Below, one piece after another: positions 1 to 64,000 of a stretch of 64,000 bases of DNA. Both the position numbers and the translations under genes were made by a program. This DNA is from Bradyrhizobium septentrionale (GTDB lineage: Bacteria; Pseudomonadota; Alphaproteobacteria; Rhizobiales; Xanthobacteraceae). The notes under the pieces were generated by a model that was not told the origin of the DNA, made no database searches, and saw only the letters and a program-made list of their open reading frames with translations. Position 1 is the stretch's first letter. Each line of letters begins with the position of its first letter. The DNA lies in contig NZ_CP088285.1 of NCBI RefSeq assembly GCF_011516645.4, positions 7,706,501 to 7,770,500 of the forward strand, written 5' to 3'.

Positions 1-105
1 GATCACCTGCATCGGAAGCTCGGCTTCCGGCGCGGCATGTGAATCTGGACGCAACTGAATGACTGGAGTGGCTTTCGCCAGTTCGCGATCGAGAGACAAA
101 GACAT
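1..105 (-). CDS. N-terminal fragment of a gene under a cobalamin riboswitch (cut by left edge)
   Basis: An open frame of 35 codons runs from an ATG at 105 to the window edge and begins MSLSLDRELAKATPVIQLRP. It lies about 130 bases downstream of a minus-strand cobalamin riboswitch and is the first frame after it, so it is probably the controlled gene. The product is not recognisable from this piece. Known targets of this riboswitch are B12 synthesis, cobalt or B12 uptake (for example CbtB, BtuB) and B12-independent enzymes. A CbtB-like product is only a guess. Confidence 0.5.
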   Translation of the reverse strand, partial: MSLSLDRELAKATPVIQLRPDSHAAPEAELPMQVI

Positions 106-237
106 CGGCAGGCCCCGTGGTAGAAATGCAGTTGTTATGGGGGCTGGATTTGCGACAGGCGCCAGATCGCATGGCCGGCGAACGCCGGGCATGGCAAACG
201 AGCAACCGCCGGACACCCCGCCCGTGGACGTTCTGAT

Positions 238-415
238 GTCACGGCAGGTCTCCTGGCTCGCAGGTCATCGCCACGCCCTGTCTTCCCAATGCGCACGGCG
301 CACCAGTGACTTAAATCGGGAGTGACTCACTGCTTACAGTTGCGGGGGCAGCGCCGGAATCTCGCAGCACGTGCGATTCACCGACTTCCCTCTTAGTCAC
401 CAAATCTTGCGATCC
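238..415 (-). promoter_or_regulatory. Cobalamin (AdoCbl) riboswitch
   Basis: Read on the minus strand, the stretch shows the conserved cobalamin riboswitch pieces in order: a GGTGACTAAGAGGGAAG-like start near 405-388, the core GCTGCCCCCGCAACTGTAAG near 350-330, and the B12 box GCCAGGAGACCTGCC at 257-243. The same elements occur in the metE riboswitch of this window. It should repress the gene running off the left edge when cobalamin is abundant. The outer boundaries are approximate. Confidence 0.88.
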
Positions 416-669
416 GGTGGAACCATGACAGCTATATGTGGTGATATTCGTCCCGAAGTGTCAATGGGCGGTTAATGCCTTTACGCAAAAAACCGCCTCG
501 CAAGACAGTTCGAAGACAACTTGGCCCCGTTATCCACATTGGGGACCGTTTGAACTTCCGTGTTCCTACGGAACGAGACGGGAAAAGGCGCTGATGAGAC
601 TGCACCGATTCTGTCGGAGCCCGATAGAGACGTTCTCGACCACGTCGATGCGCAAGCCTGATTCTCAAT

Positions 670-1023
670 TCAATCGGACTGACCTGCCGAGGCGGACCCA
701 CTCGCAAGATCCGCCTTCCGCCAGTTCTCGATGATCTCCGGGTTTTTCCAAAGCCGTGCGACTACATCGGGTGAATAGGTCCACAGCCGAATTTTCTGGC
801 CGCGATCGATGTAGGAATTGCCAGCAGCCGGAAGGCGACCGTCTTTCGTCCAGCGTTGACGCTCAAGCGGAGTGAGAAGCAGGATCTCTTCCAACATTTT
901 GATCGTGATCTTCTCGTTGCGGAGGCGATCGAGTTTTTCGTCGATGCGCGAGATGAAATCCGAAACGGCGTTCATGTCGGCCATCAAGAAATGCGCGGTG
1001 ACCCCTCCATCCTTTGTCGGCAA
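670..1023 (-). CDS. Hypothetical protein (117 aa)
   Basis: Not recognised. The protein is mixed charged and hydrophobic, with an amphipathic helix-like segment (residues 15-50, rich in Asp, Glu, Arg, Leu) and a Trp-rich C-terminal half. An internal ATG (MADMNAV, residue 15) is an alternative start. A second minus-strand frame from 1201 reads plausibly down to about 1020, where this frame takes over. The two may therefore be one gene broken by a frameshift near 1005-1025. No TM segment or signal peptide is seen. Confidence 0.45.
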   Translation of the reverse strand: MPTKDGGVTAHFLMADMNAVSDFISRIDEKLDRLRNEKITIKMLEEILLLTPLERQRWTKDGRLPAAGNSYIDRGQKIRLWTYSPDVVARLWKNPEIIENWRKADLASGSASAGQSD

Positions 1024-1221
1024 ACCGCTTCAGTTGCGTCCTGACCAACCTGATCGATTGACTAGCGCGGCGATGCGAGCCCACGGTCAGATCAGTATTC
1101 GGAACAAAGCGCACAGAGATCGCTTCGCCCTCGTGTGTAACGTCCAAATATTGACTCTCGATTGAGCGGACAGTCCCCACGGTCAATACCCCACGACACA
1201 AAGGTAATGAAAATCATAGTT

Positions 1222-2649
1222 TCACGATCGGGATAGAGACAGCAGTAATCTTCGCCAGCCAATTAGAATTCCCGTGATCGAAAAAAGGAAGCCCAGCGTA
1301 CAAAGCCCGACGACGATCAGCGTACGGGTTGCCGGGTGCTGCACGAGAACCGGAAAATCAAGCGTGTGAAGCGCTTGGTAAGCCCAGCGATACGCGCGAC
1401 GCGAGGAGTCCAGGCGCTGCAACACCATGCCGTTGACGCTGTCGACATCGAACCAGACGTCGCCGCATATCGTACGATAGACAGGCGCCGAAGGGAGTTG
1501 TGATGCAGCCTCATAGGCGTCGTCGGCCGGCACGGCCCCCGGCGCGCCGCATCCAGGCGCCAAGCGCGACATCAGGCCGGTGACATCGTCCGCACCCAGA
1601 AGGCCGGTCGGATCAGATGCCGCTACGCCCGACCGAACCAGCATCTGTTTGTCGAGCGCCACGCGGTCGCGCCGAAACTGCTGTCCGCCAAATGCGAACC
1701 ACTCGACTTCACGTGCACCTGGCGAGACCGGGGGCCAAATTGACGATGCCAGGCCCGCAATGTCGACCCCGGTGACCGCTACCGCCGCTTCAGCGTCAGT
1801 CAATTGCCCGCGCGAAAATAGCCGTCCATGATCCATCGAAAGCCATCCGCTGACGATCCACGTGAGCAGGAAAACGGCTGCTGCCAGTCCGACGACATGA
1901 TGTAAGGCGTGCCAGCCGCGATACGGCGTCGTCAGGTGGCCCTGCCGCCGCTTCAGACGTGCGATACCCAGGATCGCGCCAAGCAAGGCGGCGATCGACG
2001 CCAGAAACGATGCCGTCCAGACCACCCAATCCCATGCAGCCCAATTTCGCCGCAGAACCGTTGGATAACTCCAGTGCAACACACTGCCCGCGTAATTCCA
2101 TAGCCGCTCGCGGGAGTTCGTGACCAGCACCACCTCGCCGGTGTTCCAGGCCACGTAGAGTTCATCGCCGTCGGCGTTGCCGAGCGCGACGCGAAACAGC
2201 GGCCGATAGCGATCGAAACCGTTCGGCACGGACCACTGATCGTAGTCGTTAAGGCTGACCGATAGGGATGGTGCCGTCATCCCGCGGTTGCGGGCATACC
2301 GATCGACGACGGCCCGCGCAGCGTCAGGCGATACGATCGCGGCATCCTTCGCATCGATTGCATTCACTGACCTCGCGGCCGATCGGCCGGAGACAATGTA
2401 GACTGGACCGTCCGACCGCTGAACCAACCGTACACGCAACACATCGGCGACGCCGGCGGCCTTGATGGCGTCGGCCGGCCCGATCAAGTTCTTGGCGTCG
2501 ATCGGAGAGAGGCCCGCGAACCGGTCCGCTTCCTTCAACGACGGAAATGGCACGAAGTGCATCACCATTCCCGTCGCGAACCACATCGCAAACAAAAGTG
2601 CGAACGCGAACCCCAACCAACGATGGAGCAGGACAATCGCGCTCAGCAT
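1222..2649 (-). CDS. PepSY-associated TM helix domain protein
   Basis: This 475-residue inner-membrane protein begins with a TM helix carrying the LLHRWLGF motif typical of PepSY-TM proteins. TM helices follow near residues 210-235 and 248-272 and near the C-terminus (445-470), with periplasmic PepSY-like segments between them. Related proteins are often linked to iron or siderophore reduction and to control of proteases, but substrates are rarely known. It stands alone, with no receptor or peptidase beside it. The start follows from the N-terminal helix; the next gene, at 2789, is on the same strand with a gap of about 140 bases. Confidence 0.75.
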   Translation of the reverse strand: MLSAIVLLHRWLGFAFALLFAMWFATGMVMHFVPFPSLKEADRFAGLSPIDAKNLIGPADAIKAAGVADVLRVRLVQRSDGPVYIVSGRSAARSVNAIDAKDAAIVSPDAARAVVDRYARNRGMTAPSLSVSLNDYDQWSVPNGFDRYRPLFRVALGNADGDELYVAWNTGEVVLVTNSRERLWNYAGSVLHWSYPTVLRRNWAAWDWVVWTASFLASIAALLGAILGIARLKRRQGHLTTPYRGWHALHHVVGLAAAVFLLTWIVSGWLSMDHGRLFSRGQLTDAEAAVAVTGVDIAGLASSIWPPVSPGAREVEWFAFGGQQFRRDRVALDKQMLVRSGVAASDPTGLLGADDVTGLMSRLAPGCGAPGAVPADDAYEAASQLPSAPVYRTICGDVWFDVDSVNGMVLQRLDSSRRAYRWAYQALHTLDFPVLVQHPATRTLIVVGLCTLGFLFSITGILIGWRRLLLSLSRS

Positions 2650-2788
2650 GCCGAAGTCTCTCCCTTTGAAGGCAGCGGATGCTTCATAGGTGCGTAAGGC
2701 TTCCGGCAGTAACCGGATGTGCCGTGAGTTTCGAAATACCGGTTAGATTAAAGTTTGGTGGTTTACACACTAGTTTTTTCTGAAATGC

Positions 2789-3388
2789 TTAGATAATGGA
2801 GCCGCGGGACACGCCGAAAACGGTTGCCCAGGCCAGCCCGGCTAGGAGCACCAGCATCAACCCGATCTTCGACCAGATGCGGTGGTTGTTTTCGTCGGCT
2901 GATATCTCGCGCCACTTCCAGCGGGGAAGAGATTCCACATCACCGACCGTCGTCGCGCGGTCGTTAGCGATTAGAGGCACGAAATATTTTCGCCACACGT
3001 TATGAAATTCTTCCGTCTGATTTTTAAAAGCGAGAAAGCGGCGCGAGTCAGTGCCTGCTACCCCGTTGAGCCCTTCGTTGACTAGAATCGCAGGCGACAA
3101 AAAGCCGATCTTGTCGACCAGGTCTTGCTGTCGCAACAATTGGCGATCGAAATTCTTGAGCAACGGTTCGATCTGCTCGTCCACCCGCTGTTTTGCGAGG
3201 AAGAACGCCCACATTCGAGCCGGAATCTCGATGTGGCCATCTTTGATCAGCAAGGCGTCCGGATCCGAGGCATAGCGATAGTCAGCGCTGTACAGATTCT
3301 CGTATTCGCGAAGCGCTTCGGCTGTGACGACGCGCGTGCGACTGGCGAGTTCGGTGCGCGATGGCGCCGGATACAAAGTACGCGACAT
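2789..3388 (-). CDS. Hypothetical protein with C-terminal TM anchor (199 aa)
   Basis: The start at 3388 (MSRTLYPAPS) is chosen because AAAGGA lies eight bases upstream; a longer frame to 3454 lacks a ribosome site. The body is soluble and charged, and the last 30 residues hold one TM helix (IGLMLVLLAGLAWATVFGV), so it is probably tail-anchored. The family is not recognised. It lies between the PepSY protein and the acyl-CoA regulator, all on the minus strand, with gaps over 130 bases. Confidence 0.6.
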   Translation of the reverse strand: MSRTLYPAPSRTELASRTRVVTAEALREYENLYSADYRYASDPDALLIKDGHIEIPARMWAFFLAKQRVDEQIEPLLKNFDRQLLRQQDLVDKIGFLSPAILVNEGLNGVAGTDSRRFLAFKNQTEEFHNVWRKYFVPLIANDRATTVGDVESLPRWKWREISADENNHRIWSKIGLMLVLLAGLAWATVFGVSRGSII

Positions 3389-3578
3389 GGAGCGATCCTT
3401 TCTATCCGGATCAGATATTTCTCGGCGCACCCCGGACCTACGAGATGGAAGCATCTTTTAAATTCCGAGGATGAGCGGCGCACTATTCTCGATGAACGGG
3501 CCTTGTAGGTCTGGCTTGGATAGGTACCGCAGTGCGACCTCTTTGTCGGCGACTACAGAATGTCATCAATGATGCCGT

Positions 3579-5003
3579 TCACGACGTCGCATACGGCGCG
3601 AAGCGGGAGCGCGTCTCGTCGATCTGAAGCGCACGGCCGATTGGCGGGAATGCCCGCTGCGCGCATTCCGGGCGTTCGCAGACCTTGCAGCCCATCCCGA
3701 TGGGCGTCGGCACCGAGGGATCGGACAAGTCGAGCCCCTGCGAATAGACGACGCTGCCGGCGTGGCGAATGTCGCAACCCAGCGCGACGGCGAAGGTTTT
3801 GGCCGGCGCCAGATATCCGCCGCGCCCATGCGACACGGTTCGCGCGATCCAAAGATACGTCCGTTCGTCGGGCATCCGCGCCAACTGCGTGAGTATCCTT
3901 CCGGGGTTGGCGAACGCCTCGTAGACGTTCCAAAGCGGGCACGTCCCGCCTACACGAGAGAAGTGGAAGTCAGTCGCGGACTGACGCTTTGAGATGTTGC
4001 CTGCGCGATCGACCCGAATGAAGAAGAAAGGAACGCCGCGCGCGCTGGGACGCTGCAACGTGCTCAACCGATGGCAGATCGTCTCAAATCCGACGTCGAA
4101 TTGTTGCGTCAGAAGTTCGACGTCGTAACGCCTTTGCTCTGCCTGTTCGAGAAATAGCGCATAAGGCAGCACGAGCGCGCCGGCGAAATAGTTGGCCAGG
4201 CCGATGCGAGCAAGGCCCCGCGCTTCCTTGCTGGTCAGGCCGGCCTTGTCGACTAGTGCGTGAAGCTCGCGATCGAACGACAACATCGCAATCTGCGTGC
4301 CCAACTGGAACGCCTGTTGTCCCGGATGGAGGCGCCGAGACAGATGTAGGGTCTTCGTCTGGCCGTCGAACCATCTCTGCGTACCGGCGGCGATATCATC
4401 CACGCCGTCGAGCACGATACGCACGCCAAAATCGCTTTCGAGGTGAGAAGCGAGTGCCGATGCCGCCTGCCCTGCCTTCAGGTTGATCTTGAGGGCAATC
4501 TGCTCGGCGGTCTCGTCCAGCTCGGCGATGTAGTTGTGATTGGCGTAAAAGAAGTCGCGGACCTCCTCGAATGCCGTCGAGGGCAGCATGGCGGCATCCG
4601 CTTGCCTGTCTTCCCCAAGGCGCGCCGCCAGCGCGGCGGCCTGCTCTACCGCCTGGCGCGATCTGCGATGCAGCCCGACCAGGGCGCGGCCGACCGCTGG
4701 CATGTTGAGCGCAATTTCCCGGACTTCAGCGGTGGCGATGGTCTCGCCGAGGGATGGGTCTGACAGCACTTCCTTGAGGTCGGACATCAACCGCGCTTCG
4801 TCGCCTTCGGCAAACATCTGGAGATCGAGACCGAAGGCCGAGTTCAGCGCGAGCAAGACCGGAAGCGTCAGCGGCCTTTGGTTATTCTCCATCTGGTTCA
4901 GATAGCTCAGCGAGATGCCGAGCTTGTCCGCGAGGGCAGCCTGGGTAAGTCGGCGTTCTTCCCGCAGGCGTTTCAGCCGCACACCCATGAAGGTCTTTTT
5001 CAT
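3579..5003 (-). CDS. Short-chain fatty acyl-CoA regulator, PrpR/RamB/ScfR type
   Basis: An XRE-type helix-turn-helix lies at residues 7-60 (LKRLREERRLTQAALADKLG). It is followed by a long region of the ImmA/IrrE-plus-DUF2083 kind and a C-terminal cluster CKVCERPEC (Cys at about 439, 442, 447). Mycobacterial PrpR, of the same architecture, controls the methylcitrate genes, senses short-chain acyl-CoA and binds an Fe-S cluster through C-terminal cysteines. The gene is divergent from the thioesterase-prpDCB operon, its probable target. ATG at 5003 is preferred over GTG at 5006. The CTTTGCAAA boxes abut its start, which suggests autoregulation. Confidence 0.85.
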   Translation of the reverse strand: MKKTFMGVRLKRLREERRLTQAALADKLGISLSYLNQMENNQRPLTLPVLLALNSAFGLDLQMFAEGDEARLMSDLKEVLSDPSLGETIATAEVREIALNMPAVGRALVGLHRRSRQAVEQAAALAARLGEDRQADAAMLPSTAFEEVRDFFYANHNYIAELDETAEQIALKINLKAGQAASALASHLESDFGVRIVLDGVDDIAAGTQRWFDGQTKTLHLSRRLHPGQQAFQLGTQIAMLSFDRELHALVDKAGLTSKEARGLARIGLANYFAGALVLPYALFLEQAEQRRYDVELLTQQFDVGFETICHRLSTLQRPSARGVPFFFIRVDRAGNISKRQSATDFHFSRVGGTCPLWNVYEAFANPGRILTQLARMPDERTYLWIARTVSHGRGGYLAPAKTFAVALGCDIRHAGSVVYSQGLDLSDPSVPTPIGMGCKVCERPECAQRAFPPIGRALQIDETRSRFAPYATS

Positions 5004-5011
5004 CACGGCGC

Positions 5012-5029
5012 CTTTGCAAACTTTGCAAA
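5012..5029. promoter_or_regulatory. Tandem CTTTGCAAA operator of the acyl-CoA regulator
   Basis: Two directly adjacent copies of CTTTGCAAA (5012-5020 and 5021-5029), each containing the palindrome TTTGCAAA, lie nine bases upstream of the regulator ATG. RamB/PrpR-type regulators are known to bind AAAGTTTGCAAA-like sites. The position would let the regulator block its own translation start region. A degenerate half-site (TTTGCA, about 5093) lies further into the divergent leader. Confidence 0.7.
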
Positions 5030-5130
5030 CCGAAGAGAAAACCTACGCAAAACTACACTTTTTCAGCCATTTTCAAGCGAAGGAGTTTGCAGATATTGCG
5101 AAGTCGCCACCGAATAGCAAGCCCTTTGGA

Positions 5131-5562
5131 TTGTCCCATGCTGGCACATGCTGTGAAGACCAGCCCTCGGGCGAAACCCGATTTGTCGAAATCGTGTTTC
5201 CCGACCTCGCCAATCACTATGGCACGTTGTTCGGCGGCAACGCTTTGAGCCTGATGGGCAAGGCCGCGTTCGTCGCCGCCACCCGTCACGCCCGCCGAAA
5301 CGTCGTCATGGCCACGTCCGACAAGATCGAATTCCACGAGCCGATCCGGGTCGGCGAATTGATCGAGCTGATTGCGCGCGTCGATCGCGTCGGCAGAAGT
5401 TCGATGACGGTCGCGGTCGAGATGGTCCGTGAAAACCTGATGAGCGGCCAGCGCCAATCCGTCATTCGGGGAACGTTCGAGATGGTTGCCGTAGACGCCA
5501 ACGGGCGTCCCGCCGCAATCGAGTCAACAAGCCACCACACGTCAGAGGAAGCCGTTTCGTGA
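5131..5562 (+). CDS. Acyl-CoA thioesterase, hotdog fold (YciA-like)
   Basis: The fragment NHYGTLFGG and the downstream pattern of alternating strands fit a small acyl-CoA hydrolase of the hotdog family. It is first in the operon with prpD, prpC and prpB and overlaps prpD by 4 bases (GTGA), so it may release free CoA or remove toxic propionyl-type esters. The start is uncertain: TTG at 5131 gives 143 residues, and no good ribosome site is seen; the frame stays open upstream to 4915. Where YciA has its catalytic Asp (MSQMD), this protein reads SLMGK. Confidence 0.7.
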
Positions 5563-7109
5563 AGCACCACAAGGTCCGTACCTACAAGTCCGCCGAACAT
5601 CTAGCCTGCGCCGATCAACTGGCGTGGAAGATCGCGTCCGTCGCTTCCGATCCGGTCCGGATCGAAGACCCCGTCATCGACATGATCGGCAATCGCATCA
5701 TCGACAACGCCGCGGTTGCGGCTGCTTCGATCGCGCGGCACCCAGTCGTCAGCGCCCGTGCCCAGGCGGAGGCGCATCCGCGGCAGCCCGGCGCGACCAT
5801 CTTCGGCCTACCGAGCAGCCAGAAATATTCGCCGGAATGGGCGGCGTGGGCCAACGGCGTCGCCGTCCGCGAGCTGGATTTCCACGACACCTTCCTGGCC
5901 GCCGACTATTCGCATCCCGGCGACAACATTCCACCCGTGCTCGCCGTCGGCCAGCACTGTGGTGCCTCGGGGGAAGATCTGCTGCGCGGACTGGCTGCGG
6001 CGTATGAAATCCAGGTCGATCTGGTGAAGGGCATCTGCCTGCACGAGCACAAGATCGATCATATCGCCCATCTCGGCCCGTCGGCGGCCGCCGGAATCGG
6101 CGCCCTGCTCGGCCTTTCGACCGAGACGATCTACCAAGCCGTGCAGCAAGCGTTACACGTCACCACGACCACCCGTCAGTCGCGCAAGGGCGAGATTTCG
6201 AGCTGGAAAGCTTTTGCCCCGGCGTTCGCCGGCAAGATGGCGATCGAGGCTGTCGATCGCGTCATGCGCGGTGAAGGCGCCCCGTCGCCGGCATGGGAAG
6301 GCGAAGACGGCTTCATCGCCTGGCTGCTCTCGGGTCCATCCGCCTCGTACACCGTGCCGCTGCCGCAAAAGGGCGAACTGAAGCGCGCCATCCTCGACAC
6401 CTATACCAAGGAGCATTCGGCGGAGTACCAGAGCCAAGCGCTGATCGACCTGGCGCGGCGGATGGGGCCAAAGATCGGCAATCTCGCTGCGATCGAAAGC
6501 ATCGTCATCCACACCAGTCATCACACCCATTACGTGATCGGCACCGGCGCCAACGATCCGCAGAAGATGGACCCGAAAGCGAGCCGCGAAACGCTCGACC
6601 ATTCGATCATGTACATCTTCGCGGTCGCGCTCGAAGACGGCTGCTGGCACCACGAAAAGTCCTACGCGCCCGAGCGTGCGGCCCGTCCGTCGACGGTCGA
6701 GCTCTGGCACAAGATTTCGACCGTCGAGGACCCCGAGTGGACCCGGCGCTATCACAGCCACGATCCCAAGGAGAAGGCTTTCGGCGGGCGCGTCGTCGTC
6801 AGGCTGAAAGGCGGTTCGACCGTCAGCGACGAACTCGCGGTTGCCGACGCGCATCCGCTGGGCGCGCGCCCGTTCAAGCGGCCTGACTACATCCGCAAGT
6901 TCCGTACCTTGGCGGAAGGCGTGATCGCAACCGCCGAGCAGGATCGCTTCCTCGCCGCCGTCGAGCGGCTGCCGTCGCTGCGCGCCGGCGAACTGTCGGA
7001 GCTGACCTTCACGGTCGACGCCTCAAAGTTGGGCACCCCGGCCAGCCACGGAATCTTCGACTGGAAACCGGATACACAGACCGCGGCACGACGCGCGGCA
7101 GGATCATAG
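5559..7109 (+). CDS. prpD: MmgE/PrpD family 2-methylcitrate dehydratase
   Basis: This 516-residue protein matches the PrpD/MmgE type throughout: N-terminal [17 protein letters not shown], the long helical domain, and the central [14 protein letters not shown] segment. It dehydrates 2-methylcitrate to 2-methylaconitate in propionate breakdown. The GTG start at 5559 overlaps the thioesterase stop, which indicates translational coupling. prpC begins 10 bases after its stop. No acnD or prpF is present, so the ordinary aconitase presumably completes hydration. Confidence 0.92.
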
Positions 7110-7119
7110 GGAGGATACC

Positions 7120-8292
7120 ATGACTGACGTGAAACCCGCGCCCAAGAAATCCGTCGCCCTCTCCGGCGTCGTCGCCGGCAACACGGCTCTTTGCAGCGTC
7201 GGCCGCAGCGGCAACGACCTGCACTATCGCGGTTACGACATCCTTGATGTCGCCGGCGTCTGCGAATTCGAGGAGATTGCCCATCTGCTGGTGCACGGCA
7301 GCCTGCCGACCCGCGCCGAACTCGCCAACTACAAGGCCAAGCTGAAGGCGCTGCGTGGCCTCCCGCGCGCGGTACTCAACACGCTGGAACAATTGCCGGC
7401 CGCAGCCCATCCAATGGACGTCATGCGCTCCGGCGTCTCGGCACTCGGTTGCGTGCTGCCGGAGAGTCATGACCACAACACGCCAGGCGCGCGCGACATC
7501 GCCGATCGCCTGATGGCCTCGCTCGGCTCGATGTTGCTGTACTGGCACCACTACGCCCACAACGGCCGCCGTATCGAGGTCGAGACCGACGACGATTCGA
7601 TCGGGGCGCACGTCCTGCACCTGCTGCACGGCAAGCCGCCGTCAGCTTCGCATGAACGCGCGATGCACACCTCGCTCAATCTCTATGCCGAGCACGAATT
7701 CAACGCTTCGACCTTCACGGCGCGCTCGATCGCCGGTACCGGCGCGGACCTGTATTCGGCGGTAACCGGCGCGATCGGTGCGTTGCGTGGGCCGAAGCAT
7801 GGCGGCGCCAACGAAGTCGCCTTCGAGGTCCAGAAGCGCTACGCCACCCCCAACGAAGCCGAAGCGGACATCCGCCGCCGGATCGAGGCCAAGGAAGTCG
7901 TGATCGGGTTCGGGCACCCCGTCTATACGATCTCCGATCCCCGCAACAAGGTGATCAAGCAGGTCGCCCGTGACCTCAGCGTCGAGGCCGGCAGCATACG
8001 CATGTTCGAGATTGCCGATCGCATCGAGACCGTGATGGCCAACGCGAAGCGGATGTTCGCCAACCTCGACTGGTTCAGCGCGGTCTCCTACCACGCGATG
8101 GGTGTGCCGACCGCGATGTTCACGCCGCTGTTCGTGATCTCACGCACTTCGGGTTGGGCGGCTCACGTCATCGAACAGCGGATCGACAACAAGATCATCC
8201 GGCCGGCCGCCAACTATGTCGGCCCCGAGAACCGCAGCTATGTCCCGCTGGAGGCGCGCGACTTGCCGCCTGCATCGGTCCGTGCGGCGTAA
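7120..8292 (+). CDS. prpC: 2-methylcitrate synthase
   Basis: A 390-residue member of the citrate synthase family. It shows the GPKHGGANE and GFGHPVYT signatures, the second holding a catalytic His, and its short length fits PrpC rather than the longer hexameric citrate synthases. It condenses propionyl-CoA with oxaloacetate. A GGGAGGATACC ribosome site precedes ATG 7120. It lies between prpD and prpB. Confidence 0.93.
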
Positions 8293-8302
8293 GGAGAAAC
8301 AC

Positions 8303-9238
8303 GTGCCCTATCTCGTCGCAGAAGAACTTCCGCGTGAAACCGCCGGCAGCCGCTTTCGCGCGTTGCTGAGGCGCCCGGGCATTCTTCGCCTGCCCGGCAC
8401 CCACAACGGCATGTCGGCCATTCAGGCCAAGACGGCGGGTTTCGAGGGGCTGTATCTCTCGGGTGCGGCCATGACGGCGTCGATGGGATTGCCCGACCTC
8501 GGAATCATCACCGTAGACGAAGTCGCGTTCTTCATCCGCCAGATCGCCCGTGCGTCGGGTCTGCCGCTGCTGGTGGACGGCGATACCGGCTATGGCGAAG
8601 CCCTCAACGTCATGCACATGGTGCGCGTCTTCGAGGAAGCCGGTGCCGGCGCGGTCCATATCGAAGATCAGCTCCTCCCCAAGAAGTGCGGCCACCTCAA
8701 CGACAAGAAGCTGGCGGATGCGCACGACATGGCGGCCAAGGTGGCCGCTGCCGCCAAGGCGCGGCGTGATCTCGTCATTCTTGCGCGAACCGATGCGGCC
8801 GCGAGCGAAGGGCTCGATGGTGCGGTCGCCCGGGCCAAGCTCTATATGGAGGCCGGTGCAGACGCGATTTTCCCGGAGGCGCTCAATACGGCCGAGATGT
8901 TCCGCGCGTTCGCCAAGCGGATGCCGGGCGTCCCCCTGCTCGCCAACATGACCGAGTTCGGCAAGACGCCCTTCTTCACCGCGTCCGAATTCGAGGAGAT
9001 GGGCTATTCGATGGTGATCTGGCCGGTGTCGTCGCTTCGGGTCGCCAACAAGGCGCAGGAACAGCTTTACGCCGCGATCGCGCGTGACGGCGGCACGCAC
9101 AAGGCAGTCGATCGGATGCAGACGCGAGCGGAACTATACGCAACGATTGGACTGCACGATTACGAGGCCCTCGATGCTTCCATCGTCCAGACCATTATTC
9201 CCGAAGGCATGCCGCAGCGGGTCGCGGGCTCTAGATAG
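8303..9238 (+). CDS. prpB: 2-methylisocitrate lyase
   Basis: This 311-residue PEP mutase/isocitrate lyase family enzyme shows the KKCGH active-site motif (about residues 128-132), preceded by HIEDQ, and the VDGDTGYG Mg-binding motif. It splits 2-methylisocitrate into pyruvate and succinate. The start is GTG 8303, ten bases after the prpC stop, because AAGGAG overlaps that stop; the longer frame from 8216 only overlaps prpC. It is last in the operon. Confidence 0.93.
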   Translation: MPYLVAEELPRETAGSRFRALLRRPGILRLPGTHNGMSAIQAKTAGFEGLYLSGAAMTASMGLPDLGIITVDEVAFFIRQIARASGLPLLVDGDTGYGEALNVMHMVRVFEEAGAGAVHIEDQLLPKKCGHLNDKKLADAHDMAAKVAAAAKARRDLVILARTDAAASEGLDGAVARAKLYMEAGADAIFPEALNTAEMFRAFAKRMPGVPLLANMTEFGKTPFFTASEFEEMGYSMVIWPVSSLRVANKAQEQLYAAIARDGGTHKAVDRMQTRAELYATIGLHDYEALDASIVQTIIPEGMPQRVAGSR

Positions 9239-9419
9239 CCCTTCTTTCCGACGCTGTTCGCTCCGGGACACCAACCAGCACCGGCGCCGTCAGGGCCGCG
9301 AACCGATTGAAATCGGAACCCAATTCTAGGGGTTTGAGGACAAGCCGGTAACGGGCGATTGAGCAATACCAAGGTGTTTCCAGTCACGGTCATTGACTGC
9401 GGCCGGACTTGACCTTAAC

Positions 9420-9605
9420 TCCAGTGCTGTCGTGGTTCTGCGGGCTCGTTTGGCCCGGAGCTAAGAGGGAAGCCGGTTGAAAGCCGGCGCTGCCCCCGCA
9501 ACTGTAAGCGGTGAGTTGTTGTCCAACAAAGTCACTGAGGCCCGCGAGGGTCTTGGGAAGACCGGACAACAGCACTGACCCGTGAGCCAGGAGACCTGCC
9601 TCGAC
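9420..9605 (+). promoter_or_regulatory. Cobalamin riboswitch of metE
   Basis: The stretch carries GGGAAGCCGGTTGAAAGCCG, then the core GCTGCCCCCGCAACTGTAAG, and ends in the B12 box GCCAGGAGACCTGCC (9586-9600). It lies 115 bases upstream of metE, the B12-independent methionine synthase, the classic gene repressed by this riboswitch. The 5' limit is approximate. Confidence 0.93.
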
Positions 9606-9633
9606 AACAGAACGTACTCGGGCGGGGTGTCTC

Positions 9634-9667
9634 GGTGGTGCGGTTGCGACCCCGCGCGCCACCTTTT
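9634..9667 (+). terminator. Intrinsic terminator between riboswitch and metE
   Basis: GGTGGTGCG (9634-9642) pairs with CGCGCCACC (9655-9663), nine pairs with one G-T, followed by TTTT. It sits after the B12 box and before the metE start, so the riboswitch probably acts by transcription termination. Confidence 0.7.
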
Positions 9668-9720
9668 GCCCGGAGTCCAGACGTGTCACGTGGCCCACGC
9701 CCCCAACATCGGGGTAAGCC

Positions 9721-12066
9721 ATGTCTATTTCTTCACTTCCCGTCGCAACACTTGGAACACCGCGTATAGGACCGCGCCGCGAACTCAAGTTGGCGCTCGA
9801 AAGCTTCTGGTCCGGCAAATCCAGCGAGCGGGCGCTGCGTGAAACGGCCGTCGGCCTGCGCGCCGCCAACTGGGCCCGCCAAAAGTCCCTCGGCGTTAGC
9901 GTCATCCCGTCTAATGATTTTTCATTCTACGACCAGGTGCTCGACACCAGCGTGATGGTCGGCGCCATTCCGGAAGTGTACGGCTGGAAAGGCGGCGATG
10001 TGTCGCTGGCGACCTATTTCGCGATGGCCCGCGGCGCGCAGGGCTCCGAACACGATGAAAGCTGCGGTCATGCGCATCACGCGCACGGCTCTTCACACGG
10101 CGTGCCTGCGCAGGAAATGACCAAGTGGTTCGATACCAATTACCACTACATGGTGCCCGAATTCAGCGCTGGCCAGATCTTCAAGCTATCCTCCTCCAAG
10201 GCGGTCGATGAATATCGGGAGGCCAAGGCGCTCGGCTACAAAACCCGGCCCGTCCTGCTCGGACCGGTGACCTTCCTCAGGCTTGGCAAGAGCAAGGACG
10301 CGGCGCTGAACCCGCTATCGCTGCTGCCAGTCCTGCTGCCGGTTTACGTCAAGGTTTTGCAGCAACTCGTCGCCGAAGGCTGCGAATGGGTGCAGATCGA
10401 CGAACCGTGCCTGGTGCTGTACGCAGACCGCGAGACCCAGGGCGCGCTTCAAATGACTTACGCGCTCTTGGCGGAAATGGTGCCGGGCCTGAAGATCATG
10501 CTCGCCAGCTATTTCGGCAGCCTGGGCGACAACGCCGATACCGCGCTATCGCTGCCGGTCGCCGGACTTCACATCGACCTTGTGCGCGCGCCGGAGCAAC
10601 TCGACAAGATCGTCAGCGCCGCACCGAAGGGAATGACCCTGTCGCTCGGTGCGATCGACGGGCGCAATATCTGGCGCTCCAACCTTTCCGCCTTGCTGAA
10701 GCGGCTGGAACCGGCGGTCGCGAAGCTCGGCCTGGACCGGGTGCAGATCGCGCCCTCCTGTTCGCTGCTGCATGTCCCGATCGACCTCGAACAGGAAACC
10801 AGCCTCGATCCGGACGTGAAGAGCTGGCTTGCCTTCTCGGTGCAGAAGATCGCCGAACTGGCCACGCTGGGCACGGCGCTCGCCGGCGGCCGGGACAAGG
10901 TCGCCGACGCGCTGGCAGCATCGGACGCCGCGGCTCGCTCGCGCGAGACGTCGCCGAAGATTCACAATGCCGACGTGGCGAAGCGGATGATGGCGATCGA
11001 CGACGCCATGCGCCGGCGCCAGAACGTCTTCACGAAGCGATCTGGATTGCAGCGCGCGCGGTTCGGGCTGCCAGCGTTCCCAACCACGACGATCGGCTCG
11101 TTCCCGCAGACCACGGAAGTCCGCAATGCGCGGGCCGCCCATGGCAAGGGCGCGATGAGCGATGCGCAGTACGAGCAATTCCTCAAGGAAGAAACCGCCC
11201 GCGCCGTACGTTGGCAGGAGGAAATTGGCCTCGACGTGCTGGTGCATGGCGAATTCGAGCGCAACGACATGGTGCAGTATTTCGGCGAGCAATTGTCGGG
11301 CTTCACCTTCACCAAGCACGGCTGGGTCCAGTCGTACGGCTCACGTTATGTCCGCCCGCCGATCCTTTTCGGGGATGTTTCCCGCCCCAAGCCGATGACG
11401 GTCGAATGGTGGCGTTACGCGCAGTCGCTGACCCAGAAGCCAATGAAGGCCATGCTCACCGGACCGGTGACCATCCTGAACTGGTCGTTCGTCCGCGACG
11501 ACATTCCGCGCAGCGAGGCGTGCCGGCAGATCGCGCTCGCGATCCGCGACGAAGTGACTGACCTCGAAAAGGCCGGTGCCAAGATGATCCAGATCGACGA
11601 GGCTGCCCTGCGCGAGGGCCTGCCGCTGCGGAAGTCGGAATGGAAAACCTATCTCGACTGGGCCGTCGAAAGCTTCCGCATCTGCTCGACCGGCGTGACC
11701 GACGAGACCCAGATCCACACCCACATGTGCTACTCGGAGTTCAATGACATCATTGACGCGATTGGCGCCATGGATGCGGACGTGATCTCGATCGAGACGT
11801 CGCGTTCCAAGATGGAACTGCTGGACGCTTTCAAGACCTACAAGTATCCGAACGAGATCGGGCCCGGCGTCTACGACATCCATTCGCCCCGCGTTCCGGA
11901 GGTCAGCGAAATGGCCGAGCTGCTCTCGCTCGCGCGCAAGCGGCTGACCGACTCCCAGCTCTGGATCAATCCGGATTGCGGCCTAAAAACCCGCAAATGG
12001 GAAGAGGTGCGCCCTGCCCTCGTCAACATGGTGGCGGCCGCACGCGAAATGCGGCACGCCTCCTGA
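9721..12066 (+). CDS. metE: Cobalamin-independent methionine synthase
   Basis: This 781-residue 5-methyltetrahydropteroyltriglutamate-homocysteine methyltransferase has both barrels. The C-terminal zinc site is visible: HTHMCYSEF (His about 668, Cys about 670) and NPDCGLKTR (Cys about 753). It makes methionine without B12 and is controlled by the riboswitch upstream. A His-rich insertion (CGHAHHAHGSSHG, about residues 116-128) in the N-terminal barrel is unusual. ATG 9721 follows GGGGTAAGCC. The 65-residue gene at 12126 follows on the same strand. Confidence 0.95.
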   Translation: MSISSLPVATLGTPRIGPRRELKLALESFWSGKSSERALRETAVGLRAANWARQKSLGVSVIPSNDFSFYDQVLDTSVMVGAIPEVYGWKGGDVSLATYFAMARGAQGSEHDESCGHAHHAHGSSHGVPAQEMTKWFDTNYHYMVPEFSAGQIFKLSSSKAVDEYREAKALGYKTRPVLLGPVTFLRLGKSKDAALNPLSLLPVLLPVYVKVLQQLVAEGCEWVQIDEPCLVLYADRETQGALQMTYALLAEMVPGLKIMLASYFGSLGDNADTALSLPVAGLHIDLVRAPEQLDKIVSAAPKGMTLSLGAIDGRNIWRSNLSALLKRLEPAVAKLGLDRVQIAPSCSLLHVPIDLEQETSLDPDVKSWLAFSVQKIAELATLGTALAGGRDKVADALAASDAAARSRETSPKIHNADVAKRMMAIDDAMRRRQNVFTKRSGLQRARFGLPAFPTTTIGSFPQTTEVRNARAAHGKGAMSDAQYEQFLKEETARAVRWQEEIGLDVLVHGEFERNDMVQYFGEQLSGFTFTKHGWVQSYGSRYVRPPILFGDVSRPKPMTVEWWRYAQSLTQKPMKAMLTGPVTILNWSFVRDDIPRSEACRQIALAIRDEVTDLEKAGAKMIQIDEAALREGLPLRKSEWKTYLDWAVESFRICSTGVTDETQIHTHMCYSEFNDIIDAIGAMDADVISIETSRSKMELLDAFKTYKYPNEIGPGVYDIHSPRVPEVSEMAELLSLARKRLTDSQLWINPDCGLKTRKWEEVRPALVNMVAAAREMRHAS

Positions 12067-12125
12067 GGCATGCTCCCGGAGCGCGCGGATACATCGCGCG
12101 CTCCATCATTTCATTGAGGTCATCG

Positions 12126-12323
12126 ATGCGCTTCTGGATCGAATGTACGCGACACGAGACGAACAAGCCCGTCCACATCAACATCGCCCTTGTCGGCAGC
12201 ATGTGGCATGACGGCGAGCGAACCATCCTCGCCTTCGTCGGCGGCGACGCCGAGCGTGTCGAAGTCACCCAGACACCCGAGCAGATCATGACCATGCACC
12301 TCGGGCCGACAGGAGCCGCTTGA
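12126..12323 (+). CDS. Small hypothetical protein (65 aa)
   Basis: The start MRFWIECTRHET lies after a ribosome-site-like TTGAGG. The protein has alternating hydrophobic strands (VHINIALVGSM, ERTILAFVGG) and no TM segment. The function is unknown. It lies between metE and the Rieske gene on the same strand. Confidence 0.6.
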   Translation: MRFWIECTRHETNKPVHINIALVGSMWHDGERTILAFVGGDAERVEVTQTPEQIMTMHLGPTGAA

Positions 12324-12916
12324 TCAGGCAATGACAGTTGGAAATCTCAGCGTTGAGGCGACCGCATCCCGCTCGCATTCCGACCTCCGAAAAGTCGGAT
12401 CCCATCCGGATTATTGGTATCCAATCGCGTGGTCGCATGAACTAAAGCCCGGCAGGACTTTCGCTGGGCATTTTGCAGGCGAGCCCATCGTGCTGGTTCG
12501 CTCGGTCGAAGGCGATGTGTTTGCGCTGGAAGACCGGTGCGCGCACCGTCAGGTGCCGCTCTCGAAAGGTACCGTTGATGGCTGCACCGTACGCTGCTGC
12601 TATCACGGCTGGCGCTACGACGGCTCGGGCCAATGCGTCGATGTCCCCTATCTCGGCAAGGGCAAGCTGCCCAACGGCGTCAGGTCGTATCCCTGCTTCG
12701 AGAGCAATGGCATCATTTTCGTCTGGCCGGGCACCGCGCCGGCGGCCGATCCGCTCGCACAGATCGGGCACGCTGCCGAGCCGGGGTACAAGAGCCGCCG
12801 GTTCGGCAAGATTGTCCGCTGCCACTACACGTTCATGCACGAGAACCTGATGGACATGAACCATCAGTTCCTGCACCGCCGCACCACAGGCAAGGTCACG
12901 CCGCGCTACCTTGCTA

Positions 12917-13968
12917 GAGCGTTTTCCGATCACGTTGCGTCGTAACCAGCCGCGACGAGATAATTTTGACATTCCTCGGGTGAGAAGCGTTTGAGAGCGT
13001 TGGCGATTGCTTGCCAGAGATCGGGCATGGTGCGCGCTGCGGCGGCCCGCAACAGCGCTTTCAGTTTGGAGAAGGCCATTTCAATCGGGTTGAAGTCTGG
13101 ACTGTAGGGCGGAAGATAGAGCAGGCTAGCTCCGACCGCCTGGATGGCCTCTCGAACGCCATGGACCTTGTGAGCGGGCAAGTTGTCCATGATAACGGTA
13201 TCGCCCGGCCGCAGCGATGGGGCGAGCAATTGCTCGACGTAGGCCAGGAAAGCGTCGCCATCCATTGGACCGTCCAGAACAAGCGGCGCGATCAGACCGT
13301 CGGAGCGCAATCCAGCGGTGAACGTCGTCGTCTTCCAATGTCCGTGTGGGATAGCTGCACGACATCGCTCGCCGCGTGGCGAGCGCCCGTAACGCCGCGC
13401 CATTTTGGTGTTGGCGCTGGTTTCGTCGATGAAGACGAGACGCTCAGGGTCAAGGTCGATTTGCCCTTCGAACCACTCCTCACGTGCGGCATTTATATCG
13501 CCGCGCCGTTGCTCGGCGGCGTGCGCTGTCTTTTTTTAAGTGTGATCTTTCTGCGCTGGAAAAAACGCCAGAGCGACGCGATGCCAGTCGATATTCCACG
13601 ACGTTTCAACAGTTCTCGCAACTCGGCAAGCGTGATATCCGGCCTCGCTGTCACCGCCTCCAGAATCAATTGCGAATGCGCTTCGATGCGCTGCGATTTG
13701 CGGTCACCGCCCTGGCGTTTAGGAACGATGTCGCCAACTTTCTTGAGGCGACCGCGCCAGCGGATCGCACTGGCCGCGCTGACACCAAAGCGCTCAGCAG
13801 CCTGTCGACAGGACATGCCACCGTCAATCGCGGCTACCACCCTTTGGCGAAGATCAACCGAAAGCGCCCTGGCCATACATGCTGGCCTCCCTCGCCAGCA
13901 TGCAGCTTGAATCTGACTCGCGCCGTTTTGGGAATCCCCACCCGATTCTTTCCGGTCGGAAAATGCTC
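12917..13968 (-). mobile_element. IS630-family insertion sequence
   Basis: The 1052-bp element has ends GAGCGTTTTCCGATC at the left and GGTCGGAAAATGCTC at the right (inverted, imperfect), flanked by the TA duplications 12915-12916 and 13969-13970, as expected for IS630/Tc1 insertion. It carries one transposase in two overlapping frames. It is inserted in the Rieske oxygenase gene. Confidence 0.92.
12930..13876 (-). CDS. IS630 transposase made by -1 frameshift
   Basis: The first frame starts at 13876 ([13 protein letters not shown]) and encodes the helix-turn-helix N-terminal half. It reaches an A7 run (13537-13531 on this strand), after which a -1 shift continues through [11 protein letters not shown] and EEWFEGQ into the DDE half. 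That half shows [13 protein letters not shown] and [10 protein letters not shown]. Such paired frames are normal in IS630 relatives. Without the shift the product ends near 13493. The complete protein would be about 315 residues. Confidence 0.85.
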
Positions 13969-14535
13969 TAGCCGCAAGGGCGACGGTTGGATGGAGGTCG
14001 ACTACAGCTTCGCTCGTCCGGATCAGAAGCCGCCGCTCGGCGAGACGGTGATTGTCGGGAGCCTGCGCGGCAGCGCCCGCACGGCGCGTGACCTCATGAC
14101 GGTGCGGACGGATTACCCCTATCAGACGCTCCGCATGTGGACCCGCGACGACAAGCCAGTTTTGAGCGTGTGGCTGGGGTACACGCCAGTCGATGCCGAA
14201 CAGCGCCGCAACCGGACCTTTATCGTGCTGTCGGTGCGTAAGCCCAAAATTCCCGGAGTGCTCGATCTGGCGTGGCCGGTCCTCGCCTGGTTCACCGATC
14301 GCGTTTTCGCCGAGGATTGCGAAATCGTTGAGATGGAGCAAGCCGCGTTCGACGAACAAGGCGCCGACTGGAATCAGGAGGTCTTTCCGCCGATACGGGA
14401 ATTACGAACACTTCTGCGCGATTGTGGAAACCCGCGTTAGTTTGCCCGCCAGCTTGCCTGCCCGGAAGCTGGTAAGGGCGTGTCCATTGTGTCAATCTTG
14501 GTCGTCGTTTCGGACGTTGGTCGGAGGCAAGCCCC

Positions 14536-15129
14536 ATGAATACCCAATCCCGCCCGTCGCAAGTTGCCCCCGTCGAGAACCGGGTCGCCGCGATCGAAGC
14601 CGTCTTCGAACAGCGGGGCATGGAGCCCAAGCCTTTCATCGAGACCATGACCCATGCAGCCGAAGAGGAATGGGTGCCGCGCAATGGCGGCCGGGTCGTC
14701 GCCAAAGCGTGGACCGATCCCGCCTTCCGTCAGCGGCTGTTTGCGAATGGCAAGGATGCCGTCGCCGAACTAGGTCTGAGCATGCCGGCGCATCATCGCC
14801 ATCTGGTGGCGCTTGAGAACACCGAGACCGTTCACAACGTCATCGTCTGCACGCTGTGCTCCTGCACCGCCTTCACTATCATCGGACTGCCGCCCGACTG
14901 GTACAAGGATCTCGATTACCGCGCCCGCGCGGTCCGCGAGTCACGCACGGTGCTGCGGGAAATGGGCCTCGATCTGCCGCCCGAAATCGAGATCCGCGTC
15001 TGGGATACGACGGCCGATACCCGCTACATGGTGATCCCGGTCCAACCGCCGGAGACCGTCGGCTGGCCTGAAGACAGGCTGATCGACATCGTGACCAAGG
15101 AATCCATGATTGGCGTCGCGCGGCTGTAA
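14536..15129 (+). CDS. nthA: Nitrile hydratase alpha subunit, cobalt type
   Basis: This 197-residue subunit carries the metal-binding motif VCTLCSC (about residues 100-106). Thr after the first Cys marks the cobalt type, whereas iron enzymes have Ser. The tail EIRVWDTTADTRYMVIP and ESMIGVARL fit the family. The stretch after the motif, TAFTIIGLPPDWYK, differs from the usual YPWPVLGLPPDWYK. The enzyme hydrates nitriles to amides with the beta subunit encoded 24 bases downstream. No activator gene is next to it. Confidence 0.93.
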   Translation: MNTQSRPSQVAPVENRVAAIEAVFEQRGMEPKPFIETMTHAAEEEWVPRNGGRVVAKAWTDPAFRQRLFANGKDAVAELGLSMPAHHRHLVALENTETVHNVIVCTLCSCTAFTIIGLPPDWYKDLDYRARAVRESRTVLREMGLDLPPEIEIRVWDTTADTRYMVIPVQPPETVGWPEDRLIDIVTKESMIGVARL

Positions 15130-15153
15130 CGCCCCTGCGGAATGAGGTGAACG

Positions 15154-15771
15154 ATGGACGGCATTCACGATCTTGGCGGCCGCCAGGGTTTCGGAACGAT
15201 ACGCTACGCGCCCGGCGCTCCGGCATTCCACGCCGCTTGGGAAAAGCGAGTTAACGCGTTGTACGGCATGGCCGTCCGGCGCGGTATCTTCAACATGGAT
15301 GAATATCGTCACGCGATCGAGCGCATGCCCGCGCGCTATTATCTTTCGGCCAGCTACTATGAGCGATCGCTGACTAGCTTGCTGACCCTATGCGTTGAGA
15401 AGGGCATCGTGAGCCGCGAGGAGCTGGAGCACCTGGCTCAGGGAACTGTACCTCTGTCCGAGCCGAGCGCACCCGGCCGCACCAACCTGCCCGACCGCGA
15501 GACCTTTCAGCGGGGCGACCGCGTCCGCGTCAAAAACGACTTTTTCGCCGGGCACGTCCGGATGCCTGGCTACATCCGAGGGAAGCCCGGCATCGTGGTG
15601 AGCGAATCTCCGCGATATCCGTTCCCCGATGCGCATGCCCACGGTGTCGAAGCCGCTGACGAGCCGACCTTCGACGTCGCCTTCCGCACAGAGGACTTGT
15701 GGCCGAACTCAGCCGATTCGGCGCTAGTCCATGTCGGCGTATTCCAGAGCTATCTGGAGCGCGAAAAATAA
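15154..15771 (+). CDS. nthB: Nitrile hydratase beta subunit
   Basis: This 205-residue subunit begins MDGIHDLGGRQGFG, the family hallmark, and ends in the SH3-like barrel (GDRVRVKNDF ... VHVGVFQSYLE). It pairs with NthA. The stop lies only 13 bases from the end of the convergent integrase gene. The small activator usually found downstream of nthB is missing. Confidence 0.93.
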   Translation: MDGIHDLGGRQGFGTIRYAPGAPAFHAAWEKRVNALYGMAVRRGIFNMDEYRHAIERMPARYYLSASYYERSLTSLLTLCVEKGIVSREELEHLAQGTVPLSEPSAPGRTNLPDRETFQRGDRVRVKNDFFAGHVRMPGYIRGKPGIVVSESPRYPFPDAHAHGVEAADEPTFDVAFRTEDLWPNSADSALVHVGVFQSYLEREK

Positions 15772-15784
15772 GAGATCAGGTTCG

Positions 15785-17053
15785 TCACGCGGCCGCCAAC
15801 GATACCGAAGACGCTACGTCGGCCTTGGGGGTGGGCTGACCTACGATTGTCCGGAGCAAGTCGGCCAATTTGACTAGCGCCTCTCGCTTTTCGTCCAGAT
15901 ATTCGTAACGATCGTAGGTCTCACGCACTCCGCCCATAACGTGGCCGAGCACTCGCTCCGCATGATCACTGGAGACCTTTGCCCGGCTCATCAATGACCG
16001 GCCCGTGCGACGCAGGTCGTGCAGCGTCCAGCGAGTCATCGGAGGTCGGCCCGCGCGTTTTCGCAGCTTGGCAATCTCAGCGTCGAGGACCTTCTTGGCC
16101 TTGGAAAACCCACTGAACGGCCGCGCACCATTGGTCGTAGAAAAGATGAACCAAGAATTGCCGCGGCAACCGGCCGGCTTCTCGCCGATCAGTTCTCGGA
16201 AAGCTTCCGTGAGCGGGAGAGCATGATCCAGCTTGGTCTTGTAGCGGCTTCCCGGAATAACCCAAATATCGGCCTCGATTTCGATCGAATGCATCCTGGA
16301 GCACTCATTCCGACGCGCCGAATTGAACAGAAGCGACTTTAGAAGCCGCGGATAACACTCAGGAACTTCAGCCGTTTCGAGAGCCGTCCAAACATCTCGA
16401 ATCTCGTCATCAGACAGCGTGCGCTTGCGTGCCCGCTGCTTGGGCTTGGTTCGAGCCATTCCACGGACGATGGGCGAATTGAATTTGTCATCGTCAATCA
16501 TCTGCCAATTGAAGGCTTTGCGAACATAGGCCAGAACACGGTCCGCCATGACGGGGCCGTGCTCCTTGGAAATTTCTCCCAGCATCGTCTGGATGTCGGA
16601 ACGCTCCAGCTCGTAGATCGATTTCGTTCCGATTCGAGGTCGCACATAGACTTCGAACGCCCGTTCGATCTGATCAGCGCTCCGAAGAGCGTCGGCGCCG
16701 TTGACGTACTCCGACAGAAAACGGTCGATCACGACATTCACCGTGTTGGCCTCAGCCAACTTCGCCATAGCTGCTTCCGCGCGGGATGCCTCCAACTCGG
16801 CTGCCGGATCCCGGCCGTCGGCGACCTCGCCCGCCCGTTTCTTGGCGAGGGTGCGGGCCTGCTCAGCCGTAATCGCCCCGTGGAGCCCTAGACCGACCCA
16901 TCGCTGCTTGTTCGTCGTCTTGTCCCGATACCGAAAACCGTAGGTGACCACTCCGCTTGCCAACCGCCTAGCAACGAAGCCCCTCACCTCGTCATCAGCA
17001 ATGATGTCGCCCGATGAAAGGGCATCGACACTTCGCTTGATGATCCTGACTTT
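15785..17053 (-). CDS. Tyrosine recombinase / integrase
   Basis: A 422-residue P4-type integrase. The N-terminal arm domain (residues 1-90, with WVGLGLHGAITAEQARTLAK) is followed by a core domain and the catalytic set: Arg in SARRNE, HDLRRT (H-x-x-R), LGH and the Tyr in ETYDRYEY. The start at 17053 (MKVRIIKRSV) is preferred to the longer frame. It lies 180 bases from a tRNA-Lys-like 3' fragment, a likely attachment site. Confidence 0.88.
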   Translation of the reverse strand, partial: KVRIIKRSVDALSSGDIIADDEVRGFVARRLASGVVTYGFRYRDKTTNKQRWVGLGLHGAITAEQARTLAKKRAGEVADGRDPAAELEASRAEAAMAKLAEANTVNVVIDRFLSEYVNGADALRSADQIERAFEVYVRPRIGTKSIYELERSDIQTMLGEISKEHGPVMADRVLAYVRKAFNWQMIDDDKFNSPIVRGMARTKPKQRARKRTLSDDEIRDVWTALETAEVPECYPRLLKSLLFNSARRNECSRMHSIEIEADIWVIPGSRYKTKLDHALPLTEAFRELIGEKPAGCRGNSWFIFSTTNGARPFSGFSKAKKVLDAEIAKLRKRAGRPPMTRWTLHDLRRTGRSLMSRAKVSSDHAERVLGHVMGGVRETYDRYEYLDEKREALVKLADLLRTIVGQPTPKADVASSVSLAAA

Positions 17054-17230
17054 CATGACCCTTCGCCTCAGTGTGCACACTCTGTGCACACTCAAGATAG
17101 GAAAAAGTGTGCATCAGCGGGAACGTTCTGGCATCAATGGGAAATTCATAAGCCATTGATTCAACTGTATGAATATCAGGAATCGAGGCTATGTTCAAGA
17201 AAGAGCAGGAACATTCGGCTCGGTCATTCC

Positions 17231-17279
17231 GTGACTTTTAATCATGGGGTCGAGGGTTCGAGTCCCTCCGCGCTCACCA
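17231..17279 (+). repeat. tRNA-Lys-like 3' fragment (att-type remnant A)
   Basis: The sequence from GTGACTTTTAATCATGG through the T-arm GGGTTCGAGTCCC to a terminal CCA is the 3' half of a tRNA with a TTT anticodon. The 5' half upstream does not form a cloverleaf, so this is a fragment of the kind left by integrative elements. It matches the copy at 22189 over about 33 of the first 36 bases. Confidence 0.75.
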
Positions 17280-17848
17280 AGCAAAATCAGACACTTCAGC
17301 GATCGGTTGCACTGGCCAATTTTGATGCTGGGGGGCACGCCGGGGGCACGAAACAGGAAAATGCCCGGGGCTGGCCCGGGCATCGCGGTTAGCTCGTCCA
17401 TTCCGTCAGAGGCACGAAACGGCCCCAGCATGGGGATTGCCGGGGCCGTCATTCCGTCTGCTGGGGGCGCGGGCGCCAGTGAGCAGGCCGCCTCGATTCA
17501 GCAGAGCGCCGGTACATCCGCGGCAACTTGAATTGTACGCGACGTCGCAGAGTGCTGCCGAGGTCTCACGGAGTAACCACTCAGGGCGCAATTCCAGCCT
17601 GCATGCCACCCCCATCATCGCCTGCTAGCGACGTGCACAGGCGAATTTGAGCTTGGCTGCGGCGGTCCGATGGTTGCCCAAACGGCAACGGCGATGGCCA
17701 ATGCAGTCAGCACGGCCTTTGTCGCGATCTTCTCGCTCCTCTGCCTGGAAGCCCCCCACCAAAAACCTTTTCACGGCACAACTCTAGGAGCTTGCCAGCG
17801 TATGCTCATCACCCGATTGGGTGAATACCGACAAACAACTGACGGCGT
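17280..17848. other. Intergenic stretch with hairpins, no supported gene
   Basis: No frame here has a ribosome site or protein-like composition. Two strong hairpins are present: GATGCCCGGG-type arms near 17361-17388, and ACGGCCCC with GGGGCCGT near 17420-17453. The latter resembles the hairpin near 21333-21373. Confidence 0.5.
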
Positions 17849-18091
17849 TCACTCGTCGTCGAGCGGAAGAGAAAGCGCCGAAGGCGACTTTTGCTCGCAA
17901 CCTGTTCGTCCCTTGGGTGGCAACGTAGCAGCGGCGACCTCGGTCGTCCGGCCCATAAATTGGGCCAGATTGGCGTCCGACGACCACTCCACATAACCAA
18001 CGACCGCAAAGGCAATCACTGCTACGACGAGAACTCCGGCCACCGAAGCGGCGGCTATTCCCGACCAGTTTTTGTTGCCGAATAATGGCAT
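17849..18091 (-). CDS. Small membrane protein (80 aa)
   Basis: It begins MPLFGNKNWSGIA, followed by one TM helix (residues 12-34, rich in Ala and Val). The C-terminal part is polar. The family is not recognised. Composition and start support a real gene, but only weakly. Confidence 0.45.
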   Translation of the reverse strand: MPLFGNKNWSGIAAASVAGVLVVAVIAFAVVGYVEWSSDANLAQFMGRTTEVAAATLPPKGRTGCEQKSPSALSLPLDDE

Positions 18092-18441
18092 CGCGATTCT
18101 CCGACACCGGGGTTTGCCCGTCGTTAGATCAACTCGCGATCTTCAAATGTGAATGGCCTTACAATTCACGCGCACTTGATGCCGGACAAGCCCAGCGCGC
18201 TCAAAGTGCGCCGGAACAGCGACCCTGGTGCAGGGAGCGCCAGGGTCGCCACTAAAACTCCCGGTCGGGGGGGCAACCAGATCGCAGGAGCCATATGCAT
18301 GACACCCTGCATTGCCACTTGTTCCCGCTCCCGCAAGGTAACGAGGCGTAACAACAAGTGCCCGTACCGCTTTCAATCTAACGGCACGGCTCTGAAGTTG
18401 ATTTGATGCTGGGGATTTCAGCATCCCAGCTCAGGAAGAAA

Positions 18442-18482
18442 ACGCCGCCGGGCGTGCATTTGTGAGACCGGCGGCGTCTTTA
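18442..18482. terminator. Strong hairpin, probable terminator
   Basis: ACGCCGCCGG (18442-18451) pairs perfectly with CCGGCGGCGT (18468-18477), followed by CTTTATT on the plus strand and TTTTCTT on the minus strand. It lies directly beyond the stop of the 38-residue minus-strand gene, whose transcript it probably ends. Confidence 0.6.
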
Positions 18483-18488
18483 TTGGAA

Positions 18489-18605
18489 TTAGCGCGAGGT
18501 AAGCCCCCAGAAGGCAATGAGCAGCAAGGCGCAAGCGCCTAGTCCCATCAGCGGCACGAGGGCTTCCAGCATCATGGCCGAATCAACTCCGCCGTTAGCA
18601 AGCAT
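18489..18605 (-). CDS. Small membrane protein (38 aa)
   Basis: From ATG 18605 the frame gives MLANGGVDSAMMLEALV, then a TM helix (LMGLGACALLLIAFWGL) and a short TSR tail. A terminator hairpin follows directly. No strong ribosome site is seen. Confidence 0.4.
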   Translation of the reverse strand: MLANGGVDSAMMLEALVPLMGLGACALLLIAFWGLTSR

Positions 18606-18733
18606 GCGCGCGAGCGGAGTTTTTGTCGTCGTCAAAGGTGGCCTGCCAACGAATGAAAATGGTGCCGTTTGGGATCCTTTAGAGTGCCTTGCGCGTTGAG
18701 GCCCCATCGAGGGGCTGAACCCGGAGGTGGGTG

Positions 18734-18934
18734 ATGTGTGACGTTCCTCGGGATATTCAAAGAAAGTTCGAAGAGCGGTGGGCCGCCAGATTTGCTCGGC
18801 CAGTGGAAGTGCGACAGCCCGAAAAGCATCAGTCTGCAAAGCCGGATCAACCCCTCGCCGCTCCACTCAAAGCCCAGAGAAAACCTCTTCGAATTGAACC
18901 GGCTGGCTTAAGGCGCGCGAGCGCGAGACCGTAG
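18734..18934 (+). CDS. Small basic hypothetical protein (66 aa)
   Basis: GGAGGTGGGTG precedes ATG 18734. The product MCDVPRDIQRKFEERWAARF continues with a Pro, Lys and Arg-rich C-terminal half. It is of the kind of short basic protein common in Bradyrhizobium; the function is unknown. A hairpin terminator at 18955 follows 20 bases after the stop. Confidence 0.55.
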   Translation: MCDVPRDIQRKFEERWAARFARPVEVRQPEKHQSAKPDQPLAAPLKAQRKPLRIEPAGLRRASARP

Positions 18935-18954
18935 CGGCCACCATTATTGCGCGT

Positions 18955-18994
18955 GCCGCCGGGACAAACCATTTCGGGCCCGGCGGCTACTTTT
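18955..18994 (+). terminator. Repeated hairpin terminator, copy 1
   Basis: GCCGCCGGG (18955-18963) pairs with CCCGGCGGC (18979-18987), followed by TACTTTTGC. The arm, the loop (ACAAACCATTTCGGG) and the tail recur nearly unchanged at 22624. It follows the 66-residue gene. Confidence 0.65.
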
Positions 18995-19004
18995 GCAATT
19001 CACC

Positions 19005-19400
19005 CTAAGCGGCGACCAACTGATCTTCTTTCGGCATGTCGACCAACTGCTCCAAGATTGATGTAGCGAACTCACCCTGGAAGCTCATGTCCTCGAAGCT
19101 ACGTCGCGAAATCCAATGCCAGCGAAGCAGCACTGTGGCCTTCGCTTTTAGCCCATCGATCGTATGCGCCTCCATCCCTTTGACCCGGTCTGCCATGTCC
19201 TCGATCCCATCGAATGCTGCGGAGACCTCGAGATCAGACTCCCTAAGTCCTAGCTCAACACATACGGCGTCGTAAGCCGCGCGATACTCGTCATATGCCG
19301 CTAAAATCTTGTTGAAGCGGTTTTGCCCCCGCAGGGAGCAGCCGCCGATGCCGCTAATAGTCGGCTGCGGAGCCCGCCAGCCGACAGGATCGAAAGTCAT
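19005..19400 (-). CDS. Hypothetical protein (131 aa)
   Basis: The protein is mostly helical, with conserved-looking Trp, Arg and Glu spacing (FNKILAAYDEYRAAYDAVCV, LLRWHWISRRSFEDM). No TM segment or signal is seen. The family is not recognised. It is divergent from the 65-residue gene at 19440. Confidence 0.6.
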   Translation of the reverse strand: MTFDPVGWRAPQPTISGIGGCSLRGQNRFNKILAAYDEYRAAYDAVCVELGLRESDLEVSAAFDGIEDMADRVKGMEAHTIDGLKAKATVLLRWHWISRRSFEDMSFQGEFATSILEQLVDMPKEDQLVAA

Positions 19401-19439
19401 CTCTGCGTTGACCCGCTAAGCCCAAATGGGAGGTCAACA

Positions 19440-19637
19440 ATGACTAACGACCGAAGCCGACGGGCACCAACAGCTGCAGACCGCGAAGCCCATAAGATCT
19501 TTAAGGCGGTCACGACGAAGGAAACTATGACCGAATACGCGAAAGCGCAAAAAGCACTCTACGATAATCGAGAGCGCCTAAAAACGGAACGGCTGGCGCG
19601 GGAGGCTGAAGCGGCCAACCGCACAAAAGCAAATTAA
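19440..19637 (+). CDS. Small hypothetical protein (65 aa)
   Basis: GGGAGG precedes ATG 19440. The product is strongly charged and probably a single helix (AREAEAANRTKAN at the end). The function is unknown; it may bind nucleic acid, but nothing proves this. Confidence 0.6.
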   Translation: MTNDRSRRAPTAADREAHKIFKAVTTKETMTEYAKAQKALYDNRERLKTERLAREAEAANRTKAN

Positions 19638-19698
19638 GCATCGCTGGATGACCGCGGAGGACCACGCTTTTGGACCCCTGCCTGGTGGAGGGTGAAAA

Positions 19699-19953
19699 AT
19701 GGCCCTGCACTTTCGCCGCGCTGCTGAGGATCTGGAAATTTGGATCGCAAGCAGCGACGACTATTCATTCGTTATCAGCAGCGAGAGCCGAAGTGGACCT
19801 GGCCTACATGGAGAGCCCGGTTTTGTTGCGTCATATCGCCCAGACTTTCTGAATATGCCCGCGGCTCAAGTGTCCGGATCGCCCTTCAGCACGTTCGCTG
19901 AAGCCGAGCAGGCCTGCAATGCGTTCCTGGGTCGCCTCATTATCGAGGGATGA
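19699..19953 (+). CDS. Hypothetical protein (84 aa)
   Basis: It begins MALHFRRAAEDLEIWIAS and continues as a small soluble alpha/beta protein ending in a helix (FAEAEQACNAFLGRLII). Coding composition is good; the family is not recognised. Confidence 0.55.
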   Translation: MALHFRRAAEDLEIWIASSDDYSFVISSESRSGPGLHGEPGFVASYRPDFLNMPAAQVSGSPFSTFAEAEQACNAFLGRLIIEG

Positions 19954-20088
19954 CTACCGGAGCCTCCCGATCACTGAAGGGATTGGCGTCGATCGGGATT
20001 TCAGCGCCAATAGGTTTGCGGGGCCAGAAAGCGAAGTGTGGCAGGATCACTGGCTTGTAGCTGGCCACCGTCGGGGCATAATCACCCA

Positions 20089-20271
20089 ATGATCGAGCAG
20101 CGACCAGCTTTCATGGCTTGCAAAAATCCCGGCACCGGCTGGAGGATCGATATTCTGTGGCCCGATGGCGAAACGGAAGTCATCAAGGGTTTTGTTACGG
20201 AGCACGACGCCACCAAGTGGATTTCTGAGCACTCGACGACCTGGCAAGAAAATCCGGACCAACCGCGCTAG
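20089..20271 (+). CDS. Small hypothetical protein (60 aa)
   Basis: From ATG 20089 the frame gives MIEQRPAFMACKNPGTGWRI, with the pattern WRIDILWPDGETEVIKGF and KWISEHSTTWQ. The compact two-strand, one-helix pattern and even coding bias suggest a real gene. The function is unknown. Confidence 0.55.
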   Translation: MIEQRPAFMACKNPGTGWRIDILWPDGETEVIKGFVTEHDATKWISEHSTTWQENPDQPR

Positions 20272-20360
20272 ACGATTGACCCACCATTGGTGATCGACCG
20301 CTATCAGCAACCGATTCCTAGCGGATTCTCTAAGCGCGCGATCGGCGCGATCACGAGCCG

Positions 20361-20648
20361 ATGCCCCAGCGCCGATACACGAAGTGGTCCGGCCGCTGCT
20401 TCCCGCCTGGCAGTCCCGCGCAGTGGCTCGAGGATGGCCACGTCACCTGCAACATCAAGTGCCACGGCGGCTGCGACCGGATGGTGGACGTCCGTCTAGA
20501 TTCGCTGCCGCAAGATCAGCCTTGGTCTCGAGTGGGCTGGCGCTTGGTCTGCACGGTCTGCGGCGTGGCCGGCGCCGTGCACATCGTTCCTAACTGGTAT
20601 GACATGGAAGGCCATGCTGTGCCGTTCACGAAGAACTGGAGAGCGTGA
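20361..20648 (+). CDS. Putative zinc-ribbon protein (95 aa)
   Basis: Two cysteine pairs (CNIKCHGGC, then CTVCG) separated by about 30 residues suggest a zinc ribbon. The N-terminus is basic (MPQRRYTKWSGR). The function is unknown; it lies among other small accessory genes. Confidence 0.5.
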   Translation: MPQRRYTKWSGRCFPPGSPAQWLEDGHVTCNIKCHGGCDRMVDVRLDSLPQDQPWSRVGWRLVCTVCGVAGAVHIVPNWYDMEGHAVPFTKNWRA

Positions 20649-20753
20649 GCAGGTTTGCTCCCAGCGCGTCTCAAAAATCAGCGCCGCAGGAACGGAACCA
20701 AATAAGGGATTGCCGCTTTTTGCTATTTGAATTGGTTTCTGAAGGGGATGCGA

Positions 20754-20981
20754 ATGAGCTACTTCGACAAGCTTCGTAAGGGATCGGGGCTGCACCGGGC
20801 TACGATCGTCGATGATCGTACATTCTCAATTCAGCCCGCCGGCAATGGTTCGAACGACCTAGGTGCTTTCCAGCGCGTGGCTCAAGACACCGTCCACCAC
20901 GAAGGCGAAGATGGATATCGGATACCGCTCAAAAATCTTACAGGCTCAATCTACGATCTCCTGGTCATTAAGCGAGATTGA
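20754..20981 (+). CDS. Small hypothetical protein (75 aa)
   Basis: AAGGGG lies eight bases before ATG 20754 (MSYFDKLRKGSG). The product is polar with no TM segment. The family is not recognised. Confidence 0.5.
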   Translation: MSYFDKLRKGSGLHRATIVDDRTFSIQPAGNGSNDLGAFQRVAQDTVHHEGEDGYRIPLKNLTGSIYDLLVIKRD

Positions 20982-21145
20982 CGACTGAAAGTTCCGAATT
21001 CGCTTCGGAAGAGCTAGCCGTGGCAGAGGCGTCGCCCGAGCCGCCTGCCCTGCGGGAAACCTAATCCCAAATTTCCATCGCCCCGAAGAGTTCCGGTGTC
21101 AATCATCCCCGTTTGGGGGCGGCGCGGTCCCCGGGAGTGGCAGCC

Positions 21146-21319
21146 ATGGTGCAGAACATCGTCGCCGGACTTGTCGTAGTGGCTTTGATTGTGATCGGTT
21201 CGCTTAGCTACGCCCAGAAACACCATCACTGTGGGCAGGGGTACGTGCTCAAACATTGGCGTGCGCACGCGCACAAGAAAACACAAGAGACCTGCGGATC
21301 AATGAGCCCTTCAATTTAG
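21146..21319 (+). CDS. Small membrane protein (57 aa)
   Basis: ATG 21146 gives MVQNIVAGLVVVALIVIGSL, a TM helix or signal anchor. A His and Lys-rich tail follows (KHHHCGQGY ... AHAHKKTQ) with two cysteines. The function is unknown. Confidence 0.45.
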   Translation: MVQNIVAGLVVVALIVIGSLSYAQKHHHCGQGYVLKHWRAHAHKKTQETCGSMSPSI

Positions 21320-21416
21320 CGCACTACGGAAAGCGAAACGGCCCCGGTCGGGCTTGGGGAGCACACCGGGGCCGCTTCGTGGGGCGCCCCTTTCCGGAGG
21401 AGCGCGATTCACGGTA

Positions 21417-21599
21417 TCGGGAAAAAGTGGCAATCGATACTGCGCTGGCGGGCTACCCCGGAAGGAGCGAGCAACAGAAAGAACCCCAGAGCGTCGGAGC
21501 ACTGGGGCCAAGTTTTTCCTATGCATCAATGAAAATCGGGGCGTGACACCCGAGATTCCAAATCTAACACGCCTTTCAGGAATTGCCACTTTTTCCCGA
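21417..21599. repeat. 18-bp perfect inverted repeat flanking about 150 bp
   Basis: TCGGGAAAAAGTGGCAAT at 21417-21434 and its exact reverse complement at 21582-21599 enclose 147 bases with a hairpin (CCCCAG/CTGGGG) and no convincing frame. This is compatible with a short non-autonomous element. Confidence 0.6.
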
Positions 21600-21774
21600 A
21601 CTTTGCGCTGCAGGTAGGAACGATCGGACCGACCGAACGTCCATATGAAGCTTCCAGCCAAGGGCGCCCCCCGACTGTTGGAAGAAAACCCGTACTGCTC
21701 GGGTTGGCGGTCCCCGGTTGGGGCCGTTTCCGTTTGGGTTCGCCAAACGACCCCTCGATACCTATCTTTCGGGG

Positions 21775-21972
21775 ATGCCGATTACCCGAAAGCCGATCGA
21801 GATCCCGCCGCAAGTCGCCCGCCAGTTCGCAGCGGACATGAAGGCCTATCACGCCGAACAGGATAATAACCAGCGCGACCGGATCGCGGTCGGCACCAGG
21901 CACATGCTACTCGAGCATACGCCGACCGGCACCAAGCTGCGGCTGAGCGAAGTGAAGAGCTATTCAAGTTAA
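21775..21972 (+). CDS. Small hypothetical protein (65 aa)
   Basis: ATG 21775 gives MPITRKPIEIPPQVARQFAA, a charged helical protein ending RLSEVKSYSS. No close ribosome site is seen. Coding composition is good; the function is unknown. Confidence 0.5.
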   Translation: MPITRKPIEIPPQVARQFAADMKAYHAEQDNNQRDRIAVGTRHMLLEHTPTGTKLRLSEVKSYSS

Positions 21973-22188
21973 TGCGGTGAGGATGGTACACTGGAAATCG
22001 TGGCGCCGACGGTCGGAAATCCGCTTTGCGGAGCAGCTACCGCCGGGGTCCTCTCACCGGGACCCGCCGAATGAGGACCTGTAGCCCCTCGGCCGTAACA
22101 TGAAGCTGCGGCGGCTGAGCCAGGCAATCACGGCAGCGCCTGGCTGAGCGCGAATGGGTACTCGCGCGCATAGCCGAAACGGCCTGAT

Positions 22189-22238
22189 GTGACTTTTAGT
22201 CATGGGGTCGAGGGTTCGAGTCCCTCTTACGCTTACCA
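22189..22238 (+). repeat. tRNA-Lys-like 3' fragment (att-type remnant B)
   Basis: GTGACTTTTAGTCATGG, the T-arm GGGTTCGAGTCCC and a terminal CCA repeat the fragment at 17231, with differences only near the 3' acceptor side and at one base of the anticodon arm. The upstream sequence does not complete a tRNA. Confidence 0.7.
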
Positions 22239-22762
22239 AATCGTGAGCTAAGTCAAACACTTGCTGCACAACACATGGTCGCTCGTGTTCGTGTCCGGAC
22301 CAGGTCCGCAATTGGCCGGGTATCGGATGGGTAGGATTACTCCCGCCCGGCTCGCCGGAAAACGATATCTATTCTCCGTCTGAATTGGCTGGCCAAGCGA
22401 GGCCATTAGCAAATCAGCAAGCAGGTCGGCGCAGGCTTTCCGGAGGGACGGGACCGATGGGGATCGTAGAGTACGGTCACGTTTCGGGAGGAGCTGGCGC
22501 GCGGCCCTGGCGCCGGCTCTTCTTCCAAACGTTTGTGTGAGCCAAGCAACAGCCGTTTGGCGCAAGTCCTGCTAGGCTATTGATACTGGGAATTCAGGGC
22601 CCCAGCGCTGGAAATGACAGGGCGCCGCCGGGACAAACCATTTCGGGCCCGGCGGCGTACTTTTACAAGTTGCATCGAAGGCCCAGCGTCACGCGGCCTG
22701 CCATCCGCTGAATATCCGCAAAGAGCAAGGAGACGATAGGATCGGCGTAGCTTCCGCTGATA
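22239..22762. other. Intergenic stretch with repeats, no supported gene
   Basis: It contains a repeated segment (22513-22609) also found around the outer IS66 insertion, and the second copy of the hairpin terminator (22624-22663). No frame is convincing. Confidence 0.5.
22624..22663 (+). terminator. Repeated hairpin terminator, copy 2
   Basis: GCCGCCGGG (22624-22632) pairs with CCCGGCGGC (22648-22656), with the loop ACAAACCATTTCGGG and tail GTACTTTTAC. It is nearly identical to the copy at 18955. Confidence 0.65.
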
Positions 22763-23098
22763 TCATTGATGCTCTGATGAGACGAAGGTCTGATCATCCT
22801 CCGGTCCCGGATCGTTAGGTTGGCTGCGTTCATCGTCGCCAACCGTAGCCTTGGTTTCGATCTGCTCCAGGCTGTCGCTCGCGGAAACTGCCCGATCATC
22901 ATCGAAGCGAGCCAATGCCGCTTCGACGAGGTCGATCTCCTCGCGAAGAATGCCGCTCAAGACCGATGGCTGGAAACCGGGAACGCTCCTGGTCTGAAGG
23001 TCGTCAAACAGCCGCTTGCGATGGTCTCTGATCTCTTCGAGCGCTCGGCGATTCTTCAAAGACACGTAGCCAGCGATGATTTGCTCTATGGCGTTCAT
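22763..23098 (-). CDS. Hypothetical protein (111 aa)
   Basis: From MNAIEQIIAGYVSLKNRR the product is helical and charged, probably a coiled coil over residues 1-75, with an acidic disordered tail (PNDPGPEDDQTF). The start 23098 is chosen over 23170 for composition. The function is unknown. Confidence 0.5.
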   Translation of the reverse strand: MNAIEQIIAGYVSLKNRRALEEIRDHRKRLFDDLQTRSVPGFQPSVLSGILREEIDLVEAALARFDDDRAVSASDSLEQIETKATVGDDERSQPNDPGPEDDQTFVSSEHQ

Positions 23099-23424
23099 CG
23101 GAAAACCCAAACTAAAATGATTAACGTAATACAATCGTTCCATTAAAGCGGCCACGGTGCTTACTGACAAGGCCCCGTCCTCAACTGTAGGTCGCTAGCG
23201 CTAATCGGCCGCCCGGCCTAACGCTGATGGTAATCAATTTGGGACATGCCTCCTGGCACAAAGTGCATAGTAGGCAAGTGCTCGTATTTTCCACCTTCCC
23301 TCATCTACGCGACGCATTGCGGGTGAGCCACGATGAAACGACCAAAACGCTTGATCTAAAGAAGGCACGTCGAGAGAATGCGACTGCACCGGGGCGGGCG
23401 CGCGCATCATTGGGACCTTGAGGA

Positions 23425-23697
23425 ATGATCGACGACAGAAATGGCGAAGCGGCGACCGAGTACAGTCCTGCCTTCGTCATCTTGGTGGATGGCTACATTA
23501 CCCAGGGTAACCTAGCGGCGCTTCAAGGCCTCCGGTCTATCTACACCGCGGCTACACGCAGACCGCTTGTTTCCAGCCGAGAGGACAACCTCAGCCTCAT
23601 TGCAATCTTCAAAGCGCGCCTCGAACTCCTGGATGAGGCCATCACCATGGTCAGTCTCGACGCGCTCAAGCGACGTCTCATAAAAGAACGATTATGA
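23425..23697 (+). CDS. Hypothetical protein (90 aa)
   Basis: TTGAGGA precedes ATG 23425. The helical protein (VILVDGYITQGNLAALQGLR ... RLIKERL) has coding-like composition. The family is not recognised. Confidence 0.5.
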   Translation: MIDDRNGEAATEYSPAFVILVDGYITQGNLAALQGLRSIYTAATRRPLVSSREDNLSLIAIFKARLELLDEAITMVSLDALKRRLIKERL

Positions 23698-23729
23698 GAT
23701 GCACATTGCAACAACCGCTGATCGGACGA

Positions 23730-23963
23730 CTACGTTCGATCTCGCTTCGACTCGGCAACCAACTCAAATTTCGAGCGCAGCTCTCTGCAGATGCGCTCGA
23801 GCCGATCATGTAATTCGTAGAGATCTTGCGGCGCGGCGACCACAGTTGTGCGAAACCCGAGCCGCTTGTCCTCGCTGATTTGAAAGAAGGCGGTCAATCC
23901 AAACCGTTCCAGGATCAATTCATGAAGCTGGTCTTTGGTGATCTTTTGCTTTTGTAATGACAT
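23730..23963 (-). CDS. Hypothetical protein (77 aa)
   Basis: From MSLQKQKITKDQLHELILER the helical, charged protein ends SKFELVAESKRDRT. The longer frame to 24110 has poor composition. The function is unknown. Confidence 0.5.
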   Translation of the reverse strand: MSLQKQKITKDQLHELILERFGLTAFFQISEDKRLGFRTTVVAAPQDLYELHDRLERICRELRSKFELVAESKRDRT

Positions 23964-24106
23964 TGAAAAAAGCCGATCTCTAAAATTCCTTCCTTTTGCT
24001 TTTTGCGCAGCACTCCTGCAAGCGCTTTGTAGCATTCCCCGTAATTGCCCGGGCCCGCAGCCACCCCCTCCGGTGTAATCATCTGGTGGCTTGCAGAACG
24101 ATAGCC

Positions 24107-24265
24107 TCACTCTCTTGGTGGCTCCGAATGTATGTCGCGTTTCGCGCTCTGGAGTTCGGCTAGCAAGTCCCTGATGTCGTGCAACGTAAGCGGATCGGAG
24201 ATGCGCCCGGCAAGCTCCGTGAGGTGCCCGATTTTCTTATCCAACTCTGCGCATCGCGCGCACAT
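24107..24265 (-). CDS. Small hypothetical protein with CxxC (52 aa)
   Basis: The start MCARCAELDKKIGHL gives one CxxC followed by a long helix. This is a small protein type seen often in Bradyrhizobium accessory DNA, as judged from memory. The function is unknown. Confidence 0.5.
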   Translation of the reverse strand: MCARCAELDKKIGHLTELAGRISDPLTLHDIRDLLAELQSAKRDIHSEPPRE

Positions 24266-24427
24266 GGGGCGATTGCTCCTGCGTTCGAAGCAAGTAAAAC
24301 CGGTTGCGCTCTTTTCCTCAAGGACCGCCGACGAGCTGCCTCCCAAAGAATATGGTTATTCCGTATAGGCCCCGGCCTGGAAATGCTCTAAATATCACCT
24401 GGAGAGAACGGCATTTAGGTGGGGAAT

Positions 24428-24952
24428 ATGTCCTGTGACCCGATGGCCGCCGCCATTGATTGGCTGGATGCTTACCGCTCGCGCGACCTCGATACTCTCA
24501 TGTCATTGTTTGGGGACGAAGCGATCCTCGAATGCACCTGTTGTGTTTCCGAGACGGTCGTCGGGAAAGAGCCGTTGAGGGCATTTTGGCCTGAACGCTT
24601 CAAAGACTGTGGCGTTTCGATCGAGGTGCACGACTTGGTGCCCGAAAGCGATGGGGCTTCAATTTCCTATATCGCTCGCGACGAGCTGGTGATGGCCACC
24701 TTGAAGCTCGCCCCCGATGGCAAGATCGCCTTCATGCGATGGGGCCGTCCGCCCATGCTATCAGAAAAGCCGTTGGATGCACCGATCGACGAGGAGTTTC
24801 CATTTTTTGTATTGGAACGGATCGACGGAATTTATCGAGACCTGCTTAGCCCGTTTGGCTCGCTGAATGAAGCGCTCTCCAACGTGAAGAACTCACCACC
24901 TGGCGAATACGCAATCTTGCATCTGGGCGAGATCGTTTGGCCGCAAAGGTAG
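24428..24952 (+). CDS. SnoaL / NTF2-like domain protein
   Basis: The 174-residue protein begins with the NTF2-like opening MAAAIDWLDAYRSRDLDTLM, where ALEC-type strands and the WPERF helix complete a cone-shaped fold over residues 5-105. The C-terminal part adds strands of unknown role. ATG 24428 follows GTGGGGA. Such domains bind small ligands or act as isomerases; the substrate is unknown. Confidence 0.6.
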   Translation: MSCDPMAAAIDWLDAYRSRDLDTLMSLFGDEAILECTCCVSETVVGKEPLRAFWPERFKDCGVSIEVHDLVPESDGASISYIARDELVMATLKLAPDGKIAFMRWGRPPMLSEKPLDAPIDEEFPFFVLERIDGIYRDLLSPFGSLNEALSNVKNSPPGEYAILHLGEIVWPQR

Positions 24953-26736
24953 TGCCTCAGTTCGTTTCTGCGTTACCGCATTCCCGACATTGGCGGCCGC
25001 ACTGCGTTGCAGTCAGCGCTAGAAAAGCTTCACCGGCTCTTCTTAATTTGTGTGAACGAAGCAACAGTTGATGGGTACGCATACGACGAGGACCGCGTGA
25101 TGGACGCATGCGCGCGGGTACGGCGAGCTCTATGATGGCGTTTGCGTGAAGGTCAGGCGGCCTGCTGATCGGCGGGCTTGTCGGCTTGGCGCAGGAGCTT
25201 CCATTCCCAGGGCAGCAATTCGTGCAGACGCGATGCGGGAAGATCGGCGATACGGGCGAGGACGTCGGCGAGCCAGGCTTTCGGATCGACGTCGTTGAGA
25301 CGACAGGTCGTGATCATCGTCAGCATGATGGCGGCACGGTCGGCACCACGCTGGCTGCCGGCGAAGGTCCAGTTGCGCCTTCCCAAGGCGATGCCTCTCA
25401 ATGCGCGCTCAGCACAATTGTTGGTCAAGCAGATCCTGCCATCGTCGAGGAAGCGGGCGAAGTCGTCCCAGCGCCTGAGCATGTAATTCATAGGCTTCAG
25501 GACCTCGGAGGAGCGAGAGAGGGTTTCGCGCTCACGCAGCAACCAGGCGTGCATGTCCCCGAGGAGCGGCTTGCTCTTTTCCTGGCGCACGGCGCGCCGC
25601 TCTTCGGCGCCGCAGCCGTTAATGGCGCGCTCGATCTCGAACAACACATCCAGGCGCCTGACCGCCTCCAGCGCGATCGGAGAGACCGGTTTACCTCTCT
25701 TGCCTTCCCGGGCATTCTTCTCGATGTCAGCCAGCTCGAAGAAGCCCCGCCGCGCATGGGCGAAGCAAAACGCCGGCGTAATCGGCAGCACCTTCTTCTG
25801 CGGGTCGAACAGCGGCTCGAAGCCGTTGTAGCAATCGGCTTGCAGGATGCCGGCGAAGGCGGCCAGATGCTTCTGCGGATGCTCGCCTCGTCGGTCGCTC
25901 GAGGCGTAATAGACCGCCGCCGGCGGCGCAGGCCCGGCAAAGGGCCGGTCATCCCGCACATAAGTCCAGATCCGCCCGGTCGTGCACTTGCCCTTCGCCA
26001 GGATACGGATGGTGGTGTCATCGCCATGAAGGCGCTCAGCAGCGAGCACATGGCGTTCGATCAAGTGGAAGAGTGGCATGACGGCGAAGGTCCCGTGGCC
26101 GACCTGGTCGGCCAGCGTCGACAGCGGCAAATCGATCCTCTCGGCCTTAAAGCGCGCACTCTGGCGGTTGAGCGGGATATGCATGCCGAACTTGTCGAAC
26201 AGGATCGTCGCCAGCAATTGTGGGCCGATGAAGCCGCGCGGCGTGGCATGGAACGGCGCAGGCGGCTGGCTGATCTTCTCGCAATCGCGGCAGGTGAACT
26301 TCTCGCGCACTGTCTCGATGACCTTGAAGCGACGCGGGATCTCCTCCAGCGTCTTGGTCACATCCTCGCCGACCTTCGCCAGCCGCGATCCGCCGCAGCA
26401 GGCGCAGCTCGTCGGAGCGTCAATGACGACGCGCTCGTGTTCGATGTCGTCCGGCCAAGGCTTGCGCACCGGCCGCTTGCGCGTGAAGGGGCGGACGTTC
26501 TGCGTCTTCGCCGCTGCGGCCTGCGCCGCAAGCTCATCCTCGCTCGCCGTGGCGACGAGGTCTTCGAGCTCCAGTTCCAACTGCTCGAGCAGCCGCGCCG
26601 TGCGCTCGGAGCGCTGCCCGTACAGTTCGCGTTTGAGCTTCTCGATCCGCAGCTCGAGAGTACGCATACGACGAGGACCGCGTGATGGACGCATGCGCGC
26701 GGGTACGGCGAGCTCTATGATGGCGTTGCGTGAAGG

Positions 26737-28410
26737 TCAGGCGGCCTGCTGATCGGCGGGCTTGTCGGCTTGGCGCAGGAGCTTCCATTCCCAGGGCAGC
26801 AATTCGTGCAGACGCGATGCGGGAAGATCGGCGATACGGGCGAGGACGTCGGCGAGCCAGGCTTTCGGATCGACGTCGTTGAGACGACAGGTCGTGATCA
26901 TCGTCAGCATGATGGCGGCACGGTCGGCACCACGCTGGCTGCCGGCGAAGGTCCAGTTGCGCCTTCCCAAGGCGATGCCTCTCAATGCGCGCTCAGCACA
27001 ATTGTTGGTCAAGCAGATCCTGCCATCGTCGAGGAAGCGGGCGAAGTCGTCCCAGCGCCTGAGCATGTAATTCATAGGCTTCAGGACCTCGGAGGAGCGA
27101 GAGAGGGTTTCGCGCTCACGCAGCAACCAGGCGTGCATGTCCCCGAGGAGCGGCTTGCTCTTTTCCTGGCGCACGGCGCGCCGCTCTTCGGCGCCGCAGC
27201 CGTTAATGGCGCGCTCGATCTCGAACAACACATCCAGGCGCCTGACCGCCTCCAGCGCGATCGGAGAGACCGGTTTACCTCTCTTGCCTTCCCGGGCATT
27301 CTTCTCGATGTCAGCCAGCTCGAAGAAGCCCCGCCGCGCATGGGCGAAGCAAAACGCCGGCGTAATCGGCAGCACCTTCTTCTGCGGGTCGAACAGTGGC
27401 TCGAAGCCGTTGTAGCAATCGGCTTGCAGGATGCCGGCGAAGGCGGCCAGATGCTTCTGCGGATGCTCGCCTCGTCGGTCGCTCGAGGCGTAATAGACCG
27501 CCGCCGGCGGCGCAGGCCCGGCAAAGGGCCGGTTATCCCGCACATAAGTCCAGATCCGCCCGGTCGTGCACTTGCCCTTCGCCAGGATACGGATGGTGGT
27601 GTCATCGCCATGAAGGCGCTCAGCAGCGAGCACATGGCGTTCGATCAAGTGGAAGAGTGGCATGACGGCGAAGGTCCCGTGGCCGACCTGGTCGGCCAGC
27701 GTCGACAGCGGCAAATCGATCCTCTCGGCCTTAAAGCGCGCACTCTGGCGGTTGAGCGGGATATGCATGCCGAACTTGTCGAACAGGATCGTCGCCAGCA
27801 ATTGTGGGCCGATGAAGCCGCGCGGCGTGGCATGGAACGGCGCAGGCGGCTGGCTGATCTTCTCGCAATCGCGGCAGGTGAACTTCTCGCGCACTGTTTC
27901 GATGACCTTGAAGCGACGCGGGATCTCCTCCAGCGTCTTGGTCACATCCTCGCCGACCTTCGCCAGCCGCGATCCGCCGCAGCAGGCGCAGCTCGTCGGA
28001 GCGTCAATGACGACGCGCTCGTGTTCGATGTCGTCCGGCCAAGGCTTGCGCACCGGCCGCTTGCGCGTGAAGGGGCGGACGTTCTGCGTCTTCGCCGCTG
28101 CGGCCTGCGCCGCAAGCTCATCCTCGCTCGCCGTGGCGACGAGGTCTTCGAGCTCCAGTTCCAACTGCTCGAGCAGCCGCGCCGTGCGCTCGGAGCGCTG
28201 CCCGTACAGTTCGCGTTTCAGCTTCTCGATGCGCAACTCGAGATGAGCGATCAGCGCCTCGGTATCCGACAGTTTCGCCTGCGCATTCGCGGCTTGCGCC
28301 TGCCAGTTGGCGGCCTTCGCCTCGGCTTTCTGTCGCGCCTCACGCTCGGCCTGCAGCGCCGCCAGGGCACTGACAAGGTCCGATGGAAGATCATCCGGCT
28401 TCGATATCAT
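26737..28410 (-). CDS. tnpC: IS66 transposase TnpC
   Basis: This 557-residue DDE-type transposase has an N-terminal leucine-zipper-like helix (residues 15-75), the zinc-binding CACCGGSRL with a later CRDC pair, then the catalytic domain (HGDDTTIR, ILQADCYNGFEPL, CLTNNCAERALRGIALGR) and the IS66 C-terminal tail. It is intact and complete, so it is potentially active. Confidence 0.93.
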   Translation of the reverse strand: MISKPDDLPSDLVSALAALQAEREARQKAEAKAANWQAQAANAQAKLSDTEALIAHLELRIEKLKRELYGQRSERTARLLEQLELELEDLVATASEDELAAQAAAAKTQNVRPFTRKRPVRKPWPDDIEHERVVIDAPTSCACCGGSRLAKVGEDVTKTLEEIPRRFKVIETVREKFTCRDCEKISQPPAPFHATPRGFIGPQLLATILFDKFGMHIPLNRQSARFKAERIDLPLSTLADQVGHGTFAVMPLFHLIERHVLAAERLHGDDTTIRILAKGKCTTGRIWTYVRDNRPFAGPAPPAAVYYASSDRRGEHPQKHLAAFAGILQADCYNGFEPLFDPQKKVLPITPAFCFAHARRGFFELADIEKNAREGKRGKPVSPIALEAVRRLDVLFEIERAINGCGAEERRAVRQEKSKPLLGDMHAWLLRERETLSRSSEVLKPMNYMLRRWDDFARFLDDGRICLTNNCAERALRGIALGRRNWTFAGSQRGADRAAIMLTMITTCRLNDVDPKAWLADVLARIADLPASRLHELLPWEWKLLRQADKPADQQAA

Positions 28411-28456
28411 GGAGCCATTGAATCAGATCGAGCCGCAGATTCAAACCGTAAAACGA

Positions 28457-28804
28457 CTATCCGACCCGCGTCGGACGCTGGGTTTCTTGAGGGTTGCGCC
28501 AATCGATCCCGGACAACAGATAGCTCAACTGCGCCGGAGAGATCGTTACCGATTCACCAGCAACCGATGGCCAGATGAACCTGCCTCTCTCGAGTCTTTT
28601 GGTGAACAAGCAGGCGCCCTGGCCATCGTGCCAAATGACCTTCAATAGATCACCGCGTTTGCCCCGGAAGCAGAAAAGACCGCCGCCCATGGCGTCGCGC
28701 TTGAGCACTTCCTGCACGCGCAGAGCCAGGCTCGGAAAGCCGCACCGCATGTCGGTATGGCCCGTCGCCAGCCACACCCGCACGCCCGTCGGGATCGGGA
28801 TCAT
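28457..28804 (-). CDS. tnpB: IS66 accessory protein TnpB
   Basis: This 115-residue IS66 Orf2-type protein begins MIPIPTGVRVWLATGHTDMR and includes FCFRGKRGDLLKVIWHDGQG. It is needed with TnpA and TnpC for transposition, though its role is unclear. It overlaps the tnpA stop by 4 bases. Its C-terminal half is identical to that of the outer copy. Confidence 0.93.
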   Translation of the reverse strand: MIPIPTGVRVWLATGHTDMRCGFPSLALRVQEVLKRDAMGGGLFCFRGKRGDLLKVIWHDGQGACLFTKRLERGRFIWPSVAGESVTISPAQLSYLLSGIDWRNPQETQRPTRVG

Positions 28805-29196
28805 CGGCGCGCCAGGCCCCGAGCAATTCGAACGACCGCCTCGATATCCGCACCGGGGCCGAAGACCACGCGCAGCCCCTGAGGGCTCACGATTTCGATC
28901 TGACCTGTCTCGACAGCTTCCGTCGTTGGCGGCGTACTTGCCGCAACTATCGCAGGGACGAATGTCGGGCCGATCGAATCCTCTTCGGCCGGATCATGAC
29001 AGGTCCAAGCCTTGCGCCAGCTCAGCAGAAGCTGACGTGATATCCCATACCGGCGAGCCGTCGCCGACACCAGTCGTGGCCCCGAGAAGCTCTCCTCTAC
29101 GATTCTGAGCTTCTCCGCACGCGTCCAGCGTCGCCGCCGACCGGTCTCCACCAAATCCATGCGGCTCAGCACCGCACTGTCCTTATGTACGTCCAT
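28801..29196 (-). CDS. tnpA: IS66 TnpA, helix-turn-helix
   Basis: The 131-residue protein has an IS3/IS66 Orf1-type helix-turn-helix (RWTRAEKLRIVEESF ... ATARRYGISRQLLLSWR). Its sequence differs from the outer TnpA. The start lies in an 11-bp inverted repeat, ACTGTCCTTAT with ATAAGGACAGT (29176-29205). Confidence 0.88.
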   Translation of the reverse strand: MDVHKDSAVLSRMDLVETGRRRRWTRAEKLRIVEESFSGPRLVSATARRYGISRQLLLSWRKAWTCHDPAEEDSIGPTFVPAIVAASTPPTTEAVETGQIEIVSPQGLRVVFGPGADIEAVVRIARGLARR

Positions 29197-29455
29197 AAGG
29201 ACAGTCAGCTACAGATCGGAAAAACTCGCAAGACGGCCGCCCTCGGACGGATACGCTCGAGATGCGCGACCAGCGCCTCGTTGTTCGACAGCTCCGCCTG
29301 CGCGCTGGCAGCCATCGCCTCAGCTCGCAGCCGCGCCTCACGCTCGGCCTGCAGCGCCGCCAGGGCACTGACAAGGTCCGATGGAAGATCGTCCGGCTTT
29401 GATATCACGAAGCCATTGAATCAGATCAAGCAGCAGATTCAAACCTGCAAAACGA

Positions 29456-29803
29456 CTAACCGACCCGCGTCGGACGCTGGGTTTCTTGAGGGTTGCGCCA
29501 ATCGATCCCGGACAACAGATAGCTCAATTGCGCCGGAGAGATCGTTACCGATTCACCGGCAACCGATGGCCAGATGAACCTTCCTCTCTCGAGTCTTTTG
29601 GTAAACAAGCATGCTCCCTGGCCATCGTGCCAGATCATCTTCACAAGATCGCTGCGGCGACCGCGGAAGACGAACAGATGACCGCTGAGCGGGTCTTTGC
29701 GCAACACCTCCTGCACTTGGAGTGCCAACGACGGAAAGCCTCTGCGCATATCCGTGTAGCCTGTCGCGAGCCACACTCGCGCGCCTGTCGGAACCGGGAT
29801 CAT
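29456..29803 (-). CDS. tnpB: TnpB of outer IS66
   Basis: This 115-residue TnpB ([20 protein letters not shown]) is intact. The last 50 or so residues match the inner TnpB exactly while the first half differs, so the two elements have exchanged sequence. Confidence 0.92.
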
Positions 29804-30201
29804 CGGCGCACCAGGGCATCGAGAACTCGCCGCAGCGCGTCTCCATCAACGTCACCGTCGACCCGGATGCGGTGTCCGCTACCGAGATCAATCTCGATGA
29901 TGCCCTGGCTCCTCCGTCGACGCGCCGGCGCCGTCGTCAATGGCGCTTCGGCCACATCCCGCGGCGGCACAGACGGCCCAATCTCGACCGGCACCAACGG
30001 CGCTACACTCGTTTCACCGTGCTTGCAAAGCTCTTTGCGCCACCTGAACAGCTGGCTCACATGAAGGCCGGCCATGCGAGCCACCTCGGAAACAGTGGCT
30101 CCGGGCTCGAACGATGCTGCAACTAGCCGTTCCTTCTCATCCTGTGACCACCGACGCCGCCGCTCGACCGATGTGATCACCTCTGCCCGCGAAATCGTCA
30201 T
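29800..30201 (-). CDS. tnpA: TnpA of outer IS66, helix-turn-helix
   Basis: From [20 protein letters not shown] the 133-residue protein carries a helix-turn-helix ([20 protein letters not shown], then [12 protein letters not shown]) and a C-terminal [21 protein letters not shown] start at 30252 is also possible. It is a different TnpA subtype from that of the inner element. Confidence 0.85.
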
Positions 30202-30352
30202 AGCGCTTCTCCTAGGATTACCCCTAGGACCTGCAGCGCTCGCGTCCGTCAAACAAGGCGGCCCTCAATGGAGGGATACGTTGATGGGCGTGATCCTCGC
30301 CGCGCTATCGGCACCGGGAATTCACGGCCCAGCGCTAGACGTTTGAAAACAG

Positions 30353-30382
30353 GAAGGCCGCCTCGACGGGCGGCCTTCTTTT
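30353..30382. terminator. Intrinsic terminator beyond the RTX gene
   Basis: GAAGGCCGCC (30353-30362) pairs with GGCGGCCTTC (30369-30378), followed by TTTT on the plus strand and flanked by pyrimidines on the other. It lies 45 bases beyond the RTX stop and probably ends that transcript. Confidence 0.7.
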
Positions 30383-30424
30383 GTACGTTGGACGATCAAG
30401 TTCAAGCGATCACGGCGTCGGTCC

Positions 30425-33400
30425 TCAGCTGAACTTGAACATGCTCGCGTCCAGCTGTCCCGGCGCGACGCCGATCAGCCAAACCGCGCTGCCCGCGGCG
30501 TCGGTGATGATCGTGGTGTTGATCCCGGCAACGTAGGTCTCGTGGGCCTGGACATCGGCGAATGAATGCAGCGATGTGCCCGCGAAACGCACGAAGTCAT
30601 TCACTCCGCCTGTATTGAAGTCCTGGATGACCATGATCTCCTGGCTGGAGTCGCTGATGTTGAAGGTATCCGCGCCAGCGCCCCCCCAGGCATAGTCGAC
30701 CCCGCCGCCGCCAGTGATGTTGTCGGCTCCGGTGCCCATCAGGAACACGTCGACGCCGCTGCCGCCGGTCACCGTGTCGCCGCCGTTGGAGCCGTAGACA
30801 TAGTTTTGGCCAGAACCGCCGTAGATGACGTTGCCGTCGGTCTCGCCCGACGAGATGAAGATGTTCAGGCCCGAACCGCCGAACATCGTATCGACGCCGG
30901 TGCCGCCGTAGAAGTAGTTGGTGCCTTGCCCGCCATAGAGGTAGTCGGCACCTGCTTCGCCGTACATCACGTTGACATCGCTCGCGGCAGTCCCTCCCGA
31001 GCCAATCAAGGTGTCGGTGCCGGCGCCGCCGAACAGATAGTTGAAGCCGGAACCGCCATACTCCACATCATTGCCGTCCTCTCCCAGCAGAACGTCGAGA
31101 CCGGCGCCGCCGATCAGAACGTCATTGCCGGCTCCGGCATAGATGTAGTCGTTGCCGTCGCCGGCATCGCCATAGTCGTCGCCGTTGCCGAGAACGAGGA
31201 TGTCAGCTCCAGCCCCTCCGTAGGCGGTATCATTGCCGTCGTTGCCGTAGAGGGAATTGTTGCCGGCGTTGCCTGTCAAAACATTGTTCAATGCGTTGCC
31301 GCTGCCGGTGAGATTACCGGATCCGTCCAGGATCAGATTCTCGACGTTGGCGGTCAGGGCATAGGTGATGGTGGTGTGAACGGTGTCGGTGCCCTCGCCG
31401 CTGTTTTCGGTCACCACATCGCCGGCATTGTCGACGAAATAGGTGTCGTTGCCGAGCCCGCCGGCCATCGTGTCGGCGCCAATTCCGCCGTCCAGCGTGT
31501 TGTTGCCGGAATTGCCGGTGATGACGTTTGCAAGCCCGTTGCCGGTGCCGGCGAGATTGCCGGATCCGTCCAGGATCAGGTTCTCGACGTTGGCGGTCAG
31601 GGCATAGGTGATGGTGGTGTGAACGGTGTCGGTGCCCTCGCCGCTGTTCTCGGTCACCACATCGCCGGCATTGTCGACGAAATAGGTGTCGTTGCCGAGC
31701 CCGCCGGCCATCGTGTCGGTGCCGATTCCGCCGTCCAGCGTGTTGTTGCCCGTGTTGCCCGTGATGACATTCGCGAGCGCGTTGCCGGTGCCGGCGAGAT
31801 TGCCGGTGCCGTCCAGAATCAGGTTCTCGACGTTGGCGCCCAGAGTATAGTTGATCGTGCTGTGAACGGTGTCGGTGCCTTCGCCACTGTTCTCGGTCAC
31901 CACATCGCCGGCATTGTCGACGAAGTAGGTGTCGTTGCCGAGCCCGCCGGCCATGGTGTCGGCGCCTATCCCGCCGTCCAGCGTGTTGTTGCCGGAATTG
32001 CCGGTGATGACGTTTGCAAGCCCGTTGCCGGTTCCGGCGAGATTGCCCGAGCCGTCCAGGATCAGGTTCTCGACGTTGGCGGTCAGGGTATAGTCGATGG
32101 TCGAGTGAACAGTGTCGGTGCCTTCGCCGCTGTTCTCGGTCACCACATCGCCGGCATTGTCGACGAAGTAGGTGTCGTTGCCGAGCCCGCCGGCCATGGT
32201 GTCGGCGCCGATCCCGCCGTCCAGCGTGTTGTTGCCGGAATTGCCGGTGATGACGTTTGCGAGCGCGTTGCCGGTGCCGGCGAGATTGCCCGAGCCGTCC
32301 AGGATCAGATTCTCGACGTTGGCGGTCAGGGTATAGTCGATCGTGCTGTGAACGGTGTCGGTGCCCTCGCCACTGTTCTCGGTCACCACGTCGCCGGCAT
32401 TGTCGACGAAGTAGGTGTCGTTGCCGAGCCCACCGGCCATCGTGTCGGCGCCAATGCCGCCGTCCAGCGTGTTGTTGCCCGTGTTGCCCGTGATGACATT
32501 TGCGAGCGCGTTGCCGGTGCCGGCTAGATTGCCGGTGCCGTCCAGGATCAGGTTCTCGACGTTAGCGCCCAGAGTATAGTCGATCGTGCTGTGAACGGTG
32601 TCGGTGCCCTCGCCGCTGTTCTCGGTCACCACATCGCCGGCATCGTCGACGAAATAGGTGTCGTTGCCGAGCCCGCCAGCCATCGTGTCGGCGCCAATGC
32701 CGCCGTCCAGCGTGTTGTTGCCCGTGTTGCCGGTGATGACATTTGCAAGCGCGTTGCCGGTGCCGGCGAGATTGCCGGTGCCGTCCAGGATCAGATTCTC
32801 GACGTTGGCGGTCAGCGTATAGTCGATGGTGCTGTGAACGGTGTCGGTGCCCTCGCCGGGGTTCTCGGTCACCACGTCGCCGGCATTGTCGACGTAATAA
32901 GTGTCGTTGCCGAGCCCACCGAGCATCGTGTCGGCGCCAATCCCGCCGTCCAGCGCATTGTCGCCCGCCCCGCCAGTGATGAAATTTGCGAGCTCGTTGC
33001 CGGTGCCCGAAACATTGGCAGAAGTCGTAAACACGAGGTCGTCGACGTTTTCAGCGAGCGTGTAGTTGAAGTTGCCTATGACGATCGCGGTGTCGATGCC
33101 CTCTCCCGGATTCTCGGTAATGACATCGCCGGCATTATCAACAACATAGATGTCAGCGCCGAGCCCACCGGCCATGGTGTCGGCGCCAATTCCGCCGTCC
33201 AGCGTGTCGTTGCCCGTGCCGCCTGTGATGACATTCGCGAGCTCGTTGCCGGTGCCAGCGAGATTACCCGATCCCTCCAGGATCAGGTTCTCGACGTTTT
33301 GCTCCAGAGTATAGCTGACGGTACTGTGAACTGTGTCGGTGCCTTCGCCACTGTTCTCGATCACCAGATCGGCGACATCGTCGACGAAATAGGTGTCATC

Positions 33401-34006
33401 GCCGAGTCCACCGGCCATCGTGTCGACGCCAATTCCGCCGTCCAGCGTGTTGTCGCCTGCGCCGCCAGTGATGAAATTTGCGAGTTCGTTACCGGTGCCC
33501 GAAACATTCGCAGAAGTCGTAAACAGGAGGTCGTCGACGTTGGCAGCCAGTGTGTAGTCGAAGTTACCTATGACGATCGCGGTGTCGATGCCCTCTCCCG
33601 GATTCTCGGTAATGACATCGCCGGCATTATCAAGAATATAGATGTCATCGCCCAAGCCGCCTACGAGCGAATCTGCCCCACCCGAGCCGTCCAGCAGGTT
33701 GTTACCGCCATCGCCGATCAAGGTATCGTCGAAGTTCGAGCCACTCAGCCCTTCTATCGAAGTGTAGGTGTCCCCGGCCGCAAAGCCCGTGTTATTGCCC
33801 GGGTTCAGCAGGCTTGCCACAACCCCGGTGCCGGAGTCGCTGTAGGATGCGAAGTCGGTTCCGGTCCCACCGTCAAGCGAGTCGGCGCCATCGCCGCCGA
33901 TCAGGGTGTCATCGCCGCCAAGTCCCGACAGCGTGTCATCTGTGTTCGAACCGTTGGGTGTTCCGATCAGGGTGTCTGGACCTGACGTGCCTGTAAATGT
34001 TGCCAT
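30425..34006 (-). CDS. RTX-type calcium-binding repeat protein
   Basis: This 1193-residue protein starts at [15 protein letters not shown] (34006). It has a short RTX block, then ten repeats of about 81 residues (residues 110-910). Each repeat pairs a GGxGxDTLxGG-like turn with a [18 protein letters not shown] beta segment. A further glycine-rich RTX region and a C-terminal domain ending SMFKFS follow. There is no signal peptide, so type I secretion through the C-terminus is expected, but no transporter lies nearby. Such proteins form surface or extracellular layers or adhesins; no enzymatic domain is seen. Confidence 0.88.
31276..33680 (-). repeat. 243-bp tandem repeats inside the RTX gene
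   Basis: Ten units of about 243 bp, in frame, most of the inner ones nearly identical. The flanking units are more diverged, with a variant ([20 protein letters not shown]) at the N-terminal side. This gives scope for repeat-number changes. Confidence 0.85.
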
Positions 34007-34602
34007 GGCGAAATGCTTTCCCGTCATCAATAGTGGCTGTGCAATGCGCGTAGTCTGCAGAACTCAGAAATCGGCAGAAGAACCTGCGTGTTAATCACCG
34101 AACCAGAATGAACCGCTCGAGAGTCCAGGAATGCGAACGCCGTACAGCAGCGAAAAGCTGCTGGGCTCAGGTAGCGGGTCGAGCTGATCAGGTGGCGGAA
34201 ATCCAATCGAGGCCGTTCAGGCGGATTGGAGCGGCAATGAAAAATCTCCCCACTCAATATGCAGTGATGGATTGAACAATGAAAAAGACAATTTAGGCGG
34301 GAGATTTAGAGGTAGTCCCTGGCCAACGGCTTGACATTAAGTACGAGACGATGCTGCGGAACTCGCCCAGTGCGGCAATTTGTCAGTGGCGCAGGGTTCG
34401 CGTCTCGGGAACCTGGAACGCGAGAACTCCGCATCACGAGAATTCGCTCGTGCTGCTGCGCGCGGCTCGTTGGGACGGTTGATGCCGTTTCGCGCTCACG
34501 CGTCGGCCGGATCAGGCTGACAATCGATGGCAGCCGGCGCTACGCCATCATCGCCCCTGTTCCCGTCTGTCTCAGCCATATCCGCTGAACGCCTCGATCC
34601 CG
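34007..34602. other. Upstream region of RTX gene, no supported gene
   Basis: The first part is likely the promoter and leader of the RTX gene. The short frames on both strands look like non-coding translations. No known RNA or repeat was recognised. Confidence 0.45.
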
Positions 34603-34695
34603 TTAGCTCGGTCCGAAAATCATATAGACCAGCATCACGCCCACGATGGCGGTCCAGCCGATCGATGCGACAACGGTCCACACCTGCAGGGGCAT
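34603..34695 (-). CDS. Small membrane peptide (30 aa)
   Basis: ATG 34695 to TAA 34603 gives MPLQVWTVVASIGW followed by TAIVGVMLVYMIFGPS, one TM helix filling most of the peptide. A purine-rich AAAGAGA lies about nine bases upstream. Its size hides it from usual gene calling. Confidence 0.5.
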   Translation of the reverse strand: MPLQVWTVVASIGWTAIVGVMLVYMIFGPS

Positions 34696-34933
34696 CGGAC
34701 AATCTCTTTGCAATCAATGAAGCAAAATCATTCAAGCAATACGAAGAGGCCGCTGGCGCTGGACAGCGGCCTCCTGAACCTGACCTAAAATGAACGCCTT
34801 GGAAGTAAAAATATTCGCCTCAGGTCCGCCATTATTAGATCGGGAAATTGCCACACAGTGAAGTCCGAAACGCACCAACGCCAACGGAACTCTTGCGGCG
34901 TTGCGGGCGCGACACACCTTCTGCGGCCTGACT

Positions 34934-35176
34934 TCAGGCGTCGGTCAGCGGAAGCTCGCCCTGACCGCCCGTCCAGTCGATGATGTCGACCTGGAGCCCT
35001 CGCCTTAGCATCTCGGCCTCAAGACTGCCGGCATGCCGTTTCCACTCGGGCGTCGAGCGGACCCGGAATTTTGGCTCTTCGCCGTATGCCTCGAATTCAT
35101 CGTCGGCCGCGAGCGCGCCGCGGACGGCTTCATACATCATCTTCAAGCTGGCGTCGGTGAAGGCGCCGTAGTCCAT
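34934..35176 (-). CDS. Hypothetical protein (80 aa)
   Basis: ACAGGAGACGACCG precedes ATG 35176 (MDYGAFTDASLKMMYEAVRG). The protein is soluble, with a helical first half and KFRVRSTPEWKRHAGSLEAE in the second. The function is unknown. A terminator separates it from brkB upstream. Confidence 0.65.
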   Translation of the reverse strand: MDYGAFTDASLKMMYEAVRGALAADDEFEAYGEEPKFRVRSTPEWKRHAGSLEAEMLRRGLQVDIIDWTGGQGELPLTDA

Positions 35177-35216
35177 CGGTCGTCTCCTGTAACGCTGTTG
35201 TAACGCTGTCAGACGC

Positions 35217-35247
35217 AAAAAGCCGCCACGCTGCTACGCGTGGCGGC
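35217..35247 (-). terminator. Intrinsic terminator of the brkB operon
   Basis: GCCGCCACGC (35222-35231) pairs with GCGTGGCGGC (35238-35247), followed on the minus strand by TTTTT. It lies 95 bases past the BrkB-like stop. Confidence 0.75.
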
Positions 35248-35341
35248 CTTCTGCAAGCGGCCCATCCAGACGGCCTGGAACGAACCTTGTGTGAGTCGGG
35301 TTAATGAAAGCTTGCCGGTGCAGCGGCGAACGTCGGTCTCG

Positions 35342-36427
35342 CTATGACGGCCGGCCGACCGTGTCGGCCATTGTTGCGCCACGCGCTCCGAGCGGCTTGC
35401 GACGGCCCTCGGTCGAATCGATGACGGTCTGATGCTCGATCTCCGAGTTCAGTTCCGCCCCGCACAGCACGATGATGGCGGACATCCACATCCAGGTCAT
35501 CAGGCCAATGGCCGCGCCAAGCGAGCCGTACGTCGCGCTGTAGTCGCCGAAATTCGCAAGGTACCAAGACAGCAGTGTCGAACCCATCAGCCACAGCACG
35601 GCCGCAACGACGGCGCCGACGCTCAGCCATTGCCAGCGCGGCTTGGTTCGGCTCGGGCCGTAGCGATAGAGCACCGCGAGCGCGACGAGGAGCAGGACGA
35701 CCAGGATGGGCCACCGTCCGAACCGGATGATGAGTTCGGCCCGTGTGCCCAGTCCGACCTGCTGCAACAGAAGCGGGACGACGACCACCGCTCCCACCAT
35801 CAGCATAATCGATAAGAGGGCGGCGATCGTGAACGTGAGTGTCATCAGGTTGAGTTTGATGAAGCCGCGCTTTTCCTTTTCCTCATAAACGACGTTGAGC
35901 GCATCGAAGACCGCCTTCATTCCAGCGTTGGCGCTCCAGATCGCGATCAACAGACCGACGGCAAAGGTAAGGCCGAGTGTCGAGGTCCCCTTCGCGAGCA
36001 CACGCGCGATCTGGTCCTGGACGATGGCAAATGAACCTTCCGGCAGCATCAGCGCCAGGCTTTGCAGATTGGCTGAGATCGTGGACGGATCGGCGAACAA
36101 GCCGTAACTCGAGACCAGCGCCGTGATGGCCGGAAAGATCGCGAGCAGCCCGTAGAACACGACGCCGGCGGCGGTCGCCAGCAGCCGGTCCTCGTCGATC
36201 TGCTGATAGGTACGCAGCAGAATGTCCTTCCAGCCGGCGGCCGGAATCTGAAGCGGCGTGTGAGCCAACCGTCCACGCTCTTGCGTTTCGATGAGCACCG
36301 GCTCGGCACCCCGCTCCTGGACAGGCGGCGTCTGCGATCGGAACAAGTGGCGATAGATCGCCAAAGTCGCCAGCGCGGTTGCACCAGCTAGCATCAGGTC
36401 GTTCGGCCAATTCGAGCGCGGAGCCAT
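35342..36427 (-). CDS. YihY/BrkB family inner-membrane protein
   Basis: The 361-residue protein begins with a TM anchor (residues 9-26), then the YihY core: GVVFYGLLAIFPAITALVSSYGLFADPSTI, SANAGMKAVFDALN, and five further TM helices ending near MTWMWMSAIIVLCGAELNSE. It was formerly called ribonuclease BN; that activity is not a property of the family, and the true role is unknown. Its start 36427 follows the holin-like stop by two bases, so they form an operon. A longer frame to 37204 is rejected. Confidence 0.88.
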   Translation of the reverse strand: MAPRSNWPNDLMLAGATALATLAIYRHLFRSQTPPVQERGAEPVLIETQERGRLAHTPLQIPAAGWKDILLRTYQQIDEDRLLATAAGVVFYGLLAIFPAITALVSSYGLFADPSTISANLQSLALMLPEGSFAIVQDQIARVLAKGTSTLGLTFAVGLLIAIWSANAGMKAVFDALNVVYEEKEKRGFIKLNLMTLTFTIAALLSIMLMVGAVVVVPLLLQQVGLGTRAELIIRFGRWPILVVLLLVALAVLYRYGPSRTKPRWQWLSVGAVVAAVLWLMGSTLLSWYLANFGDYSATYGSLGAAIGLMTWMWMSAIIVLCGAELNSEIEHQTVIDSTEGRRKPLGARGATMADTVGRPS

Positions 36428-36429
36428 CG

Positions 36430-36930
36430 CTAGTCCTGAATGGCGTCGCGCGGACGCTTGAAACGCGAAGCGGCAAACCAGCCGGCGAGCATAGCGGCAG
36501 CCGCGGCGGCCAGTACCTGGGTGGTAAGATCGGCGTTTACCCCTGCTCCCGACCGCGAGGTGGCGATCAAGCGCGCCGCCACGGGCACTGCGATCGCTCG
36601 CTTGAGCATATCGGCTTGCCGGCTTGGCCGCGGGGCGGCGGGCGCTGGACGCGCGAGCAGCCCGCGGCCTGTCCCCAGCCCCAGCAGCCCGAGGAGGAGA
36701 AAGACGCCCCCGATCGCGGCATAGGCGATCCAGATGCCGTAACGCAGCTCGAGAGCATGGAAGGCCGCGGCACCTCCGATCCCGATCGCCACCAGAAGCG
36801 ACACCGCGCCGACGAGCATGAAGCCGCATGCCAGCGCGTAGCCGGTCACCAGACGCCCAATCCATTGTCGCAAGTCCGCGAGGTAAGATCGGGCGATCAC
36901 GCTGAGTGACGGTCGGGCGTTGGCGCGCAT
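36430..36930 (-). CDS. Holin-like / phage_holin_3_6-type membrane protein
   Basis: The 166-residue protein has an N-terminal amphipathic helix and two TM helices (residues 28-55 and 66-88, separated by AFHALELRYG). A third TM helix sits near the C-terminus (about 135-152). It resembles superfamily III holin-type proteins found beside stress or envelope genes. It is co-transcribed with the BrkB-like gene. Confidence 0.65.
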   Translation of the reverse strand: MRANARPSLSVIARSYLADLRQWIGRLVTGYALACGFMLVGAVSLLVAIGIGGAAAFHALELRYGIWIAYAAIGGVFLLLGLLGLGTGRGLLARPAPAAPRPSRQADMLKRAIAVPVAARLIATSRSGAGVNADLTTQVLAAAAAAMLAGWFAASRFKRPRDAIQD

Positions 36931-37303
36931 GGCGGTGTCCACTGCAAGTCGGCATCGGACAACCCGGCAGGATGATCGACGTTCCCCACCCCGGCGCGTG
37001 TGACGCCCCCGGCCGCGTGGCGCCTGCGTCGGTGAGCATTGCGGTGTCCAAGAGCCGCTGTTTCGCGGCGTCCGCATCGGCCGGCTTCGCGTTCGCGCTG
37101 ACCGTCAGTTCGACGATCGGATGCACAGCATCGCAGATGTCGACCTGTTTCGAGACGTGCACTTCGGGTGCGGGACGTGCCTCAATCCGCGAGTCCTCGC
37201 GCAAATGCTTCAGAATCTGTTCGCCGCGCGCTCGATCGGCCTGCCCGCACGGACCGGGAAGGACGTGGACACCTTCACTGTGGCCGGCGAGCGAACCGTG
37301 GGC
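36931..37303. other. Unresolved stretch upstream of the holin-like gene
   Basis: A minus-strand frame from 37204 (MREDSRIEARPAPEVHVSKQ) has protein-like composition for about 70 residues but then shadows the next gene. A plus-strand frame 37121-37333 is also open. Neither has a clear ribosome site, so neither is called. Confidence 0.35.
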
Positions 37304-37747
37304 TTAATGGGTGGGAGGAAGCGTCGCGCGTAGCGGAAAGGAACTCGGGAATGGCCGCGCCACCATGAGCGTCGCGCGCTCATCGGTTTCCAATGCGATC
37401 TTCTGGGCAAGCATCACGTCGCCCGCCACCAGAGAACCTGCAGGCCGGAAGCACCAGCCGAGCACAACGCGGTCGCTGCCGTCCATCTCATAGACATTGG
37501 TCGACGTGCCGTAGCAGATCCGATATCGCTTGCCGGACTCCGAGCCGATGACGTCGAAGCGGTTGCATTTCTCGAACTGCGACCGCTGCTCCGGCGACAA
37601 CCATGCGGACATCAGCGCCAGCCCGCGCGCCTCCTTTCGTTCATAAGCCTGCCAGCGCTCCCAGATCGCGGCCATCGTCGCACGCAGCGCGCCGGCGCCG
37701 CACTGCAGCCTGGACAGCAGAGGCACGGTGCGCAGACGGGCCATCAT
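37304..37747 (-). CDS. Hypothetical protein (147 aa)
   Basis: The N-terminal part is basic and helical (WERWQAYERKEARGLALMSA). The C-terminal part has RYRICYGTSTNVYEMDGSDR, then GWCFRPAGSLVAGDVMLAQK, an all-beta look. It is probably a conserved Bradyrhizobium protein. The start lies five bases past the stop of the broken 73-codon gene, suggesting an operon. Confidence 0.65.
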   Translation of the reverse strand: MMARLRTVPLLSRLQCGAGALRATMAAIWERWQAYERKEARGLALMSAWLSPEQRSQFEKCNRFDVIGSESGKRYRICYGTSTNVYEMDGSDRVVLGWCFRPAGSLVAGDVMLAQKIALETDERATLMVARPFPSSFPLRATLPPTH

Positions 37748-37751
37748 GGCG

Positions 37752-37973
37752 TCAGCCGCCGACCAGCCTGGGATAGAACAAGGTTTCCTCGGCGGTCGGA
37801 TCCAGCGCGCGGACGAGCGCGGCTTCGCCGGACGATCTCCGCACGGCGGCGGTCTAGCCGTCCGACGTCAGCTCTATGAAGCGCGCATTCGCCCAAGCCA
37901 GTTGCTCGCTGTCCTCGGGATCGAAATGCTGCCTTGTGTCGCCGGTGTGATCCATGACCAAAATCGTTGCCAT
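37752..37973 (-). pseudogene. 73-codon gene with internal TAG
   Basis: From MATILVMDHTGDTRQHFDPE the frame meets TAG at codon 40 (37856-37854) and then continues with TAAVRRSSGEAALVRALDPT and EETLFYPRLVGG to a TGA at 37752. The second half is plainly coding and in the same frame. A single base change has split the gene, or it is read through. The product is not recognised. Confidence 0.65.
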
Positions 37974-38006
37974 CATCGTCTCCATCGAAGCACATTCACG
38001 GTTGCA

Positions 38007-38855
38007 TCAGACCACCGGCACTGGGTTCGTTGGCGTGCCGCCCATCCACTCCGGCAGCGCCGCGCCGTCGCGGTGCCGGCCGCCTGCACAGGCTGCGGCC
38101 CAGGCCGCGACCGCGCCGAACAACAGCGCCGCCGCAACCGAGAATGCGAGGATTACAGAGCTGCGCCGCGATCGCTGGATGGCGGTTTTGGCATCACCGA
38201 TGACACTGTCGACGCGCTTCTCGGCCTCGGCAGCGGGCAGACCGGTCGCGGCCGCGACCTGCTGGATCAGATAGCCGCGATCTTCGGTGCTGACGCCGCT
38301 GTGGCCGGAGCTGGTCAGCAGGATGCGGCCTGCCTCGGCCCGCTCGTAACCGATGTCGAGATTGGCCGGACGCCGCAGAGACCGGTACAGACGGTCGAGT
38401 TCGACGCTCAGCAACGGCTCCGCGGCCGTGGCAGCAGGCCGGCTCTGGACCGCCGGGCGCACGGCCGACAGGCCAACCAGCGCGATGATTGTCCCGCCCA
38501 CGATAACGGCGAGCGCCCAGGCGGTCAGCCCATGAAGTCCGTCGTTGCTTTCGACCACGTCGGCCAGCGTCGCGCCGATCACACGTTGCGTTCGGCCCGC
38601 GATGTAGCCGCCTACGCCAAAGCTCACCAGGGCCTGAAGGATCAGGAACAGCCCGGATAGCAGCGCGAGCGCAGCCGATGCATCACGCCACGATGGCGAG
38701 CTCGAACTCACACCCAATCCAACTGCTGCTCCGAAGCTGATCAGGATCAGCGACAAGGCCGAAGCGGCGAGCGCGCCCGCGAAAATCGGACTCCATTGCA
38801 GCCGCAAGCCGCCCTTATTGTCGACGACGTCGGCAACGCTTCGATCAGTGTCCAT
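38007..38855 (-). CDS. Hypothetical polytopic membrane protein (282 aa)
   Basis: From MDTDRSVADVVDNKGGLRLQ the protein has TM helices at about residues 25-50, 60-85 and 108-130, a long soluble middle with two helical repeats (LLSVELDRLYRSLRRPANLD, AEAEKRVDSVIGDAKTAIQR), and a last TM helix near 240-260. The family is not recognised. It lies seven bases after the 24-residue peptide gene and before the broken 73-codon gene, in one minus-strand run. Confidence 0.65.
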   Translation of the reverse strand: MDTDRSVADVVDNKGGLRLQWSPIFAGALAASALSLILISFGAAVGLGVSSSSPSWRDASAALALLSGLFLILQALVSFGVGGYIAGRTQRVIGATLADVVESNDGLHGLTAWALAVIVGGTIIALVGLSAVRPAVQSRPAATAAEPLLSVELDRLYRSLRRPANLDIGYERAEAGRILLTSSGHSGVSTEDRGYLIQQVAAATGLPAAEAEKRVDSVIGDAKTAIQRSRRSSVILAFSVAAALLFGAVAAWAAACAGGRHRDGAALPEWMGGTPTNPVPVV

Positions 38856-38862
38856 GATGCGC

Positions 38863-38937
38863 CTACCGCAATCCAAAGAACGACAGTACCGCAAGAATGA
38901 CCACGATCAGTCCGACCAGATAAATCAACTGGTTCAT
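38863..38937 (-). CDS. Small membrane peptide (24 aa)
   Basis: AGGAGGCTTGC precedes ATG 38937. The product MNQLIYLVGLIVVILAVLSF with a FGLR end is one TM helix. The perfect ribosome site and tight spacing to the next gene support it as real. The function is unknown. Confidence 0.7.
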   Translation of the reverse strand: MNQLIYLVGLIVVILAVLSFFGLR

Positions 38938-39029
38938 GCAAGCCTCCTCCGCTTAATTCCGTCCAGACAATCTGGCCGAGAAGCCAAAGTTCCTAGCTGT
39001 ACGAGCAGGCACATGCGTTGCGGACCACG

Positions 39030-39059
39030 AAAAAGGGCCCCGCCGAAGCGAGGCCCTCG
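39030..39059 (-). terminator. Intrinsic terminator after the 82-residue gene
   Basis: On the minus strand GAGGGCC pairs with GGCCCTT, followed by TTTTT (39034-39030). It lies 30 bases past the stop at 39090. Confidence 0.7.
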
Positions 39060-39089
39060 TTGTTTACCGCAAGATGTGCTCGGGACTTG

Positions 39090-39338
39090 CTAGTCGTCCC
39101 AGTCACGATCGCGGATCATGAAGCCGCGGTCCCGGTAGTAGTCCCGATGATGGTTATACCAGCCGCGGTGCCAGCCACGGTCGTGCTCCCGGTACACGAT
39201 GCGCGGGCCACCATATCGATCGCCGTAGTAGCCGTGGCCGCCGCCGATGTAGACGCCCACACCCTGCGCGCTGGCAATGGTCGGTGCCGCTATCGAGAGT
39301 GCCGCAGCCGCGGCAAGAGCGTAAGTAAGCTTCGTCAT
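39090..39338 (-). CDS. Secreted Gly/Tyr/His/Arg-rich protein (82 aa)
   Basis: GGAGCATGCC precedes ATG 39338. The signal peptide (MTKLTYALAAAAALSIAAPT, cleaved after IASAQ) is followed by a low-complexity part rich in Gly, Tyr, His, Arg and Asp (GGGHGYYGDRYGG, HHRDYYRDRG). It is probably periplasmic or exported. Such proteins are common in Bradyrhizobium; the role is unknown. Confidence 0.75.
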   Translation of the reverse strand: MTKLTYALAAAAALSIAAPTIASAQGVGVYIGGGHGYYGDRYGGPRIVYREHDRGWHRGWYNHHRDYYRDRGFMIRDRDWDD

Positions 39339-39440
39339 GGCATGCTCCTTTCTACTGCACCGAGATAACGATCGGCGTCCGCGCATGTTGCAGGAACACG
39401 ATCGGAACTTTCCTGAACAGCTATTCAGCCTGATGCAGGG

Positions 39441-39516
39441 TGGCGGGAGCGCCACGCCTCGAACCTGGAGCCTCCGGCTTTGGAGACCGGCGCTCGTCCA
39501 CTCGAGCTTCACTCCC
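39441..39516 (-). tRNA. tRNA-Trp-like (CCA anticodon), divergent
   Basis: The 76 bases fold fully: acceptor GGGAGTG with CGCTCCC (7 pairs, one G-T), discriminator G, encoded CCA, D-stem GCTC/GAGC with GG in the loop, anticodon stem CCGGT/GCCGG with loop CTCCAAA (anticodon CCA), 5-base variable loop, T-stem CCAGG/CGTGG with one mismatch and loop TTCGAGG. The anticodon and G73 agree with tryptophan. It differs clearly from ordinary rhizobial tRNA-Trp. Confidence 0.65.
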
Positions 39517-39520
39517 GAAT

Positions 39521-39608
39521 TGGTCCCGCCTGTCGGAATCGAACTGAGCGTCCCCGGGTCCACAACCCGGTGTCCGGTGCGGTACCGCCTCCACCGCGGA
39601 ATCACGGG
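39521..39608 (-). pseudogene. tRNA-His-like remnant (GTG anticodon)
   Basis: A perfect anticodon stem CCGGG/CCCGG with loop TTGTGGA, a T-loop TTCGATT, and a terminal ACCA lie four bases from the tRNA-Trp-like gene, same strand. The acceptor stem is only partly paired, the T-stem is weak, and the gap between the D and anticodon stems is too long. A degenerate or non-standard tRNA. Confidence 0.4.
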
Positions 39609-40085
39609 CCGTGAAAATTTTGCCAGACGTCTCCGCGCTCGCTCGAAAGTCGATGACTGAGCGCATCGCTTGGCACGTTTCCCGCGCCGGCGCGGTCTCC
39701 GTCGGATCAATCGCTGCCCGCCACGGACTGAGATTCGAGGGATCGTACGAGCCTCTCAGGAGTTGGCCGAGGCAACCTGTCGAGGTGAGCGAATGGCATC
39801 CAACCGGTCGTGCTGGCTGCCACGGATGTATCGCAGGTTTGTGACAATTCAGCCGGAGAGCGCTGATCAGCAAGCGATTGGGCGCCCTTCCGCTCGCGCT
39901 GGGGGCGAGATAAGTTTGCTTTCGTTTTCGGCGATAACGCTTAACGCGTGTGGAACGTGTCCGGCGACGTCAAGACCAACATCCTTTGCGGCCAGCGTCA
40001 TCGATCGAGCTAGCATCGATGGCATGCGGTCCGCGTCAAGGCGCGGCACAGGAGCACGCGCGAGCGCGATAACAAGGAAGGTACG
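39609..40085. other. Stretch without a supported gene
   Basis: No frame has a ribosome site plus plausible composition. The last 20 bases carry the AAGGAAGG ribosome site of the RTX fragment. Confidence 0.45.
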
Positions 40086-40304
40086 ATGGCGACTTGCGAT
40101 GGAACATCCGGGAACGACGTCATCGTCGGCGGCGACGACAATCACGTTGTCAATGGGTTTGGTGGCGACGACAATCTGTCAGGCGGCATCGGTATCGACT
40201 CGATCTACGGCGGCGATGGAAACGATGTCGTGTACACGTCGGTCTGGTTGAACAACGCAACCGCGAGCACGGTCACCGCGGCGAATTTCTCGATCGTGAG
40301 CTAG
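40086..40304 (+). CDS. Short RTX-repeat protein or fragment (72 aa)
   Basis: AAGGAAGG precedes ATG 40086. The product begins MATCDGTSGNDVIVGGDDNH, close to the start of the large RTX protein, holds two or three nonapeptide calcium-binding repeats (GGDDNLSGG, GGDGNDVVY) and stops after NFSIVS. It may be a truncated RTX gene. The methyltransferase start lies eight bases after its stop. Confidence 0.6.
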   Translation: MATCDGTSGNDVIVGGDDNHVVNGFGGDDNLSGGIGIDSIYGGDGNDVVYTSVWLNNATASTVTAANFSIVS

Positions 40305-40312
40305 GCCCTCCG

Positions 40313-41134
40313 GTGACCAATCAGACCGCTCTCGACGCCGACAACATGGAATTCTGGCAGCACGTCTGCGGGACGAAGGCGGCGAAACTCTATGGTTACG
40401 AGGGCTCCGACGCGGTTTCGATCGGCAATTTCGACCGATGGTTTTTCCAGTATTATCCCTATCTGCGGCGCTTCATCCCGTTCGATCAACTGGCGGGAAA
40501 GTCCGTTCTCGAGATCGGCCTTGGTTACGGTTCGGTGTCGCAGGCCGTTGCGGCCGCGGGCGCGCAATTGACCGGCCTCGACATTGCGGCCGGTCCCGTC
40601 AACTGGTTGCGCCATCGACTTGCGCTGGCCGGCTTGCCGGGGCAAGCGATCCAGGGCTCAGCCCTCGATATTCCGTTCCCTGAAGGCAACTTCGACCACG
40701 TCGTGACGATCGGCTGCCTTCATCACACCGGAGATCTGAAGAAAGCGATTTCAGAGGTGCACCGGGTCCTTCGTCCCGGGGGAACGGCAATCATCATGGT
40801 CTACAGCGCGACGAGCCATCTGCGCTGGCTGAAACACCCCGCCGAGACCTGGCGCTATGTCAGGTCGGTTGCCGCCGGGAGTGACGAGCCGCTCGCCCTC
40901 GACAAGCATGGCCGGGCCGACTTCGACGCCGCCCCTGATGGACGCGTCGCGCCGGAAGTCGTGCTTGCCTCAAAGACCGCATTCTCGCGCATGTTGAACG
41001 CATTCAAGAAGCACACGATCCGTCGCACCAATGTGCCGGATCATCCGATTGTCGGCCTCATTCCGCGCGACTGGCGAGTTCAGACCGAAGGCCGGCTGTT
41101 CGGAACTGATCTCTATGCGACCGCGCGGAAGTAG
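40313..41134 (+). CDS. Class I SAM-dependent methyltransferase
   Basis: The 273-residue protein has motif I VLEIGLGYGSVSQ (about residues 65-77), LTGLDIAAG, and the later motifs FDHVVTIGCLHH and HRVLRPGGTAIIM of Methyltransf_11. GTG 40313 or ATG 40346 could be the start. The acceptor is unknown. The C-terminal part (RRTNVPDHPIVGLIPRDW) is specific to this subgroup. Confidence 0.82.
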   Translation: MTNQTALDADNMEFWQHVCGTKAAKLYGYEGSDAVSIGNFDRWFFQYYPYLRRFIPFDQLAGKSVLEIGLGYGSVSQAVAAAGAQLTGLDIAAGPVNWLRHRLALAGLPGQAIQGSALDIPFPEGNFDHVVTIGCLHHTGDLKKAISEVHRVLRPGGTAIIMVYSATSHLRWLKHPAETWRYVRSVAAGSDEPLALDKHGRADFDAAPDGRVAPEVVLASKTAFSRMLNAFKKHTIRRTNVPDHPIVGLIPRDWRVQTEGRLFGTDLYATARK

Positions 41135-41207
41135 GACCGCAGCGACTGTCCCCCCCTATACCAGGATTATCTGCACGGCCCTCGGGCCATGCCGGTGCCT
41201 CCCCTCG

Positions 41208-41429
41208 TCACAGCCTCAGGCATCGAAACAATTGCGCGAGCGCGGTGTTGGCAGATTGGGCGCGGCGTTCGAGGACCTCGGCCGCGGTGGCGTAATTGCG
41301 CGCTAGTATCTGCAGCGCGCGGCGCGCGTCCGGCAGCGTGGATTGCTTCGCCATCTCCAGGCACTGGTGCTCGAAGTAGCGAAGCTCCTCAAGTTCGGTC
41401 ATTGCGATTCGTCCGATTAGGTTCTGCAT
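41208..41429 (-). CDS. Small helical protein (73 aa)
   Basis: From MQNLIGRIAMTELEELRYFE the whole protein reads as two helices (LEMAKQST, RRALQILARNYATAAEVLER). It is probably a conserved Bradyrhizobium protein. ATG 41390 (MTELEEL) is another possible start. Confidence 0.6.
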   Translation of the reverse strand: MQNLIGRIAMTELEELRYFEHQCLEMAKQSTLPDARRALQILARNYATAAEVLERRAQSANTALAQLFRCLRL

Positions 41430-41686
41430 TGTCGAACTCACTGCGCCCGCGACCTAGTGAAAGTTTGGCAAGATTGTTGCGGGGGCCGGACTATCTGGTC
41501 CGAGTGTTTCTGGATGCATGATTTGATAATCACCGCTCCGTGACCGGCCCGCCCCGAGTTGCGCAGATCGACAAGTGCGCCTGATCGCTTTGGGATATCG
41601 GAGCCTTGCCTCGCACGCATCGTTGCGAGACATTTCATTGGAGCGGGCCGCGGCCGGCGCGGCATCGATTTGGCTTTGTTGAACAG

Positions 41687-41905
41687 ATGAAGAAGCGCGA
41701 TTGGGCCTTCGTGGCCGCCTGTGTGGCAGGTGCCGTGCTGTTCGGTGTCTGGAGCTTCCAGATGGGTCTCGCGTTTCATCGATCCCGACAGGGCGCGACC
41801 GATCTCTCCAGTTCGCAGCGGCGTAGCCAGGACGGCGCCTCCGCGCGCAGCCCGGCCCGGCTGCAGGCCGACGACGGCGATGAGCAGGCCGGGCAGCCGC
41901 GATAG
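41687..41905 (+). CDS. Small membrane protein (72 aa)
   Basis: MKKRDWAFVAACVAGAVLFG forms an N-terminal TM helix. The rest is polar and low-complexity. The start at 41687 has only a weak ribosome site. The function is unknown. Confidence 0.45.
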   Translation: MKKRDWAFVAACVAGAVLFGVWSFQMGLAFHRSRQGATDLSSSQRRSQDGASARSPARLQADDGDEQAGQPR

Positions 41906-41942
41906 CGGAGCACTCGCGGTCTTCACCGCACGTCGCCCCGGA

Positions 41943-42416
41943 TTAGGCCCAGGCAAGACCGGGTATGACAGCGGCGTCCTCCTCGTCGGTGCTCGCGCGC
42001 GTGGACCGCTTGCGGCGGATGGTGTCGCTTGCGCGACGGTGACGGATATCGAGCCTGCGCAGCGCCGTCGGCAGACGCCGCAGCATCCAGCTGATCGAAT
42101 CGATCGCCTGGCGGACGACGGCCAGCACGGTCGCCGCGCGCGTGAAGAAGCCGATCAGGAAGATCATCGAGAAAATGTCGATATAGGCCAGCACATCGCC
42201 AACCAGCATCAACTCGGGAGGAAGCGGAATCCGGTGCCAATAGGCGCCGATCAAGATGACGACCGGGATCAGCGCAATCAGCTTGCGCAGCGTCAGCCGG
42301 TCGAGCAAGGCAGCGAGCTCCACCACCAGAACCTGCCAGAGCCAGTCGCCAAACGCGGCCGGCCTGTCAATCGTCCAAGTTTGCCAGATTCGTTTCCACA
42401 TTGCGGCGTCAGCCAT
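41943..42416 (-). CDS. Hypothetical membrane protein (157 aa)
   Basis: The protein has an amphipathic N-terminus with several Trp, then hydrophobic helices (LIALIPVVILIGAYW, ELMLVGDVLAYIDIFSMIFL) and a basic C-terminal tail (RRLDIRHRRASDTIRRKRS). The family is not recognised. Confidence 0.6.
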   Translation of the reverse strand: MADAAMWKRIWQTWTIDRPAAFGDWLWQVLVVELAALLDRLTLRKLIALIPVVILIGAYWHRIPLPPELMLVGDVLAYIDIFSMIFLIGFFTRAATVLAVVRQAIDSISWMLRRLPTALRRLDIRHRRASDTIRRKRSTRASTDEEDAAVIPGLAWA

Positions 42417-42452
42417 CCCTCGGGTGCAAGACTCGGGTGCAAGACCGGCACG

Positions 42453-42617
42453 CTACGACTTCGACGAGGCCCCGCCTGCGTCGCCCTCGACCGCCCCGCC
42501 TTCCACGTCGGTGGAACCGGCCGATGGAAAGATGCGCTCGTAGTTCGCCCGGGCCTCGCGGATCAGACGCGCGCGCTCCCGTTCAGACTTCGAGACAAAC
42601 CTGATGATCTCGCCCAT
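42453..42617 (-). CDS. Small conserved rhizobial protein (54 aa)
   Basis: GGAGAACAC precedes ATG 42617. The N-terminal MGEIIRFVSKSERERARLIR is a helix seen in a widespread small rhizobial protein, as recalled. The tail is acidic and Gly-rich. The function is unknown. Confidence 0.7.
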   Translation of the reverse strand: MGEIIRFVSKSERERARLIREARANYERIFPSAGSTDVEGGAVEGDAGGASSKS

Positions 42618-42701
42618 GTGTTCTCCAAGGGGGTAACTATCCGTCCACTAGCAATGCAATCATCGTGCCTGACGACCGCAAGGCCTGCGTCCTGGCGCCT
42701 C

Positions 42702-42962
42702 TCAGCGGATCGCCCGCGGCGCCATCCGCTGCTGGCTGAACGCGACGCGCGGGTTGACGCCGCAATAGGCATCGCGGCCTGACGCCGCCGCCTGGCACTG
42801 CTGGTAGGTCTGGTACCCGCAGTAGCCGGGATACCCCTCCTGCTTGCCCTGGATGCACCACGGATAATCATAGGGATCGGCGACCGCCGGCGATGCGGAG
42901 CCGACAATCCAGCTCGTTCCGAGCGCCGCAAACGCCAGAATTGCCCAATTCGTCCTGCGCAT
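42702..42962 (-). CDS. DUF3551 protein, secreted
   Basis: From MRRTNWAILAFAALGTSWIV the protein has a signal peptide (cut after AVA), then the DUF3551 core YPWCIQGKQEGYPGYCGY with QQCQAAASGRDAYCGVN, holding four conserved cysteines. Such proteins are abundant in Bradyrhizobium; the role is unknown. GGAAGCAGGATC precedes the start. Confidence 0.85.
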   Translation of the reverse strand: MRRTNWAILAFAALGTSWIVGSASPAVADPYDYPWCIQGKQEGYPGYCGYQTYQQCQAAASGRDAYCGVNPRVAFSQQRMAPRAIR

Positions 42963-43119
42963 GATCCTGCTTCCTTCCTCAATCGGCACCCAGCTACTGA
43001 TGTAGGTACGCCGGCGAGATGTGCGAGGTTTCCGGTCGCCGCCTCAAGAAGCTGTGAGCAAGAGTTGTAAGGAAGGTTCAAGACCCCTTTTCAGCATGAA
43101 CGGGGCCGGCTGATCCGGG

Positions 43120-43380
43120 ATGGCTATGAGAACAAGGGTATCAAGAGCTTCCTCGGCAGGCCAAGTCAAAGGAGTTGTTCGCCAAGGAGGCCTCTTGAAG
43201 AACCAGCAGGAGTACTTCGCGGTGACCGCGAGCATCTTCCTTGCCAGCAAGGATTCCGGGCACGAGCCCTACACGCGCGCCATGCTCAAGGAAAAGATGC
43301 CGGACTATTACAAGTATGTCGTCGGCCTGTTCGGCGCCGATCCCGAAGAAACCAGCGTCACGCCGGTCGCCCCCCGCTAA
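43120..43380 (+). pseudogene. Probable 3' remnant of a larger gene
   Basis: The part from KNQQEYFAVTASIFLASKDS to DYYKYVVGLFGADPEE looks like the C-terminal end of a larger metal-dependent peptidase-like protein (EYFAVTA-type segments come after the metal site). The first 25 residues are unlike it. Another frame upstream (LIRDGYENKGIKSFLG) may be the preceding part, implying a frameshift near 43150. Identity is uncertain. Confidence 0.4.
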
Positions 43381-43396
43381 CTGAGTTCAGGACCGC

Positions 43397-43442
43397 ACAA
43401 AAAACACGAGGCCCGGTGTGCCTAGGAGCCCGGGCCTCGTGT
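43397..43442 (-). terminator. Intrinsic terminator of the 3-hydroxybutyryl-CoA dehydrogenase gene
   Basis: ACACGAGGCCCGG (43404-43416) pairs perfectly with CCGGGCCTCGTGT (43430-43442), followed by TTTTTT on the minus strand. It lies 105 bases past the dehydrogenase stop. Confidence 0.75.
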
Positions 43443-43546
43443 CTGATGTCCCCCGCCTCACGTGGCGGATCAGAGGTCTGCGTGTACGTCAGGTCACAGG
43501 CGCGATCCATCCCGGATGACTACGGTGTTCGTCACGTGGCGCGACC

Positions 43547-44398
43547 TTACTTGCTGTAGCTGTAGAACCCCTGCCCGGTCTTGCGGCCGAGATGGCCGGC
43601 ATCGACCATCTCCTTCAGCAGCGGCGCCGGCCGGTATTTGGGGTCGTTGAAGCCGGTGTAGAACACCTCCATCACCGACAGCATGGTGTCGAGCCCGATC
43701 AGGTCGGCAAGCGCGAGCGGACCGATCGGATGGTTGCAGCCGAGCTTCATGCCGGCATCGATCTCCTCGGCGGTCGCAATGCCTTCCTGCAGCGCGAAGA
43801 TCGCCTCGTTGATCATCGGGCACAGGATGCGGTTGACCGCAAAGCCCGGGCTGTTCTTCGCCGTGATCGCGACCTTGCCGACGCGCTTGGCGAAGGCTTC
43901 GGCCTTGGCGACGGTGTCGTCGGAGGTCTGCAAGCCGCGGATCAATTCGAGCAGCGCCATCACCGGGACCGGATTGAAGAAGTGCATCCCGATGAAGCGA
44001 TCAGGACGATCGGTGGAGGCCGCCAGGCGGGTGATCGAGATCGACGAGGTGTTGGTCGCAACCAGCGTGCTCGGCTTCAGCCCGGCGCAGAGATCCTTCA
44101 GGATCTTGATCTTCAGCTCCTCGTTCTCGGTCGCGGCTTCGATCACGAGATCGCAGGCGGCAAGCTTCGACTTGTCGGTGGTCGCGTTGATGCGCCCGAG
44201 CGTCGCGTCGCGATCGGCGGCCGTCATCTTCTCCTTCGCGACCAGGCGATCGAGGCTGGTCCCGACCGTCTTCAGGCCGCGCTGCACCGCCGCGTCGGAG
44301 ATATCCACCATGGTGACAGCAAGCCCCGCCGCCGCGCAGATCTGCGCGATGCCGTTGCCCATGGTTCCGGCGCCGATGATGCCAACCGTCTCGATCAT
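43547..44398 (-). CDS. 3-hydroxybutyryl-CoA dehydrogenase
   Basis: The 283-residue protein has the NAD-binding [14 protein letters not shown] at residues 6-19, the signature [15 protein letters not shown] (with the catalytic His), and the C-terminal [10 protein letters not shown] ... [16 protein letters not shown]. It oxidises (S)-3-hydroxybutyryl-CoA to acetoacetyl-CoA in butyrate or polyhydroxybutyrate metabolism. The electron transfer flavoprotein genes often found upstream are absent here. Confidence 0.93.
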
Positions 44399-44534
44399 TG
44401 TGTCAGTCCTTCCCGTCGCTTGCGCCGCCGCGCGGCTGCATCGTCAAAACGGCGGACCGAAAGTCCGCGGATGGCGCATGCATAGCAGTCCGGTCGAGCG
44501 GCCGATACAGGGGGTACCGGTATTCTGGTGATGA

Positions 44535-44726
44535 CTATTCCGGGCGCGGCGGGACCGGTCGCCGTGGCGGGACGGCCGCGCGCGACGGCACCTCGGTCCG
44601 TGACGGCTCGGAGGCGCGCGACGGCTCGAATACGCGATTGAGTCGCACGATCCACCAGGCCACCCGCCCGTAGCTGCGGCGCAGCGCCGGTACGATACCC
44701 TCATCAATATCTTGCTGCCGATCCAT
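44535..44726 (-). CDS. Hypothetical protein with proline-rich tail (63 aa)
   Basis: From MDRQQDIDEGIVPALRRSYG there is a Trp-containing helix (GRVAWWIVRLNRVFEP), then a Pro, Ser and Arg-rich tail with repeats of the form EPSR. It is a weak call: composition only, no ribosome site. Confidence 0.3.
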   Translation of the reverse strand: MDRQQDIDEGIVPALRRSYGRVAWWIVRLNRVFEPSRASEPSRTEVPSRAAVPPRRPVPPRPE

Positions 44727-44950
44727 GGTCGCTATCGCTAGCGTACATCCTTGAAGGAACGGTGTGATGAGATCACGCGCTGGGTGGCCCGCCGGTAGGG
44801 ATTTGGCAACCATTCCGTCCCGATTCTCGGCAAAGGCCCCGTGGGCCGGATGCTACAAAACCCACAGCTGTGACGTTCAGCACCTTTCCACGCAGGGGTG
44901 TCGATTGCTAAATTGCCGCCATCGGACGTCTCGGAAACGCTGAGGGTACG

Positions 44951-45202
44951 GTGTTTCGATTATTTCGACGCTGGAAGACGAGCAAGCTGGCGTTGGCTTG
45001 CCCGAGCTGCAAGGAAATCGCGTCGCCTCAACTGTTCCGGCGCGGACGATATTTGCATGGCGACACGCCGCTTCGCTGCGAGCGCTGTGGCACGGTATCG
45101 CTGACGACGCTTTGGCGTTTCGAGGGCTTGGCTCATGGCCCCGCGGCTGCTGGCTGCGAGGGATCCAGACCCGCCTTCTCGCCGCAGCAGCGCGCGACCT
45201 GA
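44951..45202 (+). CDS. Putative zinc-ribbon protein (83 aa)
   Basis: MFRLFRRWKTSKLALACPSC carries CPSC and, about 26 residues later, CERC, a zinc-ribbon layout. The basic start and low-complexity tail are unusual. The function is unknown. Confidence 0.5.
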   Translation: MFRLFRRWKTSKLALACPSCKEIASPQLFRRGRYLHGDTPLRCERCGTVSLTTLWRFEGLAHGPAAAGCEGSRPAFSPQQRAT

Positions 45203-45348
45203 GCCGGCGGACGCCGGTAGTCTCCCGGATTGCACATGGACGGGCTCGCGGCGCAGCATTGCCAAGTCGGCTGCGGCTCGCATTTTGTTGATCGAATTTT
45301 CGAGAGGACGCCGCGACTTACAGGAATTGGACGACGAGGGCTACGCCC

Positions 45349-45492
45349 ATGCTTGCCGAGAAATTCATTCTGTTGCTCGAGACGTTGCTTAACGGCCAGA
45401 CCCATTCCGACGGAAGCCCGCGTGTGGTGAGCACGTCGCCCCACATCCCGGTCAAGCTTCCGCGCGGAAGCCAAGGCAACGCTCCTCGCTAA
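45349..45492 (+). CDS. Small conserved protein (47 aa)
   Basis: The product starts MLAEKFILLLETLLNGQTHS and then reads DGSPRVVSTSPHIPVKLPRG. It is a known type of short Bradyrhizobium protein, as recalled from memory. An N-terminal hydrophobic helix is followed by a basic tail. The function is unknown. Confidence 0.6.
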   Translation: MLAEKFILLLETLLNGQTHSDGSPRVVSTSPHIPVKLPRGSQGNAPR

Positions 45493-45594
45493 GCCTGCTG
45501 GCGGCGGGTCAGGCCTTGTTGCGGTACGCGTGAGCAACGTTGCCGGCGGTTGACCGCAGCGATCCACGGAGCTCGTTGGCACGGTGGGCGCCGC

Positions 45595-45646
45595 GCCCGT
45601 GAACCAGCTCATAGTTGGCCGCCCGTGAACCAGCTCATAGTTGGCA
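45595..45646. repeat. 26-bp tandem duplication
   Basis: Two adjacent copies of a 26-base unit (GCCCGTGAACCAGCTCATAG plus TTGGC and one base) differ at one position. It lies just before the 67-residue membrane protein. Confidence 0.85.
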
Positions 45647-45692
45647 AAGGCTGAGCCGCGCTACACCGCGTCGGCAACAACGCGGTGTCGCC

Positions 45693-45896
45693 ATGCAGAG
45701 CAAGACCGATTTCGTGAGCATCGTTGTGGCGGTCTGCGTTGCTGCCTACGCAGCGATCATGCTTGCCTATCTTGCTCAATACGATCTCGGCCTCTCCACC
45801 GCGCAGACGCGTCATCTCTCGGTGCTGGCAGCGCTCGTCCTCGCGCTGCCGATCGTGGTGGATTTCCTGCGCGCAGGATCCGGCACCGCCAGCTGA
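45693..45896 (+). CDS. Small membrane protein (67 aa)
   Basis: MQSKTDFVSIVVAVCVAAYA starts the first TM helix. A second lies at about residues 42-60 (LSVLAALVLALPIVVDF). The function is unknown. Confidence 0.55.
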   Translation: MQSKTDFVSIVVAVCVAAYAAIMLAYLAQYDLGLSTAQTRHLSVLAALVLALPIVVDFLRAGSGTAS

Positions 45897-46023
45897 CGCG
45901 GATATCGGCACGCCTGCCCGTGCAGATCTCGCCGCCTCAAGCTCACCCGCGCAACATAGCGTTAGGTGAAACGGCGCGAATCAGCGTTACTTTGCAACTG
46001 ATCACTTCGTGGGATTTGGCGGC

Positions 46024-46293
46024 ATGACCCAGCCCGACGTCTTGGATCAGAAAATTCTTGATCAGAAGATTCTGGATCGGAATATTCGCGAGCTGCAGGA
46101 ATGGCTGCGCAAGGCCTGGCAGCAGCTTGCGGACCCCTCGCTCACCGCCTTCTCCCGCCGCGAATTGCGCAACCAGATGAAGCAGTGCAGTGCCGATTTG
46201 CGCACGCAGCTGCAGGCTGCCGAACGAGCGCCGAGACAGCCTGCATCGCCTGCAAGAAAGTTCGCCAAACCGGAGCTGCGGATACTCGCGTAG
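46024..46293 (+). CDS. Hypothetical helical protein (89 aa)
   Basis: MTQPDVLDQKILDQKILDRN starts with three near-copies of LDQKI, then a charged helix (ELQEWLRKAWQQLADPSL) and a basic tail. The family is not recognised. Confidence 0.5.
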   Translation: MTQPDVLDQKILDQKILDRNIRELQEWLRKAWQQLADPSLTAFSRRELRNQMKQCSADLRTQLQAAERAPRQPASPARKFAKPELRILA

Positions 46294-46503
46294 AGATTGA
46301 TGCCGTGATGCGGGCGTCCGCGAACCGCGCCTCCGATTGCCACAACAGCCCGCGCGCCAAAATGCCGCGATCTCCTGCTGCATGCGCGCCATTCGCACGC
46401 TTTGCTTGTGCAGGGACGCCCGACAGGGCACAGCAAAGCCGCGCCGGTATGCCTATATAGGGCGTCGTGCAGCGGCCGACGCCGCCCAAGCTCAGGGACT
46501 CCC

Positions 46504-47793
46504 GTGTTATATCTGGAACTTGCGATCGTGGCGGTCTTGATCGTCGTCAACGGTCTGTTGGCGATGTCAGAACTCGCCATCGTCTCCTCCCGCCCGGCGC
46601 GCCTCGCGGCGCTGGTCGAACGCGGCGTCAGCGGCTCGCGCCGTGCCCTTGCGCTCGCCTCCAATCCCGGAAAATTCCTCTCCACCGTGCAGATCGGCAT
46701 CACGCTGATCGGCGTGCTGTCGGGCGCCTTCTCGGGCGCAACGCTCGGCCAGCGCCTCTCGCAATGGCTGTTCGAGCTCGGACTGCCGGCAAACGTCGCC
46801 GACGCCGCCGGTGTCGGCATCGTTGTCGGCGCGATCACCTATGCCTCGCTGATCATCGGCGAACTGGTGCCGAAACAGATCGCGCTGCGCGATCCGGAGT
46901 CGATCGCGGTCAAGGCTGCGCCGGCCATGACGGTGATGGCAAAACTGTCGCTGCCGGTGGTGTGGTTGCTCGACCGCTCCGGCAAGGCGTTGCTCTGGCT
47001 GCTCGGCCATCGCGAGGATGCGCAGGACCGCGTCAGCGAGGACGAGATCAAGACGCTGGTGGTGGAAGCCGAGAACGCCGGCGTGCTGGAGCCCGGCGAA
47101 AAGGAGATGATCGCCGGCGTGATGCGGCTCGGCGATCTTCCGGTCGGCGCCGTGATGACGCCGCGCCACGAAGTCAGCCTGATCGACCTCGCCGCTCCCG
47201 CGCCCGAGATCCTCGCAACGCTGCAGAAGAGCAGCCACTCGCGCTGCGTGGTGTTCGACGGCAACCGCGATCATGCGCTCGGCATCGTGCAGGCCAAGGA
47301 CGTGCTCGACGTCTACCTCGCCGGCCAGACGCCCGACATCCGCGCGCTGACGCGCGATGCGCCGATCATCCCGGAAACGGTGGACGCCCGCGACGTGGTC
47401 GCGATCCTGCGCGACTCCGCGGTGCATATCGGCCTCGTGCATGACGAATACGGCACCTTCCAGGGCGTCGTCACCAGCGCCGATATCCTCGAGGCCATCG
47501 TCGGCGCCTTCCACACCGAGGAAGGTCCGGCCGAGCCCGCTTATGTCAGGCGCGACGACGGCTCCTATCTGATCTCGGGCTGGATGCCCGCGCTCGAATT
47601 CAGCGAACTGCTCGGCATCGCGCTGCCCTCTCCGCGCCCCTACCAGACCGCGGCCGGCTTCCTGCTGCATGAATTCGGCGCGATCCCCGATGTCGGCGCC
47701 AAAACCACGGCGCAGGGCTGGGAATTCGAGATCGTCGACCTCGACGGCCGGCGCATCGACAAGGTTCTGGTGAGCAAGCAGCCGGCGGCCTGA
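46504..47793 (+). CDS. Hemolysin-like CNNM/CBS membrane protein
   Basis: The 429-residue protein has the CNNM TM domain (residues 1-195, with AMSELAIVSSRPARLAALV), two CBS domains (about 205-325) and a CorC_HlyC domain (GWMPALEFSELLGI ... FEIVDLDGRRIDKVL). Relatives act in magnesium or cobalt efflux or in stress tolerance rather than haemolysis. GTG 46504 is taken as start because the TM domain begins there. Confidence 0.88.
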   Translation: MLYLELAIVAVLIVVNGLLAMSELAIVSSRPARLAALVERGVSGSRRALALASNPGKFLSTVQIGITLIGVLSGAFSGATLGQRLSQWLFELGLPANVADAAGVGIVVGAITYASLIIGELVPKQIALRDPESIAVKAAPAMTVMAKLSLPVVWLLDRSGKALLWLLGHREDAQDRVSEDEIKTLVVEAENAGVLEPGEKEMIAGVMRLGDLPVGAVMTPRHEVSLIDLAAPAPEILATLQKSSHSRCVVFDGNRDHALGIVQAKDVLDVYLAGQTPDIRALTRDAPIIPETVDARDVVAILRDSAVHIGLVHDEYGTFQGVVTSADILEAIVGAFHTEEGPAEPAYVRRDDGSYLISGWMPALEFSELLGIALPSPRPYQTAAGFLLHEFGAIPDVGAKTTAQGWEFEIVDLDGRRIDKVLVSKQPAA

Positions 47794-47912
47794 GATTGCC
47801 ACCCGGCCGGCTTGTTGATAACGGGCAGGACAGCAAAACAGGCCGCCGCGGTGTGCTATCGGCATAGCGGCGGCCCGAATAGACCCAGAATAACCCCCAC
47901 GGAATTCATCCC

Positions 47913-48512
47913 ATGCGCATTACCCTTGTCGGTTCCCGCCATTTCGGCGTGACGACCCTGAACATGCTGCGCGAGCATCACGTCACGCTCGTCAGGGTGG
48001 TCGTCCATGACGGCGAGGACCGGCTGGCGGCAGCGGCCCGGGCAACCGGCATCGAGGTCGTCGTTCAGGCCGACCCCAAGCTGGTGACGGCCGCCGAGAT
48101 CGCCCCGGGCACCGACCTGATCGTGACCGCCCACAGTCACGCCCGCGTCAGCAAGGAGGCGCTTGCCGTGGCCAAGCTTGGCGGTGTCGGGTACCACCCA
48201 TCGCTGCTGCCCCGCCACCGCGGCATCGCGGCGGTGGAGTGGACCATCAAGGAAGGCGATCCGATCGCCGGCGGCAGCATCTATCACCTCGCCGACCGGA
48301 TGGACGCGGGCGCAATCGCGGCCCAGGACTGGGTGTTCGTCAAAAAAGGCGAGACCGCCCGCGAGCTTTGGGAGCGCGCGCTGGCGCCGCTCGGCCTGCG
48401 TCTGCTCGCCGAGGTCATCGACTACGGCAAGGTCAACGGTTCGCTGCCGGCCAAGCCGCAGGATGAGCAGTTTGCGACCAAGGCGCCAAACCTGAGCGGT
48501 ACCAAGCACTAA
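47913..48512 (+). CDS. Formyltransferase-family protein
   Basis: The 199-residue protein has the formyl_trans_N fold: N-terminal MRITLVGSRHFG, the HPSLLPRHRG active-site loop (about residues 94-103; catalytic His) and the conserved DAGAI (about 130-134). It lacks the C-terminal domain of methionyl-tRNA formyltransferase, so the acceptor is probably a small molecule or sugar nucleotide; it is unknown. Confidence 0.8.
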   Translation: MRITLVGSRHFGVTTLNMLREHHVTLVRVVVHDGEDRLAAAARATGIEVVVQADPKLVTAAEIAPGTDLIVTAHSHARVSKEALAVAKLGGVGYHPSLLPRHRGIAAVEWTIKEGDPIAGGSIYHLADRMDAGAIAAQDWVFVKKGETARELWERALAPLGLRLLAEVIDYGKVNGSLPAKPQDEQFATKAPNLSGTKH

Positions 48513-48706
48513 GGCGAAATAAGGTACTGAAATACCTCATTTCGCGAGTCGCGGAGGCAAATTTCTCGTTCCTGATCCGGAACCAGATTCACCATGATGT
48601 GTTTGAGTTCACAGGAACATTCTGGGGCTCCCGCGACGCAGCAAATTTTGAACACATTGTGACAGGATAAGCCGCGTCATCACACGAAATTACAGGGATT
48701 TGATTC

Positions 48707-49066
48707 ATGCGTTCGATCCGCATTCGCGACCTGATTTTGGTCACTTCGGTCGCTTCGGCTGCTGCCCTCACCGCTGCTCCAGTGTCCGCGCAGCAGCCCT
48801 ATGACGGCCTCTGGAACGTCACCGTCGTGACCAAGACCGGTAGCTGCGAGCCGTCGTCCCGTTCGACGGTGAATGTCGTCGAGGGAAAGATCTCGGCGCA
48901 GGGTGCGGCGATCTCCGGCACCGTGGGCAGCGGGGGACTTGTGCGAGTCTCGATCAATGGTGCATATGCGAACGGTCAACTCAGTGGCAACTCCGGATCG
49001 GGGAAGTGGAATGGGGCATCAGCTGGCGTACCGTGCAGCGGCCGATGGGAAGCGTCCCGTCAGTAA
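48707..49066 (+). CDS. Secreted hypothetical protein (119 aa)
   Basis: The signal peptide ends near VSAQQ, then YDGLWNVTVVTKTGSCEPSS and repeated beta strands. It is a small periplasmic protein of a type common in Bradyrhizobium, with two cysteines that may bond. The next gene overlaps its end and encodes a protein of similar design. Confidence 0.65.
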   Translation: MRSIRIRDLILVTSVASAAALTAAPVSAQQPYDGLWNVTVVTKTGSCEPSSRSTVNVVEGKISAQGAAISGTVGSGGLVRVSINGAYANGQLSGNSGSGKWNGASAGVPCSGRWEASRQ

Positions 49067-49565
49067 GATCACCCGCGTATCAAGGTTCTTCGCCATCGCG
49101 CGGCGGCCAGCATTTGCAGCCGCCGCGTTTTTCGTGACCGCATTGGCCAGCACCGCAGGCCATGCCCAGTCCAGCCCGTTCGCCGGGATGGCGGGCACCT
49201 GGTCGGGCGGCGGCTCGGTCACGCTGGACGACGGCTCCAGCGAGCGGATTCGCTGCCGCGCGACCTACCGTGTCGGCGGCCCGAACATGACCATGAGCCT
49301 GACCTGCGCCAGCGACGCCTACAAGTTCAACCTGGCGGCCGACGTGCAGGCTGAAGGCAGCGCCGTCAGGGGGTCGTGGAGCGAGACCAGCCGCAATGTC
49401 AGCGGCGACCTGCGAGGTCGCGGCGGTGGCGGCAACTTCCAGGTCGTTGCCAGCGCTCCCGGCTTCAACGCCGACATCTCGATGCGCACCTCCGGCAACA
49501 AGCAGTCCGTTACCATCCGGGCCGACAGCCAGTTCCGCGGCGCCAACATCACGCTGTCGAAGTAA
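49011..49565 (+). CDS. Secreted hypothetical protein (about 184 aa)
   Basis: It has a hydrophobic segment (FAAAAFFVTALASTAGHA) and mature part SSPFAGMAGTWSGGGSVTLD, then beta-rich repeats to ANITLSK. The start is uncertain: ATG 49011 overlaps the previous gene, and there is no closer ATG before the signal peptide. It resembles its upstream neighbour in layout. Confidence 0.6.
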   Translation: MGHQLAYRAAADGKRPVSKITRVSRFFAIARRPAFAAAAFFVTALASTAGHAQSSPFAGMAGTWSGGGSVTLDDGSSERIRCRATYRVGGPNMTMSLTCASDAYKFNLAADVQAEGSAVRGSWSETSRNVSGDLRGRGGGGNFQVVASAPGFNADISMRTSGNKQSVTIRADSQFRGANITLSK

Positions 49566-49588
49566 TCGATCGCTCCGCCGACGAGAAA

Positions 49589-49618
49589 AGCCCTCGGGTC
49601 ATCCCCGAGGGCTTTTTG
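49589..49618 (+). terminator. Intrinsic terminator
   Basis: AAGCCCTCGGG (49589-49599) pairs with CCCGAGGGCTT (49605-49615), followed by TTT. It ends the two secreted-protein genes. Confidence 0.85.
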
Positions 49619-49658
49619 CTGGCTGTGCAACAATGACGTCGCACGCATCTCGGCGTTG

Positions 49659-50057
49659 CTAGGCGGCCGGCACGAACGCCGTGACCTCGATCTCGACCTT
49701 GGCGCGCTGATCGACCAGCCCGTCGATATAGAGCAGCGTGGAGGGCGGGAAATTGCGCCCGAGCGTTTCCTTCCACGCCGCGCCGATGCCGGCGCCCGCA
49801 GCCTCATATTCGCTGCGGCTGGTCAGGTACCAGGTCAGGCGGACGATGTGCTCGGGACCGGCGCCGGCTTCGCTCAACAGCTTGACGATGCGCTTCAGCG
49901 CCGTGCCGACCTGGGCTGCCATGTCGGAAACGTAGTCGCCCTTTTCGTCGCCGCCGGTCTGCCCCGCCAGCACGATCCATTTGCCCGGAGCGTCGAACGC
50001 GACACCGTGCGAGAAGCCGCGGGGTTTCGACCATTCGGCCGGTTGCAAGACACGCAT
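49659..50057 (-). CDS. RidA-family protein
   Basis: A 132-residue chorismate-mutase-like trimer protein of the RidA/YjgF family, with the expected ends (VLAGQTGGDEKGDYVSDMAA and SEAGAGPEHIVRLTWYLT; VEIEVTAFV). Family members hydrolyse reactive enamines, but many have other roles; whether the catalytic Arg is present was not established. It is divergent from the DMT transporter gene. Confidence 0.82.
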   Translation of the reverse strand: MRVLQPAEWSKPRGFSHGVAFDAPGKWIVLAGQTGGDEKGDYVSDMAAQVGTALKRIVKLLSEAGAGPEHIVRLTWYLTSRSEYEAAGAGIGAAWKETLGRNFPPSTLLYIDGLVDQRAKVEIEVTAFVPAA

Positions 50058-50198
50058 GAGCAGATCCTCCTGATGTGATTATTCCCGACCTGCTTAGCAG
50101 AGATCACATGGTCGACGCATCACCACGCCGGCAGAATTGCACGTTGCAAATTCGTATCGGCTCGTCGATACCGGGTACCCCTCACCTCGTTTCCCGTC

Positions 50199-51073
50199 AT
50201 GGATCGCACGCCTTCAAAAACCCGCGCAGCGCTGTGGATGTCTGGCTGGCTCGCGCTGATGCTGATCGTGGCGGTGGCCGGCCGCGAGGCGACGCGCGAG
50301 GTCAACGTGTTCCAGCTGATGGCGGTTCGCGGCGTGCTCGGCTTCGTGATGCTCTATCCGCTGATCGCCATGAACGGCGGGTTCGCGATCGTGAAGACGG
50401 CACGCGTGCACGTCCACATCGCGCGCAACCTGGTTCATTTCTGCGCGCAACTCGGTTGGTTCTATGCGCTGACATTGATCCCGATCGGCCAGGTGGTCGC
50501 GATCGAGTTCACGATGCCGATCTGGACCGCGATCCTCGCGGCGAGCTTTCTCGGCGAACGGATGACATCCTGGAAGATCGTCGCGATCGTGCTTGGCCTG
50601 GTCGGCGTGTTCGTCATCGTGCGACCGGCAACCGGCGCGATCAATCCCGGCCAGCTGATCGCGCTCGCCGCGGCCGTCGGCTTCGGGGTCTCGGTCGCGG
50701 TGGTCAAGTCGCTGATCGGACCGAACAGACGCTGACGATCCTGTTCTGGATGCTGGTGGTGCAATCGCTCGCGAGCATCGGGCCCGCGCTCTATGTCTGG
50801 ATCTGGCCGCCGCTCTCGACCTGGGGCTGGCTCGCGGCGATCGCGTTCTGCGGCACGTTCTCGCATTACTGCATGGCGCGCGCCCTGCTCCACGCTGACG
50901 CAACCGTGGTGATCCCGATGGATTTCATCCGCGTGCCGCTGACGGCGATCCTCGGCTGGCTGATCTACGCCGAGCAGCTCGATGCCTACACGGTGCTCGG
51001 CGCAGCCATGATCCTGGCCGGCAACCTCCTGAACCTGAAGCCGGGCGCAGCGCCGCTGGCGCGCGCAAGGTGA
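50199..51073 (+). pseudogene. DMT/EamA transporter, frameshifted
   Basis: The first frame gives five or six TM helices ending VSVAVVKSLIGPNRR at 50735. The second frame from about 50713 continues as TEQTLTILFWMLVVQSLASI to the end, 51073, and completes the ten-TM fold. The join is where K-S-L-x-R-T-E-Q is expected, and one base is missing near 50715-50722. Either a true one-base deletion or a sequencing error. Confidence 0.8.
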
Positions 51074-51110
51074 CGCTCGCGTCTAGCCTCGCAAGCAGCC
51101 GCATAACAAC

Positions 51111-51134
51111 AAGCCCGGGGATCATCCCGGGCTT
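51111..51134. terminator. Bidirectional hairpin terminator
   Basis: AAGCCCGGG (51111-51119) pairs with CCCGGGCTT (51126-51134). It lies between the converging DMT and BrnA-like genes. Confidence 0.65.
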
Positions 51135-51146
51135 GCTTCGGAGGCG

Positions 51147-51386
51147 CTACTTCCCGGCGGCCTTGCGCAGCGCCGCGTTGATGCGCTCCTGCCAGCCGGG
51201 GCCGCCCTCCTGGAAATATTGCAGCACGTCCTGATCGATCCGCAGCGTGACCTGCTCGCGGACGCCGGGGACGGCGACGGTCTTTGGCACCGCGTCCGCG
51301 ACCTTGGTGGTGGCGCGCTTGAACGCCGCCTCGGCCTCGCTGCGGGCATCGTTCAGGGTTCGCGGTCGCCTTGGCTGATCGGCCAT
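51147..51386 (-). CDS. BrnA-like antitoxin, unpaired
   Basis: The 79-residue protein has a basic disordered start and the C-terminal BrnA fold (VTLRIDQDVLQYFQEG then GPGWQERINAALRKAAGK). BrnA normally neutralises the BrnT RNase and represses the pair's promoter as a ribbon-helix-helix protein. No BrnT-like gene lies on either side, so it is unpaired. It may be a stand-alone regulator. Confidence 0.75.
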   Translation of the reverse strand: MADQPRRPRTLNDARSEAEAAFKRATTKVADAVPKTVAVPGVREQVTLRIDQDVLQYFQEGGPGWQERINAALRKAAGK

Positions 51387-51404
51387 ATCCTGGATTCCTG
51401 TCTC

Positions 51405-52379
51405 TTAAATTCCTTCAAACAACGCCGTCGAGAGATAGCGCTCCGAGAATGACGGCACAATCGCCAGGATGGTCTTGCCCGCAGCCTCCGGCCGCTTGCC
51501 GATCTGCAAGGCGGCCGCGATCGCGGCCCCCGAGGAAATGCCGCCGGGGATTCCTTCGTTGCGCGCCAGCGCGCGCGAGGTCTCGATCGCGGTCGCGCTG
51601 TTGATCTTGACTATCTCGTCGATCACCGAGCGATCGAGGATGTCAGGGATGAAGCCCGCGCCGATGCCCTGGATCTTGTGCGGCGTGTGCTGACCGCCCG
51701 ACAGCACCGGGCTCTCTTCCGGCTCCACCGCGACGATCCGCAAGGACGGCTTGCGCGGCTTCAGCACCTGCCCGACCCCGGTGATGGTGCCGCCGGTGCC
51801 GACGCCGGCGACGAAATAGTCGATGTCGCCGCCGGTATCATTCCAGATCTCCTCGGCGGTGGTGCGGCGATGGATTTCGGGATTGGCGAGGTTCTTGAAC
51901 TGTTGCGGCATCACAGCGTTGGGCGTCGTGCGCACCAGTTCTTCCGCGGCCGCGATCGAGCCCTTCATGCCCTGCGCGGCCGGCGTGAGCACGATCTCGG
52001 CACCAAGGAAGGCCAGCATCCGCCGCCGCTCGATCGACATCGATTCCGGCATTACGAGCTTCAGCCGATAGCCGCGCGACGCGGCGACATAGGCGAGCGC
52101 AATGCCGGTATTGCCCGAGGTCGGCTCGATCAGCACGGTGTCGGCGTTGATGATGCCTGCCTTCTCCATCGCCACGATCATCGCCGCGCCGATGCGGTCC
52201 TTCACGCTGGCCGCAGGATTGAAATATTCCAGCTTGGCGAGGATCGTCGCGTTGACGCCACCCGCCTGCGGCAATCTGCGCAGGCGCACGGTCGGGGTCG
52301 AGCCGATCGCATCGACGATGGAGTCGAAGACGCGGCCGCGTCCGGGTTGCACTGCACTCGTTGTCGACGGCGCGTCCAT
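51405..52379 (-). CDS. cysK: Cysteine synthase (O-acetylserine sulfhydrylase)
   Basis: This 324-residue PLP enzyme shows [12 protein letters not shown] (Lys binds PLP), the [15 protein letters not shown] loop, [12 protein letters not shown], and the C-terminal [11 protein letters not shown]. It makes cysteine from O-acetylserine and sulfide. CysE is not nearby. It may form an operon with the BrnA-like gene; the gap is 18 bases. Confidence 0.95.
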
Positions 52380-52606
52380 CAGGCGGCTCCTGTTGCGGGA
52401 TATGCTGGGAATATGCGGTCTTCTCTCATTAGAAGCAGCGCATCATGACGCGCAAGTGAGAAACCGCCGAGGCACAAATTCGTTGCATCGCAAAAATGAG
52501 AACCTGCGCAAATAACGTAAAACCTACGCATTTGTGTTGCGACAAGTTCAAACAAGTGCGTCTATATACTTTCGTCAGGTGCAGCTCCGAACGCAAAGGA
52601 GGTCAC

Positions 52607-52822
52607 ATGCCAGCTCTCGCTGAAGTTCTGTCGACCGCAGCGTCCAGACCCGATCCGCGCGGCAGCGATTTGCCGACCTGTCCGGTGTGTGCGGACTCCA
52701 TGATCGCGGCAGAAGCGTCCGCGTACCTCCAAGACAATTTGATCAGCTATCTCTGGACCTGCGACACGTGCGGTTACGGGTTCGTCACCAAGCACTCGGT
52801 CAAACCTATCGTGTGCAACTGA
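52607..52822 (+). CDS. Small zinc-ribbon protein (71 aa)
   Basis: AAAGGAGGTCAC precedes ATG 52607. The protein has CPVC and CDTC pairs 32 residues apart (LPTCPVCADSM, WTCDTCGYGF), a typical zinc ribbon. It converges with tgt. The function is unknown. Confidence 0.7.
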   Translation: MPALAEVLSTAASRPDPRGSDLPTCPVCADSMIAAEASAYLQDNLISYLWTCDTCGYGFVTKHSVKPIVCN

Positions 52823-52831
52823 TCACACAGC

Positions 52832-53965
52832 TCACCTCGGAGCGATGTCCCCGCGCGCCCAACCGGCGCGCGTTTTCGTTCTGAACGCCTCGAACGTGCC
52901 GTTTTCGACCGCGTCACGGATGCCCTGCATCAGCTCCTGGTAATAGGCGACGTTGATTTCGGACAGCAGCATTGCCCCAAGCGTTTCGCCCGCACGCACC
53001 AGATGGTGCAGATAGGCGCGCGAAGTGCTGCGTGCCGCCGGCCACGGGCTCTCTTCATCGAGCGGGCGCGGATCGTCGACGTGCCGGGCGTTGCGCAAGT
53101 TGATCTGACCGAAGCGGGTGAACGCCATGCCGTGGCGTCCGTTCCGTGTCGGCATCACACAGTCGAACATGTCGACGCCGCGCGCCACCGCCTCGAGAAT
53201 GTCCTCCGGCGTGCCGACGCCCATCAGATAACGCGGCCGATCGGCCGGCAGCGCCGGCGCGGTCTCCTCGATCATCGACAACATCACCGCCTGCGGCTCG
53301 CCGACCGCCAGCCCGCCGATCGCATAGCCGTGAAAGCCGATATCGGTGAGCCCGCGCGCGCTGGCGTGCCTGAGATCAGGGACATCGCCGCCCTGCACGA
53401 TGCCGAACAGCATGTAGCCGTCCGGCGCCGCCTCGAACGCGCGCTTGGAGCGCTCGGCCCAGCGCAGCGACAGCTGCATCGCGCGCTCGATGTCGGCGCG
53501 CTCGGCGGGCAGCCGCACGCATTCGTCCATCTGCATCGCGATATCGGAGCCGAGCAGAAGCTGCACCTCGATCGAGCGCTCCGGCGACAGCTCGACCTTG
53601 GCGCCGTCGATATGCGAGCGGAAGGTCACGGCCTTTTCGGTCACCTTGCGCAGCTCCGAGAGCGACATCACCTGGAAGCCGCCGGAATCCGTCAGCATCG
53701 GACCGCCCCAGCCGGTGAAGCGCTGCAGGCCGCCAAGCCCGGCGATCCGCTCGGCGCCCGGCCGCAACATCAGATGATAGGTGTTGCCGAGCACGATGTC
53801 GGCGCCGGCATCGCGCACCTCGCGCCAATGCATGCCCTTCATCGCGCCGGCCGTGCCGACCGGCATGAACGCCGGCGTCCGCACCGGGCCATGCGGCGTG
53901 GTCAGGCGCCCGGTGCGGGCAGCGCCGTCGGTTGCCAGGAGCTCGAACTGATTGGGAAGATTCAT
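52832..53965 (-). CDS. tgt: tRNA-guanine transglycosylase, zinc cysteines missing
   Basis: The 377-residue TIM-barrel enzyme exchanges G34 for preQ1 in tRNAs with GUN anticodons (queuosine pathway). It has the substrate motifs [10 protein letters not shown] and the nucleophile region [15 protein letters not shown]. In place of the usual CxCxxC zinc site (as in ECDCPAC) it reads ESPWPAA before [11 protein letters not shown], so all three Cys ligands are absent while the His remains. No queA is nearby. Confidence 0.92.
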
Positions 53966-54084
53966 GCGGCTGCTTATTGCGTGTCACTGACGCCCGATCA
54001 ACCCGTCGATGACGGCTCTCGCGCGACTTCGTGAACGCGAGCGGCCGGACGGAAGCTTGCTCTCGACCGGCCATCTCGTTAAAC

Positions 54085-54105
54085 AAAACGAAACAGTGTC
54101 GTTTT
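54085..54105. promoter_or_regulatory. Perfect 7-bp inverted repeat upstream of the patatin gene
   Basis: AAAACGA and TCGTTTT flank AACAGTG. The palindrome lies between the divergent tgt and patatin-like genes and is the size of a TetR operator. A TetR regulator is encoded after the patatin gene; a related repeat, AACGAAACAGAACGAAAC, lies near 56274-56291. Confidence 0.45.
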
Positions 54106-54173
54106 ATGACGACAATAAGGCAAACCGACATTCCCGCCGCGACCCCGATCCGCGCGAAACGTGACTGGCAGCA

Positions 54174-55352
54174 ATGTTCTCACCCCCAAGCGCCCGGCCT
54201 GGCGGCACCGGCTACCGGCTCATGGTTTTCCGCAGGGTCCGGCAAATCGCCCTGCTGTGCGGCCTCGCCTTCGCGCTGGCGGCCTGCAGCTCGCTGCCGC
54301 GGACGCCCTACACGGCGGCCGACGCCGTCAATTCGCGGGTGCTCGATCTCGACGGGCTGCGCCGTTACGCCGACGAGCCGGCGTCCAAATTCCGGCTCGA
54401 CAAGAGCGACGTCGCCCCGATCAAGACCTATCTCGCCCTCTCCGGCGGCGGTGCCGACGGCGCCTACGGCGTGGGTGTCCTCAACGGCTGGACCGCTTCC
54501 GGCAATCGCCCGGCCTTCTCGGTCGTCTCCGGCGTCAGCACCGGCGGGCTGATTGCGCCCTTTGCGTTCCTTGGCCCGCGCTACGATGACACGCTGAAGG
54601 AGGTCTACACCTCAGGCATCGCGGAGAGCCTGCTGCAGGACCCGAGCCTGATGCGGGTGCTGTTCGGCTCCGGCCTGTTCGGCAACAAGCGGCTGCGCGA
54701 ACTGGTGGCGCGTTATGTCGGCCAGGACATCCTGAGCGAGGTGGCGCGCGAAAACGCGAAGGGCCGAAAGCTCCTGATCGTCACCACCGATCTCGACACC
54801 CAGCGCACGGTGATCTGGGACATGGGGCGGATCGCCGCCGTCGGAACGCCCGAGGCGCTGCAGCTGTTTCGTGACGTGATGGCCGCCTCCGCCAGCATCC
54901 CGCTGGTGTTTCCGCCGATCATGATCGATGCCGAGGGCCAGGGAAAACGCTTCCAGGAGATGCACGTCGATGGCGGCGTGACCGCACCGGTGCTGACGCT
55001 GCCGGACGCACTGCTGTTCCGGGAGCGCAGCTGGCCGGCCAACGGCCGGATGAACATCTACATCCTCGTCAACAAGAAGCTTGAGGGCAACTTCGAGCTG
55101 GTGTCGAACTCGACGATCGACGTCGCCTCCCGCAGCATTTCGGCGATCACGCAGGCGCAAACCCGCTCCGTGATCCTCTCGACCTATGATTTCGCCCGGC
55201 GCAACCGCCTCGGCTTCCATTTGTCCTATATCGAGCGCGATTATCCGGCGCCGGAGACGGAAGGGTTCGATACGGCCTATATGCGCGCGCTCTATCAGTA
55301 CGGATACGAGAAGGCCGCCGCAGGGCAGGCCTGGACCGCGACGCCGCCGTGA
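54174..55352 (+). CDS. Patatin-like phospholipase, lipoprotein
   Basis: The signal peptide ends in the lipobox LAACS (about residues 35-39), so it is probably a lipoprotein. The patatin domain shows the glycine-rich LSGGGADGAYG, the nucleophile GVSTG and the acidic DGG (HVDGGVT), the Ser-Asp dyad of phospholipase A. ATG 54222 (MVFRRVRQI) is an alternative start. A TetR gene follows. Confidence 0.87.
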   Translation: MFSPPSARPGGTGYRLMVFRRVRQIALLCGLAFALAACSSLPRTPYTAADAVNSRVLDLDGLRRYADEPASKFRLDKSDVAPIKTYLALSGGGADGAYGVGVLNGWTASGNRPAFSVVSGVSTGGLIAPFAFLGPRYDDTLKEVYTSGIAESLLQDPSLMRVLFGSGLFGNKRLRELVARYVGQDILSEVARENAKGRKLLIVTTDLDTQRTVIWDMGRIAAVGTPEALQLFRDVMAASASIPLVFPPIMIDAEGQGKRFQEMHVDGGVTAPVLTLPDALLFRERSWPANGRMNIYILVNKKLEGNFELVSNSTIDVASRSISAITQAQTRSVILSTYDFARRNRLGFHLSYIERDYPAPETEGFDTAYMRALYQYGYEKAAAGQAWTATPP

Positions 55353-55447
55353 GCGGGCCGCCCCCGGTACCACCGAATGGACGAATCCGTACCGCGCGGG
55401 TTATAGACCGGACAGACCCGTCCGACGCACAACGAGATGAATGGGCA

Positions 55448-56221
55448 ATGGGATTGACCGCAACCAAGGCCAAGGGCGCCAAACAGCCTGCCAAACGCGG
55501 CGTGATCAAGTCACGCGGCGGCCGGCCGACCCGGGATGCCGCGATCGAGCGCGACCAGCGGCTGATCGAGGTCGCCACCCGCCTGTTCCTCGAGCGTGGC
55601 TTCGATGCGACGTCGATCGATGCGGTGGCCGAGGCCGCCCGCGTCAGCAAGCCCACCGTCTATGGACAGTATGGCGACAAGCGCGGCCTTTTCGCCGCGG
55701 TGCTCCGGCGCGAAATTGCCCGCTGGCTTGCCCCGCTCGCCGCCGCGGCAGCCGAAGCGCAGGGCGACGGCAATTGCGAGGGTTTGGTCGAGGAGCGGCT
55801 GACCGAGCTCGGGCGCCAGTTATTGGTGCTGAATTGCAGCGCGGACTCCATCGCCTTCAGCCGGATCCTGACCGCGCAGGCGATCAACTTCCCCGAGGTC
55901 GCCAAGCTTGCCGTCGACGAAGGCTGGTCGAAAGCCGTGTCCACGACGGCGGATTTCTTCGACCACCTGGTCGACAAGGGCGCCCTCGACCTCGAGGACA
56001 CCACGATCGCGGCCGAGACCTTCCTCAACATGGTGGTCGGCCACACCCATCGGATGGCAACCTTCGGGATCCCGATCGACATGAAGACCGCCGAGACGCG
56101 GATGGAGGTCTCGATCCGGCTGTTCCTTGCCGGCGCCGTCGGGCCGCAGGATCGGCTGCGCGAGGCCGCCAGGGAGGCGGCCAAAGAGGTAGCAAAGGCG
56201 CGCCGCCGGCCGGCCCGCTGA
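55448..56221 (+). CDS. TetR/AcrR family regulator
   Basis: The 257-residue protein has a lysine-rich leader, then the TetR helix-turn-helix (FLERGFDATSIDAVAEAARV SK..PTVYGQYGDK at about residues 45-80) and an AcrR-type C-terminal ligand domain. It probably controls the patatin-like gene or itself through the AAAACGA palindrome, though this is only proximity. The ligand is unknown. Confidence 0.88.
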   Translation: MGLTATKAKGAKQPAKRGVIKSRGGRPTRDAAIERDQRLIEVATRLFLERGFDATSIDAVAEAARVSKPTVYGQYGDKRGLFAAVLRREIARWLAPLAAAAAEAQGDGNCEGLVEERLTELGRQLLVLNCSADSIAFSRILTAQAINFPEVAKLAVDEGWSKAVSTTADFFDHLVDKGALDLEDTTIAAETFLNMVVGHTHRMATFGIPIDMKTAETRMEVSIRLFLAGAVGPQDRLREAAREAAKEVAKARRRPAR

Positions 56222-56509
56222 CAGTTTTTCCAGGATCGTTTCAGCGCCACGCACGTTGTCGTGATGAGCCTTGAACGAAACAGAACGAAACCGTATTGTT
56301 TAGTTGCAATGAGGCGCAGAATCCGGATCAGCCCCCCAAGGGTTTTGGCGCCGACTTGTAACTTCGACCGTCACGACGGGGCTGCCGCCATCGCTCTGTC
56401 TGAACGTTCGGCGGCCGACCTCTGACTAACCGGGGTCGGCCGCACCTTTCCCGGCCCGCGCGGCCGCTGCAAGCGCGGGCAACGCGCACAGTTCGATACA
56501 GGTTCGACG

Positions 56510-57127
56510 ATGAGGACAGGACGATTGCGCGCACTGAGGTATTTGGCATTGGGAACGCGGCTGCTTGCAACCGCGGTGCTGGCCCTGCCCTTCGCGGCGC
56601 CGGCCCATGCGATCACGAGTTCGGCTGCCGCAGCCCTCACCCCGCGTGACAATGACAACGCGCTCGACGTGCATGCGGTTCGCCGCGAGCTCGACAGCTT
56701 CCAGGCCGCCCAGATCTCGCTGCGCAAGGCGATGGCAATTGCGGAAGCGCTGCACTCCGGTGCGATCACCGCCGACATCAGCTTTGACGGCGCATCGCTT
56801 CCCGCGGTCTACCGCGTCAAGACCATGCAGCAGGACCGCATCTGGCACCACGCCATCGACGCTGCGACCGGTGAAGTGGTGGGTGGCGAGGCCGCCTCGC
56901 CGCTGACGTCGCTGGGCGCCGAGGACCGCGGCAACCTCGTCGTGCTCAGGGCGCTCCGGCACCGCCTGTCGGATGCGGTACGCGTCGCCGAACGCTCGAC
57001 CTCGGGAAAGGCGATCAGCGGCGGCCTGATGCGCGAGCGCGGCAAGCTGAATTTCGTGATCGTGGTGCTCGCCGGCAGCGATCTGAAAGAGGTGATCCTC
57101 GAACCGCCCGGCGCACGCAGGCGGTGA
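56510..57127 (+). CDS. PepSY-like secreted protein
   Basis: The 205-residue protein has a signal peptide ending near AHAIT, then a PepSY-type region: helix ISLRKAMAIAEALHSG, strands ITADISFDGASLPAVYRVKT and DAATGEVVGGEAA, typical of PepSY domains. It is periplasmic; the role is unknown. Confidence 0.65.
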   Translation: MRTGRLRALRYLALGTRLLATAVLALPFAAPAHAITSSAAAALTPRDNDNALDVHAVRRELDSFQAAQISLRKAMAIAEALHSGAITADISFDGASLPAVYRVKTMQQDRIWHHAIDAATGEVVGGEAASPLTSLGAEDRGNLVVLRALRHRLSDAVRVAERSTSGKAISGGLMRERGKLNFVIVVLAGSDLKEVILEPPGARRR

Positions 57128-57133
57128 GGCAGA

Positions 57134-57229
57134 GCGTTTTCGAGCGAAGCGGACACCGGTTCGCGTGAAGAAAACGCGTCAAAACAAGAAGCTGGAGCTT
57201 CGGTCCTGGTTCAATCAGAACCGAAGCTC
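57134..57229. repeat. Two-hairpin intergenic repeat
   Basis: GCGTTTTC (57134-57141) pairs with GAAAACGC (57170-57177). A second perfect hairpin, GAGCTTCGGT (57195-57204) with ACCGAAGCTC (57220-57229), follows. It has the look of the palindromic intergenic repeats common in Bradyrhizobium, and the first stem resembles the end of the IS630 element. Confidence 0.6.
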
Positions 57230-57301
57230 TACGCGGGCCTTGCCAGATTTTCGCCCAAAAGTCGTTGACGGACGCCGATCTCTGCCGCATAAGTCCGAAC
57301 C

Positions 57302-57373
57302 ATGATCACCGCGACCAAACGCACCACCAAAACCACCAAGCCCTCCGGGGCCTCGGGAGGCGTGCGCGCGTAG
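57302..57373 (+). CDS. Threonine-rich leader peptide of asd
   Basis: The 23-codon frame reads MITATKRTTKTTKPSGASGG then VRA. It has six ACC threonine codons within the first twelve, two of the pairs adjacent. It ends just before the asd terminator. Such leader peptides let ribosome stalling report charged tRNA levels. The ribosome site is weak. Confidence 0.7.
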   Translation: MITATKRTTKTTKPSGASGGVRA

Positions 57374-57433
57374 TCGGTCGAACCGCATCATCTCTACCCG
57401 AAGCCCCGCCTGATGAAGGTCCGGGGCTTTTTT
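57346..57433 (+). promoter_or_regulatory. Transcription attenuator of asd
   Basis: The terminator arms AAGCCCCG (57401-57408) and CGGGGCTT (57422-57429) are followed by TTTT. The leader segment CGGGGCCTCGGG (57346-57357) can pair with CCCGAAGCCCCG (57397-57408) over twelve bases with one mismatch, forming an exclusive antiterminator. Threonine shortage should stall the ribosome on the ACC codons and allow asd transcription. Confidence 0.78.
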
Positions 57434-57466
57434 GTTGTCTGCAGCACATCTCAAATGGAGGACAAA

Positions 57467-58492
57467 GTGAGTAACGATCCCGTCGTCGCGATTGTCGGCG
57501 TCACCGGCGCAGTCGGCGCCGAATTCATTTCCACCATGGACAAGCGCGGCTTCCGCGTCGGCAAGCTGAAGGCGCTGGCGAGCGCCCGCTCGGCCGGCAG
57601 GACCGTCGCCTTCCGTGGCAAGCCGGTCGTGATCGAGGAGCTGACCGAGCGCGCCTTCGAGGGTGTCGACATCGCGCTGTTCTCGGCCGGCAGCGGCATC
57701 TCGAAGAAGTTCGCGCCGCTGGCAGTGAAGTCCGGTGCGGTCGTGGTCGACAATTCCTCGGCGTTCCGGATGGATCCGAACGTGCCGCTGGTGATCCCCG
57801 AGATCAACGCCAACCGCATCCGCGACCACAAGGGCATCATCGCCAACCCGAATTGTGCCGCCATCACCGCGCTGGTGCCGCTATGGCCGATCCACCAGAA
57901 GAACCGCATCAAGCGCGTGATCATTTCGACCTATCAGGCCGCGAGCGGCGCCGGTGCCGCCGCGATGGAGGAGCTCGTCGAATCGACCCGCGCCAGTCTC
58001 AACGGACAGGTCTACACGCCGAAGGTGATGCCGCACCCCTACGCCTTCAACCTGTTCAACCACAACACGGCCGTTGACCCCGAGACCGGCTACAACGGCG
58101 AAGAGACCAAGGTCATCAAGGAGACCCGCAAGATCTTCGAGGACGACAAGATCGCGATCGGCGTGACCTGCGTGCGGGTGCCGGTGCTGCGCGCGCATTG
58201 CGAGGCGATCACCTTCGAATGCGAGAAGCCGATCACCGAGGACCAGGTCCGCGCAATCATGGCGCAGGCGCCGGGCGTCAAGATCGTCGACGATCGCACC
58301 AAGAACTACTTCCCGATGCCGATCGACGCGTCCGGCCAGGACGACGTGCTGGTCGGCCGCATCCGAAAGGATCTAAGCGATCCTTCTGGCCATTCGATCT
58401 CGATGTTCGTCGCGGCCGATCAGTTGCTCAAGGGCGCCGCGCTGAACGCGGTGCAGATCGCCGAGCTCTTGCCCGAACGCGCGATGGCGTGA
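57467..58492 (+). CDS. asd: Aspartate-semialdehyde dehydrogenase
   Basis: The 341-residue protein has the NADP motif VGVTGAVGAEF, then the active-site Cys in NPNCAAITALVPL (about residue 130) and the later signature region around HCEAITFECE. It makes aspartate semialdehyde for lysine, threonine and methionine. GTG 57467 is taken because GGAGG lies five bases upstream; the frame opens earlier. It follows the Thr leader. Confidence 0.95.
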   Translation: MSNDPVVAIVGVTGAVGAEFISTMDKRGFRVGKLKALASARSAGRTVAFRGKPVVIEELTERAFEGVDIALFSAGSGISKKFAPLAVKSGAVVVDNSSAFRMDPNVPLVIPEINANRIRDHKGIIANPNCAAITALVPLWPIHQKNRIKRVIISTYQAASGAGAAAMEELVESTRASLNGQVYTPKVMPHPYAFNLFNHNTAVDPETGYNGEETKVIKETRKIFEDDKIAIGVTCVRVPVLRAHCEAITFECEKPITEDQVRAIMAQAPGVKIVDDRTKNYFPMPIDASGQDDVLVGRIRKDLSDPSGHSISMFVAADQLLKGAALNAVQIAELLPERAMA

Positions 58493-58564
58493 GCGACAAT
58501 GGAGGGTGGGCAAGGCGCCAGCGCTGCGCCCACCTCAACCCGAAAAGCAAGAGCAGGACGTATC

Positions 58565-58952
58565 ATGCCAAGCACTCGGATCACGACCGGCATTTGGGCC
58601 CGCGGCATCGAGGCCCAGGTGATCGGAGCCGTCCAGGACGCTCTGCTCGCGGCGCTGAAAATCCCTGACTACGACCGCGATGTCGTGCTCGACCTCTATG
58701 ATGACGCCGCCCGGATCGTTCCAACGGGCCGATCGGAGCGCTACACACGCATCGAGATTTTCCTGTTTTCCGGACGATCGCTGGAGGCGAAGAAAGCTCT
58801 GTACGGCGCCGTAGTGGCGAACCTCTCCGCCCTCGGCGTGCCCGCGAATGAGATCAAGACCGTTCTGATCGAGGTTCCACCCGACAATTGGGGGCTTGCG
58901 CGGAGGTTTGCCTGCGTCCGAAATTGACCTCGGGTTCAAGGTTGACGTCTGA
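58565..58952 (+). pseudogene. Tautomerase-family protein, frameshifted near the C-terminus
   Basis: The start MPSTRITTGIWARGIEAQVI has the Pro after Met used as the catalytic base in this family. The body reads on to PPDNWG, but the frame then leaves the usual tail and ends at 58927. Deleting one G of the GGGGG run (58890-58894) gives NWGLRGGLPASEIDLGFKVDV, the expected ending, at 58952. Either a true insertion or a base-calling slip. Confidence 0.75.
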
Positions 58953-59035
58953 CAGCCATGCTCCAGTTGCATCGCAGGGCGGGTCGAGCGAAGCCGTAAC
59001 CCGCTCCGACGCCTTGCCGACGGAATCCTTCCGAC

Positions 59036-59548
59036 ATGCATTCCTCATCAGAACAGTTCGAGATCAGAGACCTGCACGCTCATTCCGGGCGCGAGGAGTT
59101 GTTGCGACTGAACAACGCCAGCGCCAGTGAAACGTCCCTGCTCACGGCCGCGAGGTTCGAACAATTGATCGATACCGCAACGATCGCGTTGTTCGTCCCA
59201 TCGGCCGCCGCGATGCTGTTGGCGTTTGAGCACGGCGACAACTACGACGGCGCTCACTTTGGCTGGTTCCGCGGCCGGATGGAGCAATTCCTCTACGTCG
59301 ATCGAATCGTCGTTGGGGCGGCGTGGCGGCGGCACGGACTGGCGCGCAAGCTCTACCGCGAGGTCTTCCGGCAGGCCGCACGTCGCGGTCATCGCCGTGT
59401 CGTGTGCGAGGTCAACGTCCAGCCGCCGAATCCGATATCGGACGCGTTCCATCATTCGCTTGGCTTCGAGGAAGTCGGCCGGGCCACCATCGACGGGGGC
59501 GCAAAGACGGTCCGCTATCTCTGTGCGAGGCTTGAGCCTCGCACGTAA
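59036..59548 (+). CDS. GNAT-family N-acetyltransferase
   Basis: The 170-residue protein has the acetyl-CoA motif V.AAWRRHGLARKLYREVF (about residues 97-114), and the C-terminal FHHSLGFEEVGR. It is a single-domain acetyltransferase of unknown substrate. ATG 59036 starts an in-frame MHSSSEQFEIRDL. Confidence 0.8.
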   Translation: MHSSSEQFEIRDLHAHSGREELLRLNNASASETSLLTAARFEQLIDTATIALFVPSAAAMLLAFEHGDNYDGAHFGWFRGRMEQFLYVDRIVVGAAWRRHGLARKLYREVFRQAARRGHRRVVCEVNVQPPNPISDAFHHSLGFEEVGRATIDGGAKTVRYLCARLEPRT

Positions 59549-59620
59549 GCTTCAATCGCGCGCACGAAGGCGCTCTGCATCGCTGGCCTCGCTCAGGCAT
59601 GCCGGCGGACCGCCACCGGA

Positions 59621-60973
59621 TCAGAAGTGGACCAGGGTGCGCAGACCGAGAACCCAGGCATTGTCGGTCTTCACGCCGGCGACGTTATATCCGCGCCCGC
59701 CAGGATGGATCACGTACTGGGCGTCGAATTTGAGGTTCATCCAGCCGGTCGCCTGCCAGCCGTACCAGGCTTCGATCGGCACTTCGTTGCCGCCAGCATT
59801 CGGGGTGAGCGCCGCCGAGTTGACATGGGTCGTGCCCACCGCGAAGCCGACTTCGTCCTCGGGACGCGAGGCGAACGTTCCGGTGTGCCTGAAGCCCCAG
59901 GCGATCTGGTAGTCCTGATACGACGTCCGGTGATCGGCGACGGTCGTATTGAGGAACGTGTACCAGCCCTGCGCCTTCGGACCCTCAACGGTCAGCCGCT
60001 GCAGGATCGATTCATAGACGCCGTACCGGCCACGCTGATCGCCGAGATTCTGGTCCGGGACACCGCCGGTGCCCGGGACGATCGCGATGATGCCCGGGAG
60101 GCCGCCATCGATCGTCGATGCGCTGTCATACCAGCCGCCGAACCGCCAGGTCCCGTTCAACGGACCGCTCGGCGCCCAGACCAGCTCGACCGGCACCAGC
60201 ACGCCGGAGGCCGGGCTCGAGCCGGGGACGCCGGGCAGGAAGTAGGTCGCGGAGTCCGACGTCGTCAGATAGTTCGGGTTGGCGTCGTAAACGCCGACCG
60301 AGAGCTGGAATTCCTTGGCGAAGTTGTAGTGGACCACGCCGGCCCATTGGCTCACCGGCCAGTTATAGATGTAGCCGCCCAGGATGTTGCCGGGCTGGCC
60401 GCCGCAGAAGGTCAGGTTGATGAACTCGCACAGGCCGAAGAAGAAATCGGAGCCGACCGGAAGACGGCCGCCCTTGAGCTCGAGGCGATCATCGAAGAGT
60501 TTCTGCGAGTAGTAAAGTTCGGTCAGGCGCAGGATGTTGCCGCGGCCAAACACTTCGTTGGTCAGCTGCAATGCCGGAATGCCGGCCTCGTCATTCAGAT
60601 TGCGGCCGAAGCGGTCGACCAGCGTGAGGCCGACCAGGCCGCCCTGGATGCCGGCAAGCTTCGCCATGTCGAACTTGGCCTGAAAGAACAGCTGTCCGGC
60701 GTTGGCCCCGGTGTTCTTGTTGCCGCCCGATATGTTGGTCACGGCTTCGTCGCCGAACGTCAGGGCCAGCGAGATGCCCTGCTCCTTCAGCTTCGTCCTG
60801 CCGAGATCGCCGAACAGATACGGCCTGGTCCAGAAGTCATCGGCGGGATCAACGTAAGGCAGCGGCGGAGCCTTGGTCAGGAGATAGGCCGCGTGTGCGC
60901 CGCCACTCAACAGCGATGACAAAGCGATCCCGACGCCGCACGCGCGTGCGACGCTCACAACCCGATGCAACAT
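59621..60973 (-). CDS. Carbohydrate porin (OprB-like)
   Basis: The 450-residue protein has a signal peptide ending near HAAYL, then the OprB-type pattern: LTFGDEAVTNISGGNKNTGA, WGVVHYNF-type strands, and the end TDNAWVLGLRTLVHF with its C-terminal Phe. It is an outer-membrane barrel passing sugars. It is read after the sugar ABC transporter genes in the same direction and is likely part of that uptake system. Confidence 0.88.
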   Translation of the reverse strand: MLHRVVSVARACGVGIALSSLLSGGAHAAYLLTKAPPLPYVDPADDFWTRPYLFGDLGRTKLKEQGISLALTFGDEAVTNISGGNKNTGANAGQLFFQAKFDMAKLAGIQGGLVGLTLVDRFGRNLNDEAGIPALQLTNEVFGRGNILRLTELYYSQKLFDDRLELKGGRLPVGSDFFFGLCEFINLTFCGGQPGNILGGYIYNWPVSQWAGVVHYNFAKEFQLSVGVYDANPNYLTTSDSATYFLPGVPGSSPASGVLVPVELVWAPSGPLNGTWRFGGWYDSASTIDGGLPGIIAIVPGTGGVPDQNLGDQRGRYGVYESILQRLTVEGPKAQGWYTFLNTTVADHRTSYQDYQIAWGFRHTGTFASRPEDEVGFAVGTTHVNSAALTPNAGGNEVPIEAWYGWQATGWMNLKFDAQYVIHPGGRGYNVAGVKTDNAWVLGLRTLVHF

Positions 60974-61119
60974 TTTTTATCCTCCCACCGTCCCAGGCCT
61001 TGTCTGTTTTTTGTCACGTCCCTGCCCAAAGCCCACGAGCGTGGAACGTGCCCCTCGCCAGCGCACACCGATGCCATCAGCAGAAGCCGCGGCCGTGTGT
61101 CAGCTGGAGGTTGGAGCTG

Positions 61120-62189
61120 TCATGCCTGATCACCCGTTCTTGCCGCCAACGCAGCCGGATCGCGCGGTGACGCGCTCGGCTTTCCCAGCTGATTTCCTTG
61201 CGCAGCCGTCGATCGCGGCGCCGTGCGGGAAAGGCCGGCCAGCGCCACCTTGCGCCGCCGCCGCGCCTGCAGTTGCTGATCCGCCAGCACGCCAAGCAGA
61301 ATGACCGTCCCCATCACCGCGAAGTTCAGCGAATTGGGGATGCCGAGGATGTTCACCAGGTTCTGCAGCACTTGCAGCAGCGCCGTCCCCAGCACGATGC
61401 CGAGGATCGATCCCTCGCCGCCGCGCAGGCTGCAGCCGCCGAGCACGGCAGCCGCGATCGCATAGAGTTCGTAGAAATTGCCGAACGAACTCGGCGAGAC
61501 CGAGTTGGTGTAGAACACGAACAGCACTGTGGAGATCCCGGCGAGCCCGCCGCTGATGATGTATGCCGTCGCGATCACGATATTCGTGCTGATCCCCGAG
61601 AACCGCGCCGCTTCCTCGTTCTTGCCCACGGCGTAGAGCCAGCGCCCGTAGACCGAGCGGTGCAGCAGCACGCCGAGGATCAGCGCGAGGATGATCAGGA
61701 GGATGAAGGTGTTCGGGATGCCGGCCACGTTGCCGGAGGCGATGTCGCTCAGTGTCTTGGCTTCATCGCCGTAGCCGAAGCCGCGCGTCGAATCGCTGGT
61801 GTAGTAGCGCGCGACGCCGCGATAGATCAGCAGCCCGCACAGCGTCACGATGAAGGGCTGCATTTTCAGCCGTGTGATCAGGAACCCCTGGATGCCGCCG
61901 AGCCCCAGCCCGCCCAGCAGCACCAGGAGCAGCGCCAGCGGCCAATCGAGCTGATAGGTCGTCAGCAGATCGACGAATACGACGCCAAGCAGCGCGAACA
62001 TCGAGCCGAGCGAAAGATCGATACCGCCGGTGATGATCACGAGCCCCTCGCCCAGCGCGAACACGCCGAACAGGCCGATCAGATTGGCCATGTTCAAGAG
62101 GTTCACCCATGACAGGAAGGCCGGATTGATCGCGCCCGTGATCGCGGAGATCACCATCAGCAGGATGAGCAGTCCGAGTTCTTTCTTCA

Positions 62190-62193
<4 letters not shown>
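61120..62193 (-). CDS. Sugar ABC transporter permease (RbsC-like)
   Basis: The 357-residue permease has about eight TM helices and the family loop GEGLVIITGGIDLSLGSMFAL, and later GCSLRGGEGSILGIVLG. Its start overlaps the ATPase stop by four bases (ATGA). A basic, low-complexity tail (LQARRRRKVALAGLSRTAPR) is longer than usual. It moves the sugar across the inner membrane. Confidence 0.9.
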
Positions 62194-63716
<1,523 letters not shown>

Positions 63717-63780
63717 TCGTCGTTTCCTTCCGCACGACGCCCGGCAGCCAGTGGCGGCCGGGCGGTGAGACACACTGAAG

Positions 63781-64000
63781 TCACTTCTTCAGCAGTTCTT
63801 TCAGGTATGCGGTGAATTCCGCGACGTTGGACTTGCTGATCACCTTGGTCGGCACGATCAGCTTGCTGTCCTTCGGAATCCAGGACTTGTCGCCGTTCAG
63901 CGTCTTGATGATGTTGGTCGCGGAGAGATAGCCGAACTCGTAGGGCTGCTGCACGACCGTGGATTCGATCGTGCCGTCGGAAATGCCCCGCAAGGTGCGC
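63781..64000 (-). CDS. Sugar ABC substrate-binding protein, C-terminal fragment
   Basis: The open frame runs past the right edge and reads GISDGTIESTVVQQPYEFGY, then LSATNIIKTLNGDKSWI, the C-terminal lobe of a ribose-type periplasmic binding protein, ending LKELLKK. It is first in the ABC operon; the ATPase start follows 64 bases after its stop. Confidence 0.85.
   Translation of the reverse strand, partial: RTLRGISDGTIESTVVQQPYEFGYLSATNIIKTLNGDKSWIPKDSKLIVPTKVISKSNVAEFTAYLKELLKK

Follow-up and report, generated by a model that had tools for sequence, protein, structure and literature searches.

The region between positions 57265 and 57467 of the analysed window (the whole 64,000-nucleotide stretch of Bradyrhizobium septentrionale contig NZ_CP088285.1) probably controls transcription of a second aspartate-semialdehyde dehydrogenase gene, asd2, by ribosome-mediated attenuation, the signal being a shortage of threonine and probably also of lysine. 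A sequence-only reading had already interpreted this region as an attenuator, and both its architecture and its conservation beyond the genus bear this out. Assignment of the gene is based on the score of its product against the NCBIfam equivalog model asd_B (403.6 bits, cut-off 324.2) together with the presence of both semialdehyde-dehydrogenase Pfam domains. The canonical gene of the same genome (asd1, at G000:C2:2671289) is 44% identical to asd2 and is devoid of a Thr/Lys leader of this type. Adjacent to asd2 are genes for a PepSY-domain protein (56510-57124) and a tautomerase-domain protein (58499-58924), and the domain scan of six neighbours revealed no other gene of the aspartate pathway.

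Architecture of the asd2 leader in the window

Table 1. Features of the asd2 control region (window coordinates)
Feature	Position	Strand	Basis
-35 element TTGACG	57265..57270	+	read from sequence; conserved among Bradyrhizobium leaders
-10 element CATAAG	57288..57293	+	read from sequence; conserved; predicted transcription start
Leader ORF MITATKRTTKTTKPSGASGGVRA	57302..57373	+	ORF reading and conservation in relatives
Control codons Thr3 Thr5 Lys6 Thr8 Thr9 Lys10 Thr11 Thr12 Lys13	57308..57340	+	conservation among 59 distinct ORFs of 23 codons
1:2 structure (proposed), 5′ arm in control codons	57312..57380	+	minimum-energy fold of the window leader alone
Segment 2, antiterminator 5′ arm	57346..57357	+	11 of 12 pairs with 57397-57408
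Segment 3, common to antiterminator and terminator	57397..57408	+	pairing in the window; covariation tables
Intrinsic terminator (3:4) with U-tract 57428-57433	57400..57433	+	fold energy; pairing in 38 sequences
Shine-Dalgarno (SD) sequence of asd2, GGAGG	57457..57461	+	read from sequence
asd2, second aspartate-semialdehyde dehydrogenase	57467..58492	+	GTG start at 57467; NCBIfam and Pfam; paralogue comparison

A gap of 8 bases separates the putative promoter, TTGACG-N17-CATAAG, from the leader ATG (57302), which would place the start of transcription within a few bases of this codon; owing to such proximity the leader ORF, having no SD in view, is probably translated as a leaderless message. 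A simple scan for promoters and terminators reported neither this promoter nor the terminator at 57400-57433, since it accepts only -10 hexamers with T in the sixth position and loops of 3-8, which excludes both. The 23-codon ORF with six ACC triplets among codons 1-12, noticed from the sequence beforehand, is present base for base (ATG ATC ACC GCG ACC AAA CGC ACC ACC AAA ACC ACC AAG CCC TCC GGG GCC TCG GGA GGC GTG CGC GCG TAG). Equally confirmed are the intrinsic terminator just upstream of asd2 (stem 57400-57430, -18.0 kcal/mol, followed by six T) and the complementarity of a 12-base leader segment to the 5′ side of this terminator, with a single C·A mismatch. Thus two components of attenuators of the trp/his/thr type, namely a short ORF that can be translated and in which codons for a pathway product cluster, seen in the window as well as in relatives, and an intrinsic terminator between the leader and the gene, are both found here.

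The minimum-energy 1:2 fold of the window leader taken alone (-24.2 kcal/mol), the 2:3 duplex (-23.6 kcal/mol) and the 3:4 terminator have calculated energies of similar size, as a switch needs. While the leader is free, the 1:2 structure would hold segment 2, although its exact pairs are uncertain, because the consensus fold of 38 aligned sequences (37 from Bradyrhizobium plus L061), which recovers the terminator, places different and smaller hairpins upstream of it. Folding of the whole leader is no better than that of its shuffles (z -0.61; 48 of 200 did equally well). For the 2:3 duplex the mean z over 38 representatives is -1.91, and 18 of them surpass their shuffles at p<0.05. Covariation of both stems in relatives had been suggested as a check, and its outcome is divided: the 3:4 stem, paired in 94.7% of cells over the 38 sequences, has one compensatory cell, while for 2:3 pairing, retained in 78.2% of cells (90.8% in the inner helix and 63.2% in the outer one), no compensatory changes were found within this Bradyrhizobium set. 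The outer 2:3 helix, in the register of the window, is unpaired in about half of the sequences.

The following sequence of events may be proposed. Transcription would start at the leader ATG or immediately upstream of it, and the leader would be translated without an SD. With ample charged Thr-tRNA and Lys-tRNA the ribosome would reach the UAG at 57371 and cover part of segment 2, so that the terminator could form and transcription would stop before asd2. If either tRNA were short, the ribosome would be expected to halt on Thr/Lys codons and open the structure holding segment 2, whereupon 2:3 pairing would block the terminator and allow read-through into asd2. Judging by the general geometry of the translating ribosome, its position at Thr8-Thr11 would free most of segment 2, and that at UAG would cover the 3′ part.

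Leaders of asd2 within and outside Bradyrhizobium

The gene is present in 138 of 146 genomes of the genus, partial copies counted; seven of the rest have weaker matches only and one has none. Nearly all of the 80 named loci with this paralogue carry the genus name Bradyrhizobium. Across 187 genomes of the same family outside the genus it was detected in one (G218, 84% identity, the next best match being 51%), and it recurs at no less than 57% identity in scattered alphaproteobacterial families. Search of plasmids with the asd2 of L202 (tblastn) returned 138 records, all below 60% identity, and for this reason no context is named for asd2 outside the genus. Several further observations concern copies and labels: a further asd2-like copy occurs in four Bradyrhizobium genomes (G070, G075, G117, and G132; 91-92% identical and matched up to residue 335-338); L171 and L177, with 336 residues matched, may also be further copies, the leader of L171 being more diverged (MIILTTRSSKTTKPSGASGGVRA); and L134 (JAUEPE010000002.1), from a record titled Frankia sp. 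RB7, carries an asd2 that is 94% identical and Bradyrhizobium-like by gene, making the label doubtful.

The parsed set comprised 140 loci drawn from overlapping sources (138 from Bradyrhizobium plus L061 and L081; 115 distinct sequences), and every one of them carries a Thr-bearing leader followed by a hairpin. If L050, missed by the parser and possessing both elements, is counted in, the leader and the terminator are intact in 139 of 140 Bradyrhizobium loci. The exception is L053 (genome G292), with a frameshift in the leader after the Thr/Lys run; its frame continues through the terminator and enters asd in frame, which may be a natural variant or a sequencing error. Retention of the terminator with loss of Thr codons had been named as the observation that would speak against an attenuator; the two are kept together across Bradyrhizobium, in favour of attenuation. 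The arrangement TTGACG-17-CATAAG-8-ATG is exact in 95 of the 115 distinct leader sequences, and a TTGAC promoter with some allowed form of the -10 element is found in all but L081 (114/115).

Among 59 distinct 23-codon ORFs, Thr11 is invariant, Lys6 and Lys10 are each kept in 58, and the remaining Thr positions are retained in 34 to 54, with codons varying among ACC, ACG, and ACT. At two positions threonine and lysine are interchanged: codon 12 is Thr in 46 ORFs and Lys in 7, and codon 13 is Thr in 34 and Lys in 17. Lineages with few threonines also exist in the genus (three in L049 and four in L050), and the GGVRA tail of the leader is conserved in it. A search for purifying selection on the leader frame, in which distinct control-region codon variants one step apart were counted, found no synonymous excess (ratio 0.90), which speaks against strong selection on the frame at this depth.

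Outside the genus, a Thr/Lys leader precedes asd2 in 29 of 47 loci, distributed over 13 families including that of the window (for example, MSPKTKATTKTKKPFRASVIARA, MRRSTDKRTTTSTKTPAGVVEACAR, and MSKRTQTTTTMTKKTTLRGGLFVMRAA). They were accepted by eye from the Thr/Lys run, the position and the hairpin, the poorest being L194 (2 Thr, 2 Lys) and L191 and L198 (3 and 3 each); L199 (truncated) as well as L062 and L063 (51% and 47% identity) were left out of the 47. In the other 18 (L188, L189, L192, L193, L204, L246, L247, L255, and L280-L289), no leader was found within 380-420 bases. Little is conserved in these DNAs beyond the Thr/Lys run and a hairpin of the GCCCCGCC..GGACGGGGC type, and the U-tract is absent from many of the hairpins (e.g., L196, L197, L200, L202, and L203).

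A further element, segment 5, can pair there either with the 3′ arm of the hairpin (4:5) or with the SD region (5:6), the two pairings being overlapping. Thus in L194 CCCCGTCT may pair with GGACGGGG or CCCCGTCTCT with GGAGACAGGG, in L278 and L279 CCCCGACC with GGTCGGGG or GGAACCC with GGGTTCC, and in L213 CCGTCC with GGACGG or TCCTTCC with GGAAGGA, so that pairing is kept though the sequences change. This parse covered 23 of the 29 loci (without L061, L186, L196, L200, L233, and L234), and no good segment 5 helix was found in L184 and L257. Pairing of the asd2 SD is stronger in leader-bearing loci outside the genus (mean z -1.03, n=26) than in leaderless ones (0.11, n=18; p 0.0009, a value inflated by kinship and favoured by setting aside beforehand L061, L184, and L186, which have the U-tract form), and in Bradyrhizobium a helix covering the SD is absent (mean z 0.61, n=38). 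L195 combines a T-run with an SD helix, and L185 and L253 have such a helix with a weaker T-rich stretch. Shuffle tests on 26 loci (without L061, L186, and L257) are suggestive only, with p<0.05 for 2:3 in 5, for 4:5 in 10, and for 5:6 in 7, the automatic choice of segment 3 being wrong in some (e.g., L187 and L190). Altogether, the lack of a U-tract in many hairpins and a possible helix over the asd2 SD suggest that versions operating at the level of translation may exist outside Bradyrhizobium.

Leaders before asd1 and the contribution of lysine

The same composition was encountered upstream of the canonical paralogue. A short ORF with at least five Thr in 12 residues precedes asd1 in 46 of 97 regions versus 0 of 97 reverse complements, and the same rule applied around the start of the open frame gave 0/30 for hom and 1/30 for lysC. 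These 97 regions are a convenience sample, 91 of them from the order of the window and six from elsewhere; all 46 positives belong to this order (35 among regions hand-picked from listings), and none of the six does. The only lysC positive, L403, is not a convincing leader. Occurrence of Thr/Lys leaders before both asd genes, with next to none in the 30 hom and 30 lysC regions, argues for the attenuator reading. Could the ORF in the window be a chance Thr-rich frame in front of an ordinary terminator of the upstream unit? Short GC-rich ORFs are common, and terminators found by the simple scan do not outnumber those in shuffles of the region (3 versus 1.7), but the asd1 counts, the conserved promoter belonging to the leader itself and the already contradicting conservation make this very improbable.

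The asd1 leaders resemble those of asd2 in composition and differ in layout. In the 46 (e.g., L084, L091-L094, L301, L307, and L357) the Thr/Lys run often occupies the very end of the ORF, and repeats of the CTCTCCCC/GGGGAGA kind often come after it, close to the SD. A helix covering the SD was tried as the output of these leaders and dismissed, loci with and without leader being alike (46 versus 45, p 0.56); hence no mechanism is claimed for asd1.

The proposal that asd responds to threonine alone is not supported, since Lys codons accompany Thr codons in all three leader sets. In control windows, taken as the 12 residues richest in Thr of each leader and counted over distinct peptides, Lys accounts for 115 of 275 non-Thr residues in asd2 leaders of Bradyrhizobium (54 peptides), 62 of 158 in those from outside the genus (28 peptides), and 89 of 247 in asd1 leaders (44 peptides), i.e., 36-42% compared with 3% (15/448) in a control of 64 Thr-rich windows taken from long open frames at these loci. 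The leader sequences are related and do not represent independent draws, yet two paralogues with different leader layouts agree. No leader without Lys was found among 113 distinct sequences from Bradyrhizobium, 29 other asd2 leaders and 46 asd1 leaders. Met, the third product of the pathway, is not generally enriched (14/158 in asd2 leaders outside the genus). Because Lys codons go together with Thr codons in each set, the signal is likely to be threonine and lysine.

It might alternatively be supposed that threonine alone is sensed and that Lys codons are a filler keeping the control region unstructured. Indeed, Thr exceeds Lys by about 3:1 in control windows, A-rich triplets avoid base pairing, and the codon used is AAA in 114 of 115 cases in Bradyrhizobium and in 72 of 89 in asd1 leaders (AAG in 17), a dominance that an A-rich spacer would also produce. 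However, A-richness alone is an unlikely cause of Lys, because other A-rich options are rare in Bradyrhizobium windows (Asn in 4 of 275 residues, ACA in 1 of 345 Thr codons) and AAG is common in asd2 leaders outside the genus, where its near equality with AAA (29 and 33) points to retention of the amino acid and not of a particular triplet. The Lys share in all three sets is likewise difficult to reconcile with a filler, and Lys6 and Lys10 vary less than any Thr position except Thr11. Sensing of threonine only is therefore considered unlikely. Six genes of the window including asd2 use AAA 11 times and AAG 60 times. The Lys codon preferred in the leader is thus the rarer one, a preference also known from some attenuators.

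Taking both paralogues together, we put forward, tentatively and with rather less than even confidence, a widespread alphaproteobacterial family of two-amino-acid (Thr and Lys) leaders, in which Asd, and not aspartokinase or homoserine dehydrogenase, would be the leader-controlled step. Such leaders would have arisen independently on asd1 and asd2, some of them would be the first to sense lysine by codons, and their output would have changed between lineages from a terminator in Bradyrhizobium to a segment 5 relay elsewhere (4:5 leaving the SD free, 5:6 closing it). To our knowledge, no leader peptides reading lysine by its codons have been known earlier; if lysine really is sensed in this way, one more amino acid would be added to those read by leader peptides. 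A terminator here and masking of the ribosome site elsewhere, attached to one leader type, would show how the output of an attenuator changes. Little was found in open-licence literature on the step at which alphaproteobacteria control the aspartate pathway, and asd under leader peptides tuned to two end products of the pathway, in soil and plant-associated bacteria including rhizobia, offers a testable answer.

Comparison with described systems

Database models gave no counterpart of the leader. Rfam applied to 57230-57500 with E up to 10 returned no Thr_leader and two sub-threshold matches only (asX2 and suhB); at the gathering cut-off other features only were reported in the window, and nothing in 17 related loci. 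Among such other elements are two strong cobalamin riboswitches at 9416-9617 (+) and 226-442 (-). NCBIfam models matched none of five leader peptides and the sORF of L301. In open-licence literature on such asd leaders one precedent was found, SEP5 of Sinorhizobium meliloti; no description of classic attenuation on this gene (asd) or with this codon pair (Thr/Lys) was found in that literature.

According to the passages of PMC10117765 that deal with SEP5, translation of this sORF is supported by Ribo-seq and Western blot; it lies in the 5′ UTR of a gene termed aspartate dehydrogenase, is proposed there as a possible leader peptide, no mechanism being offered, and is described as conserved in Sinorhizobium only. 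Like the leaders considered here it has clustered Thr and Lys codons, six of the former and three of the latter towards its 3′ end. The L301 sORF (CP090106.1, S. meliloti), one of the 46 found before asd1, has the same Thr and Lys counts and ends with KTTAKTTTKTV; these counts and its place lead us to infer that it is SEP5 and that the gene in question is asd. It differs from the window leader in belonging to canonical asd1 and in having no U-tract terminator visible by eye.

Another relative in organization is rnTrpL of Sinorhizobium, in the corresponding passages of the same source (PMC10117765) a leaderless transcript beginning at the ATG of trpL, an attenuator RNA with a role described in trans. 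Alphaproteobacterial host and an attenuator RNA starting at the leader ATG (predicted for the window) are common to both, while rnTrpL differs in its pathway (Trp, trpE), its codons and the trans role described. By analogy with rnTrpL/peTrpL, the asd2 leader could also work in trans through a functional small RNA and/or peptide, attenuation being only part of its role; the conserved GGVRA tail, the short transcript that the terminator would be expected to produce and the very example of a leaderless attenuator RNA (PMC10117765) agree with that. However, conservation of the tail may be due to its overlap with, or adjacency to, segment 2, and outside Bradyrhizobium the tail is not kept while the Thr/Lys run is, making a trans-acting product improbable.

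The attenuator proposed for asd2 is close in design to thrL of E. coli (Rfam Thr_leader), sharing with it a short peptide rich in Thr and a gene of the threonine pathway downstream, and having a predicted antiterminator that would exclude the terminator as in thrL. The E. coli leader is located upstream of thrABC and senses Thr and Ile, whereas that of the window combines Thr with Lys, has no run of Ile, precedes asd, and is apparently leaderless.
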